This document shows, piece by piece, positions 1-64,000 of a DNA stretch of 64,000 nt. The notes under the pieces were generated by a model. The model did no database searches, had not been told where the DNA came from, and saw only the letters and a list, made by a program, of their open reading frames with translations. A program made the translations under genes and the position numbers. The DNA is from Saksenaea vasiformis B4078 (taxonomy: Eukaryota; Mucoromycota; Mucoromycetes; Mucorales; Saksenaeaceae). The stretch lies in NCBI GenBank assembly GCA_000697055.1, contig JNDT01002282.1, positions 124,001-188,000 on the forward strand, written 5' to 3'. Position 1 is the first letter of the stretch; the number at the start of each line of letters is the position of its first letter.

Positions 1-1861
1 TGTGCTAATCTGGCTTCCAAATTACGCAGTGCTTCTTCTTTAGTTAAAAGTTCTGCTCGCTTTTCTTGGATCTCGCGTTGAACTTTTTGTTCGATTTCAC
101 GGAGCTATATGTATCATGTTAAAGGTAAATAACACCACTTATATGTTATCTTCTACCTTTTCTTCTTCCTTCCTCAGTTGTTCTTCTTTCAATCGCACGC
201 TTTGGCTAGCCATATCTTCTGCATTCAATGATGCATCCCTACGTTATAGTATAAGTAATGTGCATATTGTTTATATATTTCCTACTCACTCAGCATCACC
301 ACCATTCACCGTACGGCTAAGTTTCTCAGTACGATAATTCTCATATAAGAAGTCGTGTGTTATTTCCTTCAGATCTTGCAAGTGGGAGCTACGTAATAGA
401 CAAGGTAAGGCATACATATTGTTGTTTCGTAAAGATAGTACCTTAGCAATGCAGATCTTAATCTACCAAAGTCAGAATGCTGGGGATTGTCAACTAGCAG
501 AGCGTCAGCATGTGCAAATTTGTGTTGAATCGGTTTACCTTCGACAGCTCCCCATGGGTATTGCCGCCCGCGGACGGTACGACCATTTACAACAATTTCT
601 TCATCACTACCAATAATGGCAAATGGCAAGAGAGCCTGTGCAATTTCCATCAGCGGACGTTGGTAGTTAGTGTCAACTACTTACCCTTAATTCACTGTTC
701 TCTTCAATGGTATCTTCGTCATCCTCTTCGACGTCGTAAGGGAAATTGTAAATAGGGATATTATAATGCTCGATATCTTCCATAATCTACATATCATCAG
801 ACTTTCTAGTCAAAAACTCCACCATGTACCTACCCTTCGTTTGAAATCTTTAAGTTCCTGCGGTGTAAGCGAGTCGGCACGTCCAACGACGGGAATGACA
901 TTAACACGCGGGCTCAGCCGACGCATCAGTTCAATATCAATCTCGCGCAGACTAAAACGCGATCCAGTTAGCAATGTTACCTTATTCAAACATGCAGGGA
1001 TACTGACGCGTGACCGGTGGGCGAAATGAAATACAGAAGCGCATGGACACGATTATCGCGAAACCTTGGGTTTCTCTTGATTCTGGATTCTTCTGCAAGG
1101 ATGTCGTCGTATTGTCTTTCCAGGTATCCAACGATTTCCTGGAAACTTTTTCATTTTGTTTTTGTTTTGGTATCAGTGGGATGCTAGGCTGTATGGGTAA
1201 CTAATTACCATCTTTCGTTGTCGATATTGTCACCAAAGCCGGGGGTATCCACAATAGTTAAGGAAATCCTACAGGTAGACCATGTAAGGAGAAGGTTAAA
1301 ATCACCAGAAACAACATTCCCCTAGTTTTTTGCTGCGTCCCCGTATCCTTTCCCCTTGATCCCGTGCGACTGGGTTTTCCCCCTTTCTTTTTTCTCTCTT
1401 TTGCCAACTACGAATTATGCAAATAAGAAAAAGAAGTCTCACCGAACACCATCTTCGTCAAGTTCTAAAAGAAAAATAAAAAAGCCATCAATGATCCAGT
1501 CCATGTTGCATTAATCAACTTACCCACTGACATGGGTTTAATTGTGATGCCCTCTTCATTATGTGCTTCTTCAGGGTTATCACACACTTTCTTAGCGAGA
1601 ACATTGGAGTTGCAAAGCGTGTTTACGAAAGTTGTGCGTCCAGTACCAGAGGCACCTGATATATAAGAATCGATGAATATAAATTCAATTGGCTTATAAA
1701 AACGGGATAAACTGTACCGACTACCATGAGTGTGAACTGGAACCCTTTTTTGACGTTCTTTCTGCGACCACCAAGTCTCTAAGGTGGGGAAAAAAGGGGG
1801 GAAAAGAGGAGAGGCGAATGAGTTCATCATCAATAAGGAATGTCATCTTTACATGAGCCAT
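1..1861 (-). CDS. CDC11: Septin, Cdc11/AspA type (C-terminus runs off the window)
   Basis: Septins are filament-forming GTPases that build rings and collars at the cell cortex in septation and polarised growth. The P-loop [15 protein letters not shown] lies at about 1615-1660; the Gly-Arg-Thr-Thr form is typical of the Cdc11/AspA subgroup rather than Cdc3, Cdc10 or Cdc12. The G4-like motif GRAD is near 880 and the septin-unique stretch [12 protein letters not shown] near 545-580. The first 110 bases encode a charged heptad-like coiled coil, as expected of a septin tail. The ATG chosen is at 1859-1861: a tiny first exon splices to an exon ending in MVVG, then to the P-loop exon across a phase-1 intron ending near 1660. 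At least five short introns are present. The stop codon lies outside the window. Family assignment is secure; the subgroup is inferred from the P-loop. Confidence 0.88.
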
Positions 1862-3050
1862 GGTTTAATGCTGGTAAATTGAAGTGTAAGAGAGACAGAA
1901 AAAAGATGGAACGCGATGTTAGTGAGACTTGGGGGTTTCTTAAAAGAAAAAAAAAAGGGTTATCAGTAAAGGGGGATAGCGAAGTTGGTGGAAGCAGAGT
2001 GGGGCGGGGTAACAAAGTGCTTTTCAATGTGCGAGCCGCGTGCAATATCGTCAATGCACGCCTACACATACCCCTTCTGTGCAAAGAAAATCTGTAACAG
2101 TAGGGCGGTTTATAAATCACTGAATTTCGATAAGATAGACACCATATTCTTCTGTTAACGTGAACGAAACGAAAAAAAAAAGAGATCAACATATCTGTTG
2201 TAGTTTGGACTTGGGACGAATGAAACATGCACAAAACGTGCACGGTCTGGATGCTATGCCGGACACAGACTTTGGGATATCCTTTTTTCCTTTGTCTTCC
2301 TTTTATGCTTCTGGAGTGCTTTGTTTCGATTCCCATGATTATCTCCTGTAGATGCAATGTTTGGAGAAGACAAACTGGTTACAAGTAGATGCAGTGCCAA
2401 ATGCATCATGCACATCTCTGTCCCGAGATAGGATACGAAGGAGATATAGACCAGCTAGGAATGATCCAAAAGCGTTATCCAGTAATTGCTTGTGTACATA
2501 CATTTACACCCAATCATTTGCATCTGTTCGTCTGTTGCGGTGGCAACATCGACGGTCCTTTCCAGAATCTGATATCATTACATTCGTCCTATATATACAT
2601 ATACATATACATATGTATATATATACATTTGGCACTTTTTAAACGATTGTTGCAGTTGATGTCTTTCCTACAAATTGCCGCCAACGATAATAAAGAAAAT
2701 GTACGCCGCGTCACGGCTTACTTTCTGTATTTGTTTCTTGAGATGTGATTGCCCATGTTGACAGAGCAGACTTCAAACGTGTTTTGAAATGACCGCATGG
2801 TTAACCGTACATTGAAACCTCAAACAACTCAACGTGCCCATGTTTTTCAATGAGAGCCCTAACAGCTAAGATCTTTGAAAGGTGTTTTTATAACATTGGC
2901 CTAGAAATCATGAACACAACGTTCAAGAATGTGACATGCCAAATCGGGTTTTTTGACCGTTCTTTTGCATTCATTACCTTTAAGCTCCGCACGAGGACGG
3001 CCGCAAATTACAACTGTTAACTGATTCCTACCACTTCTGTTTCTCTCGTC
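1862..3050. other. Divergent intergenic region with one unassigned short ORF
   Basis: This is the 5' region between the septin (-) and Coy1 (+) genes. It contains a TA/CATA microsatellite at about 2590-2625. A forward ORF at 2389-2748 contains a stretch (RYPVIACVHTFTPNHLHLF) that looks protein-like but that I cannot assign. It could be a relic exon or chance. No other gene was seen. Confidence 0.4.
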
Positions 3051-5833
3051 ATGGCGGCAATAGCTGACGATAGCAGCAGCTTCTCTTCAGCCATTCAGTT
3101 CTGGAAAAGTACCAACCTTCCTGCCCTACAGCGTGAACTAGACCAGCAAGGCTTGAACATCGTCGAAAATCAGAAAGATGGTCTTATTTCTCGGAAAAGG
3201 CTAGCAGAACAAACGAGAGGTATGGTGAACCGACCGGTTGGTGCCATTGCACCTTTTCCCCGCCGTCCTAGTTTATCCACAACGAATGAAGTGTTTTTAT
3301 AGAGTTCAAAAAGATACCGGATGAAAAGAAACTGCAACAGTTCAAAGTCCTGCTAAAAGGTACCGTCAACAGGTCCTTTGAAAAAGAAACTTAACTGGAA
3401 AGGGAATAGGTTATCAGTCAGAGATTGATAATATTACGCGTCGAACAAAGTTTTCCGAGAATGCTTTCCTTGCCGTGTACAAGATTTTGGTAGACGCTCC
3501 TGACCCGGTACCTCTCTTTGAAGCAGCTCTCGTAAGTCTTCCTTGTTTCTTTAAAAAAAAAGGATTACTGAACGCACTTATTTCTCACAACCTTGTAGGA
3601 TCAGAGCGTGCATGCAGTTAATCAACACGCCGCTGTTGAAGAGAATGAAAAACTACGAGCAGAACTTGAGGATGCACGTCAACAAGTTGCGCGTCTGGAA
3701 CAGGTGGAAAAGACCAATGCTGATCTACGACAAACAATTAAAAAGCTTGAAGCTTCGGTATGTACTACTATGAACTTATTATAAACTGATCTTTTGGACT
3801 AGGCAGAAGATAAAAGGTCTCAGGAAAGCGCTCAGAAAGAGCAGGAAATGAAAATTCAGTACAACGACAAGATTAGGTCATATAAAGAACGGTAAGCCTT
3901 TGACTAGCTTTTCATCCCATTCATTCATTTTTTTTATTATAGAGAGCATGACTTGCAACGCCAACTTAATCAAGCACTAGATCAGCTTACTCAACTTCGC
4001 CATACACATGAGGATACGCAAGCTCAATTGATAAGCCATAATCAAAAATATGGCAAGTCTAGAGATCAGTGATGGTGTGGAAACTTTACTCATGGTTGTA
4101 CATATAGATGGCGAGGTGGTAGGTAAGCTTGCAGAGCTGGATATAGTCAGTATGGATTTGGAGCGGGCCAACGCCAGAATTGTGGAGTTGGAGAGGAAAA
4201 ACGTAAGTGTGTCTTTTCTTTTTCTGCTTGACGATAAAACAGTAAGTAATAGTTGTTTCTCAGGACGACTTGCAGGAAGAAATAAATGAATTACAACAAT
4301 CAAGCGGGAAAAGTGAAACGTAAGGGACCAATGCAATGCTCACTGTTAAAAAAAAATAATGTGTGCCCGTTTTCAGAGACGTTGAAGTATCGACTCCTCA
4401 ACAGGAAGCAGAGATATCCAAGCTCATTAAAGACGTTGAAACCTACAAGGACCTTTATCAAAAAACAGATGCACGATTGACAAAGAGAATAAAGGATCTT
4501 ACAAACGAGGTCAAGACGTTGGTGAGTAGGAGTGCCTTGATCAGGAATGGTGCAGTTTGGTTAACGCATATCTGTAGACGGATGACGCGGAGAGCTTGAA
4601 AAAGAAACTGAAGGCATATGAGGACTATGATGAAATTAAGCGCGAGTTAGAGATTATGAAGGTAACTGGGATATACTCCGCAAAACTGGTGCTGATTTAT
4701 CAAGTTCGTTGAATTCTCAACTGGGGAAGATGGTGATGAAGAAAACTTTGACGCGAAGGATCTGCTCAATAAGGACCAGAAACTTCGCGATAGTCTTGAA
4801 GTGCGCTTGATGGAGAAGAACAAGAAACTGGAGACGAAGTATACACAAATGAAAGTATCATTCTCCGATATGCAACAAGACCTGCAGAGCAAGTCAACCG
4901 CATGCGAACAGCTTCAAGCCAGGGCGGAGGAGCAGGCCGCTTTAATTCAGAAACTGGAGGAGGATTTGTTACGTCTGGGTCAAAAGACGAATACAGACAA
5001 TTCGTTCATAGAGGCGTTAGTACGCACGCCATCCTCTACGAATATGAACGCGATCAGTGGTGGCCAGTCATCGCCGCGCTCGCCGGATTATAACTCGCCA
5101 CGTGTGAGCTATGATGCTTCGTCCACATCAGCAAACAAAGACGATAAGAGCATTCTTCCCATTGTTATGAATCAAAGAGATAGATTCCGTCAGCGCAACG
5201 CGGAGCTGGAAGAAAGGACACGCGAGCTGGAAGCTACATTGTTAAACATTCAGGGTGAGCTGGAGAGTCTGAAGGCGGACAACCTTAAGCTGTACGAGCG
5301 TTTAAAGTTTGTCCACGTATGGAAGGAAGAACAAAGTCGAGGTTTAGTCGTAAGTAACAGTTGTCGTCATTCTTCAAATCCTCATTTCATTAGAACCGTT
5401 CAACCACTGTCAACATGGGCAGTGGAGAACCTTCTGCGTCCCCATACCGTGATGCCAAAAAGACTAACGAGGACCCTACTGACAAGTACGGGAAGTTATA
5501 CGAGGAAAGTATGAATCCATTCATGCAATTTCATCGAAGGGTAAGTGATAGAACCAATGATTCGCTCTTAGCCCGAAATTTGATATACAGGAAGAAACAC
5601 GTCGGTACAATGCTATGAATCCTGCAGACAAACTATCGTACAATATCACGCGTGTCCTGTTCTCTCATCGATGGTCTCGTTATTTCTTAATCGTTTATTC
5701 CCTATTGCTTCATCTGCTTGTCGTTGTGACACTTTACCAATTGAACCTATGGGAATGCCGGCATGACCATGAAACATCCAACTTACCGACGAATGCTGAT
5801 ATGGCAGGGAGAATAATAGTGGAAGCACCGTAG
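3051..5833 (+). CDS. COY1: Golgin CASP/Coy1, tail-anchored coiled-coil Golgi protein
   Basis: CASP/Coy1 proteins sit on Golgi membranes by a C-terminal transmembrane helix and take part in intra-Golgi vesicle tethering. The ATG is at 3051 (MAAIADDSSSF, FWKSTNL). Introns interrupt the gene near 3220-3300, 3360-3430, 3530-3600, 3760-3800, 3890-3940, 4204-4265, 4320-4380, 4520-4580, 4660-4710, 5350-5393 and 5540-5590. Long Glu/Lys/Gln-rich coiled coil occupies most of the protein. The end has the family hallmark: an YRDAKKTNEDPTDKYGKLYEE-like linker, RYNAMNPADKLSYNITR, then one hydrophobic helix (YFLIVYSLLLHLLVVVTLY) and a short lumenal tail. All junctions checked keep the frame. It runs convergently with the next gene, 250 bp apart. 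Confidence 0.9.
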
Positions 5834-6085
5834 TAATTTTTTTCTTCCTTGCCAAGTTACACCCTTCATAGTAGTGATCTCTGCTTTTGTTCAGATCGAG
5901 CCAATGCACGCTAGCATCATAAATAATACAGTGTTTTCTTTTCTTTTTTTTTTTTTGCTGCTTCAGCAAAGATTTGATTCAATAAACAGAATGTTCACTA
6001 TTTCAACAAAAAGATCCGAGATCAAACGACGAAAATAGCCGTAATCGGTAACCATGCATTTCTTGATTTAGTAATGGGCAATGTA

Positions 6086-7294
6086 TTATGACAGCCTGTC
6101 ATATCGTTCCCTCGCCGTCCGCCAGCTCCGTGTTTTTGGAGATTCGTTGGGTATTGTTGTTGGTGTCCGTGATCCTAGGCCAGCTCGTTCCGTTCGGACA
6201 GTGGGGCAAATGGGTTCAAGAATGCCATCAGATCCTGTTCTGCCTAAACTTTGACCTTCTTGCCACCCCATACTCCGTAGCATGCGATTACCGACGCCTT
6301 GGACAGGTGTGTGTACTGTGGCAGGTGTATGCGGTTCGGAAGGGTTGGTTTCTGGTGGTTCTTTTGGTACATGATACCGAACTACTTTTTCAGGCAACAT
6401 TTTGCGTCGCAGGCTGGCACGGTCTACATAACCTGGCAGTGATTGCTTTCCTATTGAAAATTGTTTTCTCTGCCGACTAAGTTCTAATCGACGCATCTGT
6501 TCCAGTTCCTCCTTATTGCGGACCTGGTATGACGTTGCCGCCGGTGCTTTGACCTTTTTATCGTTATTAGTGTCCACAACGTTATTGTTCGTCTGACATT
6601 TGGTGCATGGTAAATGTTCATGGATATGGACCTCAAGTGTGGTGGATCCAATTTGTAATCGGTCCGAATGATGAAGCGTATGTGGTACACTGGCTGTTTT
6701 GGTGTCGGATAATCTTTGCCCGTTTAAAAACGTACCGTTCTGCGAACCGACATCAACCACGGACCAGGTACTATCGAAATAGATATGGCAATGGAACTTG
6801 CTTACGGCCATTTCTGGCAAGCGTAATCGTCTGTCCCAGTAACGATCACGGCCAACAGTCAGACCGTTTGCATCGACAAGAACAAGATGGTCAGGTGTCA
6901 GTACGTTGGATTCCGTGACAACAAGTCGCAACGTGGCATCACTTTCGGGTTCTTCATTCTCGTCATCGTCGCTTTCATGAATTAGCGTGACAGGAATATA
7001 CATTTTCGTTGTTTCATCGAATTTGGAATATTCTCCTGTCGATGTGTCGTACCAGAGATCCGTCTGCTCGTTATAAAAGTAACGTTGTTCTGGATAGACA
7101 TTCTCATAGTCGCCATACACCCACTGGTCTTCTGACCAGTACATGACCAAGCGTTTGTCGTGATCAACGTAACAGCCCGTCACCTCATCGTAACTCCATT
7201 CTTTTTCAATCGCTTTGTTTTTGTCTTTCTTACTGTCGCACGCTTCAAGGTAAGCATCGAGATCTTTGGCAAACGCATCCGAAGATTCAATCAT
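6086..7294 (-). CDS. AGGF1-like protein with OCRE-like, FHA and G-patch domains
   Basis: About 402 aa from the first ATG at 7292-7294. The open frame continues a further 48 bases upstream, so an unrecognised first exon is possible; a short ATG-led frame (MSDVNYNDAKKK) near 7490 is a candidate. The N-terminal third has repeated aromatic motifs (WSYDEVTGCYVD, FYNEQTDLWYDTSTGEY) of the OCRE type. An FHA domain follows (about residues 125-235: VGRDRYWDRRL, SKFHCHIYFD, VGSQNGTFLNG). A G-patch lies near the C-terminus (MLRSMGWQEGQSLGRTGSDG). This order matches animal AGGF1. FHA domains bind phosphothreonine and G-patches activate DEAH helicases, so a nuclear RNA-processing role is inferred. It lies in tandem with the GH3 gene. 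Confidence 0.82.
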   Translation of the reverse strand: MIESSDAFAKDLDAYLEACDSKKDKNKAIEKEWSYDEVTGCYVDHDKRLVMYWSEDQWVYGDYENVYPEQRYFYNEQTDLWYDTSTGEYSKFDETTKMYIPVTLIHESDDDENEEPESDATLRLVVTESNVLTPDHLVLVDANGLTVGRDRYWDRRLRLPEMAVSKFHCHIYFDSTWSVVDVGSQNGTFLNGQRLSDTKTASVPHTLHHSDRLQIGSTTLEVHIHEHLPCTKCQTNNNVVDTNNDKKVKAPAATSYQVRNKEELEQMRRLELSRQRKQFSIGKQSLPGYVDRASLRRKMLPEKVVRYHVPKEPPETNPSEPHTPATVHTPVQGVGNRMLRSMGWQEGQSLGRTGSDGILEPICPTVRTERAGLGSRTPTTIPNESPKTRSWRTARERYDRLS

Positions 7295-7580
7295 GAAGCG
7301 AGCGTGCCCGGGAAGTCCTCCTGGTGCGGACGGAAAAATCAAAATTTAAGACGCCATGACGTAAAACAGATAATGCACAACGGTGCGCAGAATGGCAAAA
7401 AATTTGCAGCAACAGTAGGATTTTTCCGAAGAGCTGGTATTAGTTTAGGGAATATCCTTCTTCTTTGCATCATTATAGTTAACGTCCGACATTGTACATC
7501 TATCCTATCACTGAAGAATGCTCGATCTATTTTACAGAGGAGAGAGAGATATAGTAACTTGGAACTACAGACTTTAGACT

Positions 7581-10151
7581 CTATTGGTACGAGGTGAGCC
7601 GGAAGGCTCTCCAATTTTCATAGCCTAGCCGTTGATAGAACCCGCGAATACTGACAAAATCTACGTATGCCTTCTGTACACCACGTTTCCTTAGTACCTC
7701 TGTTGCGTACGCGACAATACCCAAGCCTACACCACGTCCGCGTTCTTCTTCTGCTACGCCAACAAATCCAATGGCACCACTTTTAGGCCCAAACAGTGAT
7801 AGATCTGTCCAAAGCAGATCACAGCGTTGTGGGTGTGAAACATTGTTTGTATATATGATCAAACTAGCGACAACGCGTCCGTGTTCGCCGCCATCGCGAG
7901 CTACGATCAGATCCTGGAAATCGCCCAGCTCTGCAACAAGCTGGTACTTAGCACGCCATCGTGGGAAGTATCGATTTTGGAATGCATATAACTCCCAAAG
8001 CTGGTGAGGGAGTGGACGCCCAAACCAGATGTTATGATGCAGACACTTCTCAATACTTGACCGTACAGCTGGAAGGGGTGTCTGTGGGTTTCCCATCATG
8101 TCCCAAACAACATTAGTTTCAATAGCCCAGCCGCGATGTTTAAAGAAATTATGTGTGGAACTGTTGGTTTCGGGAATGCCAGGAAAAAATCGCGGATAGT
8201 TCGAACCTATTTTTACAGAATGGATTCCCTGCAAGCTCCAATGCTCCAATACAGCATTATGTAAACAAGAGCCAATCCCACGTCCTTGGTGTTTCGATGA
8301 AACCATGAAAATGAGAATTTGTCCAGCTCCGACTTTCCGGGGCAAAATCTGCGTTGCAACAAAGCCAAGCGTGGTACCACTGTGATCTCGCACGACAAAG
8401 TGTTTTGGCTTCGCTGTTTGAAGTAGCACGCGATTGAATTGTTCCATCGTCAAGGGCCAGTCCTCTCCAAAACTATCTTTCCACAGATTGTAAACGCCTG
8501 GCAGATCCTGGTGATTGTACTCCTCTGGTATCCATAGCGGTGAGTTTTGCTGTAGTACGCCAGGCAATGTCATGGGTAGGCGGCTGTGTGTTGTTATGTC
8601 GTCAAATAGAGAACGCACAGCAGCTCGATACGCAGGAGGTGTATCCTCATATGTCACTAAATACGTATCGATCGTCGGGAAAAGTATGAGATCATGAGGT
8701 TTCATAGTAGCAACAACAAGGAACCGTTTGGACAGTTTTTGTACTATTTGAACCATATTGACCTGAAATGGATGGAGATGTGCATTCGCCGTGCAAACAA
8801 TAACACAATCGGCTTCTTGGATAGTTTCGCTCAGATCAGACGTCTGCTCGTTGTAAATTATGTATTGCGTGTTTTGATGATAACGCAATAACTCCAAGTG
8901 AAATGAATCAAAGGATGGAATTGCAGCTAGTATCAGGAATTTGTCCGTACTAGACCGTGGAAGGGGGATCATATTAGTACGGTTGAGCAAGATAGTAGGA
9001 ATACGATCATATAAGCGCTCGCTCAACGCTTGGTGCTCAGCATTTCCTATTTGCGTAAGGTCGTGCTTTACAAGCACATTGTTCCACGACAAGAACCTGT
9101 CTTTGAGCTGCTGCACACGATGCAATGATTTCTTCAAACTGGTGCAGAGATCATGGTTTGCTCTTACTGCCTCATTCACACGTTCGATTCCGGTTTTCTG
9201 TTGTTCATAGACATGTGAAATTGTCACCATGTCATTTCCAGCGAGTAGCGCTAATTCTGCTGCTGCTGATGCTGCTGCTGCTATGCCCATGTTTTCCTTC
9301 ACCGCATCGTTATCGAGACTTTCTGTGATTATAACACCTTCATATCTCATGTTTTTCCTTAGGATACTGTGAACCACCTCATGCGATAGACTTGATACGC
9401 CGTCTTCTTCGTGGATGCTCTGGGTCAAGGAAATGTGTGGAACGATGACAGCTGCTGGGTAGGTGTTTTCTTTAGCTCGAAACGCATAGCGAAAGGGAAT
9501 CAATTCCTTTTCCTCTAGCTCATCCAATGAGCTGCGAATGACAGGTAATCCAGAAGGAGAGTCCATTTCGAGCATGCCACGACCAGGAAAGTACTTTATA
9601 CCAACTGCTACACCGGCGTTTTGATAACCTGCAATTTGCGCAACGCCAAGACGTGCTACCAGCTTTGACTCCTCATACGAAGACGGTGTATCAGTAATAT
9701 AACCTTCACCGTTATCGAACATAGGGCTCAAATTCCAATTGATGCCAAGAGTCAAAAGCTCTTTGGAGATAGCATATGCGACATCCCGTGCTGCGGACCA
9801 AGAGTCAAGTGCACGAAGAGCTGTGGCGCTGGGAAAGTAGGGCGCATCCTGACGTAGCCTTCTAATAGTATTATCTTCTTGATTGGCTGCAATAAGCAGA
9901 GGGCGTCTGTGACCAGCGTCATGTGCCAGCTTCTGCAATGAGAAGGTCAACTCTTGTACTTGCTGCGGCGACGCAATGTTGCGAGGAAAAAGAATGACGG
10001 CACCAAGGTTATGATTTCGAATGAGGTCAATGATCTCTGGACTTGGTTCCAAACCATGAAAGCCGCATATAAACAGTTGGCCAATATCTCGCTCTGGGAA
10101 GTTATTGGATGTCATAAAGGAGCGAAAAGGGCGGGCTATTCGACATTTCAT
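7581..10151 (-). CDS. GH3 (NagZ-like) domain fused to two GNAT acetyltransferase domains
   Basis: Intronless, about 856 aa from the ATG at 10149-10151. Residues 20-345 form a GH3 barrel of the beta-N-acetylglucosaminidase type. A linker domain of about 180 aa follows, then two GNAT folds with acetyl-CoA loops QGRGIG (about residue 640) and ERGRGVG (about residue 805). GH3-GNAT fusions occur in fungi and are thought to act on N-acetylglucosamine from chitin. Several active-site positions are altered here. The NagZ KH(F)PGHG motif reads KYFPGRG (about 186-192). The D-S-H loop that supplies the acid/base His reads D-S-P (about 197-199). The nucleophile motif S/T-D reads T-E-S-L (about 276-279). 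DQEGG reads NQEDN (about 90-94). Hydrolase activity is therefore doubtful, while the GNAT domains look intact. No signal peptide is evident, so it is probably intracellular. Confidence 0.85.
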   Translation of the reverse strand: MKCRIARPFRSFMTSNNFPERDIGQLFICGFHGLEPSPEIIDLIRNHNLGAVILFPRNIASPQQVQELTFSLQKLAHDAGHRRPLLIAANQEDNTIRRLRQDAPYFPSATALRALDSWSAARDVAYAISKELLTLGINWNLSPMFDNGEGYITDTPSSYEESKLVARLGVAQIAGYQNAGVAVGIKYFPGRGMLEMDSPSGLPVIRSSLDELEEKELIPFRYAFRAKENTYPAAVIVPHISLTQSIHEEDGVSSLSHEVVHSILRKNMRYEGVIITESLDNDAVKENMGIAAAASAAAELALLAGNDMVTISHVYEQQKTGIERVNEAVRANHDLCTSLKKSLHRVQQLKDRFLSWNNVLVKHDLTQIGNAEHQALSERLYDRIPTILLNRTNMIPLPRSSTDKFLILAAIPSFDSFHLELLRYHQNTQYIIYNEQTSDLSETIQEADCVIVCTANAHLHPFQVNMVQIVQKLSKRFLVVATMKPHDLILFPTIDTYLVTYEDTPPAYRAAVRSLFDDITTHSRLPMTLPGVLQQNSPLWIPEEYNHQDLPGVYNLWKDSFGEDWPLTMEQFNRVLLQTAKPKHFVVRDHSGTTLGFVATQILPRKVGAGQILIFMVSSKHQGRGIGSCLHNAVLEHWSLQGIHSVKIGSNYPRFFPGIPETNSSTHNFFKHRGWAIETNVVWDMMGNPQTPLPAVRSSIEKCLHHNIWFGRPLPHQLWELYAFQNRYFPRWRAKYQLVAELGDFQDLIVARDGGEHGRVVASLIIYTNNVSHPQRCDLLWTDLSLFGPKSGAIGFVGVAEEERGRGVGLGIVAYATEVLRKRGVQKAYVDFVSIRGFYQRLGYENWRAFRLTSYQ

Positions 10152-10516
10152 TGAGGTGCCACGAATTTCGTCGCACGCCGAACTCACGGAAACGGGATTG
10201 CGATTGCAAAGACATCAATTAAATTGCTGTTTCCTGTTCACACGGGCATATATTTCATTTCAAGGAACTGGTTGGATTTGGGCAAAAGACCAATTGTCTC
10301 CTCATCCAGTAACTGATGCCTCCTCGTTATCTCGCTGATTGGAAGATCAATTCTCTTTGGCGATTCATGTATCCAATGCGGGAACGAACTTAGATTGTGA
10401 AGCAAGTTTCACTGTGTCAAAGGAAGGTTTGCGAAACCCTATCAATGTTACTTAAAATGCCTCAACGGTGATATTCTCATTCATCAGCACTAACTTCCAT
10501 CCCTTTTGTCTTCTCT
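10152..10516. other. Divergent intergenic region
   Basis: This 365-bp 5' region lies between the GH3-GNAT gene (-) and the secreted protein gene (+). A pyrimidine-rich stretch precedes the ATG at 10517. No gene or clear TATA box was seen. Confidence 0.5.
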
Positions 10517-11101
10517 ATGCAGAAAAGCTCTTTGCTTTGCTTTTTCTTTCTCTACGCATTCCCGCCTTTTGGACAGACTTTTCATTTCTTAAACAACTTC
10601 ACCGGATCTGTGTTTCGTGTCGGGAGTCGTATTAGAGTAGCGTTCGATGTACCCGGGGATGATCTGATGGAAATCTATATAGCACCAGGAAACAACCGAG
10701 CCAACTCTACTTGGGTGCTTACTGGTAATCTGATCCTTTCGGCGGTGGTGGATTATGTGATACCTGAAGACACGCCTCCTCGCAAAGATTATTACCTAAT
10801 AGCTTCTGACTGCGCCCACCCAGAGAACACAACTGAGACCGGCCCGTTTGCAATACTACAGACGATTCCTAGTTCCACTACGACTATAGCGTCAATAACA
10901 ACAACATCTGCAGCTCTGACAGCATTATCTGCCTCTGTTTCCTCTTTCCAAACACCCACAACTGTAGCGATACCGGATCAAATGGACCATACATCAGATA
11001 TGTCCACACAACAAGTTACAGGAATCATTGTGGGATGTGGGATTGCGATCGCATTGGTAACGCTTCAAGGTTCTACAAAGTTGGGTGCTAAAACTATTTA
11101 G
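10517..11101 (+). CDS. Secreted Ser/Thr-rich cell-surface protein
   Basis: 194 aa in one exon, ATG at 10517. Residues 1-19 are a clear signal peptide (LLCFFFLYAFPPFGQ). Residues 25-115 form a beta-rich module resembling the fungal Kre9/Knh1-type extracellular domain: N-glycosylation sites NFTG, NST and NTT, a YYLIASD strand and one Cys. A Ser/Thr-rich stalk follows (about 118-155), then a hydrophobic segment (TGIIVGCGIAIALVTL). It is likely a GPI-anchored or single-pass wall protein. The reading ends soon after the hydrophobic segment, so an unrecognised intron and cytoplasmic tail are possible. Function unknown. Confidence 0.65.
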   Translation: MQKSSLLCFFFLYAFPPFGQTFHFLNNFTGSVFRVGSRIRVAFDVPGDDLMEIYIAPGNNRANSTWVLTGNLILSAVVDYVIPEDTPPRKDYYLIASDCAHPENTTETGPFAILQTIPSSTTTIASITTTSAALTALSASVSSFQTPTTVAIPDQMDHTSDMSTQQVTGIIVGCGIAIALVTLQGSTKLGAKTI

Positions 11102-12648
11102 ATGATCGGAGTAGCGATCCTATTACGACGATCAGCAAAGGCAGATAAATTCGTGCGGATACCAGCAGCATAGTAATCGCAGAATATACGAGTATAAAAT
11201 GGGTCGTTTAGAGAGAGTTTTTCAGACATACACTTGCACTTAGTAAAATGGAGTAAGACCTTTAAAACAAATAAAATAGCCTGACTTTCAAACCTTAATT
11301 GAGTTAGGGGCTGCATTGCTTTAGTATGAGACATCGAGGAAAAGCGCAGCGAAGACTTTGTTACTTGTTTGTGGCACCGATAATAAGCTGTTATGAAAAT
11401 ACGCGCCATGCTTCATGATCTACCTGAACTCCACGTTGTTCAAGTTCTGAAAACTCGTTAGTCAACTGTGTCCAATTCCAACATCGTGTCTTGTCATACC
11501 AACCCTAAAGGAACTCTATCACAGAAAACTCAATCTGGGAAAGTTACTGGATTTTGAATACACGTTCACGTCATCTAAATGCTACTTTGCGTTGGTACCA
11601 ACTTATGTATTAACGAACACAGACTTGATTCTTTTTTTAGCGTAAAAGTGGCTCCTCATGGACGCAAAATTTATATAGATTAGCGTAAAGATTTGTTCAA
11701 TAAACAATATGTGCAGTATATCGCATCCGTAACCGTTATTGTCCTTTCTTGATTGATCGTACAGCATTTCCAGAAATGTAATATTGCAGCTACTCCTAGA
11801 ATTAACGAGAACACTCGTTTGAGAGTCATTTCCTTCACCACAATCACGCGTTCGATTAACTTGTTAGCCATAGTCCAATCACAGTTAGTATACTATGTCG
11901 AAAAATTGGTCATGTCCAAGGATGCAGGATAATGCTGTTCATACTGCAAACAGATTTTTTAGGAGCCATACCTAATCCGACCCGCACTTTTTGGAGCTAT
12001 ACCTTGCACAAGCGCGTACACACCGAAACTACCCTAAGACTTATTGATCTCCAGGCTGGGAATTTGGTAGGGCTCCAATTTTTGGTACGGCTCCTAAGAA
12101 AAAGGTACTGCAGACTGTGGGAAATGTGCGACGGTCCTGAAGAAACAGGCCAGTATACTTAATAACCTCTAGTACTCCAATACAGCAGATGCATCTAGAA
12201 ATTACAAAAGTGATCTCTCAGTTGATAAAAGCAGAAAGAAGGGGAATATGATGGTCTGTGGTAACGTCTCCATCCGAGCATGAGAAAATAAGATTAATCT
12301 GTGGCGAAGGCTGACGCTAAGGTCCTCGCTCAATCTGATTGGCCGTAAATCAAAATGAAAGAAAAGGGAGGACTGGTAAAAGGCGAACATGCAGCAAGAC
12401 AAGGATATACAGACAAATGTTGATCTCCTGACGCTATCGCAGATATGCTATGGTTGGATGGTATCGTAGGTAATTCAATTAGCTCCGTAGTAACTAGAAT
12501 GATCAGAAAATGCTGCATTACTCGGTGATCAAGGTACTTTCGTGACAGACAGCCCATAGATATAGGTTTGGATCTTGTCTGTGCACTTGCAAGGCTTGCG
12601 GATTATAATAAAGGTGGTGGATAAACATATGCAAGGATATGAGCAATA
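11102..12648. other. Long intergenic region with one small inverted-repeat element
   Basis: About 1.5 kb with no convincing gene. A reverse 63-codon ORF (11680-11871, ATG start, one hydrophobic stretch VFSLILGVAAILHFW) is a weak candidate. A short inverted-repeat element is listed separately. A TATA-like TATAATAAAG lies near 12603, just upstream of the PPR gene. Confidence 0.45.
11955..12103. mobile_element. MITE-like element, copy 1 of a four-member family
   Basis: About 149 bp. The left end TTTTTTAGGAGCCATACC is the imperfect inverse of the right end GGTACGGCTCCTAAGAAAA. The interior (CTTGCACA, CACCGA, ACTACCCTAA) aligns with the element at 50878-50972. It is non-coding, so it would depend on a transposase elsewhere. 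Confidence 0.6.
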
Positions 12649-15084
12649 ATGCGCAGGATAAATATTCCATTAGCTCCAAGTATCGTGGCTCGTAAGAAAA
12701 AGGGAAAGCAAATGGAAATCAGATCCACGTCCAAGCGATTGAAATTCCCAGTGCACCGTCACAACGTCTTTGCATTTTCGAGTGTTTTCCCCTTTCGGAT
12801 CTTACTCATGTTACCGAGGTCATGCGTACGTTCCTTAAAGCTTGCGGTTGTTTCGTGTGATATAATCGCTGGATCGTTTACTGCACGTCAAAGTCCGTTG
12901 TTGCAATGTTCATTCAGTCGTCCACCGGCGGTCTTTATCAACAAACGACCTTGGACGAACCTTGGGAGCGCAAATGTCATGACCAGGCAGACAAATTCAT
13001 TAGCGAAACTAAAGCAAGCGATCTACCAACGCAACATTAGACAGACGCGATTCCATCTCGAACAGATAATGCTTTCTGATGCCAAAAGCGATACGTTGAC
13101 GCGCAACTTAATACGGAAATTGCTGTTGGTAGTGCGCAACGGTACCGAACAACACGATATCGAATTTATGATTCGAGTATTGAAGTACATGGAGACAAAA
13201 CTCGGCATGCTTCCGGAGCATTACGAATACCACGCGTTAATGTATGCGTATGGTGTTCAAGGCCAACCTCATCATGCGTACCAAGTTCTCGAGAGGATGA
13301 TGCAAAAGGGGATCGAACCAAATATCTACACGTACAATACCCTTCTTGGATGCTACAAGAGAGTGAACGACTTGGATGCTTCGTTAAAGCTTTTCGAGGA
13401 AATGAAGCAAAAGGGAATACAACGAGACGTCGGAACATACAATACCTTAATCCACCAACTGTCTCTCAATGGCCAGTTTGAAATGGCATGCGATCTCTAC
13501 CACAGCATGTCGGACGATGGAGTAATACCAGATACGTACACTTATTCTACACTTCTCAAAGTATGCGCAAAAGGTAAATTAATAGATCTCGGTAATGGTC
13601 TATGTCAGAAGATCAACGATCGTCATGCCGATATTGCGACGATTAACAGCATGTTACTGTTCAAAATCAATGCCTTAAACGATCTAGACGGTGTCCTTGA
13701 ATTCTACCAGTCGTTACCAAGAAGATACAAAAACGTCAAGCCGAACGTGATGACATTTAACATGCTTATTGATGCGTGCTTAAAGTTCGAAAACTATGGG
13801 AAGGCGCTTCAGATGTTTCGGGACATGCAACGAAAGGGATTGAAACCGGACATGATTACATACGGTACCCTTATAGACGCGGAGGCCAAATCAGGCAACC
13901 TCAAGAATGCTTTTTCACTATTTCTGGACATGCAGGACAAAAACATTCGGCCTACGGACCGCATTCTGAACAGCTTAGCTAATGGTGTTTCGTCTAAACA
14001 CGCGGATGCAAAACTGACTGCGGAAGTCATTCATTCAATTGAAGAGTTTGTCGCAAAGGGATTTCGTCTAGACACAAAAGCTTATAATGCGCTACTCAGC
14101 GGCCTAGCAAAATCTGGCTATTCTGCAAAAGCTCAGCATTTGTACGACACCGTTTTTCGACATTCAGGAAAAGCAGACATTGCCACTTACACCAACTTAA
14201 CCTTGGCCTACATTAATGATCACCGTCTCGACGACGCTATGGATATTTATTACACACTCCGCGATCATCATCTTTCTCGAAAAAATTCTACTACTACCTC
14301 TCCCATCCGACTGGACGCGACTTTTTATACCATTCTTATATCTGCCCTTACCGGATTTAAGCAAGATAATCATAAGAAAGGATACGCAGCCGACAACGAG
14401 CTGATGAGTGAAGAATCATCTCCATCGATGCTGGCGTCTCTTACGTTGTTCAATGATATGCGACAACTCCAGATACAGCCTACCGCACATACGTATACAT
14501 CTATCTTAAACGCGTGCGGACAGTATAGAGATAGTTATGTTTTGGAACAAGTTCATAACCATATCAAGATGGATCTTTACTTCGACCCAGACATAGCTGT
14601 GTACAACGCGTTGATGGATGCTTACAACCGTGTGGGGGATGGAGAAACCGTACTTCGGATATGGGATACCCTTGTGCTGAACCCTTCACCGGCGACAGCG
14701 TTTGATTCTGCGACTATATCAATTGTTTTGGACAGCTGCGGATACAACGGCTATAGTTATAGAGCACGGGCAATCTGGAAGATGCTACGGCAATTGAACG
14801 TGCAACTGAACACAAACAATTACAATTCGTATATCGAGTGCCTTTGTCGTGGCGACGGACGAGAAGGTTGGGAGGAAGCGCGGCGAGTAGCGTACGAAGA
14901 AATGATATGGCCTGGAAAGGCCTCTACTCTTGGAGGAAGTCGCGACGCAAGACATCCAGTTCTGGATGAGAAAACTGTAAATACTCTCATTAGCTTTGCA
15001 CGACTGAAAAAGTTTGCAAGCACCGAAATAGCTGACATGGAAACGTGGAAATCCGAGCTGTTTGCATGGACGCGTGTACAATAA
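12649..15084 (+). CDS. Large pentatricopeptide repeat (PPR) protein, probably mitochondrial
   Basis: Single exon, 811 aa from the ATG at 12649. A start at 12808 (MLPRSCVRSLKLAVV) gives about 758 aa with a more typical Arg-rich mitochondrial presequence and may be the true one. From about residue 190 it has successive 35-residue PPR motifs, several near consensus: GIEPNIYTYNTLLGCYKR, GIQRDVGTYNTLIHQL, GVIPDTYTYSTLLKV, GLKPDMITYGTLIDA. I count at least eleven. PPR proteins bind organellar RNA one base per repeat and act in its maturation, stability or translation. It has an AATAAA just after the stop. A reverse-strand shadow frame should be ignored. Confidence 0.88.
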   Translation: MRRINIPLAPSIVARKKKGKQMEIRSTSKRLKFPVHRHNVFAFSSVFPFRILLMLPRSCVRSLKLAVVSCDIIAGSFTARQSPLLQCSFSRPPAVFINKRPWTNLGSANVMTRQTNSLAKLKQAIYQRNIRQTRFHLEQIMLSDAKSDTLTRNLIRKLLLVVRNGTEQHDIEFMIRVLKYMETKLGMLPEHYEYHALMYAYGVQGQPHHAYQVLERMMQKGIEPNIYTYNTLLGCYKRVNDLDASLKLFEEMKQKGIQRDVGTYNTLIHQLSLNGQFEMACDLYHSMSDDGVIPDTYTYSTLLKVCAKGKLIDLGNGLCQKINDRHADIATINSMLLFKINALNDLDGVLEFYQSLPRRYKNVKPNVMTFNMLIDACLKFENYGKALQMFRDMQRKGLKPDMITYGTLIDAEAKSGNLKNAFSLFLDMQDKNIRPTDRILNSLANGVSSKHADAKLTAEVIHSIEEFVAKGFRLDTKAYNALLSGLAKSGYSAKAQHLYDTVFRHSGKADIATYTNLTLAYINDHRLDDAMDIYYTLRDHHLSRKNSTTTSPIRLDATFYTILISALTGFKQDNHKKGYAADNELMSEESSPSMLASLTLFNDMRQLQIQPTAHTYTSILNACGQYRDSYVLEQVHNHIKMDLYFDPDIAVYNALMDAYNRVGDGETVLRIWDTLVLNPSPATAFDSATISIVLDSCGYNGYSYRARAIWKMLRQLNVQLNTNNYNSYIECLCRGDGREGWEEARRVAYEEMIWPGKASTLGGSRDARHPVLDEKTVNTLISFARLKKFASTEIADMETWKSELFAWTRVQ

Positions 15085-15489
15085 ACTTTAAATAAAATAC
15101 ATAAACAATGCCGTTCTTGTTCTATTCGTCTTTCCTAGGACAGCCGATGAAGAATTGAGGTCCTGTCGAATACAATGGGGTTTGAAACACGAGAAATAAT
15201 ATAAACAAACCAAGGCGAATTGGCCAGAAGAACTTAAAACCTGCTTACAGGATTTATTTCAGCCGTTTCTAATCAGGAGAATAGCATGAGGGAAGCCAGA
15301 TCTATCCACTGAAAGAAAAAAATCATAAAAGTGTGCATAAAAAAAAGAATTGTTGGGACGAGCAGTGGATACCGCTGTACATTGACCTTATCGTTGACAT
15401 TAGCGATGTGGCATATGGTTACTGCGAAATGGAGGTCCGTTACTTCGAAGTCCCCGGAGGTTCATCCATCCTGTATTCAAACAGATTCT
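15085..15489. other. Intergenic region between convergent units
   Basis: About 400 bp: the 3' end of the PPR gene (AATAAAATACATAAACAA just after the stop) followed by unannotated sequence up to the Crinkler relic. No gene was seen. Confidence 0.5.
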
Positions 15490-18009
15490 TCAAAGTGCGG
15501 ACATTCTCCGCATACCGACCGATATCTTCTTGAAAAATTCGCCCATATTTGAAGAGTCAATATAGACCATTATGTCTTCGATACCCGTATTTAGATCCCT
15601 TATGACATAGGTAGCCTGCCGAATTCCCAATGTCTCGGGAAACCCGATATGAATACGGAGCATGCCTTTAATACCGTCCGGGACAACCGAAGCCACAAAT
15701 TCCTCATGGATCTCTTTCAGTGACACGTTCGAGTTGATGCCGCCGCTTTCTAAGAAACTGTAGCGAATGTCACTCCGTGTTTCAGTGTCCCTGTGCTTAT
15801 TATCCGACACGGCTTCAGTATATAAACTAATCGAAATAGAACCAGCATAATGATCGTTGAAGAATCATGCCCCGTCTTGGCGTAGACCATGCTCTTCAAC
15901 CATCATCTTATTTGGAGGACGATCCTTAAGGAACCCGAGATCCGCCTTGATGCCGTCCGCTTTGTATCCAAGTCCCTTTGCCGTATTGATCTCTTCAATT
16001 TGAAGCTTAAGTTCGTTGCACCACATGGGCAATCTGAGGCCTTTGAGAAAAGGAAGATCAGCAATATCAAAGCCATTGAAGTATTGTAAAGAGCGCCGAA
16101 CAAGTGGCCCCAGCACATGCACTTTAGTTGTCGGTCTCGTAATGACGCTACGACATGTCTCTTCAAACAGACGAAGATATTCTGAAAAGACAGGATCCAC
16201 GTTCCGCTGCTTTAGTACGTCTTCCGCTACCTCTGCCACCAACGGTTCGTGTATGATCGCAGTAACTCCGTCAATATCCTTCCGCAGACCGCACAAGAGT
16301 TCAAGTATGAAGTCGTGCTTGCTCTTTCCGTCGTATACTTTGTCATACCCCAATCTGTGGACTAGGACCATCGGGTAGAGCAATTCTTCTGGAAGGTAAC
16401 AATCTCTGTTTATATAAAGGAAGCTGTCTAGATCGCTTGCTATAGCGGATGTTGAACGTTCAATTGCTGAATCAAATGCCTCGTCCAATATGGCTTGTTT
16501 TGTTTTCCAGATAGGATGAGGGCAGTTAATAAGTTGCTCGACTATGCCAACCGAAAAACCCGCCCGCCCCGTGAGCTTAAGCCGCTTTTTAGGTGGCAGA
16601 GTGCAATCAGATATATCGATGATTTCCGATAACATGTCTTGCTGGTTTTGTTCAATCATAGCAGGGAAGCGAGTAATTCGTATGAAATTTGTCGGATTAG
16701 AAGCGGCAGTGCGCGCACGGTCTGCATCCCTGAGGGATAGCGATGTTTGAAGAACTATCAACGTTGCGCGTAGTCTGCACGGGGTTGTACATAGAGGTGT
16801 GAGAAATCCGCGTTGATATTTTCCCAAAATCCGATGTTTGTGATCGAAGATTTGCCGAGATTCTGCAAACACAGATGGTAAGATGAATTCGTTTATCAAG
16901 GAATTATCTTCTGCAGCTTGGGCGTCATCTAAGGCAATCGCCAAGCCTCGTCCTTCTAAATAATGGTCAACCAGGCTATTTTGCACATGCCTGAGCATTG
17001 TACGGATCGATGTGGCGTCGTACATACCCAGCCTATTAACCAGTCTTTCAATTGTCTGAATTCCCCCCATTGAACTGTTCACGAAGGAATTGCTCCGGAG
17101 TGAGCTGAGGGTCCTTTTCGAAAAGGATCCATAGCAGTAGCACTCTTGCTAGAAATTCGAGTTTAATGCGCTTCCTCGCTAGCTGTTTCATGTTCGCATC
17201 TCTATCCATCACCTCCAAGAGCAACCTTGCGGGTGGAAGATCGTAGTACATTTGAGTAATATCTCTCTCAAGCTCTGAAAAGTTCCGGTCAAAAGATTTC
17301 GGACTGTTAGAATTACACCTGAAATATACAACGAAGTGCTTTCTTGCCAGATCGATCACCGTTGCTGTCTTCCCTACACCTGATGGTCCAACCATGGCAA
17401 CCACGCTGCTCTCGACGATGTCACGCAATGTCATACCATTCTCCGATTTTGGCTCGTCGTTCAGTACATTTTCAAGCATTGGTAGACATAAATCATCTGC
17501 TGTTTCCCATATGGCAAACTTCTTTTGTAGAAACGGCCCAGTACTTTTCTTTGGTGCTCTTCAACAGTTCTCGAATCCACATCAACCGTTTGGTGAGTTT
17601 GGCTTACTATTTGGATGATACACTGCAGTTTAGCCTCACTAAGTTCTTGCTGATCCATATTTTTTGGGAGATTGGACAGAGACCGATGAATCAAGACGTG
17701 GACTTCATACTTTGGCTGGCCTTCCAAAAATATGTTCGAGATTTTGCGTGTCGGGTCTAGCCATCCCTTGGGCTCTGAATAGCTGAGCTCAAAAGCGCCG
17801 TCTTCGTTGACTCAGTTGTGTGGGATCGCGATCCTGACATACCAGAGTGTGAGCCTATCCTCATCAACGTCTTTAAAATAGTTTGGCCTTGCGATCTTGA
17901 TTAAATCTTTAAGGTGGCCAACCGTGGCGGACTGTGCAATATCGACAGAAAATACTTTCGACAGTGGTTCTCCGTCAAAAAGATAAAACAATTTAAACGG
18001 AGTGTCCAT
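15490..18009 (-). pseudogene. Decayed Crinkler (CRN)-family effector-like gene with P-loop NTPase
   Basis: Crinklers are modular proteins first known as oomycete effectors and abundant in Mucoromycota: a ubiquitin-like header, an NTPase core and a variable C-terminal domain. The header begins at the ATG at 18007-18009 (FDGEPLSKVFSVDI, VGHLKDLIK, LTLWYVRIAIP). A Walker A GPSGVGKTATVIDLARK lies near 17345-17395. The C-terminal region includes VHVLGPLVRRSLQYFNG, and a last segment (15490-15810) carries DIRYSFLESGG and GIEDIMVYIDSSNM, as seen at CRN C-termini. Breaks: an in-frame TGA at about 17812-17814 between header and core; a frame change within about 17510-17565; a one-base frame change at the six-C run at 17063-17068; and an in-frame stop at about 15865-15867. 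Recognisable sequence continues across every break, so this is recent decay, unless some breaks are sequencing errors. Confidence 0.82.
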
Positions 18010-18659
18010 GGAAGAGGAATAAACAAGTACGAAAGAAAAACATCGTCAAAATGTTGCGTAACAATGGGCTGAATAATGCATTTTGCAGGTCCGAAACTCT
18101 ATTTCGAGGCTTAGGAGATTAAAAAAAATCGTCATCATGACCCTGTATAATGCACTGTTGGTCCTTTTTGTTAGGATATAGGTACGGTTATATACGTTAA
18201 GGAATTAGTTGCATCTGTTACCCTTAAGCTAACTGAGTGTGTAGCATAATAGCAAGGATCTATGCCGTACCTGAGCTCGTTGCGTCCTTTCATGAAGCTG
18301 TTATACTATGTAGCAGAAACAACAGAAAATAACGTCTACATTGTGATTTTTCGTTATTCAGCTGGATATCGGAGATCCTTGATGAGTATATCAAAATGGA
18401 CAGTCTGAGACGTCTTGTTAAAGGCGCTTTTATATAGCACTCATTTTTTTCTATATTGCGATATATGATCGTCTGCAGTGGAAGTTCGAGTAATGGATCC
18501 GAATGAAAATACAGATCATCACATATTGCAGTAATTTTTTCTACGACAAACAATAGGGTCTTATGTCTTAGCACACCCTGCTTGAAAAAATTTTGTTCTT
18601 CATTCTTACAACGAGCAAAAATAATAAATGAATCGCTTAATCCAGGCCTGACGGTCTGA
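18010..18659. other. Intergenic sequence upstream of the Crinkler relic
   Basis: About 650 bp. A reverse ORF at 18290-18673 has no recognisable family and adjoins the Tc1 relic; it may be more of that relic or chance. No convincing gene. Confidence 0.4.
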
Positions 18660-19093
18660 TCTGTCCACTTCATTCACTGAATCATCGATTTGATCTGCGA
18701 GTCGACTTTTACCTTTGACCAAAAGTCGTCCGTGTTATTTAGAAATGGGGATTATGGAGGTAAGTAAAGGCACTTATAGCTTCTTCTCTCAGTCAGCTCA
18801 CGAACAGCCGCTGATATACGTATCGGAGTGTTGGCGATCACAATATAGCCGTATTTTCCATCATGTTTATGGGGCATGCCCATTACATTAGGTACATAAG
18901 GCGGGAACTGTTCTGTTCGCGTACCAATCCGATCATCAGCTGTCTTTCTCTCTGCAGCCTGAGACTTTCGCAAAATCATATCACCCCAGCTTCAGATCTG
19001 GCATCTAATATAGTAACAATAACTCCCTTTCCGGTTGCCACAATGTCTTCCGCTAGTGTGCCTTTCAAAGAACGACCAAAATTTCTTTGAGTA
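18660..19093 (-). mobile_element. Relic of a Tc1/mariner-type transposase (DDE_3)
   Basis: Read on the minus strand, disrupted frames show the C-terminal signature of Tc1/mariner transposases in order: GRSLKGTLAED, KGVIVTILDA, VRELTERRSYKCLYLPP, then after an in-frame stop SPFLNNTDDFWSKVK. The family consensus is YLPPYSPxLNPIExFWSxxK, so the catalytic Pro-Ile-Glu stretch has decayed to Asn-Thr-Asp. Frameshifts and stops throughout show a dead copy. No flanking inverted repeats were found. Confidence 0.68.
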
Positions 19094-19331
19094 AACAAGT
19101 TGATACCAACTTCATGGATAAATACATAGCTCTTTGCAAAGTCCAAATATTGTATCTTTTCTCACTCTTTCAACTTTCCCCTTTCTGAAAAGCTACCGCA
19201 CAGTCATCCATTTTGGGAAAAGCAGGAGGGCAAAAAAACGCTTGAATCAGCACCGCAAAATTTCATAGTCACGAACCGGTCCTTGTAAGCTTGTTTTTCC
19301 AGGGTTTTGTGCATTCCTTCAAAGACAAAAC

Positions 19332-19610
19332 ATGAAGTTGAAGCAATTGAAGGTCAGGCCGAAAAAGATTCTTGAGGCAAGCCCTTGTATCGTGGAAATG
19401 GGTTCCCTGTTTGAATGCTGGGCTACAGCTGGTGTGGACGACAAGCGATGTATTGCGGCTTCCAAGGCATTATCGGATTGCATGACGAAACCGGTAAATT
19501 TTATTGACTACTGATCCGGAATTGAAGCTTAACCATGCCTTTAGGTTGCGAAAAACAAGAGCAAAAATACCATCAACTACCATTTGGCACGCTTGAGCAA
19601 GCACCTGTAA
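19332..19610 (+). CDS. MRP10: Mitochondrial small ribosomal subunit protein mS37 (Mrp10), twin CX9C
   Basis: Two exons: 19332-19493 and 19545-19610, with an in-phase 51-bp intron (GTAAAT..TTTAG), giving 75 aa. The N-terminus LKVRPKK is typical of Mrp10. Two CX9C motifs follow: C-IVEMGSLFE-C and C-IAASKALSD-C. These are oxidised by Mia40 in the intermembrane space. The second exon encodes NTINYHLARLSKHL, matching the conserved Mrp10 tail. Length is near that of family members. Confidence 0.88.
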
Positions 19611-20440
19611 CGAATGCGACTTTCAACACTTGTACCATATTTCGTCCACCATGCCGATACACTATAGAAAGTTTCACCATGCCAGTGTGCGCTGGTGTGT
19701 GCACACTTAATAAACAGCAAGACAGGAAAATATCGCGTTTAGTTTGGAATACTGCAAGAGGGAAATAGCAGTTTCGTTGAACATGGCGAAAAACAAGGAA
19801 GAGGGAGACGAATGGGAGACGAGTTCACGAGAAAATAGCTTTTTCTTCTTATTACACTGCAATTTATCAACCGAGAAAGTAGAAAACGGGAGGAGTGGGG
19901 TTAATTGCGGTATCTCGTAACAGATGAAATTACATGAAGTGGGTTTGGAAGGGACTTGTTGAGCACGCTCCCATTTTTTCAACGAGTAGCTGTAGAGGTG
20001 GATGATCGTTATCCTTTTCTTCTGGACATCCCATCCATATTAGACCGAAAAATGAGAACTTTTTTTTTTACGACTGAGAGATCGCCTATCGTTAATGCGT
20101 GTTCCTTGTGGATTGCCTATAGCGACTTTTTCTATAGGGTCATTTACTAGACTTTAAGATGCACCCTTAAAAGACTATACGAACTTTATGAAAAATATGT
20201 GCAATGAGAAATTTAAGGACAACAACAGTAGCTTCGACGATTATTTTGCAGATAGTGTCAACATGAAATTCCTCAGCATGGCCAGACAAACGCCTAGCAT
20301 TCGAAGAGAACGTGTAAAAATCGAACGCATAGATACTGAGAGGGTCTCTAATAAATATGCTATTGCTTCATTTAATACTGAGTGTGTGTGTGCGTGTGTG
20401 ACAACGTTTACGTACTCTGAGTGTGGGCATAAAGTACCAA
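19611..20440. other. Intergenic sequence
   Basis: No recognisable gene. It leads into the repeat element that begins at about 20441; a (GT)n-like stretch lies at about 20383-20400. Confidence 0.45.
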
Positions 20441-21133
20441 CACGGCCAAGACGGTTCGGGAGAGCGGCCATGCAGCCTAAACGGCATACAAAAAAATGAG
20501 TGATCCTGGATATGGAATAAAAATTTGACATCCGTACCGGGGATGTTTGTACCAACCGAGCCAAAGGAAAAAAAAGAAAGAAAGAAAAAGAAGTGCTCGC
20601 TCTAAATATGCATCACTTTCCGTTATCTGAGACATCCTTTTTGTGTGAGATAAAAGGAACCTATCTTCAACACACTTTTTGCATGAGACGACGGAATCCT
20701 GTTTCTCACACACCACTCTTATGAGTCAAAAGAACCCGATCACTGATTCATCCTTTGCATGAATGACAGGACCTTATCACCGACACGCCTTTTGCCTGAG
20801 ATAAAAAAAAAAAAGGGCCGTACCTTTCACACACCCTTTGCATAAATAAAAAAATCCGATCACTGATTCATCCTTTGCATGTGACGATGGTACCCTATCA
20901 CCGACACGCCTTTTGTGTGAGATAAAGAACACCGTACTTTTCACACACTCTTTGCATGAAATAAAAAGATCTGATCACTGATACGCCTACCTTCAACACG
21001 TCATTGCACGAGACAATGAAACCCTGTCTCTGACGCATGTTTTGCGTTAGATAATGGAAAGCTATCCGTGACACAAACACAACATGGAAGAGTATGATAC
21101 GCAAATCATAACATCGGATGAACGTAAAAATAC
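20441..21133. repeat. Interspersed repeat element with internal tandem array (long copy)
   Basis: The left end (about 20441-20490) has GCCAAGACGGTTCGGGAGAG then CATGCAGCCTAAACGGCATA. From about 20610 to 21070 there is an imperfect tandem array of roughly 40-45-bp units built on CACACxCxTTTGCATGAxATxA and ATCACTGATTCATCCTTTGC. The right end (about 21098-21133) has GATACGCAAATC and GGATGAACGTAAAAA. The same left and right ends flank a short array at 63295-63535; a left end alone is at 26899-26945. No coding capacity; family unknown. Confidence 0.65.
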
Positions 21134-21542
21134 GTACTTCAAAGCGCAGAGTTTATCTGGAAGTAACGCCGAATTATTTCAAATAGACGCAAAGTCATGG
21201 GAAAAATCCAGTAGTTACTTCTGCATTTACTCTCCGAGGCTCCACTGTTATTTCGCTGATCAAACAACATTTTCAGATCGTTGTGGAGTCGATAAGACAG
21301 TCCACTGGACCCACTCCACCATCGATATCCGACTTGATGCAACGTAGATACAGATCCCACACGCAATGTGTCCGGATTGCGGAAAGGACCGTTCGGCCGA
21401 TCTGAGCTTCAGCACGTGGATATAAAGCATTGCGTTGTGTCACAAGCAACGGACGAGAAGATCGATTACACGTGACGGCCAAAGCCACTTTCATTGTCGG
21501 CGTCTTTCATGCAACCATCTTTGTTTCACTTCCCCTTCCGTC

Positions 21543-22467
21543 ATGCTACCGCGCTTACCAGCATTTGGGGCAAGAGCTTGCCATGGTTTGCAGCATTATC
21601 GTAGCCTCATGCATCGCAGAGAGTTGCAGACGTCCGTTGCGCACTGTCGAAACAATGGCCCACCCCTGCAAACGCCATTTGCCGCGACGCAGCGCTTGAC
21701 TAACCCAGGTTCCCGCAAAGACCCTCGTCCCGACGAATACGAGCTGCGCGTTGGATATGGTTAGTCGAAAGCGATATATAAATGAAGAAGAGAAAACGTT
21801 CAACTGAAAGCTGATTCCTTTTTCTTTTTCCTTGCGAAAAAAAAAAGCCATTGCGATTCTGCAGGACGACTTACCCCGGTTCTTCAGTCATGGGTTGGCA
21901 GAACATGCCATTTATTCCGACAAAATTGTTTTATCTGATCCTCACTATACACGTCTATCTGTTCGTGGACGAACAGCCTATCTTGGCATTGCGCAAATGC
22001 TTCGATGGAGTCTTGGGCTGTATTTTGACGATATCTTGTTTGAAATTGTGCGAATGCGCGTGTTGCCTGAGCGGGCAGACGTCGAGGAGGAGGAGGAGGA
22101 GGAGGATGGGCCGCACATGTGGATGATGAAAACTCCGTATTCTCCTCTGAGAGATGTATATGCTAGGAAAGGTGTGGTCAGACATTTAGAGATTCGGTGG
22201 CGACTGGAGGGAACATGTCGTCCCTCTCTAATATGGGGTCGTCTACTGGGTCTTCAATCGGCTCGGCCCGTACGACATGTGGAAGGTGTGTTTCTGTATA
22301 CGTTTGACACGCAAGGCTATATAGGTGAACATCGTATCCAACGCATTGTACCTCCGCCCAGTCGCCGGGTTTTGCTTCTGCATTCGTTTGGAGGCCGGTT
22401 ACGGGCTTACTGGGAAGCGTTGAAACAGCGAAGAGAACCTGAACCGATCCCTGGCATGGGTATCTAG
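21543..22467 (+). CDS. DUF2358-like protein, probably mitochondrial
   Basis: Two exons: 21543-21759 and 21848-22467, joined by an 88-bp phase-1 intron (GTTAGT..AAAAAG), giving 278 aa. The N-terminus (MLPRLPAFGARACHGLQHYR, then Arg-rich sequence) looks like a mitochondrial presequence. The core (AILQDDLPRFFSHGLAEHAIYS, LEIRWRLEGTCR, YTFDTQGYIGEHRIQRIVPP) fits the DUF2358 family, an SnoaL/NTF2-like fold of unknown function. A Glu-rich insertion (seven or more Glu) lies near residue 155. The ATG was chosen because it starts the presequence; the join restores the family's conserved start of domain. Confidence 0.72.
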
Positions 22468-23043
22468 CAACCTTTCCTTTCTTCTTCTACTTCTTATAGA
22501 TTATATCCTCTCTATTCCGGGGCTGCTACCATTGAAATTGTCCTGTAAATCATACAGCATTTCTTCTCAATTCGAAAATACCGGATTTTGAATTAAACAT
22601 TTCGCGTCAGCTTAACATTATATTACGTTGAGGCCAAATGAATCTTGCGCTAACGATTAGTCAAGCTGGTATACAGATGCAGTCTGTAGATACATTTTTG
22701 TTTTCGCTACGTCTCGCCTGTGACAACATCTTTGCAAGCGAAAGGCAGATCATTTGACAGTTCGCAAACACGTTGTCATGTTCTTCGCCTCCCCGTTATA
22801 GGATATCTTGGGTCGTTCTTTGCAAAGATACGCTTAAACCGCAACAAACATATGTTACCTGCTGAAAACCTGATAGATAACACGCAGAGGATTACGTTAC
22901 AACGTCTTTCAAAATGGTAGATATTGGCAACAGCACGAATTTTGACAACAGGGTCTGGCTTACAAGGATTCCACTACTCTGTATATAAGTATGCGGCAAA
23001 TCGCTAAATCGTCTGTAACGATACCAAACGCCGCGTATTCTCG
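22468..23043 (+). promoter_or_regulatory. Intergenic region with TATA box for the small secreted protein gene
   Basis: About 575 bp without a clear gene. TATATAAG at 22982-22989 lies 55 bp before the ATG at 23044, good spacing for a core promoter. Confidence 0.5.
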
Positions 23044-23235
23044 ATGAAATCGATTTTTACTATTTTTCTTTGCCTCGCCGCCGTTGGAGTTCAAGGCCAG
23101 ATTACGCTCCCTTTAGAGCAGATCTGCATCCTGTTACCTCAGAGCGAATACTGTCCCGTTTGCAGCTGTTTGTTCAGCGCGACCGACCTTCCGATTATCG
23201 CCGATGTGATGCCTTGCTGCCAAAACTGTCCTTGA
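23044..23235 (+). CDS. Small secreted cysteine-rich protein (63 aa)
   Basis: One short exon with its own TATA box. Residues 1-19 are a textbook signal peptide (MKSIFTIFLCLAAVGVQGQ). The mature ~44 residues hold seven Cys, including CPVCSC and CCQNC, and no repeats. Size, signal peptide and Cys density are those of fungal small secreted proteins used as effectors, antimicrobials or hydrophobic surface factors. I recognise no family. The function is not inferable from sequence. Confidence 0.62.
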   Translation: MKSIFTIFLCLAAVGVQGQITLPLEQICILLPQSEYCPVCSCLFSATDLPIIADVMPCCQNCP

Positions 23236-24116
23236 TATCTTGTACCTAGCTCATTTTTCGCTAGACGCCTGTTTAACCCAATGACAGTATTAAAATTCTT
23301 TTTTCTGCTGCTTTACAAATTGCATTGAAAGTGTAGAACTGGAACAATATCTAAAGTTGTGTTGACTCAGAATGCAAAATAATAATTCTGCTACAATTGT
23401 TTTAAATTGATGCAGCCGACTTCGTGATATCTTACCGCTTGTGTATTGCCATTCTTGAGATAGCCAGGAGCAAATACGATCTAGGAAACTACGAATGTGG
23501 TATATACACTGGAAAGAGTTTCCTATTTGAACACGATAATGGATTCAGCGGCTGCGATGTTTCACAGCACTTAGTGGGTATCTCACCTTTGTTGGGTCAT
23601 GGTCCAACTTCCCACTGAGGTACCCCGCAACTGGCATGTACAATTTATCAGTGATGCAGATGGCATTGTTGTAAAATCTCTTACCTTTCGTAAACTCTCA
23701 AACTGTTACTGTTTACTACGTAATGCAATAAACGTTTGGAACCAGACGCGTAGTAATTCAGTTGATACGCTGTATACAACGCACTACAATCGTACAGTCA
23801 TCATAGTAGCATTCTTCACTGATATTTTTCACAAATTCTCCGTTTTATAGAAGGGAAAGAAGTTTAGAGAACGCAAAAGCTCATACTTGCCTTTTGTTAT
23901 CAAGTCTAAGTGCTGTCACTACTATAAACTCACCTAGGAGGCTATATTCCCGCCTTATGCGTTAGGTCATATAACTTATCACTGGCTGCAAAAATTTTAT
24001 TGTTTGCAATTAATAGTATTAAATACAATGATGTTTTGTAGAATCTTAACCATTGCAGATTTTAGTGTTTCGTAAAGCCCAGTCGTATCAGCGAAGGTTC
24101 GCAGTGCTGGATATGG
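23236..24116. other. Intergenic sequence
   Basis: About 880 bp with only short chance ORFs. No recognisable gene, repeat or RNA. Confidence 0.45.
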
Positions 24117-24259
24117 TTTCATACTCCGACCGGATTTTTCTGGGCAGTTCTGGAATCATCGACAACAATGGATGATTAATGAATCTTTCTCGATTCCTGA
24201 AGAAAATGCTAGAACAATAGCCACATGAGTGTTTGTCATTGAGAAGAAAGATATAAAAG
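24117..24259 (+). promoter_or_regulatory. Heat-shock-type promoter of the first Hsp20 gene
   Basis: The heat-shock element core TTCtgGAA lies at 24148-24155, with another TTC ten bases upstream (24138-24140). TATAAAAG is at 24252-24259, 68 bp before the ATG. The 13-mer TTTCATACTCCGA at 24117-24129 recurs exactly in the promoter of the second Hsp20 gene at a similar distance from its heat-shock element. Confidence 0.65.
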
Positions 24260-24326
24260 GAGAAGCAAATGAAGAATTTCAGCATCTATCGCTTCATTTC
24301 TTTCTCTGAAACACACACAGAAAACG

Positions 24327-24782
24327 ATGTCTCTTACACAACACTTTTTCTCAAACGCTTTTAACGACATGAACCGAGCCTTTGCCCTTCTAGAGGAGCC
24401 ACTGGTCAACGTTTCCCGTCGAAGTTCAAGTTCAAGCACCAAGTACCCAACAACGGATATTGTTGAAACCGATACTGGCTATGAAATACATGCAGAGATG
24501 CCAGGTGTAGACAAGAAAGACATTGATATCGAATGGACAGACGAAAATCATTTGGTGCTTAAAGGCAAGACTGAATCCAAGTATGAGTCCTCCAATTCAT
24601 CCGATCAAAACAAATCGGTCCATTATTGGGTCAAGGAGCGTTCTTATGGATCCTTTTCTCGATCATTTGCTTTCCCGAATCAAGTCAACCGAGACGGCAT
24701 CAAAGCAACTTACAATGACGGCCTTTTGGTCATCACTGTACCAAAAGCAGAAAAAACGACCACACACATCACAATCCAATAA
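24327..24782 (+). CDS. Small heat shock protein, Hsp20/alpha-crystallin (copy 1)
   Basis: 151 aa, no intron. N-terminal arm (MSLTQHFFSNAFNDM), then an alpha-crystallin domain (about 45-145) with YEIHAEMPGVDKKDID, LVLKGKTE and the C-terminal strand GLLVITVPKAEK. A short ITIQ tail supplies the Ile-x-Ile oligomerisation contact. These ATP-independent chaperones hold unfolding proteins in large oligomers. Heat-inducible regulation is supported by the upstream elements. The C-terminal two-thirds is nearly identical to the copy at 27623, while the arms differ. AATAAA lies about 50 bp after the stop. Confidence 0.93.
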   Translation: MSLTQHFFSNAFNDMNRAFALLEEPLVNVSRRSSSSSTKYPTTDIVETDTGYEIHAEMPGVDKKDIDIEWTDENHLVLKGKTESKYESSNSSDQNKSVHYWVKERSYGSFSRSFAFPNQVNRDGIKATYNDGLLVITVPKAEKTTTHITIQ

Positions 24783-25544
24783 ATACTCTCTGTAACTACG
24801 GCCTTTCGGCTTTAATTTACATAACTGTCAAGAAATAAAGTTTGCACTCTATTCTTACTACGTTTCACAAGAGAAAAATTTCCTTATTAATCGTCAAGCT
24901 GTCAATCTTTAATGTGCTGTTTCTTGAAGTATTTATTTCACACTCACTACAGGAAACATTTTGGAAAAATCTTGGATGCTTTTGGTTTGTAAGATTTTTC
25001 CAAGATTATGCAATAGTTAAGATCTTTTTCCCATAGTGTTCTAGGATTGTTCTATTGATATTGTCAGTAATAGCGCCTTTCTAGATTTACACGTTCTGTA
25101 AATCTAGAAGCAGGTCATTGGGATCTGCTGTTGACATTACAAGGTCCAAAGTAGCAAGGACTGTGGTATATGGAGTATTTGTTGTAATATGTATTCCGCA
25201 TGGAATCACTGTACACTGCTGTATATAACTATGAGGGATTATCGTATTTCAGTTCAACCTTGACATCAAGATCAGCATGCATGGATATGCAGTCATGGTG
25301 ATCAGATCACAATAACAACCAGTTCTGCCATCATCCTAAGGAAACATGACAGTTAATTTACCTTGCCAGAATTTCTTATCATACATGCACCGCTGATCAC
25401 TGTTATTTTGATTATTGTAGAGAAACCAGTAGAAAATTATATAAGCTGGGTCAATTAATATACAATAAGCAACATAACACAAGTCTCAAAGGATTTATCC
25501 GTATGATTCTCTTTTCTGATTTTTCTCTACAAACCTTTCAACTC
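24783..25544. other. Intergenic region with two perfect hairpins
   Basis: No gene. Hairpin A: TTGGAAAAATCTT (24961-24973) and its exact inverse (24991-25003), 17-nt loop. Hairpin B: TTCTAGATTTACA (25079-25091) and its exact inverse (25097-25109), 5-nt loop. Function unknown. Confidence 0.6.
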
Positions 25545-26059
25545 CTATATCACAAGGACAACATTTTTGGTACAAGAGATGTACCTCGGCATATCTATCA
25601 AACACATCAATTTAAACGGTGACCAAAAAAAGAAAAATGGAAGATAGTTTATCTTCAGCTTGCATGCCATCTTACCTTGCATGGTCACCATCATCTCAAG
25701 TTTTCCTAGTATGTCACTGCTAACAACGTTTCGTTTGAGAATAGCGTCAGTAGCGTTGGCTGACCAGAGACAAATACTTTTTGCACAAGAGATCTCTGCT
25801 GCAACTTGTTGCATATGCGTCTAGGTAGACTTATTCGCGATCCATCGCCTTGGCCGGGATTTTTAGACTTGCGCATGTATCCGATGATCTCATATCTGTT
25901 CTTTTTCAGGTTCTTGATGCACTCTTGATACTTGGGTAAAAGTGTAGGCACCTGCAGATAGTTTCCTCTACAAACGAGATCAGTATCAAGCAATAAAAAG
26001 AATTGATATACAGCACTTATGTATTCAGGTTTAAGTGAGAATACTAGTCTAGTTGTCAC
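25545..26059 (-). pseudogene. Relic of a serine-recombinase-like (IS607 TnpA type) protein
   Basis: Two overlapping minus-strand frames. The first contains YEIIGYMRKSKNPGQ, resembling the Y-x-R-x-S start of serine recombinases, and RSLVQKVFVS. The second resumes with SANATDAILKRNVVSSDILGK. A frameshift lies in about 25706-25800. No catalytic domain beyond the N-terminal part is recognisable. The family call is tentative and rests on one motif plus the likely frameshift continuity. Confidence 0.42.
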
Positions 26060-27475
26060 TTCTGGCCCGTCTCAACTATTTTTCGCTCTGTTGAAATGGA
26101 CATGAAATCAATGTCTGCAGATGAGTACCTCCGGGAAAACACCACAACAGCAGAATTGTTCAATAAACGCGAATATTGCCACAGCAACGATAGAGGGTCA
26201 TTCATGGTTATGCTGACTAGACTGCATGTTTAGCTATTACACGAGTTTTCTGGCAGGTATGCAACGTTGAGGAAGGCGACCACTTGACTTAAGGTCACTA
26301 AACAGTATGGTATCCCGACTCCAATAAAAAAAATTTTTTGTAGTCATTACCGATTGTCACCCTTGAAGTTTCGGCTGGCTTTCTGCCCACCGCATTGCTT
26401 GTTTTTGATTATCGAGATATGCGGGATGGATCACAATGAATTGCGCGTGTGCACAGTAAGATCGGTTTGGTGGGATCGTTTTTGTGACATATGTCGATGT
26501 CCTCCATTTCGTCGATTATCTTCGTATGCTTTGCTACCTTCTCATCATTATGTTCTTCGCAATAAAAGGCGCAATTCGCCTGCTATCTTGCGACGGTTGT
26601 CTTCGTAAAGGGAGTTACTGCTCACATCAAACCTTGGTAAGGTTTAAACGATGATTGGACGACGCTATGTGAAAATCGATGACCGCTGAAATGACTCGAA
26701 CCTTTTAGTGAGCGAGGTTACCAACTTTAAGTATGTGTGGCAATTCTCTTTCCCAAGCGCTGGCAGGGAGTTGCGAGGCGTGCAGCACTACAGGAATGGC
26801 CTAACAACTTCCGCTTCAGTTCTTCTTCTGAAGATGGGTGTGCGACGACAGCTGCTTACCTTAACAATGGGCAAAAAAAAAAAAAAAAGGACACCACAGC
26901 CAAGCAGGTCCGGGAGAGCGGTCTTGCAAGCTAAAGCACATACAACGATAGGGGAAACGCAGTAAAGCAGTAGTTCAGATATCTGATAACTTCCTGCTCC
27001 TGTTTCTTACCCGGTTCTTTTTTCACTACATTCTTGTCCTTTTCCTTCCTGTCTCGAGCTTTTCTGTCTTATTTCCCTTTTCCTGTTCCTATTCGCGTCC
27101 CTTTACCCTCTTAACAAGCGTCGGTTATTCCTGCTCATTCCTATTCCATATCCGCCTTGTCCAATACAACCTAGCATTACATTCTATCTGTCTTGATGCA
27201 GAACTTTCACAGTAGCGCTAGCGGGAAAGCGCTTCAGTTATTTCAAGCTAATGTACAACCACAGACCGGCTTGACCGAAAGACACCCAGTATTTGTCATG
27301 AAAGGCGACCCTAAAGTCCTATGTAGATAAGTTATTTTAACCTACAGCCACCTGTCTGCATTGATCCAAAACTATCCATCTAAAAATGCTTAAAGATCGG
27401 AACAACACGGTACCTGGCCGTAGGCATACAGCCACAATGCAACAGCAATGGATAGCGTGCAGCGATTTGCTGGGA
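26060..27475. other. Intergenic region
   Basis: About 1.4 kb with no convincing gene. It contains an A16 tract at 26873-26888, the short repeat copy at 26899-26945 and a pyrimidine-rich stretch at about 26995-27110. Confidence 0.45.
26899..26945. repeat. Left-end copy of the interspersed repeat
   Basis: GCCAAGCAGGTCCGGGAGAG then CTTGCAAGCTAAAGCACATAC aligns with the left ends of the elements at 20441 and 63295. No tandem array follows. It is preceded by a long A tract, so it may be a truncated or retroposed copy. Confidence 0.45.
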
Positions 27476-27563
27476 TTTCATACTCCGATAGAATCTGCTG
27501 GCAAATTCTGGAAATTGCTCGATGTGTGTAGGACATACCCGAAGAACAGCAAAGGTATAAAAG
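27476..27563 (+). promoter_or_regulatory. Heat-shock-type promoter of the second Hsp20 gene
   Basis: The 13-mer TTTCATACTCCGA (27476-27488) is identical to that upstream of copy 1. The heat-shock element core TTCtgGAA is at 27506-27513, and TATAAAAG at 27556-27563 lies 60 bp before the ATG. Confidence 0.65.
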
Positions 27564-27622
27564 AACAACAGAACGCTTTCATCCTGTCGACCAGCATCAT
27601 CTATTATATCCCATAGTCAACA

Positions 27623-28072
27623 ATGTCCCTTACACAACAATTTTTCTCAAACGCATTCAACGATATGGACAGGACTCTTGCCCTTCTAGAAAAGCCCTTC
27701 GCCGCTGCCTCTCGTCAACCTCCAAGCACAAATTACCCAGCAACAGACATTGTTGAAACCGATACGGGCTATGAAATTCACGCAGAAATGCCAGGTGTAG
27801 ATAAGAAGGACATTGATGTCGAATGGACAGACGAAAATCATTTGGTACTTAAAGGCAAGACTGAATCCAAGTATGAGTCCTCCAATTCATCCGATCAAGA
27901 CAAATCGGTCCATTATTGGGTCAAGGAGCGTTCTTATGGATCCTTTTCTCGATCCTTTGCTTTCCCGAATCAAGTCAACCGAGACGGCATCAAAGCAACT
28001 TACAATGACGGCCTTTTGGTCATCACTGTACCAAAAGCAGAAAAAACGACTACACGTATCACAATTCAATAA
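27623..28072 (+). CDS. Small heat shock protein, Hsp20/alpha-crystallin (copy 2)
   Basis: 149 aa, no intron. Same layout as the copy at 24327: arm MSLTQQFFSNAFNDMDRTLALLE, crystallin domain with EMPGVDKKDIDVEW, strand GLLVITVPKAEK, tail RITIQ. From about residue 85 to the stop the two proteins differ at only about two positions, and the DNA there differs at about eight of 255 bases, including synonymous sites. The arm and 3' UTR are clearly diverged. It probably has the same chaperone role with a different oligomer arm. Confidence 0.93.
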   Translation: MSLTQQFFSNAFNDMDRTLALLEKPFAAASRQPPSTNYPATDIVETDTGYEIHAEMPGVDKKDIDVEWTDENHLVLKGKTESKYESSNSSDQDKSVHYWVKERSYGSFSRSFAFPNQVNRDGIKATYNDGLLVITVPKAEKTTTRITIQ

Positions 28073-30519
28073 GCAATTTGTATACATCTTATCTTGTAAT
28101 TAGAGAAGTTATTAGTTTCTAAAAATATACTAGTTTTTTCTTATTCTGCGAGTCTTTAATTATTTTTGCATTGCCTCTAATTTTGCGCTGTAAGCTATTT
28201 CTCTTCACAGTGATTCTAAACTTTCCATATACTATTCTTCTGTACTGCGTTTGAGTTTGTTGTCTGATATTACACACGTCTCTGAAAATAGGTGCGATTG
28301 GCACGTTAAAGGAAATATTGGGCTTTTTGCTTCTTCTTCTTCTTGTTCAGCTTTGTTTTTCACAAAACGTCCTCGGCATGTATTTCAATCGGACTCATAT
28401 ACAGGTATGCCCATATTATCTCGCTTGTCATTTAGCCTGTATCATCCTTGTCTCGAACCATCGCAGCTGTGTAGCTGGTCTTTTACAACTATCAATTCAG
28501 TAAACGTTGTTACGCATCCTATCCAATAGACGGTTAAGTGTTTCATTTCATAAGACTGGCTTTAAATTTCTGGATACAAAATCCGGATTCCACTACCGCA
28601 TTAGACGTAGAGCAAGGCTGACATCAAAGGACGGTTATATATCTCTCGGGAAAAAGTAAGTCAACATCCAAGCATCGCACCATTGACTAACGATTCATAT
28701 TTTTTACATTGGTCAAATGGATTTTGTGTCTACTGAGGTGCCACTTCCGTAGGATAAGAAAAACAAAGGTGTTGTGTACTAATGACCACATGCTCGATTC
28801 TTTCCACAGCTCGAACTGAGCCCTTCATAGGACGTCGAGGTTTCTTCAATAAACTGTAAAAGTTTTAACTACATGCAATCGTATTAGATCGATCCCGATT
28901 CCTACATCCTATGACCCTTCCAGCTGCCCTCTTGTCATTGCTTGATAATAATGACATCCGTTTTGCTACGACCAGCAAATACGGGCATTTCTGCATGTTG
29001 ACGCAAAAGCGGAATATCTGCTACTAGCAGATATGCCTCGTGTCACTTTGCCTATGTAAGAGCATTTATCGAATTCCATTCATTAGTCAGCACCCCGCTT
29101 ACGGCAGAACATTCTAGCTTAGTCATCTCAGACAATAGTGATATCGGTACGTCTGTCTATTCCTCATTATGCTGTGTGCAAAGCGTGTCACTGGTCATTC
29201 GTAATGTTTTTGGACGTTTGCAAACAAGCAATGTCTCCGATAGCTGTGTATCTGAACTACAAATGACGCAAGTACTTGCGTGCTAACAAAGTAAGCATGC
29301 TATTTCATTTGATTACGATTCAGGGTTTGGTGTTTCTTGTTAAGGGAGACAGTTTTTAGCTCTTCGTTTGGAAAATAAACATGAGAAATGTCTGCCTTTC
29401 GTAAAATGACAGTTCTAGGTACGATCCCTCGCCATCCGCTACTACCTGACAAACAGAGAATCCATGAGAAACGTGAAACACAATAAAAACGTTCTAGCAA
29501 GCCTTGCTGTAGGCGCTATAAAGAAAATTGATTGAACTCCTACCATTTTCTGTACCATGTAATGTACTGTGGGATTGGATGCATTACGTACTCAAGGTTC
29601 TGCTGATTTCTGGAAAAGACAGAATCCTATTGCATGTGAGTACACGGCGTTTTGTTTCTAGCATTCTATGTTTAGAGGCACTGTGTCTCATAGAAGGGCC
29701 ATCGCCGAACTCGATCGTCATCGCATCCACGAGAAAGCGCAAATATACGGATATGATTCGCTACGAGTGGCCTTACGTACATTTCATTTTTAAGGTTATT
29801 TACCATAGCAATATCACCCGGCGGAAAGGATGACTCACCTTCCAAAAAAATAAAGCAAAGTGATGGCGCCTTCGCTTAGGATAACACGCGAATACTGCGC
29901 ATTCGCGTCATGCCTCTAACAGAACTTCGGAACCCGAACAATAATTGAGATAATAACAGAAAGGTCTGAGCACGGCATGGACGCTTGTTTTGCTGCTCTG
30001 GTTGTCTTCCATTGATTCCTATGGAATCAGATACTGTCGATGAAATGATGCCGCGTTCCATTTTCGGAGCATTGCGTTGATCCTGCTGCTCATGTATAAA
30101 GTTATTTAATTTTGATGTAGAGTGACTCCTTGATTTTAAGGTTCGGCGTTTAGCTGACGACGCAATCGTCCTAGTGAAGGAGATAAATCCAGCGTTCGAA
30201 CGGCATGTGATCATTCTCCTGTGGATCGGGAAGATTGATCTGTGGGTTCCCAAAAACTAAAGATATTTCTATTTTTGGCTAGGAGATAAATCCGTCGTAT
30301 CTTTCTATATTCTGTAGCTAATGCTCTGGGGCCTGCAAGAGTGGAATATCTTCGGCAAAAGAGAGACAAAAAAAAAAGGTCCGCATGCCTTTTCGGAAAG
30401 TTTTTTTTTCTGGTCCGATCGACTGTACAGAAACTATATGATCGAGATTTATGTTGTGATACATTTAACTAGGAAACAGACTAGGTATACAAGAAGCAAA
30501 GAAAGAGAAAATAGAGGTT
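28073..30519. other. Long gene-free stretch
   Basis: About 2.4 kb. The only notable sequence is a perfect palindrome ATATCTGCTA-C-TAGCAGATAT at 29014-29034. A reverse ORF at 29876-30253 starts at a non-ATG codon, has no family features and is not called. Confidence 0.45.
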
Positions 30520-32001
30520 CTAGATGAACAAATGAACTGCAGTCAGCGAGGTAAAAATAACTATTGTGCATATGGGAACGCACATCACACCGTAACTCCA
30601 GAACAAAAGTTCCAGTATTTCGTGTTGACAGTATCCCCTAAACTGTGCGATCTGGACCAAATTGAGTGCGGTTGGGGTACAACCCAGAAGAGCCATCACC
30701 ACAAGAAAAACGGGGTCGCTGGCAATTGGTGCCCATGTATTGCCGTATTTTGCGAGGCAGATCACGGCGGGAACCACGAAGAAAGGCATGATCGCTAGAC
30801 GGACTATCAGGGTCGTCATCACTGGTTTGGAAGGAGGATAGGATATGGAAAATTTGGTAAACTGTGATCCAAGGGATAACATGATAATGGGTATTGCCGG
30901 TTTGGAGAAGGTTTCGATGGCTGCGGTTAATGTCGGATAGAAATACGCTTGTTTCGAGAAAAAGAGTTCTTTTAGCGGTGATATCAGACCGATCAGTAGG
31001 CCCAAAATAGCTGCGTACAGTGCTGGCGACATGCACTCATCATGAATAGCGTAAATTTTTTGTGACAAGCAAGATGGTTGACGGCCTCCAGATGGTGCTG
31101 TGGAGTAAGCTGGGAGAAGATAGGCCTGTTCATCTTTGGCATATTTAGGGGGATTTGTCTCAGGTGCTACGATGGTGATGGCGCTGAGATTTTGGTCATC
31201 TTTCATATCTGTGTCATCAGATGGTGTTCCAGAGGATGGTATGATGGACCCGTAGCAGTAGGGCAAACGGCCTAGAATCGTTTGTTCGGATACCCGTGAT
31301 TGCAAAACATTGTAGCCATATGACCACCGAAGGATGTTCGAAAACAGGCCAAAGAACATTGCATAAGAAATTCCTCTAATTATAAAGATGAATGATAAGG
31401 AGCCGGTCTATCATTTTATGCAAGATCGCCGTTACCTAGCAGCCACAGTTTCTCGGGTGTCATTTGCATTCGAGAACATAAGCGGTCCCATCTCAGACAT
31501 GGCTATGCTCGCTATCATGGCCAATGGCACCGTATTTGTGCCACTTATCGTAGAACAAGCAACGACAAAAGCATGGTACTCTTTATCGACCCGAGCAACT
31601 CGTATAGCAGTCTGTCCTACAATGTAGGAAACCATCGATAGAAGTGCAAAGAAGACAGGAATGGGCCAGTAGTCAATGAGTTTCTCGACCGACATGATAG
31701 ACGCAATATTATAGAACAAGAGACAAGGTGTAAACAGTTTCATATTCAGTCTGGCTAACCACTAGAGAGGAAGAAATAGGGTTATTTACTATACACTATG
31801 CTTTCGTCTTCTTTTTTTTTTTACCTTTTGTTTCTCACGAACAATATAACCCCATTTGGTGAGAAAATAGCCAACAGACGCAGTAATCAAGAGTTGTACG
31901 ATAGGCTATTGATTAACAAACGATTAGTTTTAAACGCGCTTCTTATTATTAGTATTATTATTTTTTTTTACCTGCGCTGCAGCTAAGAAAAGGTAAAGCA
32001 T
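30520..32001 (-). CDS. PIN-like (auxin efflux carrier family) membrane transporter
   Basis: Four exons: 31972-32001, 31825-31905, 31436-31761 and 30520-31375; all phases agree, giving 430 aa. The N-terminal half has about five hydrophobic helices (VGYFLTKWGYIV, LFTPCLLFYNIASIMS, ACSTISGTNTVPLA, ISYAMFFGLFSNILRW). A polar loop of about 110 aa follows, then a C-terminal bundle of five helices (AILGLLIGLISPL, IPIIMLSLGSQ, FLVVMALLGCTPTALN, YGVMCVPICTIVIFTSL). This 5+5 layout with a central loop is the membrane transport protein family of plant PIN/PILS and yeast Ecm3. Cargo unknown; possibly ER. It shares a 700-bp 5' region with the Nudix gene. Confidence 0.85.
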
Positions 32002-32704
32002 GATACAAATAAATAAGGAAGAAAAGAGTAAGGATCGTGAAAGAAAAGGAAGAAGCACTCGAGTTCTTATTAGATCTATTCCTTTATCCATGATGCAATG
32101 GCTTCACGATGGATAAGAAAAGCCATCCAATAAAAAAAATGGAAGTTGACATCGGTAAGCATGAATGGAATCAATGTCATCTCGCACACATTATCTTTAT
32201 ACCTTCCAAAAAAGGCAAATGGATGACCCCAGCTTTGCGCACAAGCAATCGATCCGTGATATGAAGCATCGGGGACGATTGCGCATCCGCAGAATGGTTT
32301 GGGGTTGCTCATGTTTCGCCACCGTGTCGGAATTAGAAATAAGTGACTTGCTTATGGATAAAAATGGTTTCTGATGGGTTTGAGAATTCCCCCCTTGTAT
32401 GAAAAACCAAGTAAGAAAACAAGGGAAGAACATATACATTGTCCGTTTGTAGTTACTATCTTGTTTGAGTCAGAAAAGTAAGGTACATAAATTTTGGTGG
32501 TTTTATTTGTTCTTCCGCCAAGGCAAAAGGGTAAAAAAGAACATTGATCGAATGGGCGGAGTGGTTTAGAAGTGGCGGAGGAAACTGTAAATCCGAAAAA
32601 AGAATATAAAGTACCCAAATATGCACCTTTGGGCTTCCACTGCTATTTTTTCCCTTTTTTTTTTCTTTCCTCCTCTCTCTCTCTCTCTCTCCTTTTAAAT
32701 TATC
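32002..32704. promoter_or_regulatory. Bidirectional intergenic region, PIN-like (-) and Nudix (+)
   Basis: No gene. The Nudix side has long T and CT runs ((CT)n at about 32673-32692) directly before the ATG, typical of a TATA-less fungal promoter or 5' UTR. Confidence 0.5.
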
Positions 32705-33382
32705 ATGTCAGATACAATTCCACCTGAACAACAAATCGAATATACAAAGAAAGCTAGACATGGGCATGGCAAAGATGTCGTTGATGATAACAATATTCGT
32801 CAAGTCGCTGGTTGTTTACCTATTGATCCTGTCAGCAAACGTTTCCTATTAATCTCATCAAGAAAGAACATCAATACTTGGGTTCTTGTATGTGTTATTA
32901 TTATTGGGAAAGGTGATCGCTGTTACTGATTTCTGTTTTTTTATAGCCTAAAGGAGGTTGGGAAACGGATGAAACCCAGGAGCAAGCGGCTTTACGTGAG
33001 ACATGGGAAGAAGCTGGTATCAAAGGACGGATTACCCGGCATATCGGTGTGTTTGCCGAAAGAACGAAAAAAGGCAAAGTAAAGGCACATCATTGGATTT
33101 ATGAATTGGAAATCCAAGAAGTCGCTAAAAAGTTCCCTGAAAAAAAGAAGCGTGAACGACGTTGGGTAAGGAATAAAGAGATGACTGTGTGTAACGGACT
33201 GGACACTTAATTTTCATGCTGCGCTATTTTATCTAGTTTACTTATGATGAATCTTTGCTTGCTGCACGAGCACCTTATATTCACGAAGCAATTCGTTTAT
33301 CAAGTCTGAGTCCACATGCACAACAGTATTTGGAGAAGACTGCACTACCGCCACCATCATCACAGCCACCATCTGCACAACC

Positions 33383-33416
<34 letters not shown>

Positions 33417-33521
33417 CCACCACCAACGGCTCAGCCGACCGAAACCCGGGCACAGCCTGAAGAACCACCACAAGAAAAGCCATCATCAATAGGCGCAAAA
33501 CTAAAAGCTCTCTTTCATTAA
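32705..33521 (+). CDS. Nudix hydrolase, diphosphoinositol polyphosphate phosphohydrolase-like
   Basis: Three exons: 32705-32887, 32947-33165 and 33237-33521, all phase 0, giving 228 aa. The Nudix box is complete ([23 protein letters not shown]-x5-E-x7-REx-x-EExG). Flanking [22 protein letters not shown] and [12 protein letters not shown] match the DIPP/Aps1 group, which removes beta-phosphates from inositol pyrophosphates and cleaves diadenosine polyphosphates in cytosol and nucleus. After the fold the protein has a Pro/Gln-rich tail with eleven or so consecutive Thr codons from an ACA repeat (about 33379-33415), absent from typical family members. It converges on the ABC transporter gene. 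Confidence 0.92.
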
Positions 33522-33876
33522 ACTTTTTTTTTGTTTTTTGTCAGCCAAGTAACTATCCAAAAAAAGCACTCGTACTCGGCCCTGTTGTACTCTTTACTGT
33601 TCTCCACACATGTGTCATCCAATCTCCTTTATATATATATATATAAAAGAAACGAAAATATATACTTCATTGTCTCCTTTTTTTTTCTTGCCTTTTTCCA
33701 TCTTTAGCTGTCAAAAAGAATAGCCTATTGAACTTCTTCTATGTTTCAGTGATGAAAAAAGAAGTCTATTTTTAAAAAAAGGAACATGTCGATCCTACTC
33801 CATATTTGGCTTCGGTACTCCGACATCAGCGCCACAATTTAGTTCTTCTAGAATCCTTGGAATAAACGCGTCTGTA
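33522..33876. other. Convergent 3' region
   Basis: About 355 bp of 3' UTR between the Nudix (+) and ABCG (-) genes, rich in T runs. A perfect (TA)n tract lies at about 33632-33645. No gene. Confidence 0.5.
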
Positions 33877-36800
33877 TTACCGTCGTTCTTTGACGAAATA
33901 TTTAAGAAAAATAAACGACATGGAAAGAGTAATAAGAACAAATAAACAGAGTCTAGTTACATCCTTCCAAAAACCCTGTCCATTGAAGCCAAATCTTGCC
34001 AAGATAATCGGCCCTGGTATTTGAATGTCCGCAATTGACTTGTCGCGTAGCGTGATATCCTTGAGTTCATTGACGATCAACGCTTCATAGCCATAATTAA
34101 AGAAACTCAGATATTTCAGCCAGCTAAAATAGTCGCTTCCCGTTATTCCATGCTTTCACGTAGTACGCACCCTTACCTTAAGAAAGATGGGATATGATCT
34201 AACAACAAATAGAAAAAAGTCAAACCATAGTCCGTCTTCTTGGCAACAACTTACCTTTATTCAGTAAGAATCCTCCAAAAAGCATAGAGAATAAGATCAC
34301 CAAATTGGCTAGAAGGTTTGCCGCGGAAACACTCTTAAATGCAGTCGCGAAACACAGACAAAGTCCAGCCGCAGCAAGATTAAACAGAATAAGCACCAAG
34401 AGAAATTTGCCAAATACAGTAACGGATGGATTCAACCCGATCATATAGTAGCTCACTGAACCCATCACCAGAGGAGGAAAGACCCGGAGAGGAATGATAT
34501 CAAACAAGATTTTGGCAACAAAATAACTTGCAGGATTATAGTAGCCATTTTCCCGTTCACGCATAAATAAGACGCGTTCCTTGCTAAACATATCCAAAGC
34601 GCTGGTCGAGGCAAAGCCAAGCAAGGCGCACATGAAAAATAGAACGCCAAGGCGGTTCTGGACACCGGATAGATCAACTTCAACTTGCCAAAATAAGCAG
34701 CCAAGCAATACACCAAGCACAAGAGAACATCCAAAATGCGCAAAAAATAAGAATGGATTGCGGTATAGATTAATAAAGGTACGCGAAGATAAGAGAGACT
34801 ATCAAGAGGTTAAGCAAACCGCCATGCATTTAAAGCGTGACTTACTAGTTCATGGAAGAACTGTAGCATCGAAAGAGGTGAGTAGGCATTGCCGGGTAGA
34901 TCTACGCGGACAGAATAAGGGCCACTTTCTGGTGCCACCTGCTGGATACGTGATTGAACATGTCGATAGAATTGGGATGCTTTGTAAGATTCGTAAAGAT
35001 GATGTGCATGATTGGCTTCTGACAAAAGGTCAAATTCGGCCGCTGCATCCCGACTTATATGACGTAATGTATCCGACAAAAGGCGTGTGGATGGCTCATC
35101 CAAAGCTTCGGCATCCTCTTCCTCCGGCGTGCTTTCTGAATCTTCCGGTTTCTTCATCGTCAGATCAACTTTTTTAATGGTTAGCTTCTCGCTTTGCCAA
35201 GACAAGTGTGTTGTCTTACTTAGATAGTCTGCGACGTTGTAATCCGTAGGTACAGGGAATCCAAGATCGCGAAAGTACTGCGATGTTGCATGGGCGGGAC
35301 CAAAATAGACCTTTATTATGTTCATACTTATTGAGCTTTCTTTCTTTTTATTTACAGAACGTCCCTCCTTTTTTTTTTCAATTAGCTAACTTACCACGCG
35401 ACCACCAGCAAGGAGTAATAGTGAATCAAACATTTTAAAGATATTGGATCGAGGCTAACATACTACATAAACGACAACTTTCCTTCTTTCCATTGTGCTT
35501 TACTTACTTGATGAATGGTCACAACCACCGTTCTTCGTCCTTGTTGGGTTAAGCGTTGTAGACACTCCATGACCATGCCCGCATTGTAAGCATCAAGACC
35601 GCTGGTTGGTTCATCCAAGAAAAGAAGACTTGGACTGGTCACGAGTTCTTTACCAATACTTCCCCGCCGCTTTTCACCTCCACTGATACCACGTTGACCA
35701 GGGACACCGATAACAACATCAGCAATACCACGAATACCCAGCTCTTCCATGACATCTTCCACTTTCTTTTGTTTCATGATGGTTGGCATGGCTCGTGGTA
35801 ACCGTAACATGGCAGCGTACATCAATGTCTCACGAACGGTCAGGGTTCCCATTAAAGTATCATCCTGATCGACAAATCCTGTCATACGTTTAAACTGCGG
35901 TCGATCAGGAACAATGCCATTGATCATGGCACGGCCACTTGTAACACCACGTTTATGTTTGCGTGCCAAAATATCCAAAAGACTTGATTTACCAGCACCC
36001 GAAGGTCCCATAACAGCAAGAAGTTGACCTGGTTCAACATACCCATTGATACCTGACAACACCGTCTTACCACCTACAGTGCCGATGAGTCCTCCGCATT
36101 GGATAAAAGCGTTTAGACATTACCGACAGTGTAGCATATATCATCAAATGTCAAAAGAACTTCTTTTCGATCGGCGTTCCAATCCGCTTCTGTTTGTTCT
36201 TGGTCATCTTCTTCGGATAATTCAATCCGAGTGCCAAACACTTTTTTCTGTCGTTTGACGGATGCTTTGATAATAACGAAAAGAATGAGAAAAGCCATAA
36301 GGATGGAGACCAAGATAACGGACTCAGTGTAGCGCGAAAATTGCCGAGCCTATGCCGATTCATCAGAAAAAAAAAAGAAAGACTTCTGGTTTTTGGTAAC
36401 GTACAATGGGTTGAACATCCAACCTATCTTGTTCATTGATACATTCACCAACATCACAATCCAGGGCAATGTTATCAGGAAAAACATCCACCAAGGTCGA
36501 ATATTCTTCGAAAGGTTAGTCTTTTCTTTTCTTTTTTTTCCTCCACCGGTGTTCTCACTCCTTACCATTGTACCAGCAATCTTTTCCACCTTTACATTTC
36601 CATTCCGAGGGGCCTTTGACATTCGCCACTAGTTCGGACATATCTTTGCGCAGTTCCAGCGGATGCACTAAAACTCCCCCCTTTTTTTTGTATTATCACT
36701 TACCCAAATCTCTGCCACACATAAAAGTTCCTTTCATACAACTGCATTCTGCTTTTGCGCAATAACCATGGACACCATCCTCTTCAAAAGCTAATGAAAA

Positions 36801-37570
36801 AAACAAAAAGGTAAATAATCTCTTTCTCTATCCAGAGTAGCGTACTTGTCTGTGTGCATTCACTAAGTTTGCAGTAGAATTGTTCTTCAACATCTTTCCA
36901 AAACTGAAATACGCATGCATGGTCTTGCCATTCACATTGCAGGGAGATGTGTGTATTTTCAATCCATGGTATATCTAAATGTTGGTGGTTATGCGAATTG
37001 TATTTTCAAATGAAGTGGGGAAAGTACTGGTCGCAGAGCACCAGGCGTGCATCGATTTTAGACCGAGAGCCGTTTTGATACAAGTGCCATTGACGCCTTT
37101 CCCTGACTGACAAGCAAAATCATTCTGACAAACGTTGCAGTTGACACCTCCCCAGCTAAACTCAGTTTACTCAGTATTGTTATTTCTTTTTCTTTTGTTG
37201 TACCCATCATCACATGCACATGTATCTCCTTGACGAAGGGGTCTGTCAGATGCATATAAAGAGCCACAAAGAGGTTTTGAACAATCCCGATCCCCTAATA
37301 GCAGTAGTTGACTTAGATGAGGTTTCTATGATTCTTTATGCATGATGGAGTACCCCATCCTTGTGGACATTGGCAGGTGCCGTTTAATTCGCAAATACCA
37401 CCATTGGTACAGTTATTGGTTGGTAATTGACAGTTAAAACAAGGGGGACATTCAGGACATTGCCGTTTGTCAAAAGGACGATGAAATGGCATGAGAGGAG
37501 GGGGGAAGGAAGGGAAAAGCTTGAAAACAAGGTTTTTCCCGTCAAAAGCCCAGCAACAAGCAAGGTTCAC
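33877..37570 (-). CDS. ADP1: Adp1-like ABCG-family transporter with Cys-rich EGF-like N-terminal domain
   Basis: Multi-exon half transporter; the stop is at 33877. The N-terminal lumenal domain (from about 37510 down) has CPPCFNC and an EGF-like CTNGGICELNGTCQC, as in yeast Adp1. Then comes a transmembrane helix (VSILMAFLILFVIIK), an acidic linker and the nucleotide-binding domain: Walker A GPSGAGKSS, signature ISGGEKRR, Walker B LLFLDEPTSGLD and His switch TIHQ (35463-36062). The C-terminal membrane domain spans about 33877-34740 (VLGVLLGCLFWQ, FASTSALDMF, VFPPLVMGSVSYYMIG, LLANLVILFSMLFGG). Substrate unknown even in yeast; likely endomembrane. The 5' end is unresolved: no convincing signal peptide or ATG was found upstream of 37570, and an ATG-led frame at 37845 may be a first exon. 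Confidence 0.87.
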
Positions 37571-38112
37571 CAGTCACGGTCACCTGGACAACATGCACTT
37601 TTAAAGGGAAACCTTAACGGTTTTTCGCGTGCGAATGACTGATCTTTTGTTTGTGGGAAAAAAAGCGGGCAAAGAAATTGATGGACAGAGAGCTGTTTGA
37701 TATTCTGGAAAGTAGGAAAAGAGATGGATTTTCTTAATTCATCGATTACGGGCGTTTTCCTCCGCAAATGTTGCGTGTTGCACAGCCAAGTCGGAACCTT
37801 GCTATCTAATTTGGCAAGTGTACACACCTGTTTGACAAGTGACATGAATTAAAAAGAAAATGGCATTTCTTTTTTATAGATGGCAAATTTTTTGGGTACA
37901 TGATACAAGAGATAACAAGGGTAAAATAAGAGAAAGAAAAGAGGGAAGAAAGGGATGCTCCAGGCATAAAGAGAAAGAAGAAATGATAACAAGATGAAAA
38001 ATTACAAAACGAACAAACATTCTATCTTCGGCGCGTAGTTATTTTTTTTACATGTCTAGAGAAGAGTTCGGAGGAGGAAGAGGAGGAAGAAGGTTTTCTG
38101 GAAGAAGGATGA

Positions 38113-38972
38113 TCATCTGTTGAGGTGATGATGAGCGGAGATGTAATGTAGTACTGTGTCATTACCAGAGTTGCCATCGTAAGGCAGAATGTCAAGCACC
38201 TGACCATTTTCTTCTTCTTCTTCATCTAACATGGGTTGTAGAATGCGCCTTCTTGCATTGATGAACCAGTTACTGATTTGGTTCAATGTGAGATTTGTTT
38301 GTCTTGCTAAAGCGATTTTTTCTTCTTCGGTTGGATAAGGATGTTTCTTGTGCTTAGCTAACCAATCGCGGAGTATTGCAGTGACAGCCTTGGGTAAGTT
38401 ACCCCGTCGTTTTCTTGTCTTAATGTTGTTATTCCGACCAGCGGAAGTTTCAGAAGGTCTGGAGCGTAGACGAGTTGTTCTTGGTGGTGGTGAAGTACTT
38501 TTAGGAGGTGGAGAAGGAAGATCACGAGAAGGTAGAGGAGGTGTAGGTGATGAAACGAGTGATGGAACGGGAGATGCTGGATGGTCTAGTAAAAAAAAAA
38601 AAAAAGATAGAGTATGTGTGTGAGTATTCCACGTGGGGAAGAGATGATGATGATGATTATTTATTTTATTTTATTTTTTTTCTCTTTTTACCTTTAGACA
38701 AAGTCATAATATCAGCCCAAAATCGGCCATTATGTTCCAACATTTCATGAATTCTTTTTTTATGTGTTTCAATCGAAGGAACATAATGTGGGTCACCATA
38801 GGGAATATGAATATGTTCAAGATCTCCCGAGCCATCTTTTACAAATTCATGATCGTGAAAGAGTATGACAGGGCTGAAAATGCGCAGCTATTAAAAATAT
38901 AATAATACTCAGCAAACCAATATAAAATTTCCACAGTATAACTTGTACCTGTTTGTCGGAGCACGTTGACAT
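38113..38972 (-). CDS. TALE-class homeobox transcription factor
   Basis: Three exons: 38949-38972, 38692-38887 and 38113-38585; phases agree, giving 230 aa. The homeodomain near the C-terminus has the TALE three-residue loop extension and helix 3 ([35 protein letters not shown]). A Ser/Pro-rich linker ([19 protein letters not shown]) precedes it. The N-terminus ([30 protein letters not shown]) is unrelated to known domains. Fungal TALE proteins (Cup9/Tos8 type and mating-type HD1) are DNA-binding regulators. Nothing here marks it as a mating-type protein. The 38692-38972 exons are supported only by splice phase and the conserved appearance of the peptide. Confidence 0.86.
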
Positions 38973-41948
38973 GGTGAATGAGGACAAAAAAGAGAAAAAG
39001 GCGAAATGGAAGACGGAAAGGTAAGGAATCAAGAGATGGGGACGAAAGAAAGTAGAAAGAGAAAACTGTCAAAAAGAAAAGAAAGAAAGTACTTAGGTTT
39101 TCTTTTCTCGCATGAAAATAAATAAATAAAAAAGAAGGCAAAAAAAAAAAGAGAGTAGAAGAGGTAGGAGAAGGTAAAACCGAAAGGGTTACTGCAATAA
39201 AAAGAAAAAGAGTGAGGGAACAAGTGCACAGAAGATATATGCCTATAGAAAAAAGCCACCGTTTTGTACGACGCATGACCAAAAGAGAAAAAAATGACAT
39301 TTGCAACTGGACAGATCATATGAACAAGTATAGTTAAGTAAAAAAGAAGTTATTGTATAAGTATGGTTGTCTAAGCAACATAAAAGTACATAGTAACCAT
39401 GGTATCAACTGATCAAAAAGTCAAAATACAAAAAAAAATGACAGGACACTATCTACTGCGCTTTGACCATCTGAGCAAATCTGACCCAATCACTTCCATC
39501 AAATGATATAGTAAAAATAAGCCCATTTTTTTTATAAACCTATTATTACTTCTTCTTCTTTGTTTTTCTTATTCTCTTTCCCGATTTTACTTTAAATTCC
39601 TCTTCTTTCATTTTTTCAATAGGCTAAAAAAGAAAGGGTTCTATTTTGTTGAGACATGCCAAATAAGCCTTCGGTTTATGTCGCACGGTAAATATTCAGG
39701 TGAGTTTACTTGTCCGATGCCAAATTTAGGTTGGCGTACAATTTACTGTTTCACTGAGCCCCTCTTTCCCAAACGTTTTTCTTTTTTGTGTTTAATGGGA
39801 AGATCAGTGAGAAAAATAAAAAAACGGCTGATTGTCATGTACATCTCTTTTTTTTTTCCCACATGATCGGATACACTCTATTTTATCGGGGCTTCTTGTG
39901 GAAAAACACTATTCTTTCGTTTCTTTATTTGGATAAAAGAAACGTGGTAGTTGAAAACTGGTGGGAATGGAGGACAAGAAAAAAAAATGTCAGAATCTTC
40001 TTCACATGTTTAAGAACCCTGTTCGAACCGGACTTTTTTCGATTTAACCGGACTATACTATCAGTGATTGTACAACTGAGGCATTTTCCATCTCTAGACA
40101 CAGAAAATGAAAACACAGACAAACGAGAGAGAGACAGACAGAAAGAGATTAGTAAAAAAGGAAGATAAACTAATATAAGTAAAAGGAAGTCCGCATAGAA
40201 AACGAGGTAATGCATTCTCATCATGCAACTATATTACAATGCGTCTTTCAATGAAAACAACTTCCTTCTTCGGTACCAAGGCAACTGTAATGCCGACTTT
40301 TAACCATAATAAAATAAACCGCGCAACATGGATCAACAGTAGTAATACATGTTCCTTCTGCTAATTTACCCCATCCTTTGTGTGGTGTGACTCGTTGGGA
40401 CTTATCATAATGGCTTAATCATCAATCCATAAAAGTAAGCATGCAGTTTGAAACGCGTTTCAGTAATAGATGACGTGATACGCAGATCCTTACGAAATGA
40501 CGTGGACTGATCATCCACGAATTGACACCCGCCCTTCTTACGGTCTATCCGTCACATGTCACTGACATTATCCGTTTCTTTAATCCACGCTAAAGTGCGT
40601 GACAAAAAAGGGTCCATATGCATCGTGGTCTAAAGTGGGGCATAGAACCCTACTTCTCTAGTTTACCAAGTAGAATAACTCGAGAGAAAGCATATCATCT
40701 TCTATAAAGAAAGGAGATCGGAGTTCTCCGTGATTTTTGAAAGTGCTGTCATCATCGCATAAAAAATACGTCAACATACCTTTGGAAATCAGTCCTTACT
40801 AAACTCTTCCAATGCCAAACGCGAGGCCTAGCACCTTAGAATGAGTGCGAATTGTCCGCTGTTGCTGTTATGGATGACCTAACGCTGCGGGTCTCGGTTG
40901 CAATCAATTGTCGTAACTCAGGATAGTGAGAAGTTTTTTTTGAACTACGATGTAGTCCGGACGGCGGAGCAATTTCGTTCTATGAATACGCAATGTTAGT
41001 CGTTGTGATCTTGCAGAAATCAGTGACTTGCTTGTGATGTGGGTGTAACGAATTGCTGTCTGTCATGGTCACAGCTAGAAAATACTTTAGAAGCGGCGTA
41101 CTTGTCTATCAGGATAACCAGCGTCTTCTACGTAAGCGCTCTGCGAAATTAGTAACATTTACTGGCAAGAGTTCAAGAACTCTCAAGGTGGCCCTTACAG
41201 ATCAGCATCACCATAAGCTATAACAGTAGGTTGTGGATGATGTATATGTTCTCCTGACTGTCAGTGGGCGGCGCCTCCTTGAAGGCGTCGCCGACTTGCA
41301 GTGCGGTTCAATGATGATATCCTATCTAAACCATAGATATTAGCTTTACAACTAGAGAGATATCATCACATACGTCATGAGGTGGACTCTGCCAACAAGC
41401 ACTCCGTCGTGCAGAGTATAACAGCATCGGATTTTCCCTGTGGCAATTAAGACCGTGTAACCTGATGATCGTGTAAGTATAGCTTGCTATAATCAAGTAT
41501 CTGATCCACTTACAGTGCATGAATATCATTGCTTAGCATTACGATGTATATCCGGGACTCTACCACGCTAACTATCGGTTGGAGCGTTTTGGCGGTTTCT
41601 AAATGTGCAACCCCTTTTGGGTTTTACTCATTTTTTGGGTTGCATTTCCAGGCCTTTGAAGAACATCCCAAAGAATGATAATAATAATGACAACCATGTT
41701 TCTTCATTTGTAGTTCAGAATGCGGCTGATTCCTTGTAATATTCATTGTGTTATTGGGCTGTTTACTGTGTTGCTGTACGCTGAATGACGCCACTGTCCC
41801 CATTTTTGGAACACCGAAAAGACTGACATATGGGCGCGCCAGCGTTTGGGGATTATCGCTTTTGAGATGTATATATAAAAAAAGGGGGGGGGGAAAGAAG
41901 CAGTGGTATATCCCGTTATTCGTTGTTGTTTTAACTTCTTTCTCTGGC
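38973..41948. other. Long gene-free region upstream of the homeobox gene
   Basis: About 3 kb, rich in A/T and purine/pyrimidine runs from 39000 to 40200. No coding signature found on either strand. A GC-rich hairpin (GGCGGCGCCT near 41266, imperfect inverse near 41285) is present. It probably holds 5' regulation and UTR for the two divergent genes. Confidence 0.5.
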
Positions 41949-43292
41949 ATGGTCATTCAGCAACGCAATATGAAATCAAATGCTTCCATTGACGATCTTG
42001 TCCTGAACGATTCATGGCATCATGTCGCCTCATACGAAACAGAAGATACAGCAGCGCTCTTAGATAAACAACAACATAGAAGAACAATTCATTGGAACGA
42101 ATTGCCTTCATGGATGCAAGATAACGTCTTTATTACTGCTGGTTATCGTCCACCAATGCCAGATTATACGAAATGCTTTAAATCCTTATTTTATCTTCAT
42201 AACGAATGGGGTCCGTGCACACTATCTATCCATCTGTTCAATATTTTAACGTTTTGTCTAGTTAATATATGGAGTCATTTATTGGCTTTCATCGGTTTTC
42301 TGGGTCTTGGCCTCCATTTTTTATGGAGCCAACCTTTCGCAGATAGTCTTACCAAATTCGACTACGCCTACTTTTTTGTATTTATCGGTGGAGCCTTAGT
42401 ATGCTTAGGATTCAGCAGCAGTTTCCACTGTCTGGCATGTCATTCGGAACCGGTCGCCGCTGCATGGAATCGTTGCGACTATGTTGGTATCACAACCCTG
42501 ATTGTGTAAGTTAAATCACAGCCCCAGACTCCGTTCCTGACATCTTCCATAGTGGATCTTACTACCCTGTGATTTATTATGGTTTTCATTGCCATCCAGT
42601 CCTTCAAAGTACAAAAAAAGAAAAAGAACCATGGTAGGACCGCGATGTCTCACAAAAACTTTTCTTAGCTGTCTACTTGACCATGGTATCCGTTTTGGGC
42701 ATCATTACGGTATAAACTTATTCGGCCTTTCTTGTTTTGGACTGACAGGCTTGCTAGGCTGTTGTGACCCTTCATAAACATTTCCGTACGCCTGCTTATC
42801 GATGGATGCGTACGACTCTTTTCCTCGCACAAGGCCTTTTTGGACTTATCCCTACCCTCCATGGTATCTGGATCTATGGTGTACGTACATCCGAGGAAAG
42901 AAATGAAGGAAAACTGATATGGATCCATGTAGTTCCTCCGATCGCTGGATACCATCTCGTTGGGCAACATGATAATAATGGGTGCAAGTTATGTCGTTGG
43001 CGCATTGATCTATGGATACAGGTAAATATCCTTTCTGCTTCCTTGCTTTTTTTTCCTAATCCATTCCTTTAGAATACCGGAACGATGGTATCCCGGCTCC
43101 TTCAATATTTGGGTAAGAAAAACTACATGGCACTCAAATGGGATGATGCTTATTGTTCATACGTAGTTCTCTTCGCATCAGATCTTTCACATTTTCGTAG
43201 TCATTGCTTTGATCTCCCATTACGTGGGTGTAATGAAAGCTATGGCATTCTGGCATGATAAAAATAATGCTGTATGCAATAGCTTCGTGTAA
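41949..43292 (+). CDS. PAQR/Izh-type (adiponectin receptor-like) seven-helix protein
   Basis: Seven exons: 41949-42505, 42553-42608, 42669-42709, 42758-42880, 42933-43021, 43073-43112 and 43167-43292; every phase agrees, giving 343 aa. Hallmarks of the family: ELPSWMQDNVFITAGYRPP, HNEWGPCTLSIHLFN (early His), SSSFHCLACHSE (zinc His), CDYVGI and the final SSHQIFHIFVV with its two zinc His. Seven hydrophobic helices are present. In yeast the Izh proteins affect zinc and sterol homeostasis; animal relatives have ceramidase activity. The start ATG was chosen before the cytoplasmic N-terminal tail; a second ATG lies seven codons later. Confidence 0.92.
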
Positions 43293-43349
43293 ATAGTAGA
43301 TGAATTAGAAAGTCCAGTCTTTTTGTTTTATTATTGGCCAGCCATTAGT

Positions 43350-44090
43350 CTATAGTCCCATAGCTTCTTTCAACATCGCCTTCCTCTTTTCCACTTCCTC
43401 TGCCTCTGCTGCGGGTGTATCAAGCATATCACTGACGGTGCTCGTCACGAATGGTGGACGTCTTTGATGAACGATCTCGTCCACCTTGGCATCCAAGTTC
43501 TCTAATGTAATAAATTCCGAGGTGGAGTTGTAAAGTTTCACAAGCTGCTTCAATCTTTCTTCACGTTTTCTTTCTTCATGAGCTCGTCGATTGGCAATGC
43601 GCTGGCCCTCACGGTCAAACGTAGTCTCCGATTGAGGTAACTCCAAATCAAGCATTCGGACAACCTCACGTTCATGCTCTTTCTGTTGCTGTCGTTCCTT
43701 TTCCAATGCTTGTCGAAGCTGTTGCATCTTCTCTTCTTGAATAGCTCTCTTTGTAGCGGAAGCTGCCTCACGGCGTCCGTGCTTTTCCAACAATTCGCGC
43801 GCATACTCATGACGAAGCGTACGCAACTCCTCACGGTGCTGCTTTTTAGGACTCGCTGTTGCTTCTTTGGGCTTTCCTTCGGGGTTGGGCAAATGTGATG
43901 GTAATGAACTACCGAGGTGACGGCGTTTACGTTCTATCTTTGGTGTCTCTCTTGCACCTTCAGGTGGTGTAAAGCCAGGAGCATAGCCGCGGACACCAGG
44001 GATGTAGTCTGGTGTGGCTGACATGAAACGAACAGAGACATACTGCTGGCATGGCCGATAAAAAGCGGAAAGACGACCCAATCGTTGCAT
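43350..44090 (-). CDS. PET123: Mitochondrial small ribosomal subunit protein mS26 (Pet123-like)
   Basis: 246 aa, single exon, ATG at 44088-44090. The first ~25 residues (MQRLGRLSAFYRPCQQYVSVRF) form an Arg-rich presequence. A central Glu/Lys/Arg-rich helix (about 95-195) and the C-terminal motif LYNSTSEFITLENLDAKVDEIV match fungal Pet123/mS26. Only 58 bp separate its stop from the PAQR stop, so the two genes converge. Confidence 0.82.
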   Translation of the reverse strand: MQRLGRLSAFYRPCQQYVSVRFMSATPDYIPGVRGYAPGFTPPEGARETPKIERKRRHLGSSLPSHLPNPEGKPKEATASPKKQHREELRTLRHEYARELLEKHGRREAASATKRAIQEEKMQQLRQALEKERQQQKEHEREVVRMLDLELPQSETTFDREGQRIANRRAHEERKREERLKQLVKLYNSTSEFITLENLDAKVDEIVHQRRPPFVTSTVSDMLDTPAAEAEEVEKRKAMLKEAMGL

Positions 44091-44224
44091 GGTGTGTGGT
44101 GCCAGTCAAGGTGATCTCTTTTTCTTTTCACAGGCCCATAAACATGAGACTGGGTTTCGCTACACGCACCCCATTGGCGCATCCATCAAATGACGTCAAT
44201 AAAAATCAACCAATCAAGTAATCT

Positions 44225-44340
44225 CCGTACCTCACAGGTGCCCGCAGCACTGCCTCCATTCCACAAGAGGACAAAACCCGGGCCTAACAAAGAGGCTGGA
44301 TGGCAGCTCTCTAACCGCCTTACCACTTGATAAGTGGACA
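44225..44340 (-). repeat. tRNA-derived SINE-like element
   Basis: On the minus strand TATCAAGTGGTAAGGCGG resembles the A box / D-arm of a class II (Ser/Leu) tRNA, and CCCGGGTTTTGTCC, 50 bases later, resembles the B box / T-arm. The clover-leaf is not intact (no matching acceptor stem seen), so it is not a functional tRNA gene. No second copy was seen in the window. Confidence 0.38.
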
Positions 44341-44778
44341 AATAAAAACACCTTAACCAGGACTTCGATTGCCATATACCGGTGACCATCGCTGTGAACT
44401 ACAATGTGTTCCTGCAGATGCAATCACCCAAGACTATACAAATCAAATAAATATTTGTTGAACATGATGGTAAAACTTACCAAAGGAGAACCGGTTAAGG
44501 CAAACCGCTGCGGAGACTCGCACCTAACAATGGGGTCACATCTTAGTAGAACATCTCCGCAGCGGTGCAAAAGGAGTCTAAAGAGATAGCTGTAGTTAAA
44601 TCGTTCATTGACATAAGAAGATATACTTTCCTTGTAAGTTACCAGCATTGCGGTCACCGTTCAACGCGGGATGAAATCATAACTGATAATGCGTAAGAAG
44701 AGGAAGATAAATACATGCGTTTCTTGTCGAAGAAAATAAAAGATTGTCTTACTTGGAAAAGGAGCTTAAACGGTTTGA
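44341..44778. other. Intergenic region with a 12-bp inverted repeat
   Basis: CCGCTGCGGAGA (44505-44516) and its exact inverse TCTCCGCAGCGG (44554-44565), 37 bp apart, could form a hairpin or be the ends of a very small element. No gene seen. Confidence 0.45.
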
Positions 44779-45527
44779 TTATACATCACTTGATATCATT
44801 TCCAATTGAGAGGTATCTGCACCAGGAGAGTGTTCTCTTGCGATTGTATGCGTATAAATGAAGGTTAGAAATTATCCAAAACACAGCGCACTTACCGATA
44901 ACATGTTTGGTTGAAGACAAGAAACAGGGGTTGAATTTTCCCAATCTGATGAGAAAAATTGTTGGAGGCAGTCCAAGACACGTTGATCCATCCAAGACAT
45001 CTTTCACATTCTGACACTCACAGTTCCCACACAGCTTTTTGTCTACATCGACTGCTGGTAAGAATGAGATAAATGAGATGCAACACGTAGACTACTCACA
45101 TTCTTACTACAGTTAACGAAGTTGATGCTGAACGTTTGCGTGCAACAACCGAACTGAAAGACATATTATGTGTAAAAAAATAACCACCGGATGGGAAGGT
45201 ACCCTGATCCAAAATGAGACAGTTTTCGACATCACAAGCCGGTGTCTTATCACAATCAGGTTGATAACGCGCTTTTAACGAACACTGAGATTACATGACG
45301 TAAAAAGCGTATGAAATCGCAACTATCAGGTTCATCAGGATACACTGATGTGTGAAGAACTGATGCATAACACCGGGATAGTTCAGTACATCTTTGTGTG
45401 ACACGTGAATCTGGAGGTTGAAGGACAGCTCTGCTGTTAAACGGTTCCCACGTCTCTGAAACAGTACTCTGCCGTTACGTATTACAGGACATGTAAAGCG
45501 ACAGCAAACATATACAGCTGCAGACAA
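44779..45527 (-). CDS. Cysteine-rich, probably extracellular protein, 5' end unresolved
   Basis: Minus-strand coding segments separated by short introns (ends near 45352-45293, 45211-45162, 45101-45050 and 44892-44835). Readable pieces: RFTCPVIRNGRVLFQRRGN, CDKTPACDVENCLILDQ, FGCCTQTFSINFVNCSKN and SCVGT. The terminal exon reads SPGADTSQLEMISSDV, ending at a TAA at 44779-44781. Cys pairs and N-glycosylation sequons (NCS, NQT) suggest a secreted or lumenal protein. Upstream frames lack an ATG and signal peptide before 45527, so a first exon is missing or lost. Family not recognised. Splice choices are plausible but not certain. Confidence 0.45.
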
Positions 45528-45689
45528 TAACGCAAGATTGCTTTAGTCAAATGTATGGGTACCCATTTTCGACAGCTGAGAGTTGAAGAGGAGGCAATCA
45601 AGAAATGTTTGCTATAGCCAGGCAACATTGCCGCTTATCGAAGCATGTGATACAGCACTGATCAGAAATCGAAAGGGAAGCAAAACAGT

Positions 45690-45807
45690 AAAATTTAACA
45701 TTGTAAAGCAAATAAAATTGTCCAGCAAAAGAAAAAGAAGCTATCGCTAAAATTTAACAAAGAAAAAGGAAGTTGTGCAGCAAAAAAAAATAAAATAAAA
45801 TCTATCG
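45690..45807. repeat. Two-unit direct repeat just 3' of the Fanzor gene
   Basis: Two imperfect units of about 60 bp: TTTAACATTGTAAAG.. TTGTCCAGCAAAA.. GCTATCGCTA, and TTTAACAAAGAAAAAG.. TTGTGCAGCAAAA.. TCTATCGCTA. The second abuts the Fanzor stop codon. In Fanzor and TnpB systems the guide RNA is read from this 3' region, so it is worth noting; no RNA structure was computed. Confidence 0.5.
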
Positions 45808-48800
45808 CTATTGTTGTGCATTTGGTCGTTGAAGCGACAGAGGCCGGGACTCCAGCCTCATGTCGTTCTCCATGTACTGCACTAGGATCCTTCGCATGTT
45901 TCGCGATGCATTCACATCGCGACCCCAGTACTAAAAGAGCAAAATGTGAAGTCCATGAAACCTCCCAAAAAAATACGTACGGTCAGTTGACCTGGCGCAT
46001 CTCCTTCGTGCTCTCCATCGCACACCTTCACGGGATACACCGTCGTTGAATAATGCGGTGGAACTATAGTATTACCATTTTACAGGGTATTTCCGAATAT
46101 GGTCATGCTTACCTCTGAGTTGCCTCTCTCCGCATTGCGAGCTACGGTGCAAGGCTCGCTGATCATTGCCCAAGCAATATCTGCGTCGATGTCTGTCGCC
46201 ACGTAGGCGAAGCACCTTTGTACTGTAAAAATACAATCAGCACAAGTACAGCTCCAGACTATAACTTGGTACCGATGATTGCAAGACCCTGTGGGGATTT
46301 GAAGTTGCTCTGTTTGCTCATCGCAGCTGGAGCAAATCTTGCTTGTATTATACTCGTCAACGAGTATAACTAGCGCTTCCTGGGCTAACGCATTGCGAAA
46401 TTTCTTTGATTTTTTCATATATGAGAAGCTGCTGGTTGCGATGATAGAAAGATACAGACCTTCACAGGGACAGGAGCATGACCTTTCATTCCTGGCTTTA
46501 GATCCGCGTCACCATGAGAGATAATCACAGGAAGTTCGTCTCTTTCCATAATATCTCTTTTTCGTTTCCAGCTGGAGGCAGATGTTTTAAAAACCGGCTC
46601 ATTATACCTCTGTTGACGAATTTAGCACGTGAAATAGCTCTACAGACTTACATTAGGAATAATGTTACGAACAAGTTTGTTCGTTAGTCCGGATAGAGTC
46701 GAAGCTCTTGCTCTGCTCATTGTGAGTAGTCGCTCACGGTGTTCATAAGACGCGTTAAATTGCTGCAGTCTTGTAAAACCTGTTAACGATAACATACAGC
46801 ATCTCCAGTTAGGATTTACCTGGTACGAACGGCACTAAACGTTCCTACATATCTTTGAAATTCCACCATGCTAAATACCTTCGCGGAGTGGTCGTTTAGA
46901 AATGCATAAAATGGCTCAATTCCTGACGATCTACGGGCCGCAAGTTCATTCTGGCATCCCCATGTAAATAGCGACAGTTTCCTGTGATGTTTTAGAAATT
47001 CACGACCAAACACAACAATTTACTCACTGATACAGCCTGTTAGTAATAGAAGAACAATGTTGGTGCCGGAATTCCGCGTCTCTCAGAGGAGCGTTCGTAT
47101 CAACCGCCGTATACATTGAGCGTATGCCTGGATCCTATGTCAGCAAATGTACGTACTTCTATCAATTGCAATGTATGGTACCTGGATCTAGGCCGATAAT
47201 CTTGGATGTGTTGAGCCTTTCCTGAGACAGACCTCTGGGGCGCTTATTGAGGAGATATATACCTCTTTCCCAGTTGCTGAGATCTGCATCTCGTCGCAGC
47301 AATCGGAAGTCTCGTTGCGACGAGGGAGTGCTATCTGGATTGGGCATGTCAGTATATATTCAAACAATTGATGTACTTCACATACATATGCGACGCCTAT
47401 CAAACTGAACATCTGCAACTACTCCATTTGTTTGAAAGAAGTAGGCCAACTCGTATCGCGATCGCGTCGCATCTTGGGCAGCTACCAGATATTTGAATGT
47501 CTCGAAAATTACAGCTCTGTGTTACCATCTGCTTGCCATCTCCATCTGTTTTTTTGGCATCTATCGATGTCAAAAACGGCTTCCCATAATCTTTCTCGTG
47601 AAGTTGGTTCGCGCATTTGGCGCTCGAACTCGCCGAGTGATATCAGTTCCACAGTTCCTCCTTGCGTCTAAAATATGCTAATTAATCACCACCCGAGCGC
47701 GCATAAGAACATATACCAGGTGATCGGGAAGAACTTCAGTCGTAGATACCGATTTGAAGACGTAATACAGTACCCTCGCGTCCACACTGATATGAACAAT
47801 TCTATGATCAGCTATCGGTAAAAGTGACCAACGCTTTCCGTTGTAGAGTTCTGTGTAAGGATAGAGCTTGTGCAGATAGGCCACAATCCTCGGAAACAGG
47901 TTCCAATTTTCTGGCTCCTCAGGGTCTAGCTGCTCAACGACAATGCCTTCCAAGTGTTCCCTGTAAAGTTCCTGCTGAGTTCTATAACATACGTTACACA
48001 TCGATTCGCTTCAAAAGCAAGAGCGTACCGCAAAAATCTCAACAATTCTTGCCGGAAAGGCATATTCAACCAAAGATCGTTACGTATGGCTGCGCGACCC
48101 TGAATCAGACTAATCGCCTGTTTTGCTGTTGACATTTGACAAGAGTCAGATTCAATGTGACAGTAAATGATCAGAGATTTTACCGTACGATTTTGGCCCT
48201 CCCCCTGGTAGTGGTTGGCCATGTCGCTCTTTCAGCTGTTTGAAGTACGCATGATATACATAAAGCATATATGTTTCCACGTTTCCGAGCAAATGATGTC
48301 GTATATCTTGCGATTGTTTAGCAACAACAAAAAGACATACTGACGTCGCTACTTTCACTTACTTTGCATGATCTGCGCAGGAAAATAATACATAATAGCT
48401 ACTATAGCCTTTTCGTAACGTGGGATGTCATAAACATCTGCAAATGTCAGTCGTCAGTGATGAGTAGGATATGTAATAGCGATACGTACATTGCCCATGC
48501 TGATTTTTTCGTAAAAAGTCATAGTAAACCTCGTAGGTGGTTTGTAGTGCCATGCGCCAGGGTTCCTTAAGCAAGAGATTGAATGAACTTATCGTCACGA
48601 CCGTAAACCCTACTGCATGTGTCGCTTGCGTTCGACCGCCTACCAAGTTACACGCCATCCTCCAGAATTTTGCATCCATAATGGGTGGAAACGAGAATTC
48701 ATCATTATCGTCACCGTGCTGCTCCGTCCACCTCCGGACGTGTAAGTTCGCAAGGTTTATAGCATCGGCTCTCAACGTTGTACACTGCTCCGCTAACGAG

Positions 48801-49010
48801 CGAAAACTCACCTAAGTCAAAGCATCATAAGTAGTGCAGTTGTTTGTAGCTTTCGACGCTCACGCGCAGATACGAATATTCTTCCCGCAGAAAATTCTCC
48901 AACTTAAGCTGTCTGGTAACACGAAACTGTCTGTCGCCTTCGCGGGGAAGGATCGAGTGGCGATGTCGCGTTCTTCCCCTTTGTACAGGGAGCTCTTCGT
49001 TGTCAGACAT
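45808..49010 (-). CDS. Fanzor-type (eukaryotic TnpB-like) RuvC nuclease, intact 16-exon gene
   Basis: Exons, 5' to 3': 49010-48864, 48811-48490, 48437-48363, 48306-48184, 48125-48029, 47981-47717, 47667-47526, 47481-47386, 47334-47182, 47127-47028, 46981-46820, 46769-46652, 46609-46460, 46403-46273, 46222-46113 and 46063-45981, with a last coding segment 45930-45808 (17 pieces if the 50-bp intron at 46223-46272 is used). Introns are about 45-55 bp, and all phases agree, giving about 798 aa. RuvC-I is GLDPGIRSMYTAVD (Asp ~472). The canonical RuvC-II position reads ISHGDAD (no Glu). A downstream VDEYNTSKICSSC carries Glu ~667 and the first zinc Cys pair. RuvC-III is YWGRDVNASRNM (Asp ~763). A displaced RuvC-II Glu is a reported Fanzor trait. 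Fanzors are RNA-guided DNA nucleases spread with transposons. N-terminal ~400 aa (FLREEYSYLR, LRADAINLANLHV) have no named domain. No transposase partner adjoins it. Confidence 0.85.
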
Positions 49011-49938
49011 AATGGAGCAACTAAAAAAATGAAAAGAGCAAGGAAACAAATTTTCTGGTATTCAGACTTGTAAAAGCAGTGCTACCTATTTTGACAACAA
49101 AAGAGGAGGTTTGGAACTATTCAGAGTCTCGATTTGACATGTGCGATTTCGTATAAAGCTGCTCTCTATACTTTTTGCGGATGATCTGGCGACGAGCTTA
49201 TGTTAAAACCTTTCTTCAAGTCCGGCGAGATATTCTGATATTAATGAGGAGTTGCACATGGTCATTGTGTCCAGGTTTCAGGTCTACACCACCGCAAGCA
49301 ATGGGAACGGTAAAAATTTTCTCTAATATTATCGGTCTTTCTTATGGGGATTACTGGAATGTCACAACTCCCAGTAATTTTGCGTAGTACGCAGTATTAT
49401 CCAGTGATCATTACTGGATAATATATGGAAATGCAGGTAAATAATAAGGTCATTTCCGTCATGACGTTGAACAGACGAGTGATTTTAGTTTACGTTACCA
49501 AACGAAGCGGTTACTGCTATAGAATGATTTGCAGATGGTTACTGATGGATAGAAATTGAAACAATGGGGATGCTCAGCAAGCGAAATTTGAAAAAAGGAT
49601 TATATTATTAAAATGAGTGTTGTACTGTTTAAATGACTCATGGTGCTTGCGGGTAATAGAGGGATAGAGGAGTCTCGAGTTATCCTTATATGACTCTTTA
49701 CTAGATCCGGATCATTATGCTTATCCTGCTTAACGCATTCTGCGTTCGCTCGCATCTCGGCAACAGTCGGATGAGATAAAATGTGTCTATAACCGTGTTC
49801 TAATAAAGTAACCACCTCCAGTACCTTTTGCCGTGTTCAGATGTATTGTTCTAATCACTATGTAATAATGTAACTATGTCGGATATGACACCAGGATTGT
49901 TCCAGACTAAGTCCATAGCAGATGTGCAATTCAGGGAT
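49011..49938. other. Intergenic region containing a cluster of palindromes
   Basis: No gene. Three palindromes lie head to tail at 49350-49423: ATTACTGG..CCAGTAAT (49350-49378), TGCGTAgTACGCA (49381-49393) and TATTATCCAGT..ACTGGATAATA (49395-49423). The first and third share the core ATTACTGG. The cluster lies about 340 bp upstream of the Fanzor ATG. Confidence 0.55.
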
Positions 49939-50052
49939 GATATGCATAGCTTTTATTGGATGGTAAGGAGGGTACTCATAGTTTTTATTGGGCGGTAGGG
50001 ACGATACTCATAGCTTTTGTTGGATAGCAAAAGTGATATTTATCATTTTATT
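49939..50052. repeat. Tandem repeat, 32-bp unit, three and a half copies
   Basis: Units begin at 49939, 49971, 50003 and 50035 with GATACTCATAGCTTTTATTGG as approximate consensus; the last is partial. Non-coding. Confidence 0.7.
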
Positions 50053-50343
50053 CGCCTTCTTGCGGAAATGTCACCATCAGAAGGTAGGCTTTCTTTCTTA
50101 GATCTTTACACTCTGCATCAGAAAACAATGTGGGAACTACTGCATACTTACCGATAAAAGACAAAATAAAAACATGAAAGGCAGAAAGAAAGAGAGAAGT
50201 GACAACAAATGGAATAAAAAGAAAATCCTTTAACACGTCACCTCCCTGATCTTTCATTATCATACCTGCTGCCATACACAATACATACAAAAATCGCACA
50301 TCCACGTTCCTTGTCAGATAAGCTACGTCACTAAATCGACTTT

Positions 50344-50547
50344 CTTAGGTACCATAGGCGTTACACAATCATGAACTATTGTAGACCGCAATTTTCCTTG
50401 CAAGCTATGACAGTATTCCCGTCTTATGTATTATAACAATTGCTCTCTCCAGGTATTAATTGAACTATTTTAGCAAAATTAAAGTATGGGATAAGGTTTA
50501 GGTAGCTTCTAAAGTGATCTGCTCTGCGCAACACCTACGGTCCTTAA
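50344..50547. mobile_element. MITE-like element, copy 2 (type A)
   Basis: Left end CTTAGGTACCATAGGCGTTA and right end CAACACCTACGGTCCTTAA are imperfect inverse repeats of about 24 bp enclosing roughly 204 bp. The left and right ends match those of the next element. Non-coding. No certain target-site duplication. Confidence 0.6.
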
Positions 50548-50640
50548 CAGCTCTGTCGCTAAAGTCTTAAACTACGTCATTTTTGAGGTGTGGGGTGCGC
50601 CAGTGGGATGCCTGTAGCCAAACTCCCTGATTACAGTGCT

Positions 50641-50819
50641 CTTAGGGACCATAGGTGTTACGCAACCGTGCAGTACTCCAAAGCTCTTACGAGCAACAGC
50701 TGTATCTCCGTATCATAACAAGCGTTCTAGCCAGACGTTAACACAGAGTGACTTAGTAAAACTAAGGTCTATGGTAGCTTCTAAGGTCACCTGCTCTGTA
50801 CAACACTTTGACCCCTAAG
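50641..50819. mobile_element. MITE-like element, copy 3 (type A)
   Basis: CTTAGGGACCATAGGTGTTA at the left and CAACACTTTGACCCCTAAG at the right form about 24-bp imperfect inverse repeats, 179 bp apart overall. The interior TTCTAAGGTCACCTGCTCTG aligns with TTCTAAAGTGATCTGCTCTG in the element at 50344. Confidence 0.6.
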
Positions 50820-50877
50820 AACTCTGATGCTATAAACACCGAGGGTTTCAACGCGATGGACTGTGATAGTCAGATTT

Positions 50878-50972
50878 CTTAGGAGCCATAGCTTGCACAG
50901 CCACAAACCCCCACCGAGACTATCCTAAAACCCGCTGATTTCTGAGCCGAGAAATCCGGTATGGCTCCTAAG
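50878..50972. mobile_element. MITE-like element, copy 4 (short form)
   Basis: TTTCTTAGGAGCCATA and its exact 16-bp inverse TATGGCTCCTAAGAAA bound a 95-bp unit. Its interior aligns with the element at 11955. It lies 264 bp from the stop of the MACPF-Sel1 gene. Confidence 0.65.
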
Positions 50973-51235
50973 AAAGGCGTGACAATTAGAGCGAGAAAAT
51001 GTATCGGCCCATTTGCTTTTGCAATGGGATGTGTCCTCAATGTACAAGCTTTCGGCGATTATAGGATGCTCACAAAACAGGTATCTTTCAAAAAGCTCTT
51101 GCTACGACATCGCTGGACGTTGACTAGAGACAATGTTACTGTAAAAGCTGGTGCATAATGCACAGTAAATGCTCTTTAGGTTCCATTTATTATGCAGTAT
51201 TGTCATCATCTACTTGTCGCTATCCGTACCGTTTC

Positions 51236-54200
51236 TCATAACGCCTCCATTTTTTGTTTTTGAGCAATGCAAAGATGCAACATTGCAGACGTATGACCTT
51301 GGACCACCGCCTTTTGGTACCAATGAATTGCTGCATTGCAGTTAATTTCCACAGCGTGTCCATCACGATACATATTCCCGAGTTGATATTGTGCTTCTGC
51401 ATTGCCTTGCTCGCCAGCTTTTTCATACCATTTAAAAGCCTCGACATCGTCTTTAACAACACCGTATCCATTCATGTACATATCTCCAAGCCTGACTTGC
51501 GCTATTGGAATACCTTCTGCAGCCGCTTGGTGGTATAATTCAAAGGCCTCTGTTGCATTTTCGCTCATAGCATGCCCACTAGAGATCATATCTCTCAGAC
51601 GCTGCTGTGCGTTGGCATTTCCTTGTTCGGCCGCCTTTCTGTACCATTTAACAGCCTTGAATTCATCTTTATCCACACCTCTCCCGTTCCTGTACATGTT
51701 TCCAACTTTGGTCTGCGCATAGGCGTTGCCCTGGTCAGCCGCTTTAACATACCATCCAAAAGCCACAACGTAATCTTGAGTTACACAGGCGCCACTCTTA
51801 AACATATCTCCAAGCAGGATTTGCAGGACCACATTTCCCTGATGAGCTAACTCTTCCCACTGCTTTAACATGCTGTCATGGTCTTTATCCACAGGTTTTC
51901 TCCCTCTGGATATGCTTTCAATTCGTCGTAGTGCCGTTTCATTCCCCTTGTCAGCTGCCATTTTGTACCATTTGATTGCTTTGGAAAAACTTTGCCCAAT
52001 ACATTTTCCGTTTCTGTACATATCACCGATCCTGATTTGCATATACTGACTCCCACATTCGGCCGCTTTCTTGTACCATTGAGTGGCCGTGATATCATCT
52101 TGATCGACACCCGTTCCATCTCTGTACATGTCGCCGAGTTCAATATGCGCATGCTCGTTTCCCTGATCTGCCGCCTTTTTGTACCATTCGATGGCTTGGG
52201 ACATGTCTTTTTCCGTACCATCTCCAGCACAACACATATCACCTAATTCCTTTTGTGCATAGCTGCTACCCTGCATGGCTGCCTTTTTGTACCATTGGAA
52301 TGCTTTTATACTATCTTTTTCCACGTCTGCTCCGTATCGGTACATATCTCCTAGACGGATCGGCGCATCGCAATCGTTCTGTTCCGCTGCTTTTTCGTAC
52401 CATTGAATCGCTTTGTCGATGTTTTGATCCACACGATCTCCATCTTTGTACATATCACCAACTTTAATCTGCAGAGCTTGATTTCCATTAGAAGCTGCCT
52501 TTTCGTACCATTGGGTTGCTTTGTAGTAATCGGTTGCTACACCTTCTCCGACATAATAGATATCTCCAAGGGCAGTTTGCGCTTCCTGATTTCCCTGTTC
52601 GGCCGCCTTATTGTACCATTCAATGGCTTTGTCTATGTCTTGACCGTCGTAATCTTCATCCCAGTAGATCTCAGCAAGTTTAATTTGCGCTTCTTCATCC
52701 CCTTGATCGGCTGCTTTTCTGTACCACCCAATAGCTTCATCATAGTCTTGCTCTACACCACTCCCGTCCCTATACATGTCACCGAGACTGTTTTGCGCAT
52801 CGATATTGGCCCGAAGAGCAGCCTTTCTGTACCACTCGTATGCTTTGGCGTAGTTCATAGGCACATTTTCTCCGGAGTAGTACATATCGCCCAGCCGCGT
52901 TTGCGCCTCTTCGTTACCTTGATCAGCCGCTCTCATGTACCATTCCATAGCTTCACTGTCGTCCTTTTCGACACCTTGGCCCTGCGTATACATTTTTCCT
53001 AAGCTATATTGGGCTGCAGCCAAGTTCCCATTGGCTGCAAGCTTTAACCAGTTGAATGCCGCCGTATAATCCCGCGTGACACCGATGCCATCTCTGCACA
53101 TGATTCCAAGTCTTTGCTGTGCATCGATATGATGCTGATGGGAGGCTTTTTCGAACCATTCGAAGGCTTTGATAGGATTTTGATCTACACATTGACCAGA
53201 GCTGTACATGCATCCAACCTGGTACTGAGCTTGGCTATGGTTGTGATTGGCTGCCTTCTGAAACCATTTGAAAGCTTCAACATTGCTTTTCACCACTCCC
53301 TCGCCGGATACATGCATCATCCCTAACTTGTACTGTGCATCGACAAGCTCTTGGTTGGCTGCTCTCTGAATCCATTGCGATGCTGCGTCATGGTCTTGGT
53401 ATGTACCTCCACCGCTGTTGTACATAATACCAAGGTTGTACTGTGCTTGAGCATGATTCTTTTCGGCTGCTCTTGTGAACCAATAGAGAGCTGGCCTATA
53501 GTTTTTCTCTACACCTTCGCCATTGTAGTACATTACGCCAATGCTGTTTTCTGCATCCGCATTATTTTGATTAGCTGCCTTTTGGAACCATTTCAATGCC
53601 CTGAAGTGGTCTTGCGATACACCGTTGCCATCTTTATACATACATCCCAGTTGATATTGAGCAGCACCGTTACCCTGATTTCCGGCTTTTAAAAACCACT
53701 GGTAGGCTTCGGAATAATCCTGTACGACCCCCTTTCCATTCATATACATTCCGCCAAGATTATTCTGTGCGTTCGCGTCATTGTCATCGATAGCTTTTAC
53801 TATCCACTCGCAAGCTTTCATGTGGTCCTGATCAACCCCAAATCCATTTGCATACATCATCCATAATCGATAGCGGCCGAACGGATCCATAGAAGGTGGG
53901 AGCATTTTGAACTTTTTTATCATTTGAACATTAGCGTGGCTTATGTGATCCACATGGTTGACGCAAGTTTGCTCTGAAAAGTTCTTTTGGACTACATATT
54001 TGCACGTCCTCTCCACCATAGCTTTTAGCCGTTGTGGTAGTAAACAGTAAGCAGGGTTAAGCTGCTTGAGCTGAATGATCATCGGGTTTGCTTGAATCGA
54101 TTCTATCCAACAGTTGACATTAGGTCGAGAGAAAGGCAAGGAGGAACGATCATAAGGATTAAAGAGAAGCGTTGGATCACCACCTGTCACGAAACAACGT

Positions 54201-57056
54201 GTTATATATTCCACATCTTTACAAACAAGAAAGTTGTATTTACCAAGGACGCTGTACTGTAGTCCTGAGCTTATAGCGTACTCAATAGCGCGCTTCAATC
54301 TATCCCCATTGTCATACGAATGTACACCAGATTCAGGAAAGCACATCTGTTCAAGCTCTACATTCGATTGGACTATAATCCTTCCACCTACAATGCATTG
54401 GTGAGGATAAATCTCCGTCTGCAGCATCAGCCCCTTACCGAGTACTATCTTGGAAGGGTAAAAGTAGCCATGCGATTTGAAGACCGTTTCTAGTTCTTTC
54501 GACCTCTGCTCGTCAGAACAGAACATGGCTACACGCTCGACACTGCTGCTAAACGAGGGTGTTGCCTGGATTCTTCCAGGAAGAAACTAGCGCAGTGCGT
54601 TATAGCGACAAGCGTCCTAGTTTGTAGCGTTGTTTCACTCACCTCGTAGCAGGGTGCGTACAGCGCCAGACTCCGTGATTCGGTTGTGACGTTGTGCGCC
54701 GATTGCTGTTGTTCTTTGTATGGCTCAAGTTGAATGTGCATTGTTGGTCGAAAAGAAGAATCGTGCATTGCATAAAGACATGCATAATTGCTTGCACCTA
54801 CGCCATTCACCTGTTCTGCATATACTTCCGTTTTCCGGTGGACGCTTTTGAGGATTCCCTGTATCTCCTCTTCATCACAAGTCGATCGCTGTCCACAGCG
54901 CTCACTGCATATTTCGGCTACGGAGAAATGCGTTGGTTGCCCGTCGAGCCGGATTCCTTTGCCCCAATAATCAATTAATTCTTCCTCAATGCCCGCTCTT
55001 GGAGCACTGATAGATCGTAGTCCTCTCGAAACAATGCGCCAGGAGACATCATGGGTGTTTCTGTATCTACAGTATTGTGTAGCAGCAAGCAAAGATACAC
55101 GGGCGGAGGAAAGCAACGGATTTATAACTCGCTGAGAAGTCATTTCCATGTCATATAGACGTTGGAGTGAAGCTATGCATAGGTACACAGATGTCATATG
55201 ACCTGTGTCATCCATGATCTCACCCTGCAGAGCTATGTTGTCGCCTACACGAACATAACCTTCGGTTTCTCCAGATTTCTGGTCAATTAAGTCTCGCTGG
55301 ATAGCTTGGTAATTTGATCTTTCTGAGCTATCGCAGGCTTGGCCGCAACGAACAACCTTCCTAATCATTTTTTCTTTTCATGTGAGCAACCAATTAACAT
55401 GGTAGATAGTCTACTGGACGTTACCATTTTTGCAGTAGTCTTGGAGATAATGGAGCGGCATTGACTATGAGGTACTGTTTTTGTCCATTTAGTTCTGTTC
55501 CTTCTTTTTTATGGGTCGTCGTCATGGACGGCGACAATGATAAAAACTTTTTAGGCCATATCCCCGAAATATGCCCAAGCTCTGGGCACCTTAACTGCAC
55601 ATAAACCACATCACCATATTTTACAGGGCCATGACTATAACTCCCGGATGCTGCTGCAAAACTGAAATTGGTTGGATGCACACGATCTTCGTACAAATCT
55701 TTGGTTATCTTCCCGGATTCCACGTAACACAATGCCTGCACTGCTATCCGATACATTAGCCACTCGACGCAAAAGCTGACATTACTACCTTCTTCTTCTT
55801 TGTCTCCCCGCGTCAGAGTATGACCTTCTTTCAAGTATGGGTACTGACAAAGATAAGATTCATGCTGGCTGTCTCTTAGCACATTTGGCACCAAGGTCAA
55901 TGGATAGTTATGGTATACGTAATTATTCTCACTAAACACCCTCGCATATATCTCCTGCACTTGAAGGCTCAAGGCGTCATCCAGAATGCTGTACAAGGGC
56001 TTCATATCCTTCAACTGGATAAGTGCCGGTTTGCATTTAGTGGATAGCTTCCATCTTTCCAGCGTATCCACGAAAAAAGTCCCAATATCACCTCCTGTCA
56101 GTAGCGTGAGCAACTACAACAGACGTTGAACGCGAAATACCGATGGTGTTCCAGAATCTGGATTCCTTTGCGGCCTTGATAATGTTCTCCTTCACGTCGC
56201 TGCTAGAACGCATCTCTTTCTGTTGTCCTTCCATGATGCTTTCATTATGGATTTCTGAACAAGGTTCCTTTTCACAAATAAGCATACCACCTAGATAAAG
56301 CAAAGACAGTTGAAAGTTTCGCGTTTTTGCAGACCTATCTAACCTATCAATGCCCTCGAAGGGTAATAGTAGCCAAATTGTCCAAATACACATTGTAATG
56401 CTTTGTACTTTTCTTTAAACGTCCCCTTCTCCAAAGCCTCTTGGATAGATCTTCTGAAATCGGTATCCGCGTGAACAGCTTCACAAGGTAGGCGCATCTA
56501 TTTGATGCTTATTTAGCGTGGCTATTTTGCCAAGATTTCTTACTTCCGCCCAAGCAATATAAGAAACCAGACATGTCATTGTACACTCGTGGTTCTTCTT
56601 GTCATCTTTATGTGAATAGCAGCTGCTTGCAGCTGCGAAGTCATAGGCAAACGTGTCTGAGAAAAGGTCGTGGATGCTGGTGTCGAGAAGCAGATCATTG
56701 CCAAGACTGTCTCTTCTGACGGCTTTTGTATACGTATTTTCAACGTATGGCTTTTCTTGAGAGTATTCATGGATAAGTGTTCGAAGCTGCCTCTCTTGTT
56801 GTCCGATATTCAGTGCAAGACGCTTGGCAGGCGAACCATCGAAGTGGATGCCTCGGATGCATCGGCGGGCAAATTCGGGCGTTAAAAATTGGCTGATCTT
56901 GTCAAGTCGTCAGAAAGACATCGATAAAAGTTTTATTTTCTTTACTACATTTGAAATGGATGGTTGCTCCATACCGTAAAGTTTTACTGGGGAAAAAAAA
57001 GGCGATAATGACTTCGCCACACTTTGAACAGCTTCTAACATTCGGAATTTCGCCAT
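51236..57056 (-). CDS. Tandem MACPF-like domains fused to 24 Sel1 repeats
   Basis: Seven exons: 56949-57056, 56544-56897, 56344-56497, 56141-56290, 55425-56094, 54643-55360 and 51236-54586. All junctions keep phase, predicting about 1834 aa. Module 1 has FDGSPAKR, GYYYPSRALIGGMLI and the MACPF-type W-x-x-x-GGGD motif FWNTIGGGDIGTFF, then MKPLYSILDD. Module 2 repeats the pattern (LDGQPTHF, GYFYPSKIVLGKGL, TGGDPTLLF, QLKQLNPAYCLL). From about residue 945 come 24 contiguous 36-aa Sel1 repeats (A-x-x-x-LG-x-MY-x-x-G-x-G-V..A..WY-x-KAA), then a short tail. MACPF proteins assemble into membrane pores or act as immune/attack proteins; Sel1 repeats scaffold protein complexes. No signal peptide is seen. 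The ATG (57054-57056) lies 11 bp from a transposon end. Confidence 0.82.
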
Positions 57057-57267
57057 TTGAATATATACACCATGGGAAATTGGGATTCCGCAGGATTCAG
57101 GAGCATGCAACCTGATTAAACTTGATCATTTAGAATGCTTAAGGATTCATCTGTGTTACTTCGGATCGTAAAGGATAGGAAAGGATTCAAGCTGGCATTT
57201 AATGATATAATCAAAATAAACTTCGGGTATCCGACTTCTTTCGTATCATCCATAAGTTTACTCGCAG

Positions 57268-60200
57268 TTATGAGCTTCTCCAACCAAAGAAAGTGCAGAC
57301 GCGTTGAAACTATGTACTACTTGTGCAAAATTTGTAAAAACTATTTCCAAGCGACGCAGCAATCAGAGGCAGAGTACAAAATCAGTTGCAATGCTAAGCG
57401 ACTGGAGGAATCTCTCACGAGATTGTTGCTCGAAGATGAGTGTGCCCTCTTCGCAGTTTAAGCATCTCTTAACGACATGGTAGATGAGGTCTACGCGAAC
57501 ACTTGCTCGGGTGATGAGAACCCTACGGTATTCTACGAGAGAATTCTTCGGATTCCTTGCAAAGGTTAACGTTCTTATTGATTCTATATAGTCACCTATT
57601 TCGCCAGCGAATCCGATAGATAACGATCCGGATTATTATTATGAAGACGATATCTCCATCAACTGTTGGCAAGCGGAGGATGATTTACCTGCCAACAATT
57701 TTCGCGTACAAGCAGACAATGTTGCCGATACTTTGCAGCTGGAAGATGATATGTCATTTTGCGAGCCAGACGACACTTTCCCTGTGGAGGAAACCGTTCA
57801 GGAACCAGACTTAACGGAACCGATTGCTAGAGAACCGCTTCATTTCTCGTTCAATTCAGCAGATCTTGACGAACCTGACTTGGCAGCAACTTTTAGCATG
57901 AAGCTGTTTGCGCTTGCAAAAGAGCATGGGGCCTCCAGAGCATACTATGAAAAACAAGTGGAACTGTTCAATACGTGGAACACTCTTCATGACAATCCCC
58001 CTTTCTTGTCGCACCACCTTGCTTCAAAGCAGTTCCTGAGCACGTTTCCCATTCAGATGAAACTGTATCCTGTATACGTGAACGGTTGTCAGATGTTCAG
58101 CGGTGAAGACGAGGCAGATACGTGTCCCCATTGCAACGAAGCATTGTACGTCCAGGAGCAAGATGACCAATACAGCGACAATGGATCGCCACAAGATCAG
58201 TACATGTCACGAAAACGAAAGCCCCGTGCAGTAGTCAAGCAATTACCGCTACATTCTCAATTGGGACTGATGTTAGCAAACGATAAGACACGCGAACTGC
58301 TTAAGTATCGCTCGCAGAGACAAACCAATTCTGAAGGTGTATACGAGGATGTTTTTGACGGTAAAATGTACAAGATGCTGAAAACAACCCACTTCTTGGA
58401 CGAGTTGGATATTGATCTGGCACTGTACGCCGATGGTTTCACGCCTTCTAAGCGAACCAGCAATACAATGACGGTCGTTCACGTGGTGGCGCTTAACTTC
58501 CCTCCTAAGATCCTGTACCAAGAGAAGTACATGTTGCAGCTATGTATTATTCCAGGACCGAGATCTCCAAAAGATCTGTTAAGCTTCTTTCAGCCCCTCC
58601 TCCGCGAACTAGAACGTATGCAAACTTCAGGATTGCAGGTGAACTGCGGCGAAGTATCGTATAGCTCGAAAGTTCATCTTATGCTTGCATCCGGGGATAT
58701 TCCAGGGATCTCAAAATTGATGAACCATCGTGGACATACGTATGAATACGGATGCCGCATCTGTTGCATAAAAGGCAGTAGACAGGAGATTTCCGAGTCG
58801 AACGTTACAGGCGCAGATAGCGAGCGTGGTTCGACCTTGAAAACATTGCGAAGCGCTTGTTTCATACCAACGGGCAGTAAGCCCCATATCGATCGAAGAA
58901 GTCTCTTATAAATGGGGATGAAACGAAAGGAATAACCGAAGGTTCACTGTTTTCTGTTCTATCTACTTCCACTGGTCCATTTTTCTTCGGTATGGATGAA
59001 ATGCATCTAATCGGTCATGGCGTTGGAACAGGTTTGGAACTTGCTGTCAGGGAAGTATGGAAAAAAGCATGCGCTTTATCTGAAGACTGACGTGCGAGAA
59101 AAGATCGGAAGTAACATGAAGAAAGTTCGAAGACCGTCCCGACTATATTCCACAGTAATTGGAAAGATATTGAGAAGACTTCCGGCAGCTTTAAGGCAGT
59201 GGACTGGTTGGATTTTCTCCTCTACGTTGTGCCAACCATCGTTCAGGAGCATGTTACGGACCGTGCAGCGAAAGACGCCGTATTGAGTTTAGTCGATGCC
59301 TGTTCCCTTGCAGAACGATGGGATCTAACAGACACATCTAACAGACACGGATTTACAAGCGATCGATCGTGGAGTAAAGGCTGGCACAACTACCTATATG
59401 AGCAGTCGCGGGCCGGAAATATCAGTAGCAGCGTGTTTACCATCACGCAGCATTATCTGACGCATATGACTGCCGTGATCGAACAGTTAGGTCCACTACG
59501 AGGTATCAGCACACGTCCGATGGAGAGAACCATAGGGATATACAAAAGTGGAATACGATCCCATGTCAAACCTAAAGAAAATGCTGCAAAGGTAATGTAC
59601 ATTCTGTCAGCATACCGATATTTTGAACATGTGTATGAGAACAACGCAGATCCAGTAGATCCTCCTCAGCAGCAGAAATCTAGCCAGGTTATCGTAGCAA
59701 ACGCTGATGATCCCAATGCCCCAGAATTATGGGTCCCATTCAAGAGACGCGTACCAATCAGTACCATGAATAACAACAACTACAACCTCCTTCCACTCCT
59801 GCAGAGATTTTGGTCAATATATAGCGACGATGTGCAATCCATTGAGACACATATAACGACGGGATCACGTCTATGGAAGATGGATGGAGAGATAGTTGGG
59901 TGTGATCCAGACGATAACGATGATGGTAGCAGCGCCGGTGAAAACAGAGCGAACCACATGGTGCAGTTAGAACTCGATGTCGACTGCAACCGACAAAGCC
60001 GGAGTATCAGACGAGTTCCTCGTACTTACTTTGGGAAAGTGCTTTCGTTTTTCAAGCATTCGCACAATAATTTAACGGAGCTGCTCGCCTTAGTCTGCTT
60101 ATACAAGATAGAGCTTACTTCACGAGGATTACCATACATCCAGCCATCAGCACAACGACAGATGTGCGTAGTTCGTGCTGCAGACATAGTCTGCATGACG

Positions 60201-60301
60201 GGTGGATAAGATCGGTATTCGGAAGGACCTACATCGTTTGGCCAAATATGCGTGCTTTGAAAGCAAAGCAAATAGGAAAGCTGAAAGATCTGGACAATTA
60301 G
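57268..60301 (+). pseudogene. Transposase of the Tnp2 (CACTA) family, frameshifted
   Basis: The N-terminal part has a zinc-finger-like CKICKNYF. The main frame 57700-58911 carries the Tnp2 core: DELDIDLALYADGFTP, NTMTVVHVVALNFPPK, CIIPGPRSPKDL, HLMLASGDIPGISKL and CRICC. Continuity across other frames: FFGMDEMHLIGHG (about 58990), KYGKKHALYLKTDVREKIG (about 59060), WLDFLLYVVPTIVQEH (about 59205) and a long C-terminal frame to 60209. The end IVWPNMRALKAK is in yet another frame (to 60301). At least three single-base frame changes are present (near 59015, 59130 and 60205) with a stop near 57460. It probably cannot make a full transposase unless the indels are sequencing errors. Confidence 0.78.
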
Positions 60302-60427
60302 GACGGTATGATTAGTATCGCTCGTTACACAGTTATCATTAACGAGATTCATTATACTTAGATGTTCCCACACACCTTTTTTTCTCTCTATCTTTTTTTT
60401 ATTTATTTTCCGTCTTCGTAGTTGAAT

Positions 60428-61447
60428 ATGACTGAACTATTGCATGATTATATGATTCCACAGATATTTTCGAAAGTAATCACACTGTGTGATGAACTTG
60501 CAGTTGTAAAGCAAGAACTGAAGGAGGAGCTGAAGAAAGCCAACGAAGAGATCGCGTTGCTGCGCCAAGAGGTTGCTACATTGAGGGTATTTGTAATCCG
60601 TAGAGCCTAAACTGTGCTAGGAGAATCAAGGTTATCAATCATACATGATACTAACAGGTAAACCTGCTTAATCGACTCGTGTAGAATTCTTGCAGCTTCA
60701 TGTACCCTCCCTCCTGTGGTGACGAGGCTATCGGCATTGACCATGTCATATCTGAATGCAAGGACCGAAATATTGAGCATCCAGTTGAGGAAAACGTGGA
60801 CAGCGCTCGTTACGGGAAAACGAGGCAGTTGAATATAGAACTCATCGAGTGGTTGATCAAAGAGGCCAACAATGAAGGGTCTGCTGCCAGACAATTACAA
60901 GGCTGCGGCATATCGCCTTGCAGAGGCCCACCTCGTTCCAGTAGGAGTGCCCTTAGACAGGTGCGTCGGCTTCTGGGGAGCTAGAATCTTGTTGAGTAGG
61001 TACTGGCCGAAAAATATCCGCAGCTGAGCTGCTGTTACATCAGAGATACCAGCGCCAATGGATAGTGGCAACTCAGTCGGTGTCTCAGACCAAGTTGGTA
61101 AGATAGTAGCTGTATATTATAGTGTAACTTGCTGATTGCTTTTAGAAGACACACAGGAGATAGCGCTGCCGGCTGCAGTTCCAGAGTCATCCACAATGTT
61201 AGAGCCACAATCCCCAACAGATAGCAGCAGTTCAGTCAGGGTCCCAGAGGAAGCTGGTAAGATATCAACCGTACATTATAATGGAAACTTACGTATCACT
61301 TTTACAAGGTACACAGGAAACAGCCCTGCCAGCCGCGGTTCCTGAGCCATCTGTGACATCAGGCCGTGCTGACAAGCCATCTCCAACCCCAACCTCTGCC
61401 CGTAAAGCGAAAAATCAAGGTGGGAGACCAAAAAGATCAAAGAAGTA
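60428..61447 (+). CDS. Second gene of the Tnp2 element: coiled-coil, basic-tailed protein
   Basis: ATG at 60428. The first exon encodes a coiled coil (ELAVVKQELKEELKKANEEI, LLRQEVATL). Mid region: LPDNYKAAAYRLAEAHLVPV in a separate exon. The 3' part has repeated exons DTQEIALPAAVPE and TQETALPAAVPE, then a Pro-rich basic tail (ARKAKNQGGRPKRSKK) resembling a nuclear signal or AT-hook. Introns after 60600, around 60810 and 60960, and at 61099-61144 and 61259-61309 are partly uncertain. It lies inside the transposon in the transposase direction, so an accessory DNA-binding function is inferred. Confidence 0.48.
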
Positions 61448-61880
61448 ACGTAGACATAGATAGTAATACGTGATCTGGTTGCATTTTGATCCAATAAACC
61501 AATATTAAATCTCTAAAAATCCATCATATAAATGAAGCTTATAATAGCTGTAAAATTTATTAGATAGCAGCAGATGGAGGAGGTTTCCTTTGGAATTACA
61601 CAGGATTCACTTGGACGGGTTGGGATATTAGTGGAACTAGTTGGATCTTACCGGTCCCATCCGCAGGATTGCTGCGGATCTACACAGATAGTATAGGATG
61701 TAAACGGGTCGCGTAAGATTCAAAAGGATAGAGAAGGATAGGGATGCAAATGGATGCAAATGGATAGTAAAGGATACTGGGATTCAAATGGATGATGTTT
61801 TGTTAGGGCGAAGTTATACCAGTCCGATCCTAGTCATACTGAATCCTGTTGCATCCTTCTGAATCCCGTTTCCCACGGTG

Positions 61881-63294
61881 TAATGCCCTTTAAGGTAGAT
61901 GCTAGGCCGCTACGGGTTGACTTTGGATGTCATGTTGGCGTCAATAGCAGTGTTCCTTCCAAAAATAATAGTAGCTGTGGCGAAAGCCCTTTTTGGTAAA
62001 GTTATTTGAAATCGCTGCCAAGCATACCCATAGAGATGTCTGTCGTTCCGAGGACCGTGTACTATCGTAACTTCGTATAAAAAAACATCACACTGTTCAA
62101 GAACTACTCGAAGTATTATGAAAACAGACATTACTAGAAGTTTGTGCGGTTTTCGATGTTCAGAAGATGTCCGAGGTTTACGTGCGTCCGACTACTTGTA
62201 TATGTGTCACATTTTTCGGGATCATTTGTGCTGTCAAATCGCAGTGATGATCTAAAACCATCCTCTACCCAACTATACAAAGGGATATGTAGAGCTAGCA
62301 TTGTTTTCCGCAATTGGTAGTACAAGCAATCACTGTAGCAAGCCTTTCACGGCATTTTAACAAGCGGCCGGAGGCATCTGCCAGTTCTTAGAGAGTAGTA
62401 AGACGGCAGACGGATACTTGACAAATGGGTCAACTTTTCACGCTTAATGTGATGTACAGTCTTCAGCAAACGTGGTTGTCGAAAAATCCGTGGAACTCAC
62501 CGTCATACAAGCATTTTATCTGAAGCGTTCAACACGCACTGTTCTCGTGGATTCCATCAGACAAGTTACAAGTCTTAATAAAGTGTGCTACCTAGTTGTC
62601 CTGGTACGATCGCGCACATACATCTATAAAGGACCATCACCGCGACATGAAGATGAATCTTAATCAAATGGTACTCACAGCTTCCAGATTATTGATGGCG
62701 TATTTCGTATAACGCACAACAGTATGTTCAATGCAAATACCAACAGAGGCTACAAATTATTATAAGTCCTTATGAGCCCTATGAAGATTCAATAGAGACT
62801 TCCTACCTTTGGCAGGTGACCTTATCTTATTTACCCTTTGTCTGAAGTTCATGAAGGATGGCCCTGTGAAACCTTCCACAGAAAAATGCCGATTATTTTG
62901 CATAAATAACGCATGATGGTACTCGCTTTTAATACTTGTATTGAACGTATTTTCAGAAAGAAATTAAATACATGCAGTTAATCTGTAAGTTTTTGTCTAT
63001 ATCAAGTTAGCCCCTCCATAGGCGCAAAAACTTCTCCAGGCAGCATATAATTCATGCACGATTGTTAAATGGAAGATTGATGTCATCCTGTCAAGCCCTG
63101 AAGGATACATCCGCCCCAACGGTGTCAGTTAGTCCCGCACCCGAGGCTTTATTGATTTGGTAGCGCCCAGGTTAGGACGGGCTGTAGAGGACTTGAGGCG
63201 ATGCAGCATTTGGCGATTTATTGTGGGAAATGAGTGCTGTAGAGTCTGGCAATATTTATTTACTTAAGCAGCGAACAAAAGTTACTATATACAG
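61881..63294. other. Flank beyond the transposon, no convincing gene
   Basis: About 1.4 kb. Two minus-strand frames (61910-62131 reading VFLYEVTIVHGPRNDRHLYGY, and 62134-62325 reading WVEDGFRSSLRFDST) look somewhat protein-like but are unassigned. If the transposon inserted recently, this DNA was once the upstream region of the MACPF-Sel1 gene. Confidence 0.4.
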
Positions 63295-63535
63295 ATAAGA
63301 CGGTTCGGGACCGAGGTCATGCAGTCTAAATGGACAATCAGAAGACATGAATAAACTTGTAGAAATGATGGATTGAAAGTCGAAGAAATAGAAAGGATTC
63401 ATGTGTTCCTTTAATACTCGCCACACCCTGTTATCTGAAACCGCCTTTTCATGTCAGATAAAGAAATATATCACTGACGTGGACATGAAAAAAATACGAT
63501 ACGCAATGTCGGCATCAGAGTAACGTAAAAGAAAA
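63295..63535. repeat. Short copy of the interspersed repeat
   Basis: AAGACGGTTCGGGACCGAGG then CATGCAGTCTAAATGGACA matches the left end of the 20441 element. One or two array-like units (TTATCTGAAACCGCCTTTTC, ATGTCAGATAAAGAAAT) follow, then the right end GATACGCAATG and GAGTAACGTAAAAG. The same two ends enclose about 560 bp more in the long copy. Confidence 0.6.
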
Positions 63536-64000
63536 TAACTCCCAGCGGAAATTTGGTTTATTTGAGGCTCATGCCAATAACTTAAAGCTAGGGCAGGATT
63601 GCATGCAAATTTCTGAAAAATGAAAACCAGAACGGACGTTGCTGATGACAATGGTGCAGTCTGGCAGTGGTTCCGTGATCGTACTATATCATGGCATCGT
63701 CTACCATATCCAATTTATAGGTATCCATAGAGGTCGATTTAGAGAACGTAACCCATATCTATCCCATCGATAGGAGTGTATATAACCAAACAGTAGTCAA
63801 TTGACTTGCATTTCAAACATTGCAGCATAACTAGCACAGAGCCACTGTCACACTCCGTTGGCTGGAATTGGTTGTTGTAGGCTAAGCATGTTTATTCTTC
63901 TAGTTTTCATGACTTCTACGAATATCTGTAAGTCTCAAACATACATGCAAACATTATTAGAATCCCAAAAAGGTTCATCTCCGTGTCCATAATTTTGTTG
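63536..64000. other. End of window, nothing recognised
   Basis: Only short chance ORFs. A TATATAA-like TGTATATAACC at about 63777 may belong to a promoter continuing past the window. Confidence 0.4.

Follow-up and report, generated by a model that had tools for sequence, protein, structure and literature searches.

The window, a 64,000-nucleotide stretch of the Saksenaea vasiformis B4078 genome (contig JNDT01002282.1), carries on its minus strand an intron-rich gene that we assign to the Fanzors, lying in a mobile unit with a conserved and structured 3' end (Table 1). A second full copy, C580 (locus L029), was found in the comparison genome, an assembly of 38.7 Mb in 666 contigs that contains the window.

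Table 1. Features of the Fanzor locus, in window coordinates
Feature	Position	Strand	Remarks
Mobile unit common to window and C580	44151..49890	minus	5.74 kb, 92% identical, flanks unrelated
LTR-like 5' end	49543..49890	minus	About 348 bp, TG..CA by eye; reverse transcriptase-bearing retrotransposon family, in gene orientation
Fanzor gene (predicted)	45808..49010	minus	17 exons, 16 GT-AG introns (42–58 bp), 798 aa; supported by intact second copy C580 and shuffles
D472 codon	47186..47188	minus	RuvC-I GLDPG; close to end of exon 9; aligned to PpFz1 DPG in weak stretch
E667 codon	46353..46355	minus	Alternative RuvC-II Glu, six residues before CSSC pair
CSSC, first zinc pair (C674, C677)	46323..46334	minus	Gene model, alignment of relatives
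Divergent tract, end of exon 15 to start of exon 17	45840..46120 (approximate limits)	minus	Unlike C580 and C577
CDGEH, likely second zinc pair (C745 and H749)	46008..46022	minus	Inferred from paralogs with C-x2-H
D763 codon	45916..45918	minus	RuvC-III YWGRDVNAS; aligned to PpFz1 RD in weak stretch
Candidate omegaRNA/reRNA scaffold	44152..44337	minus	3' end of mobile unit; conserved, structured
Scaffold helices	Ha 44337-44323; Hb 44319-44302; Hc 44296-44282	minus	
Closing helix	44279-44272 with 44159-44152	minus	
Presumed guide (flank directly after scaffold)	44132..44151	minus	Position only; analogy with Fanzor/TnpB

The gene model runs from an ATG at 49010 to a stop at 45808 with GT and AG at the borders of 16/16 introns. 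Intron 7 has alternative acceptors (GTAG or CAAG), each in frame as read from the sequence, and intron 9 splits the glycine codon of the DPG motif. In the 798-residue protein GLDPG lies at 470, ISHGDAD at 630, VDEYN at 665 and YWGRD at 759. An initial annotation, made from the letters alone, had given coordinates, frame and the residue numbers D472, E667 and D763 that proved exact in the rebuilt model, and its count of more than fifteen introns of about 50 bp with the frame kept from ATG to stop agrees with the 16 introns of 42–58 bp found here. It had also argued that chance would not keep such a frame. This holds for introns of 40–60 bp, where one of 600 dinucleotide shuffles gave an open chain and needed 23 introns to do so, against 16 in the real sequence (a smaller earlier set gave 0/60), but fails for introns of 35–80 bp, where 31 of 200 shuffles were open; 19–22 introns were needed in the 20 of these 31 for which the number is available, and 14 in the real sequence. 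The chance argument is therefore valid only if intron size is held within narrow limits. Stronger proof of the gene model than the shuffles comes from the C580 copy: it is 92.4% identical to window 44151–49890, retains GT and AG in all 16 introns and has a frame open over 799 aa, its exons differing from those of the window by a single in-frame indel of 3 bp and six of its 16 introns differing in length by a non-multiple of 3.

Relation to Fanzor 1 and the RuvC-II glutamate

The predicted protein matches the Pfam family PF07282 (Cas12f1-like_TNB) at E 2.3e-5, just below the family cut-off. In a database of 5.8 billion proteins it had one match, the metagenomic protein P0001 (E 1.6e-5, 8000 candidates scored), and a single-sequence search of solved structures gave no match. 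A profile (A1) was built from six relatives, among them P0001, which is therefore matched by construction in the later profile search (again 8000 candidates scored). When searched against solved structures, the profile had a sole match at E ≤ 1, Parasitella parasitica Fanzor 1 (PpFz1; PDB 9cf0–9cf3), at a whole-sequence E of 7.5e-4. The NCBIfam TnpB model matches two of the six profile members weakly and far below its cut-off.

PpFz1 is a fungal Fanzor 1 that works with a short omegaRNA, according to the available text of PMC11423790. The likeness to it consists of TDGV, DPG, DE.TS..C..C and W.RD..A..N in matching order; the profile match is weak. PpFz1 has a cyclophilin-binding insertion in its RuvC domain. 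By stretch, the alignment gives 18.6 bits around the glutamate and 6.1 and 3.2 bits around the two aspartates, YWGRDVNASRN (from 759) being aligned to LWNRDQAAVLN in the 3.2-bit stretch; the glutamate stretch is the only one that scores well by itself, the aspartate stretches being weak. The second zinc pair of PpFz1, as read from the profile alignment, is probably CKNMSC where the window has CDGEH, and PpFz1 also seems to depart from C-x2-C at this position.

Two Fanzor signatures, DPG at RuvC-I (GLDPG) and RD with a following N at RuvC-III (YWGRDVNASRN), are present. Identification of the gene as a Fanzor is thus supported by motifs, profile match and Pfam match, and protein size, introns and the match to PpFz1 point to Fanzor1 rather than Fanzor2. 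The initial annotation had proposed a profile search as a check on its reading of an unbroken, intron-rich Fanzor gene; the Pfam, PpFz1 and NCBIfam results are its outcome, and the reading is borne out by the gene model, by a C580 copy with all introns and by the first two of these matches.

Its headline, a displaced RuvC-II glutamate, describes a real feature: the canonical position reads ISHGDAD, without Glu, and E667 precedes the first zinc cysteine by six residues (E667-YNTSKI-C674). In an anchored alignment of 25 rows, from which columns near stops or with low local identity were excluded, all 19 rows that keep a residue at the E667 column have E; counted by distinct loci, 18 of 23 keep a residue there, again always E. 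As a surprise, however, the claim does not stand. According to the available text of PMC10711439, Fanzors have an alternative glutamate (Ealt) six residues ahead of their first zinc Cys, and in these proteins DPG is also near-exclusively found. Given this rule and the E in every row that retains a residue, E667 is the norm of the family and no novelty, and the displacement, a published Fanzor hallmark, is ordinary; it separates the window gene from most TnpBs, not from Fanzors.

The genome also holds two further Fanzor groups, A and B, whose proteins are about 50% identical to that of the window. A decayed Fanzor copy of group B type lies at 40859–41453 on the minus strand of the window; its DEY has become DKY, placing K at the glutamate position, and it lacks the first zinc Cys and contains a stop.

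A conserved 3' end and its candidate guide RNA

The 3' end of the unit is likely to be a guide-RNA (omegaRNA) scaffold. The first 500 bases of the unit, counted from the 3' side of the gene, recur in at least 39 other places of the genome (neighbouring pieces merged, 40 of 55 candidates scored). DNA of the window-type gene (881 bases tested) is found in four places including the window at 79% identity or more (9/9 candidates scored), and therefore the RNA end is far commoner than the gene; near the 39 other RNA ends listed, a window-type gene was detected in four cases and none was detected in the other 35. The sequence upstream of the RNA end occurs at six loci including the window, one of them partial (6/6 candidates scored). 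All 23 copies that were read (the window and 22 of the 39 others) share one 3' end point and have unrelated flanks; the terminal GTAGCGAAAC[CT]C is exact in 15 of them, and the base after the element end (44151 in the window) is a purine in 22.

Groups A and B have helices Hb and Hc in the same columns as the window, Hc being shifted by one in the window subfamily W2, and the closing helix at the same place in quite different sequence. The closing helix was examined in 37 sequences (10 W1, 13 W2 and, with complete ends, 7 of 9 group A and 7 of 8 group B loci). Pairing was best within groups, with mean energies of −9.9, −11.0, −10.1 and −10.0 kcal/mol; combinations between the W set, A and B gave −3.9 to −8.6 kcal/mol. 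The helix is common to W1 and W2. The observed values were reached by 16, 1, 1 and 46 of 500 shuffled tails, the last figure being that of group B, whose closing helix exceeds shuffled tails by a small margin. Pairing was also counted in 26 sequences (15 W, 5 A, 6 B), over columns clear of truncated 3' ends. It amounts to 99.2% of cells in Hb, where one column pair is seen as GU, GC, CG and AU, and to 81.7% in Hc, the latter value being lowered by the W2 shift. In two separate counts, the number of pairs with two-sided changes was not significant (63/500 and 174/500). Taken alone, the last 60, 80, 110 and 140 nt were reached by 42, 46, 9 and 17 of 100 shuffles and so do not stand out.

A covariance model built from the window family alone and searched over 27 sources found the ends of seven of the nine group A loci (E 8e-7 to 1.1e-4), five exactly at the element end and two off by 14 and 25 bases, and an additional contig-cut group A end (E 0.004). 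Of the eight group B loci it matched one (E 6e-4, stopping 53 bases before the element end) and gave a wrong-strand match at another (E 0.05); in eight other Fanzor loci there was no match. Positions 40000–52000 of the window contain no Rfam family at E ≤ 1. In the window some 1.5 kb separate the RNA end from the stop codon, whereas in groups A and B the two overlap. Among the Fanzor papers listed, including those on Mucor and on introns, no title or abstract opening mentions such a shared RNA layout.

It is possible, though in our view unlikely, that a transposase recognises this conserved 3' end as DNA and that it is no guide RNA. The conserved sequence lies at the terminus, single-stranded DNA would fold into its hairpins as well, and the two strands score alike against shuffles (antisense z −2.8, 1/100; sense z −2.6, 0/100), so that z-scores leave the RNA strand undecided; the sense fold is more stable than the antisense fold in 23/23 copies. 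However, three Fanzor groups have this layout, which like an omegaRNA stops at the flank; the closing helix varies by group yet still pairs, and core-to-end lengths of 75–149 nt (75 in a copy with a deletion) are close to the omegaRNA lengths of 75, 90 and 150 nt given in the available text of PMC11423790.

An open frame weakly similar to mitochondrial ribosomal protein S26 (below the Pfam cut-off) lies a short way beyond the end of the unit and downstream of it, and the presumed guide is therefore probably sequence from upstream of that gene. The first 16 bases of the presumed guide have no perfect match elsewhere and one site with one mismatch, and no target-adjacent motif was found. Because at least 39 other RNA ends exist, only four with a window-type gene detected nearby, we also put forward, tentatively and with more doubt than belief, that the 3' RNA ends are exchangeable cassettes and that the nuclease diversifies as lineages swap its zinc/RuvC-III segment; if true, dozens of RNAs encoded by other elements, each with a different guide, may serve one nuclease in trans.

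Many matches to the 3' part stop at 44633, and we considered whether these were short ghost elements ending there. Related sequence continues beyond this point in 8/8 copies read, out of the 35 with no gene detected, and is unlike that of the window, and the copies are therefore other elements, not shortened window elements. In these eight loci (L082–L089) the sequence upstream of the shared RNA end is coding-looking and shared among all copies. A remnant of the window family's 3' RNA end is also seen at 50575–50626 on the plus strand, in opposite orientation and about 700 bp from the unit.

Selection and a divergent zinc/RuvC-III tract

Between the window and C580, dN/dS is 0.28 overall and 0.34 in exons 1–14, where nonsynonymous changes are below the neutral expectation (Fisher p 1e-5, against equal rates), which suggests purifying selection acting between the two full copies. 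Two further near copies, C577 and C233, are 5'-truncated, being cut at about residues 309 and 349. PF07282 matches at least 137 places in the genome (150 of 388 candidates scored), a count that misses members of the window type since the window's own gene is absent from it, and the window protein matches at least 125 exon-level places, window exons included (56 of 649 candidates scored). Non-coding sequence at 44408–45007 is 98–99% identical to C580 outside gaps, the exon average being 94%.

The part of the gene that encodes the second zinc pair stands apart. In relatives CSxC is followed by C-x2-H (CNQH, CHHH), and most have QC[PD]E between the two. In the window CSSC is present and the likely second pair, CDGEH, follows after a long spacer, where paralogs have C-x2-H or, in C580 and C577, CPHQH. 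The second pair had been singled out initially as unusual; it does differ from two clean CxxC, and the oddity is partly the pattern of the family and partly that of a recombinant tract. In the tract core (two 100-column blocks) the window is 61–63% identical to C580 and 57–60% to C577, whereas C580 and C577 are 81–86% identical to each other. Synonymous differences between window and C580 affect 39 of 76 sites in exons 15–17 compared to 35 of 468 in earlier exons (p 1e-18), and intron identity is 60/99 in introns 15–16 compared to 674/702 in preceding introns (p 1e-21). The window copy has thus acquired a diverged in-frame segment of about 280 bp, by recombination or gene conversion. A DNA search of the assembly found no closer donor (4/4 candidates scored); the best others are 69% identical across the whole tract and 85% in the last third of it.

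Such a segment could have damaged the zinc/RuvC-III part, in which case the window gene would be a recently dead copy that has lost cutting. The divergence of the tract core from both near copies, the CDGEH in place of their CPHQH and the failure to find a donor in the genome are all in line with this. However, the frame stays open through the tract, introns 15 and 16 have both their splice sites there, and the RD motif and a Cys plus a His remain; dN/dS against C580 is 0.17 in exons 15–17, and we consider recent death of the gene distinctly improbable. The recombinant zinc/RuvC-III tract amounts to a natural domain-swap experiment. The new parts of this locus are the RNA end and the swapped-in gene piece; the shifted catalytic residue is normal for Fanzors.

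The mobile unit and its proposed function

The LTR-like repeat at the 5' end of the unit occurs in at least 38 further places (40 of 78 candidates scored), and in the 12 of these that were read similarity begins at the same base or one base later. At C502 two such repeats, 5 kb apart, enclose a reverse transcriptase frame and a protease frame, the latter slightly below the Pfam cut-off. Position 49890 is thus the edge of an LTR-like repeat, and the search for a true 5' terminus, marked by inverted repeats or a target duplication, was negative: the unit ends showed no inverted repeats, and inspection by eye revealed no target duplication at the window and C580 units. Ends of Helitron, Crypton or MULE type were also weighed and not adopted. 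A second gene of ubiquitin-protease-like type at 44786–45290 was rejected, as five translations of the 3' region gave Pfam E values never better than 0.2, C580 has a 13-bp deletion there, and 0/47 UCH places lie within 20 kb of any listed RNA end. Groups A and B have a common 5' module, although their genes differ, which extends up to about 680 bp at 89–97% identity in most pairs and about 300 bp at 70% in others. An example is a 5' side of about 675 bp, 94% identical between the two groups (L032 971–1645 and L044 1298–1973, gene orientation).

Comparable arrangements are described in other fungi. According to the available text of PMC10432273, Spizellomyces punctatus Spu-1 comprises multi-copy Fanzor elements with RNA at the 3' end, and its RNA ends also occur at places without a gene; its 30-nt inverted repeats have no visible counterpart at the ends of the window unit. 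The MCi-2 Fanzor1 elements of Mucor circinelloides (Bao and Jurka 2013; available text of PMC3627910) likewise combine one common 3' part, which includes the Fanzor gene, with 5' parts that differ, but show patterned target duplications of 11–12 bp, which were not seen by eye at the window and C580 units. The window Fanzor is well preserved and of known kind.

Domestication of the gene, with the mobile role lost, the protein serving the host and the RNA end a transposon remnant, would fit the purifying selection between two full copies and a unit in which no transposase was recognised (Fanzor protein and five 3'-region translations scanned), but two sharp-ended copies at unrelated sites and the 5'-truncated C577 and C233 fit mobility, and we regard it as very unlikely.

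Considering the gene model and its conservation, the homology to a Fanzor 1 of solved structure, the 3' end with its sharp limit and a helix layout shared between groups, all of which are observed, we find it quite probable that an intact Fanzor1-type gene in a mobile element encodes an RNA-guided nuclease that uses the element's own 3' RNA. Transcription, RNA binding, cutting and benefit to the element would follow the model of proven Fanzors, in which a protein acts with a 3' RNA whose flank is the guide (available text of PMC10432273 and PMC11423790). An RNA would be transcribed from the 3' end of the element, comprising the scaffold (44337–44152) and about 15–20 nt of flank as guide; the 798-aa protein would bind the 3' RNA of the same element; and the complex, with D472, E667 and D763 forming the RuvC site, would cut guide-matching DNA beside a short target-adjacent motif. 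As has been proposed for TnpB and Fanzor, cutting of an empty or sister site would then help the element to be retained or copied.

This single intact locus gives base-exact positions for the gene, the RNA end and the presumed guide, and the system can therefore be built and tested directly. Since three diverged groups in one genome have a common RNA layout, cross-use between them is testable too.

At L039 (C538) the nine bases AAGGTCATA occur at both flanks of the element, possibly as a target duplication, and a Transposase_21 (tnp2) reading frame lies on the plus strand of the window at 57592–58911.
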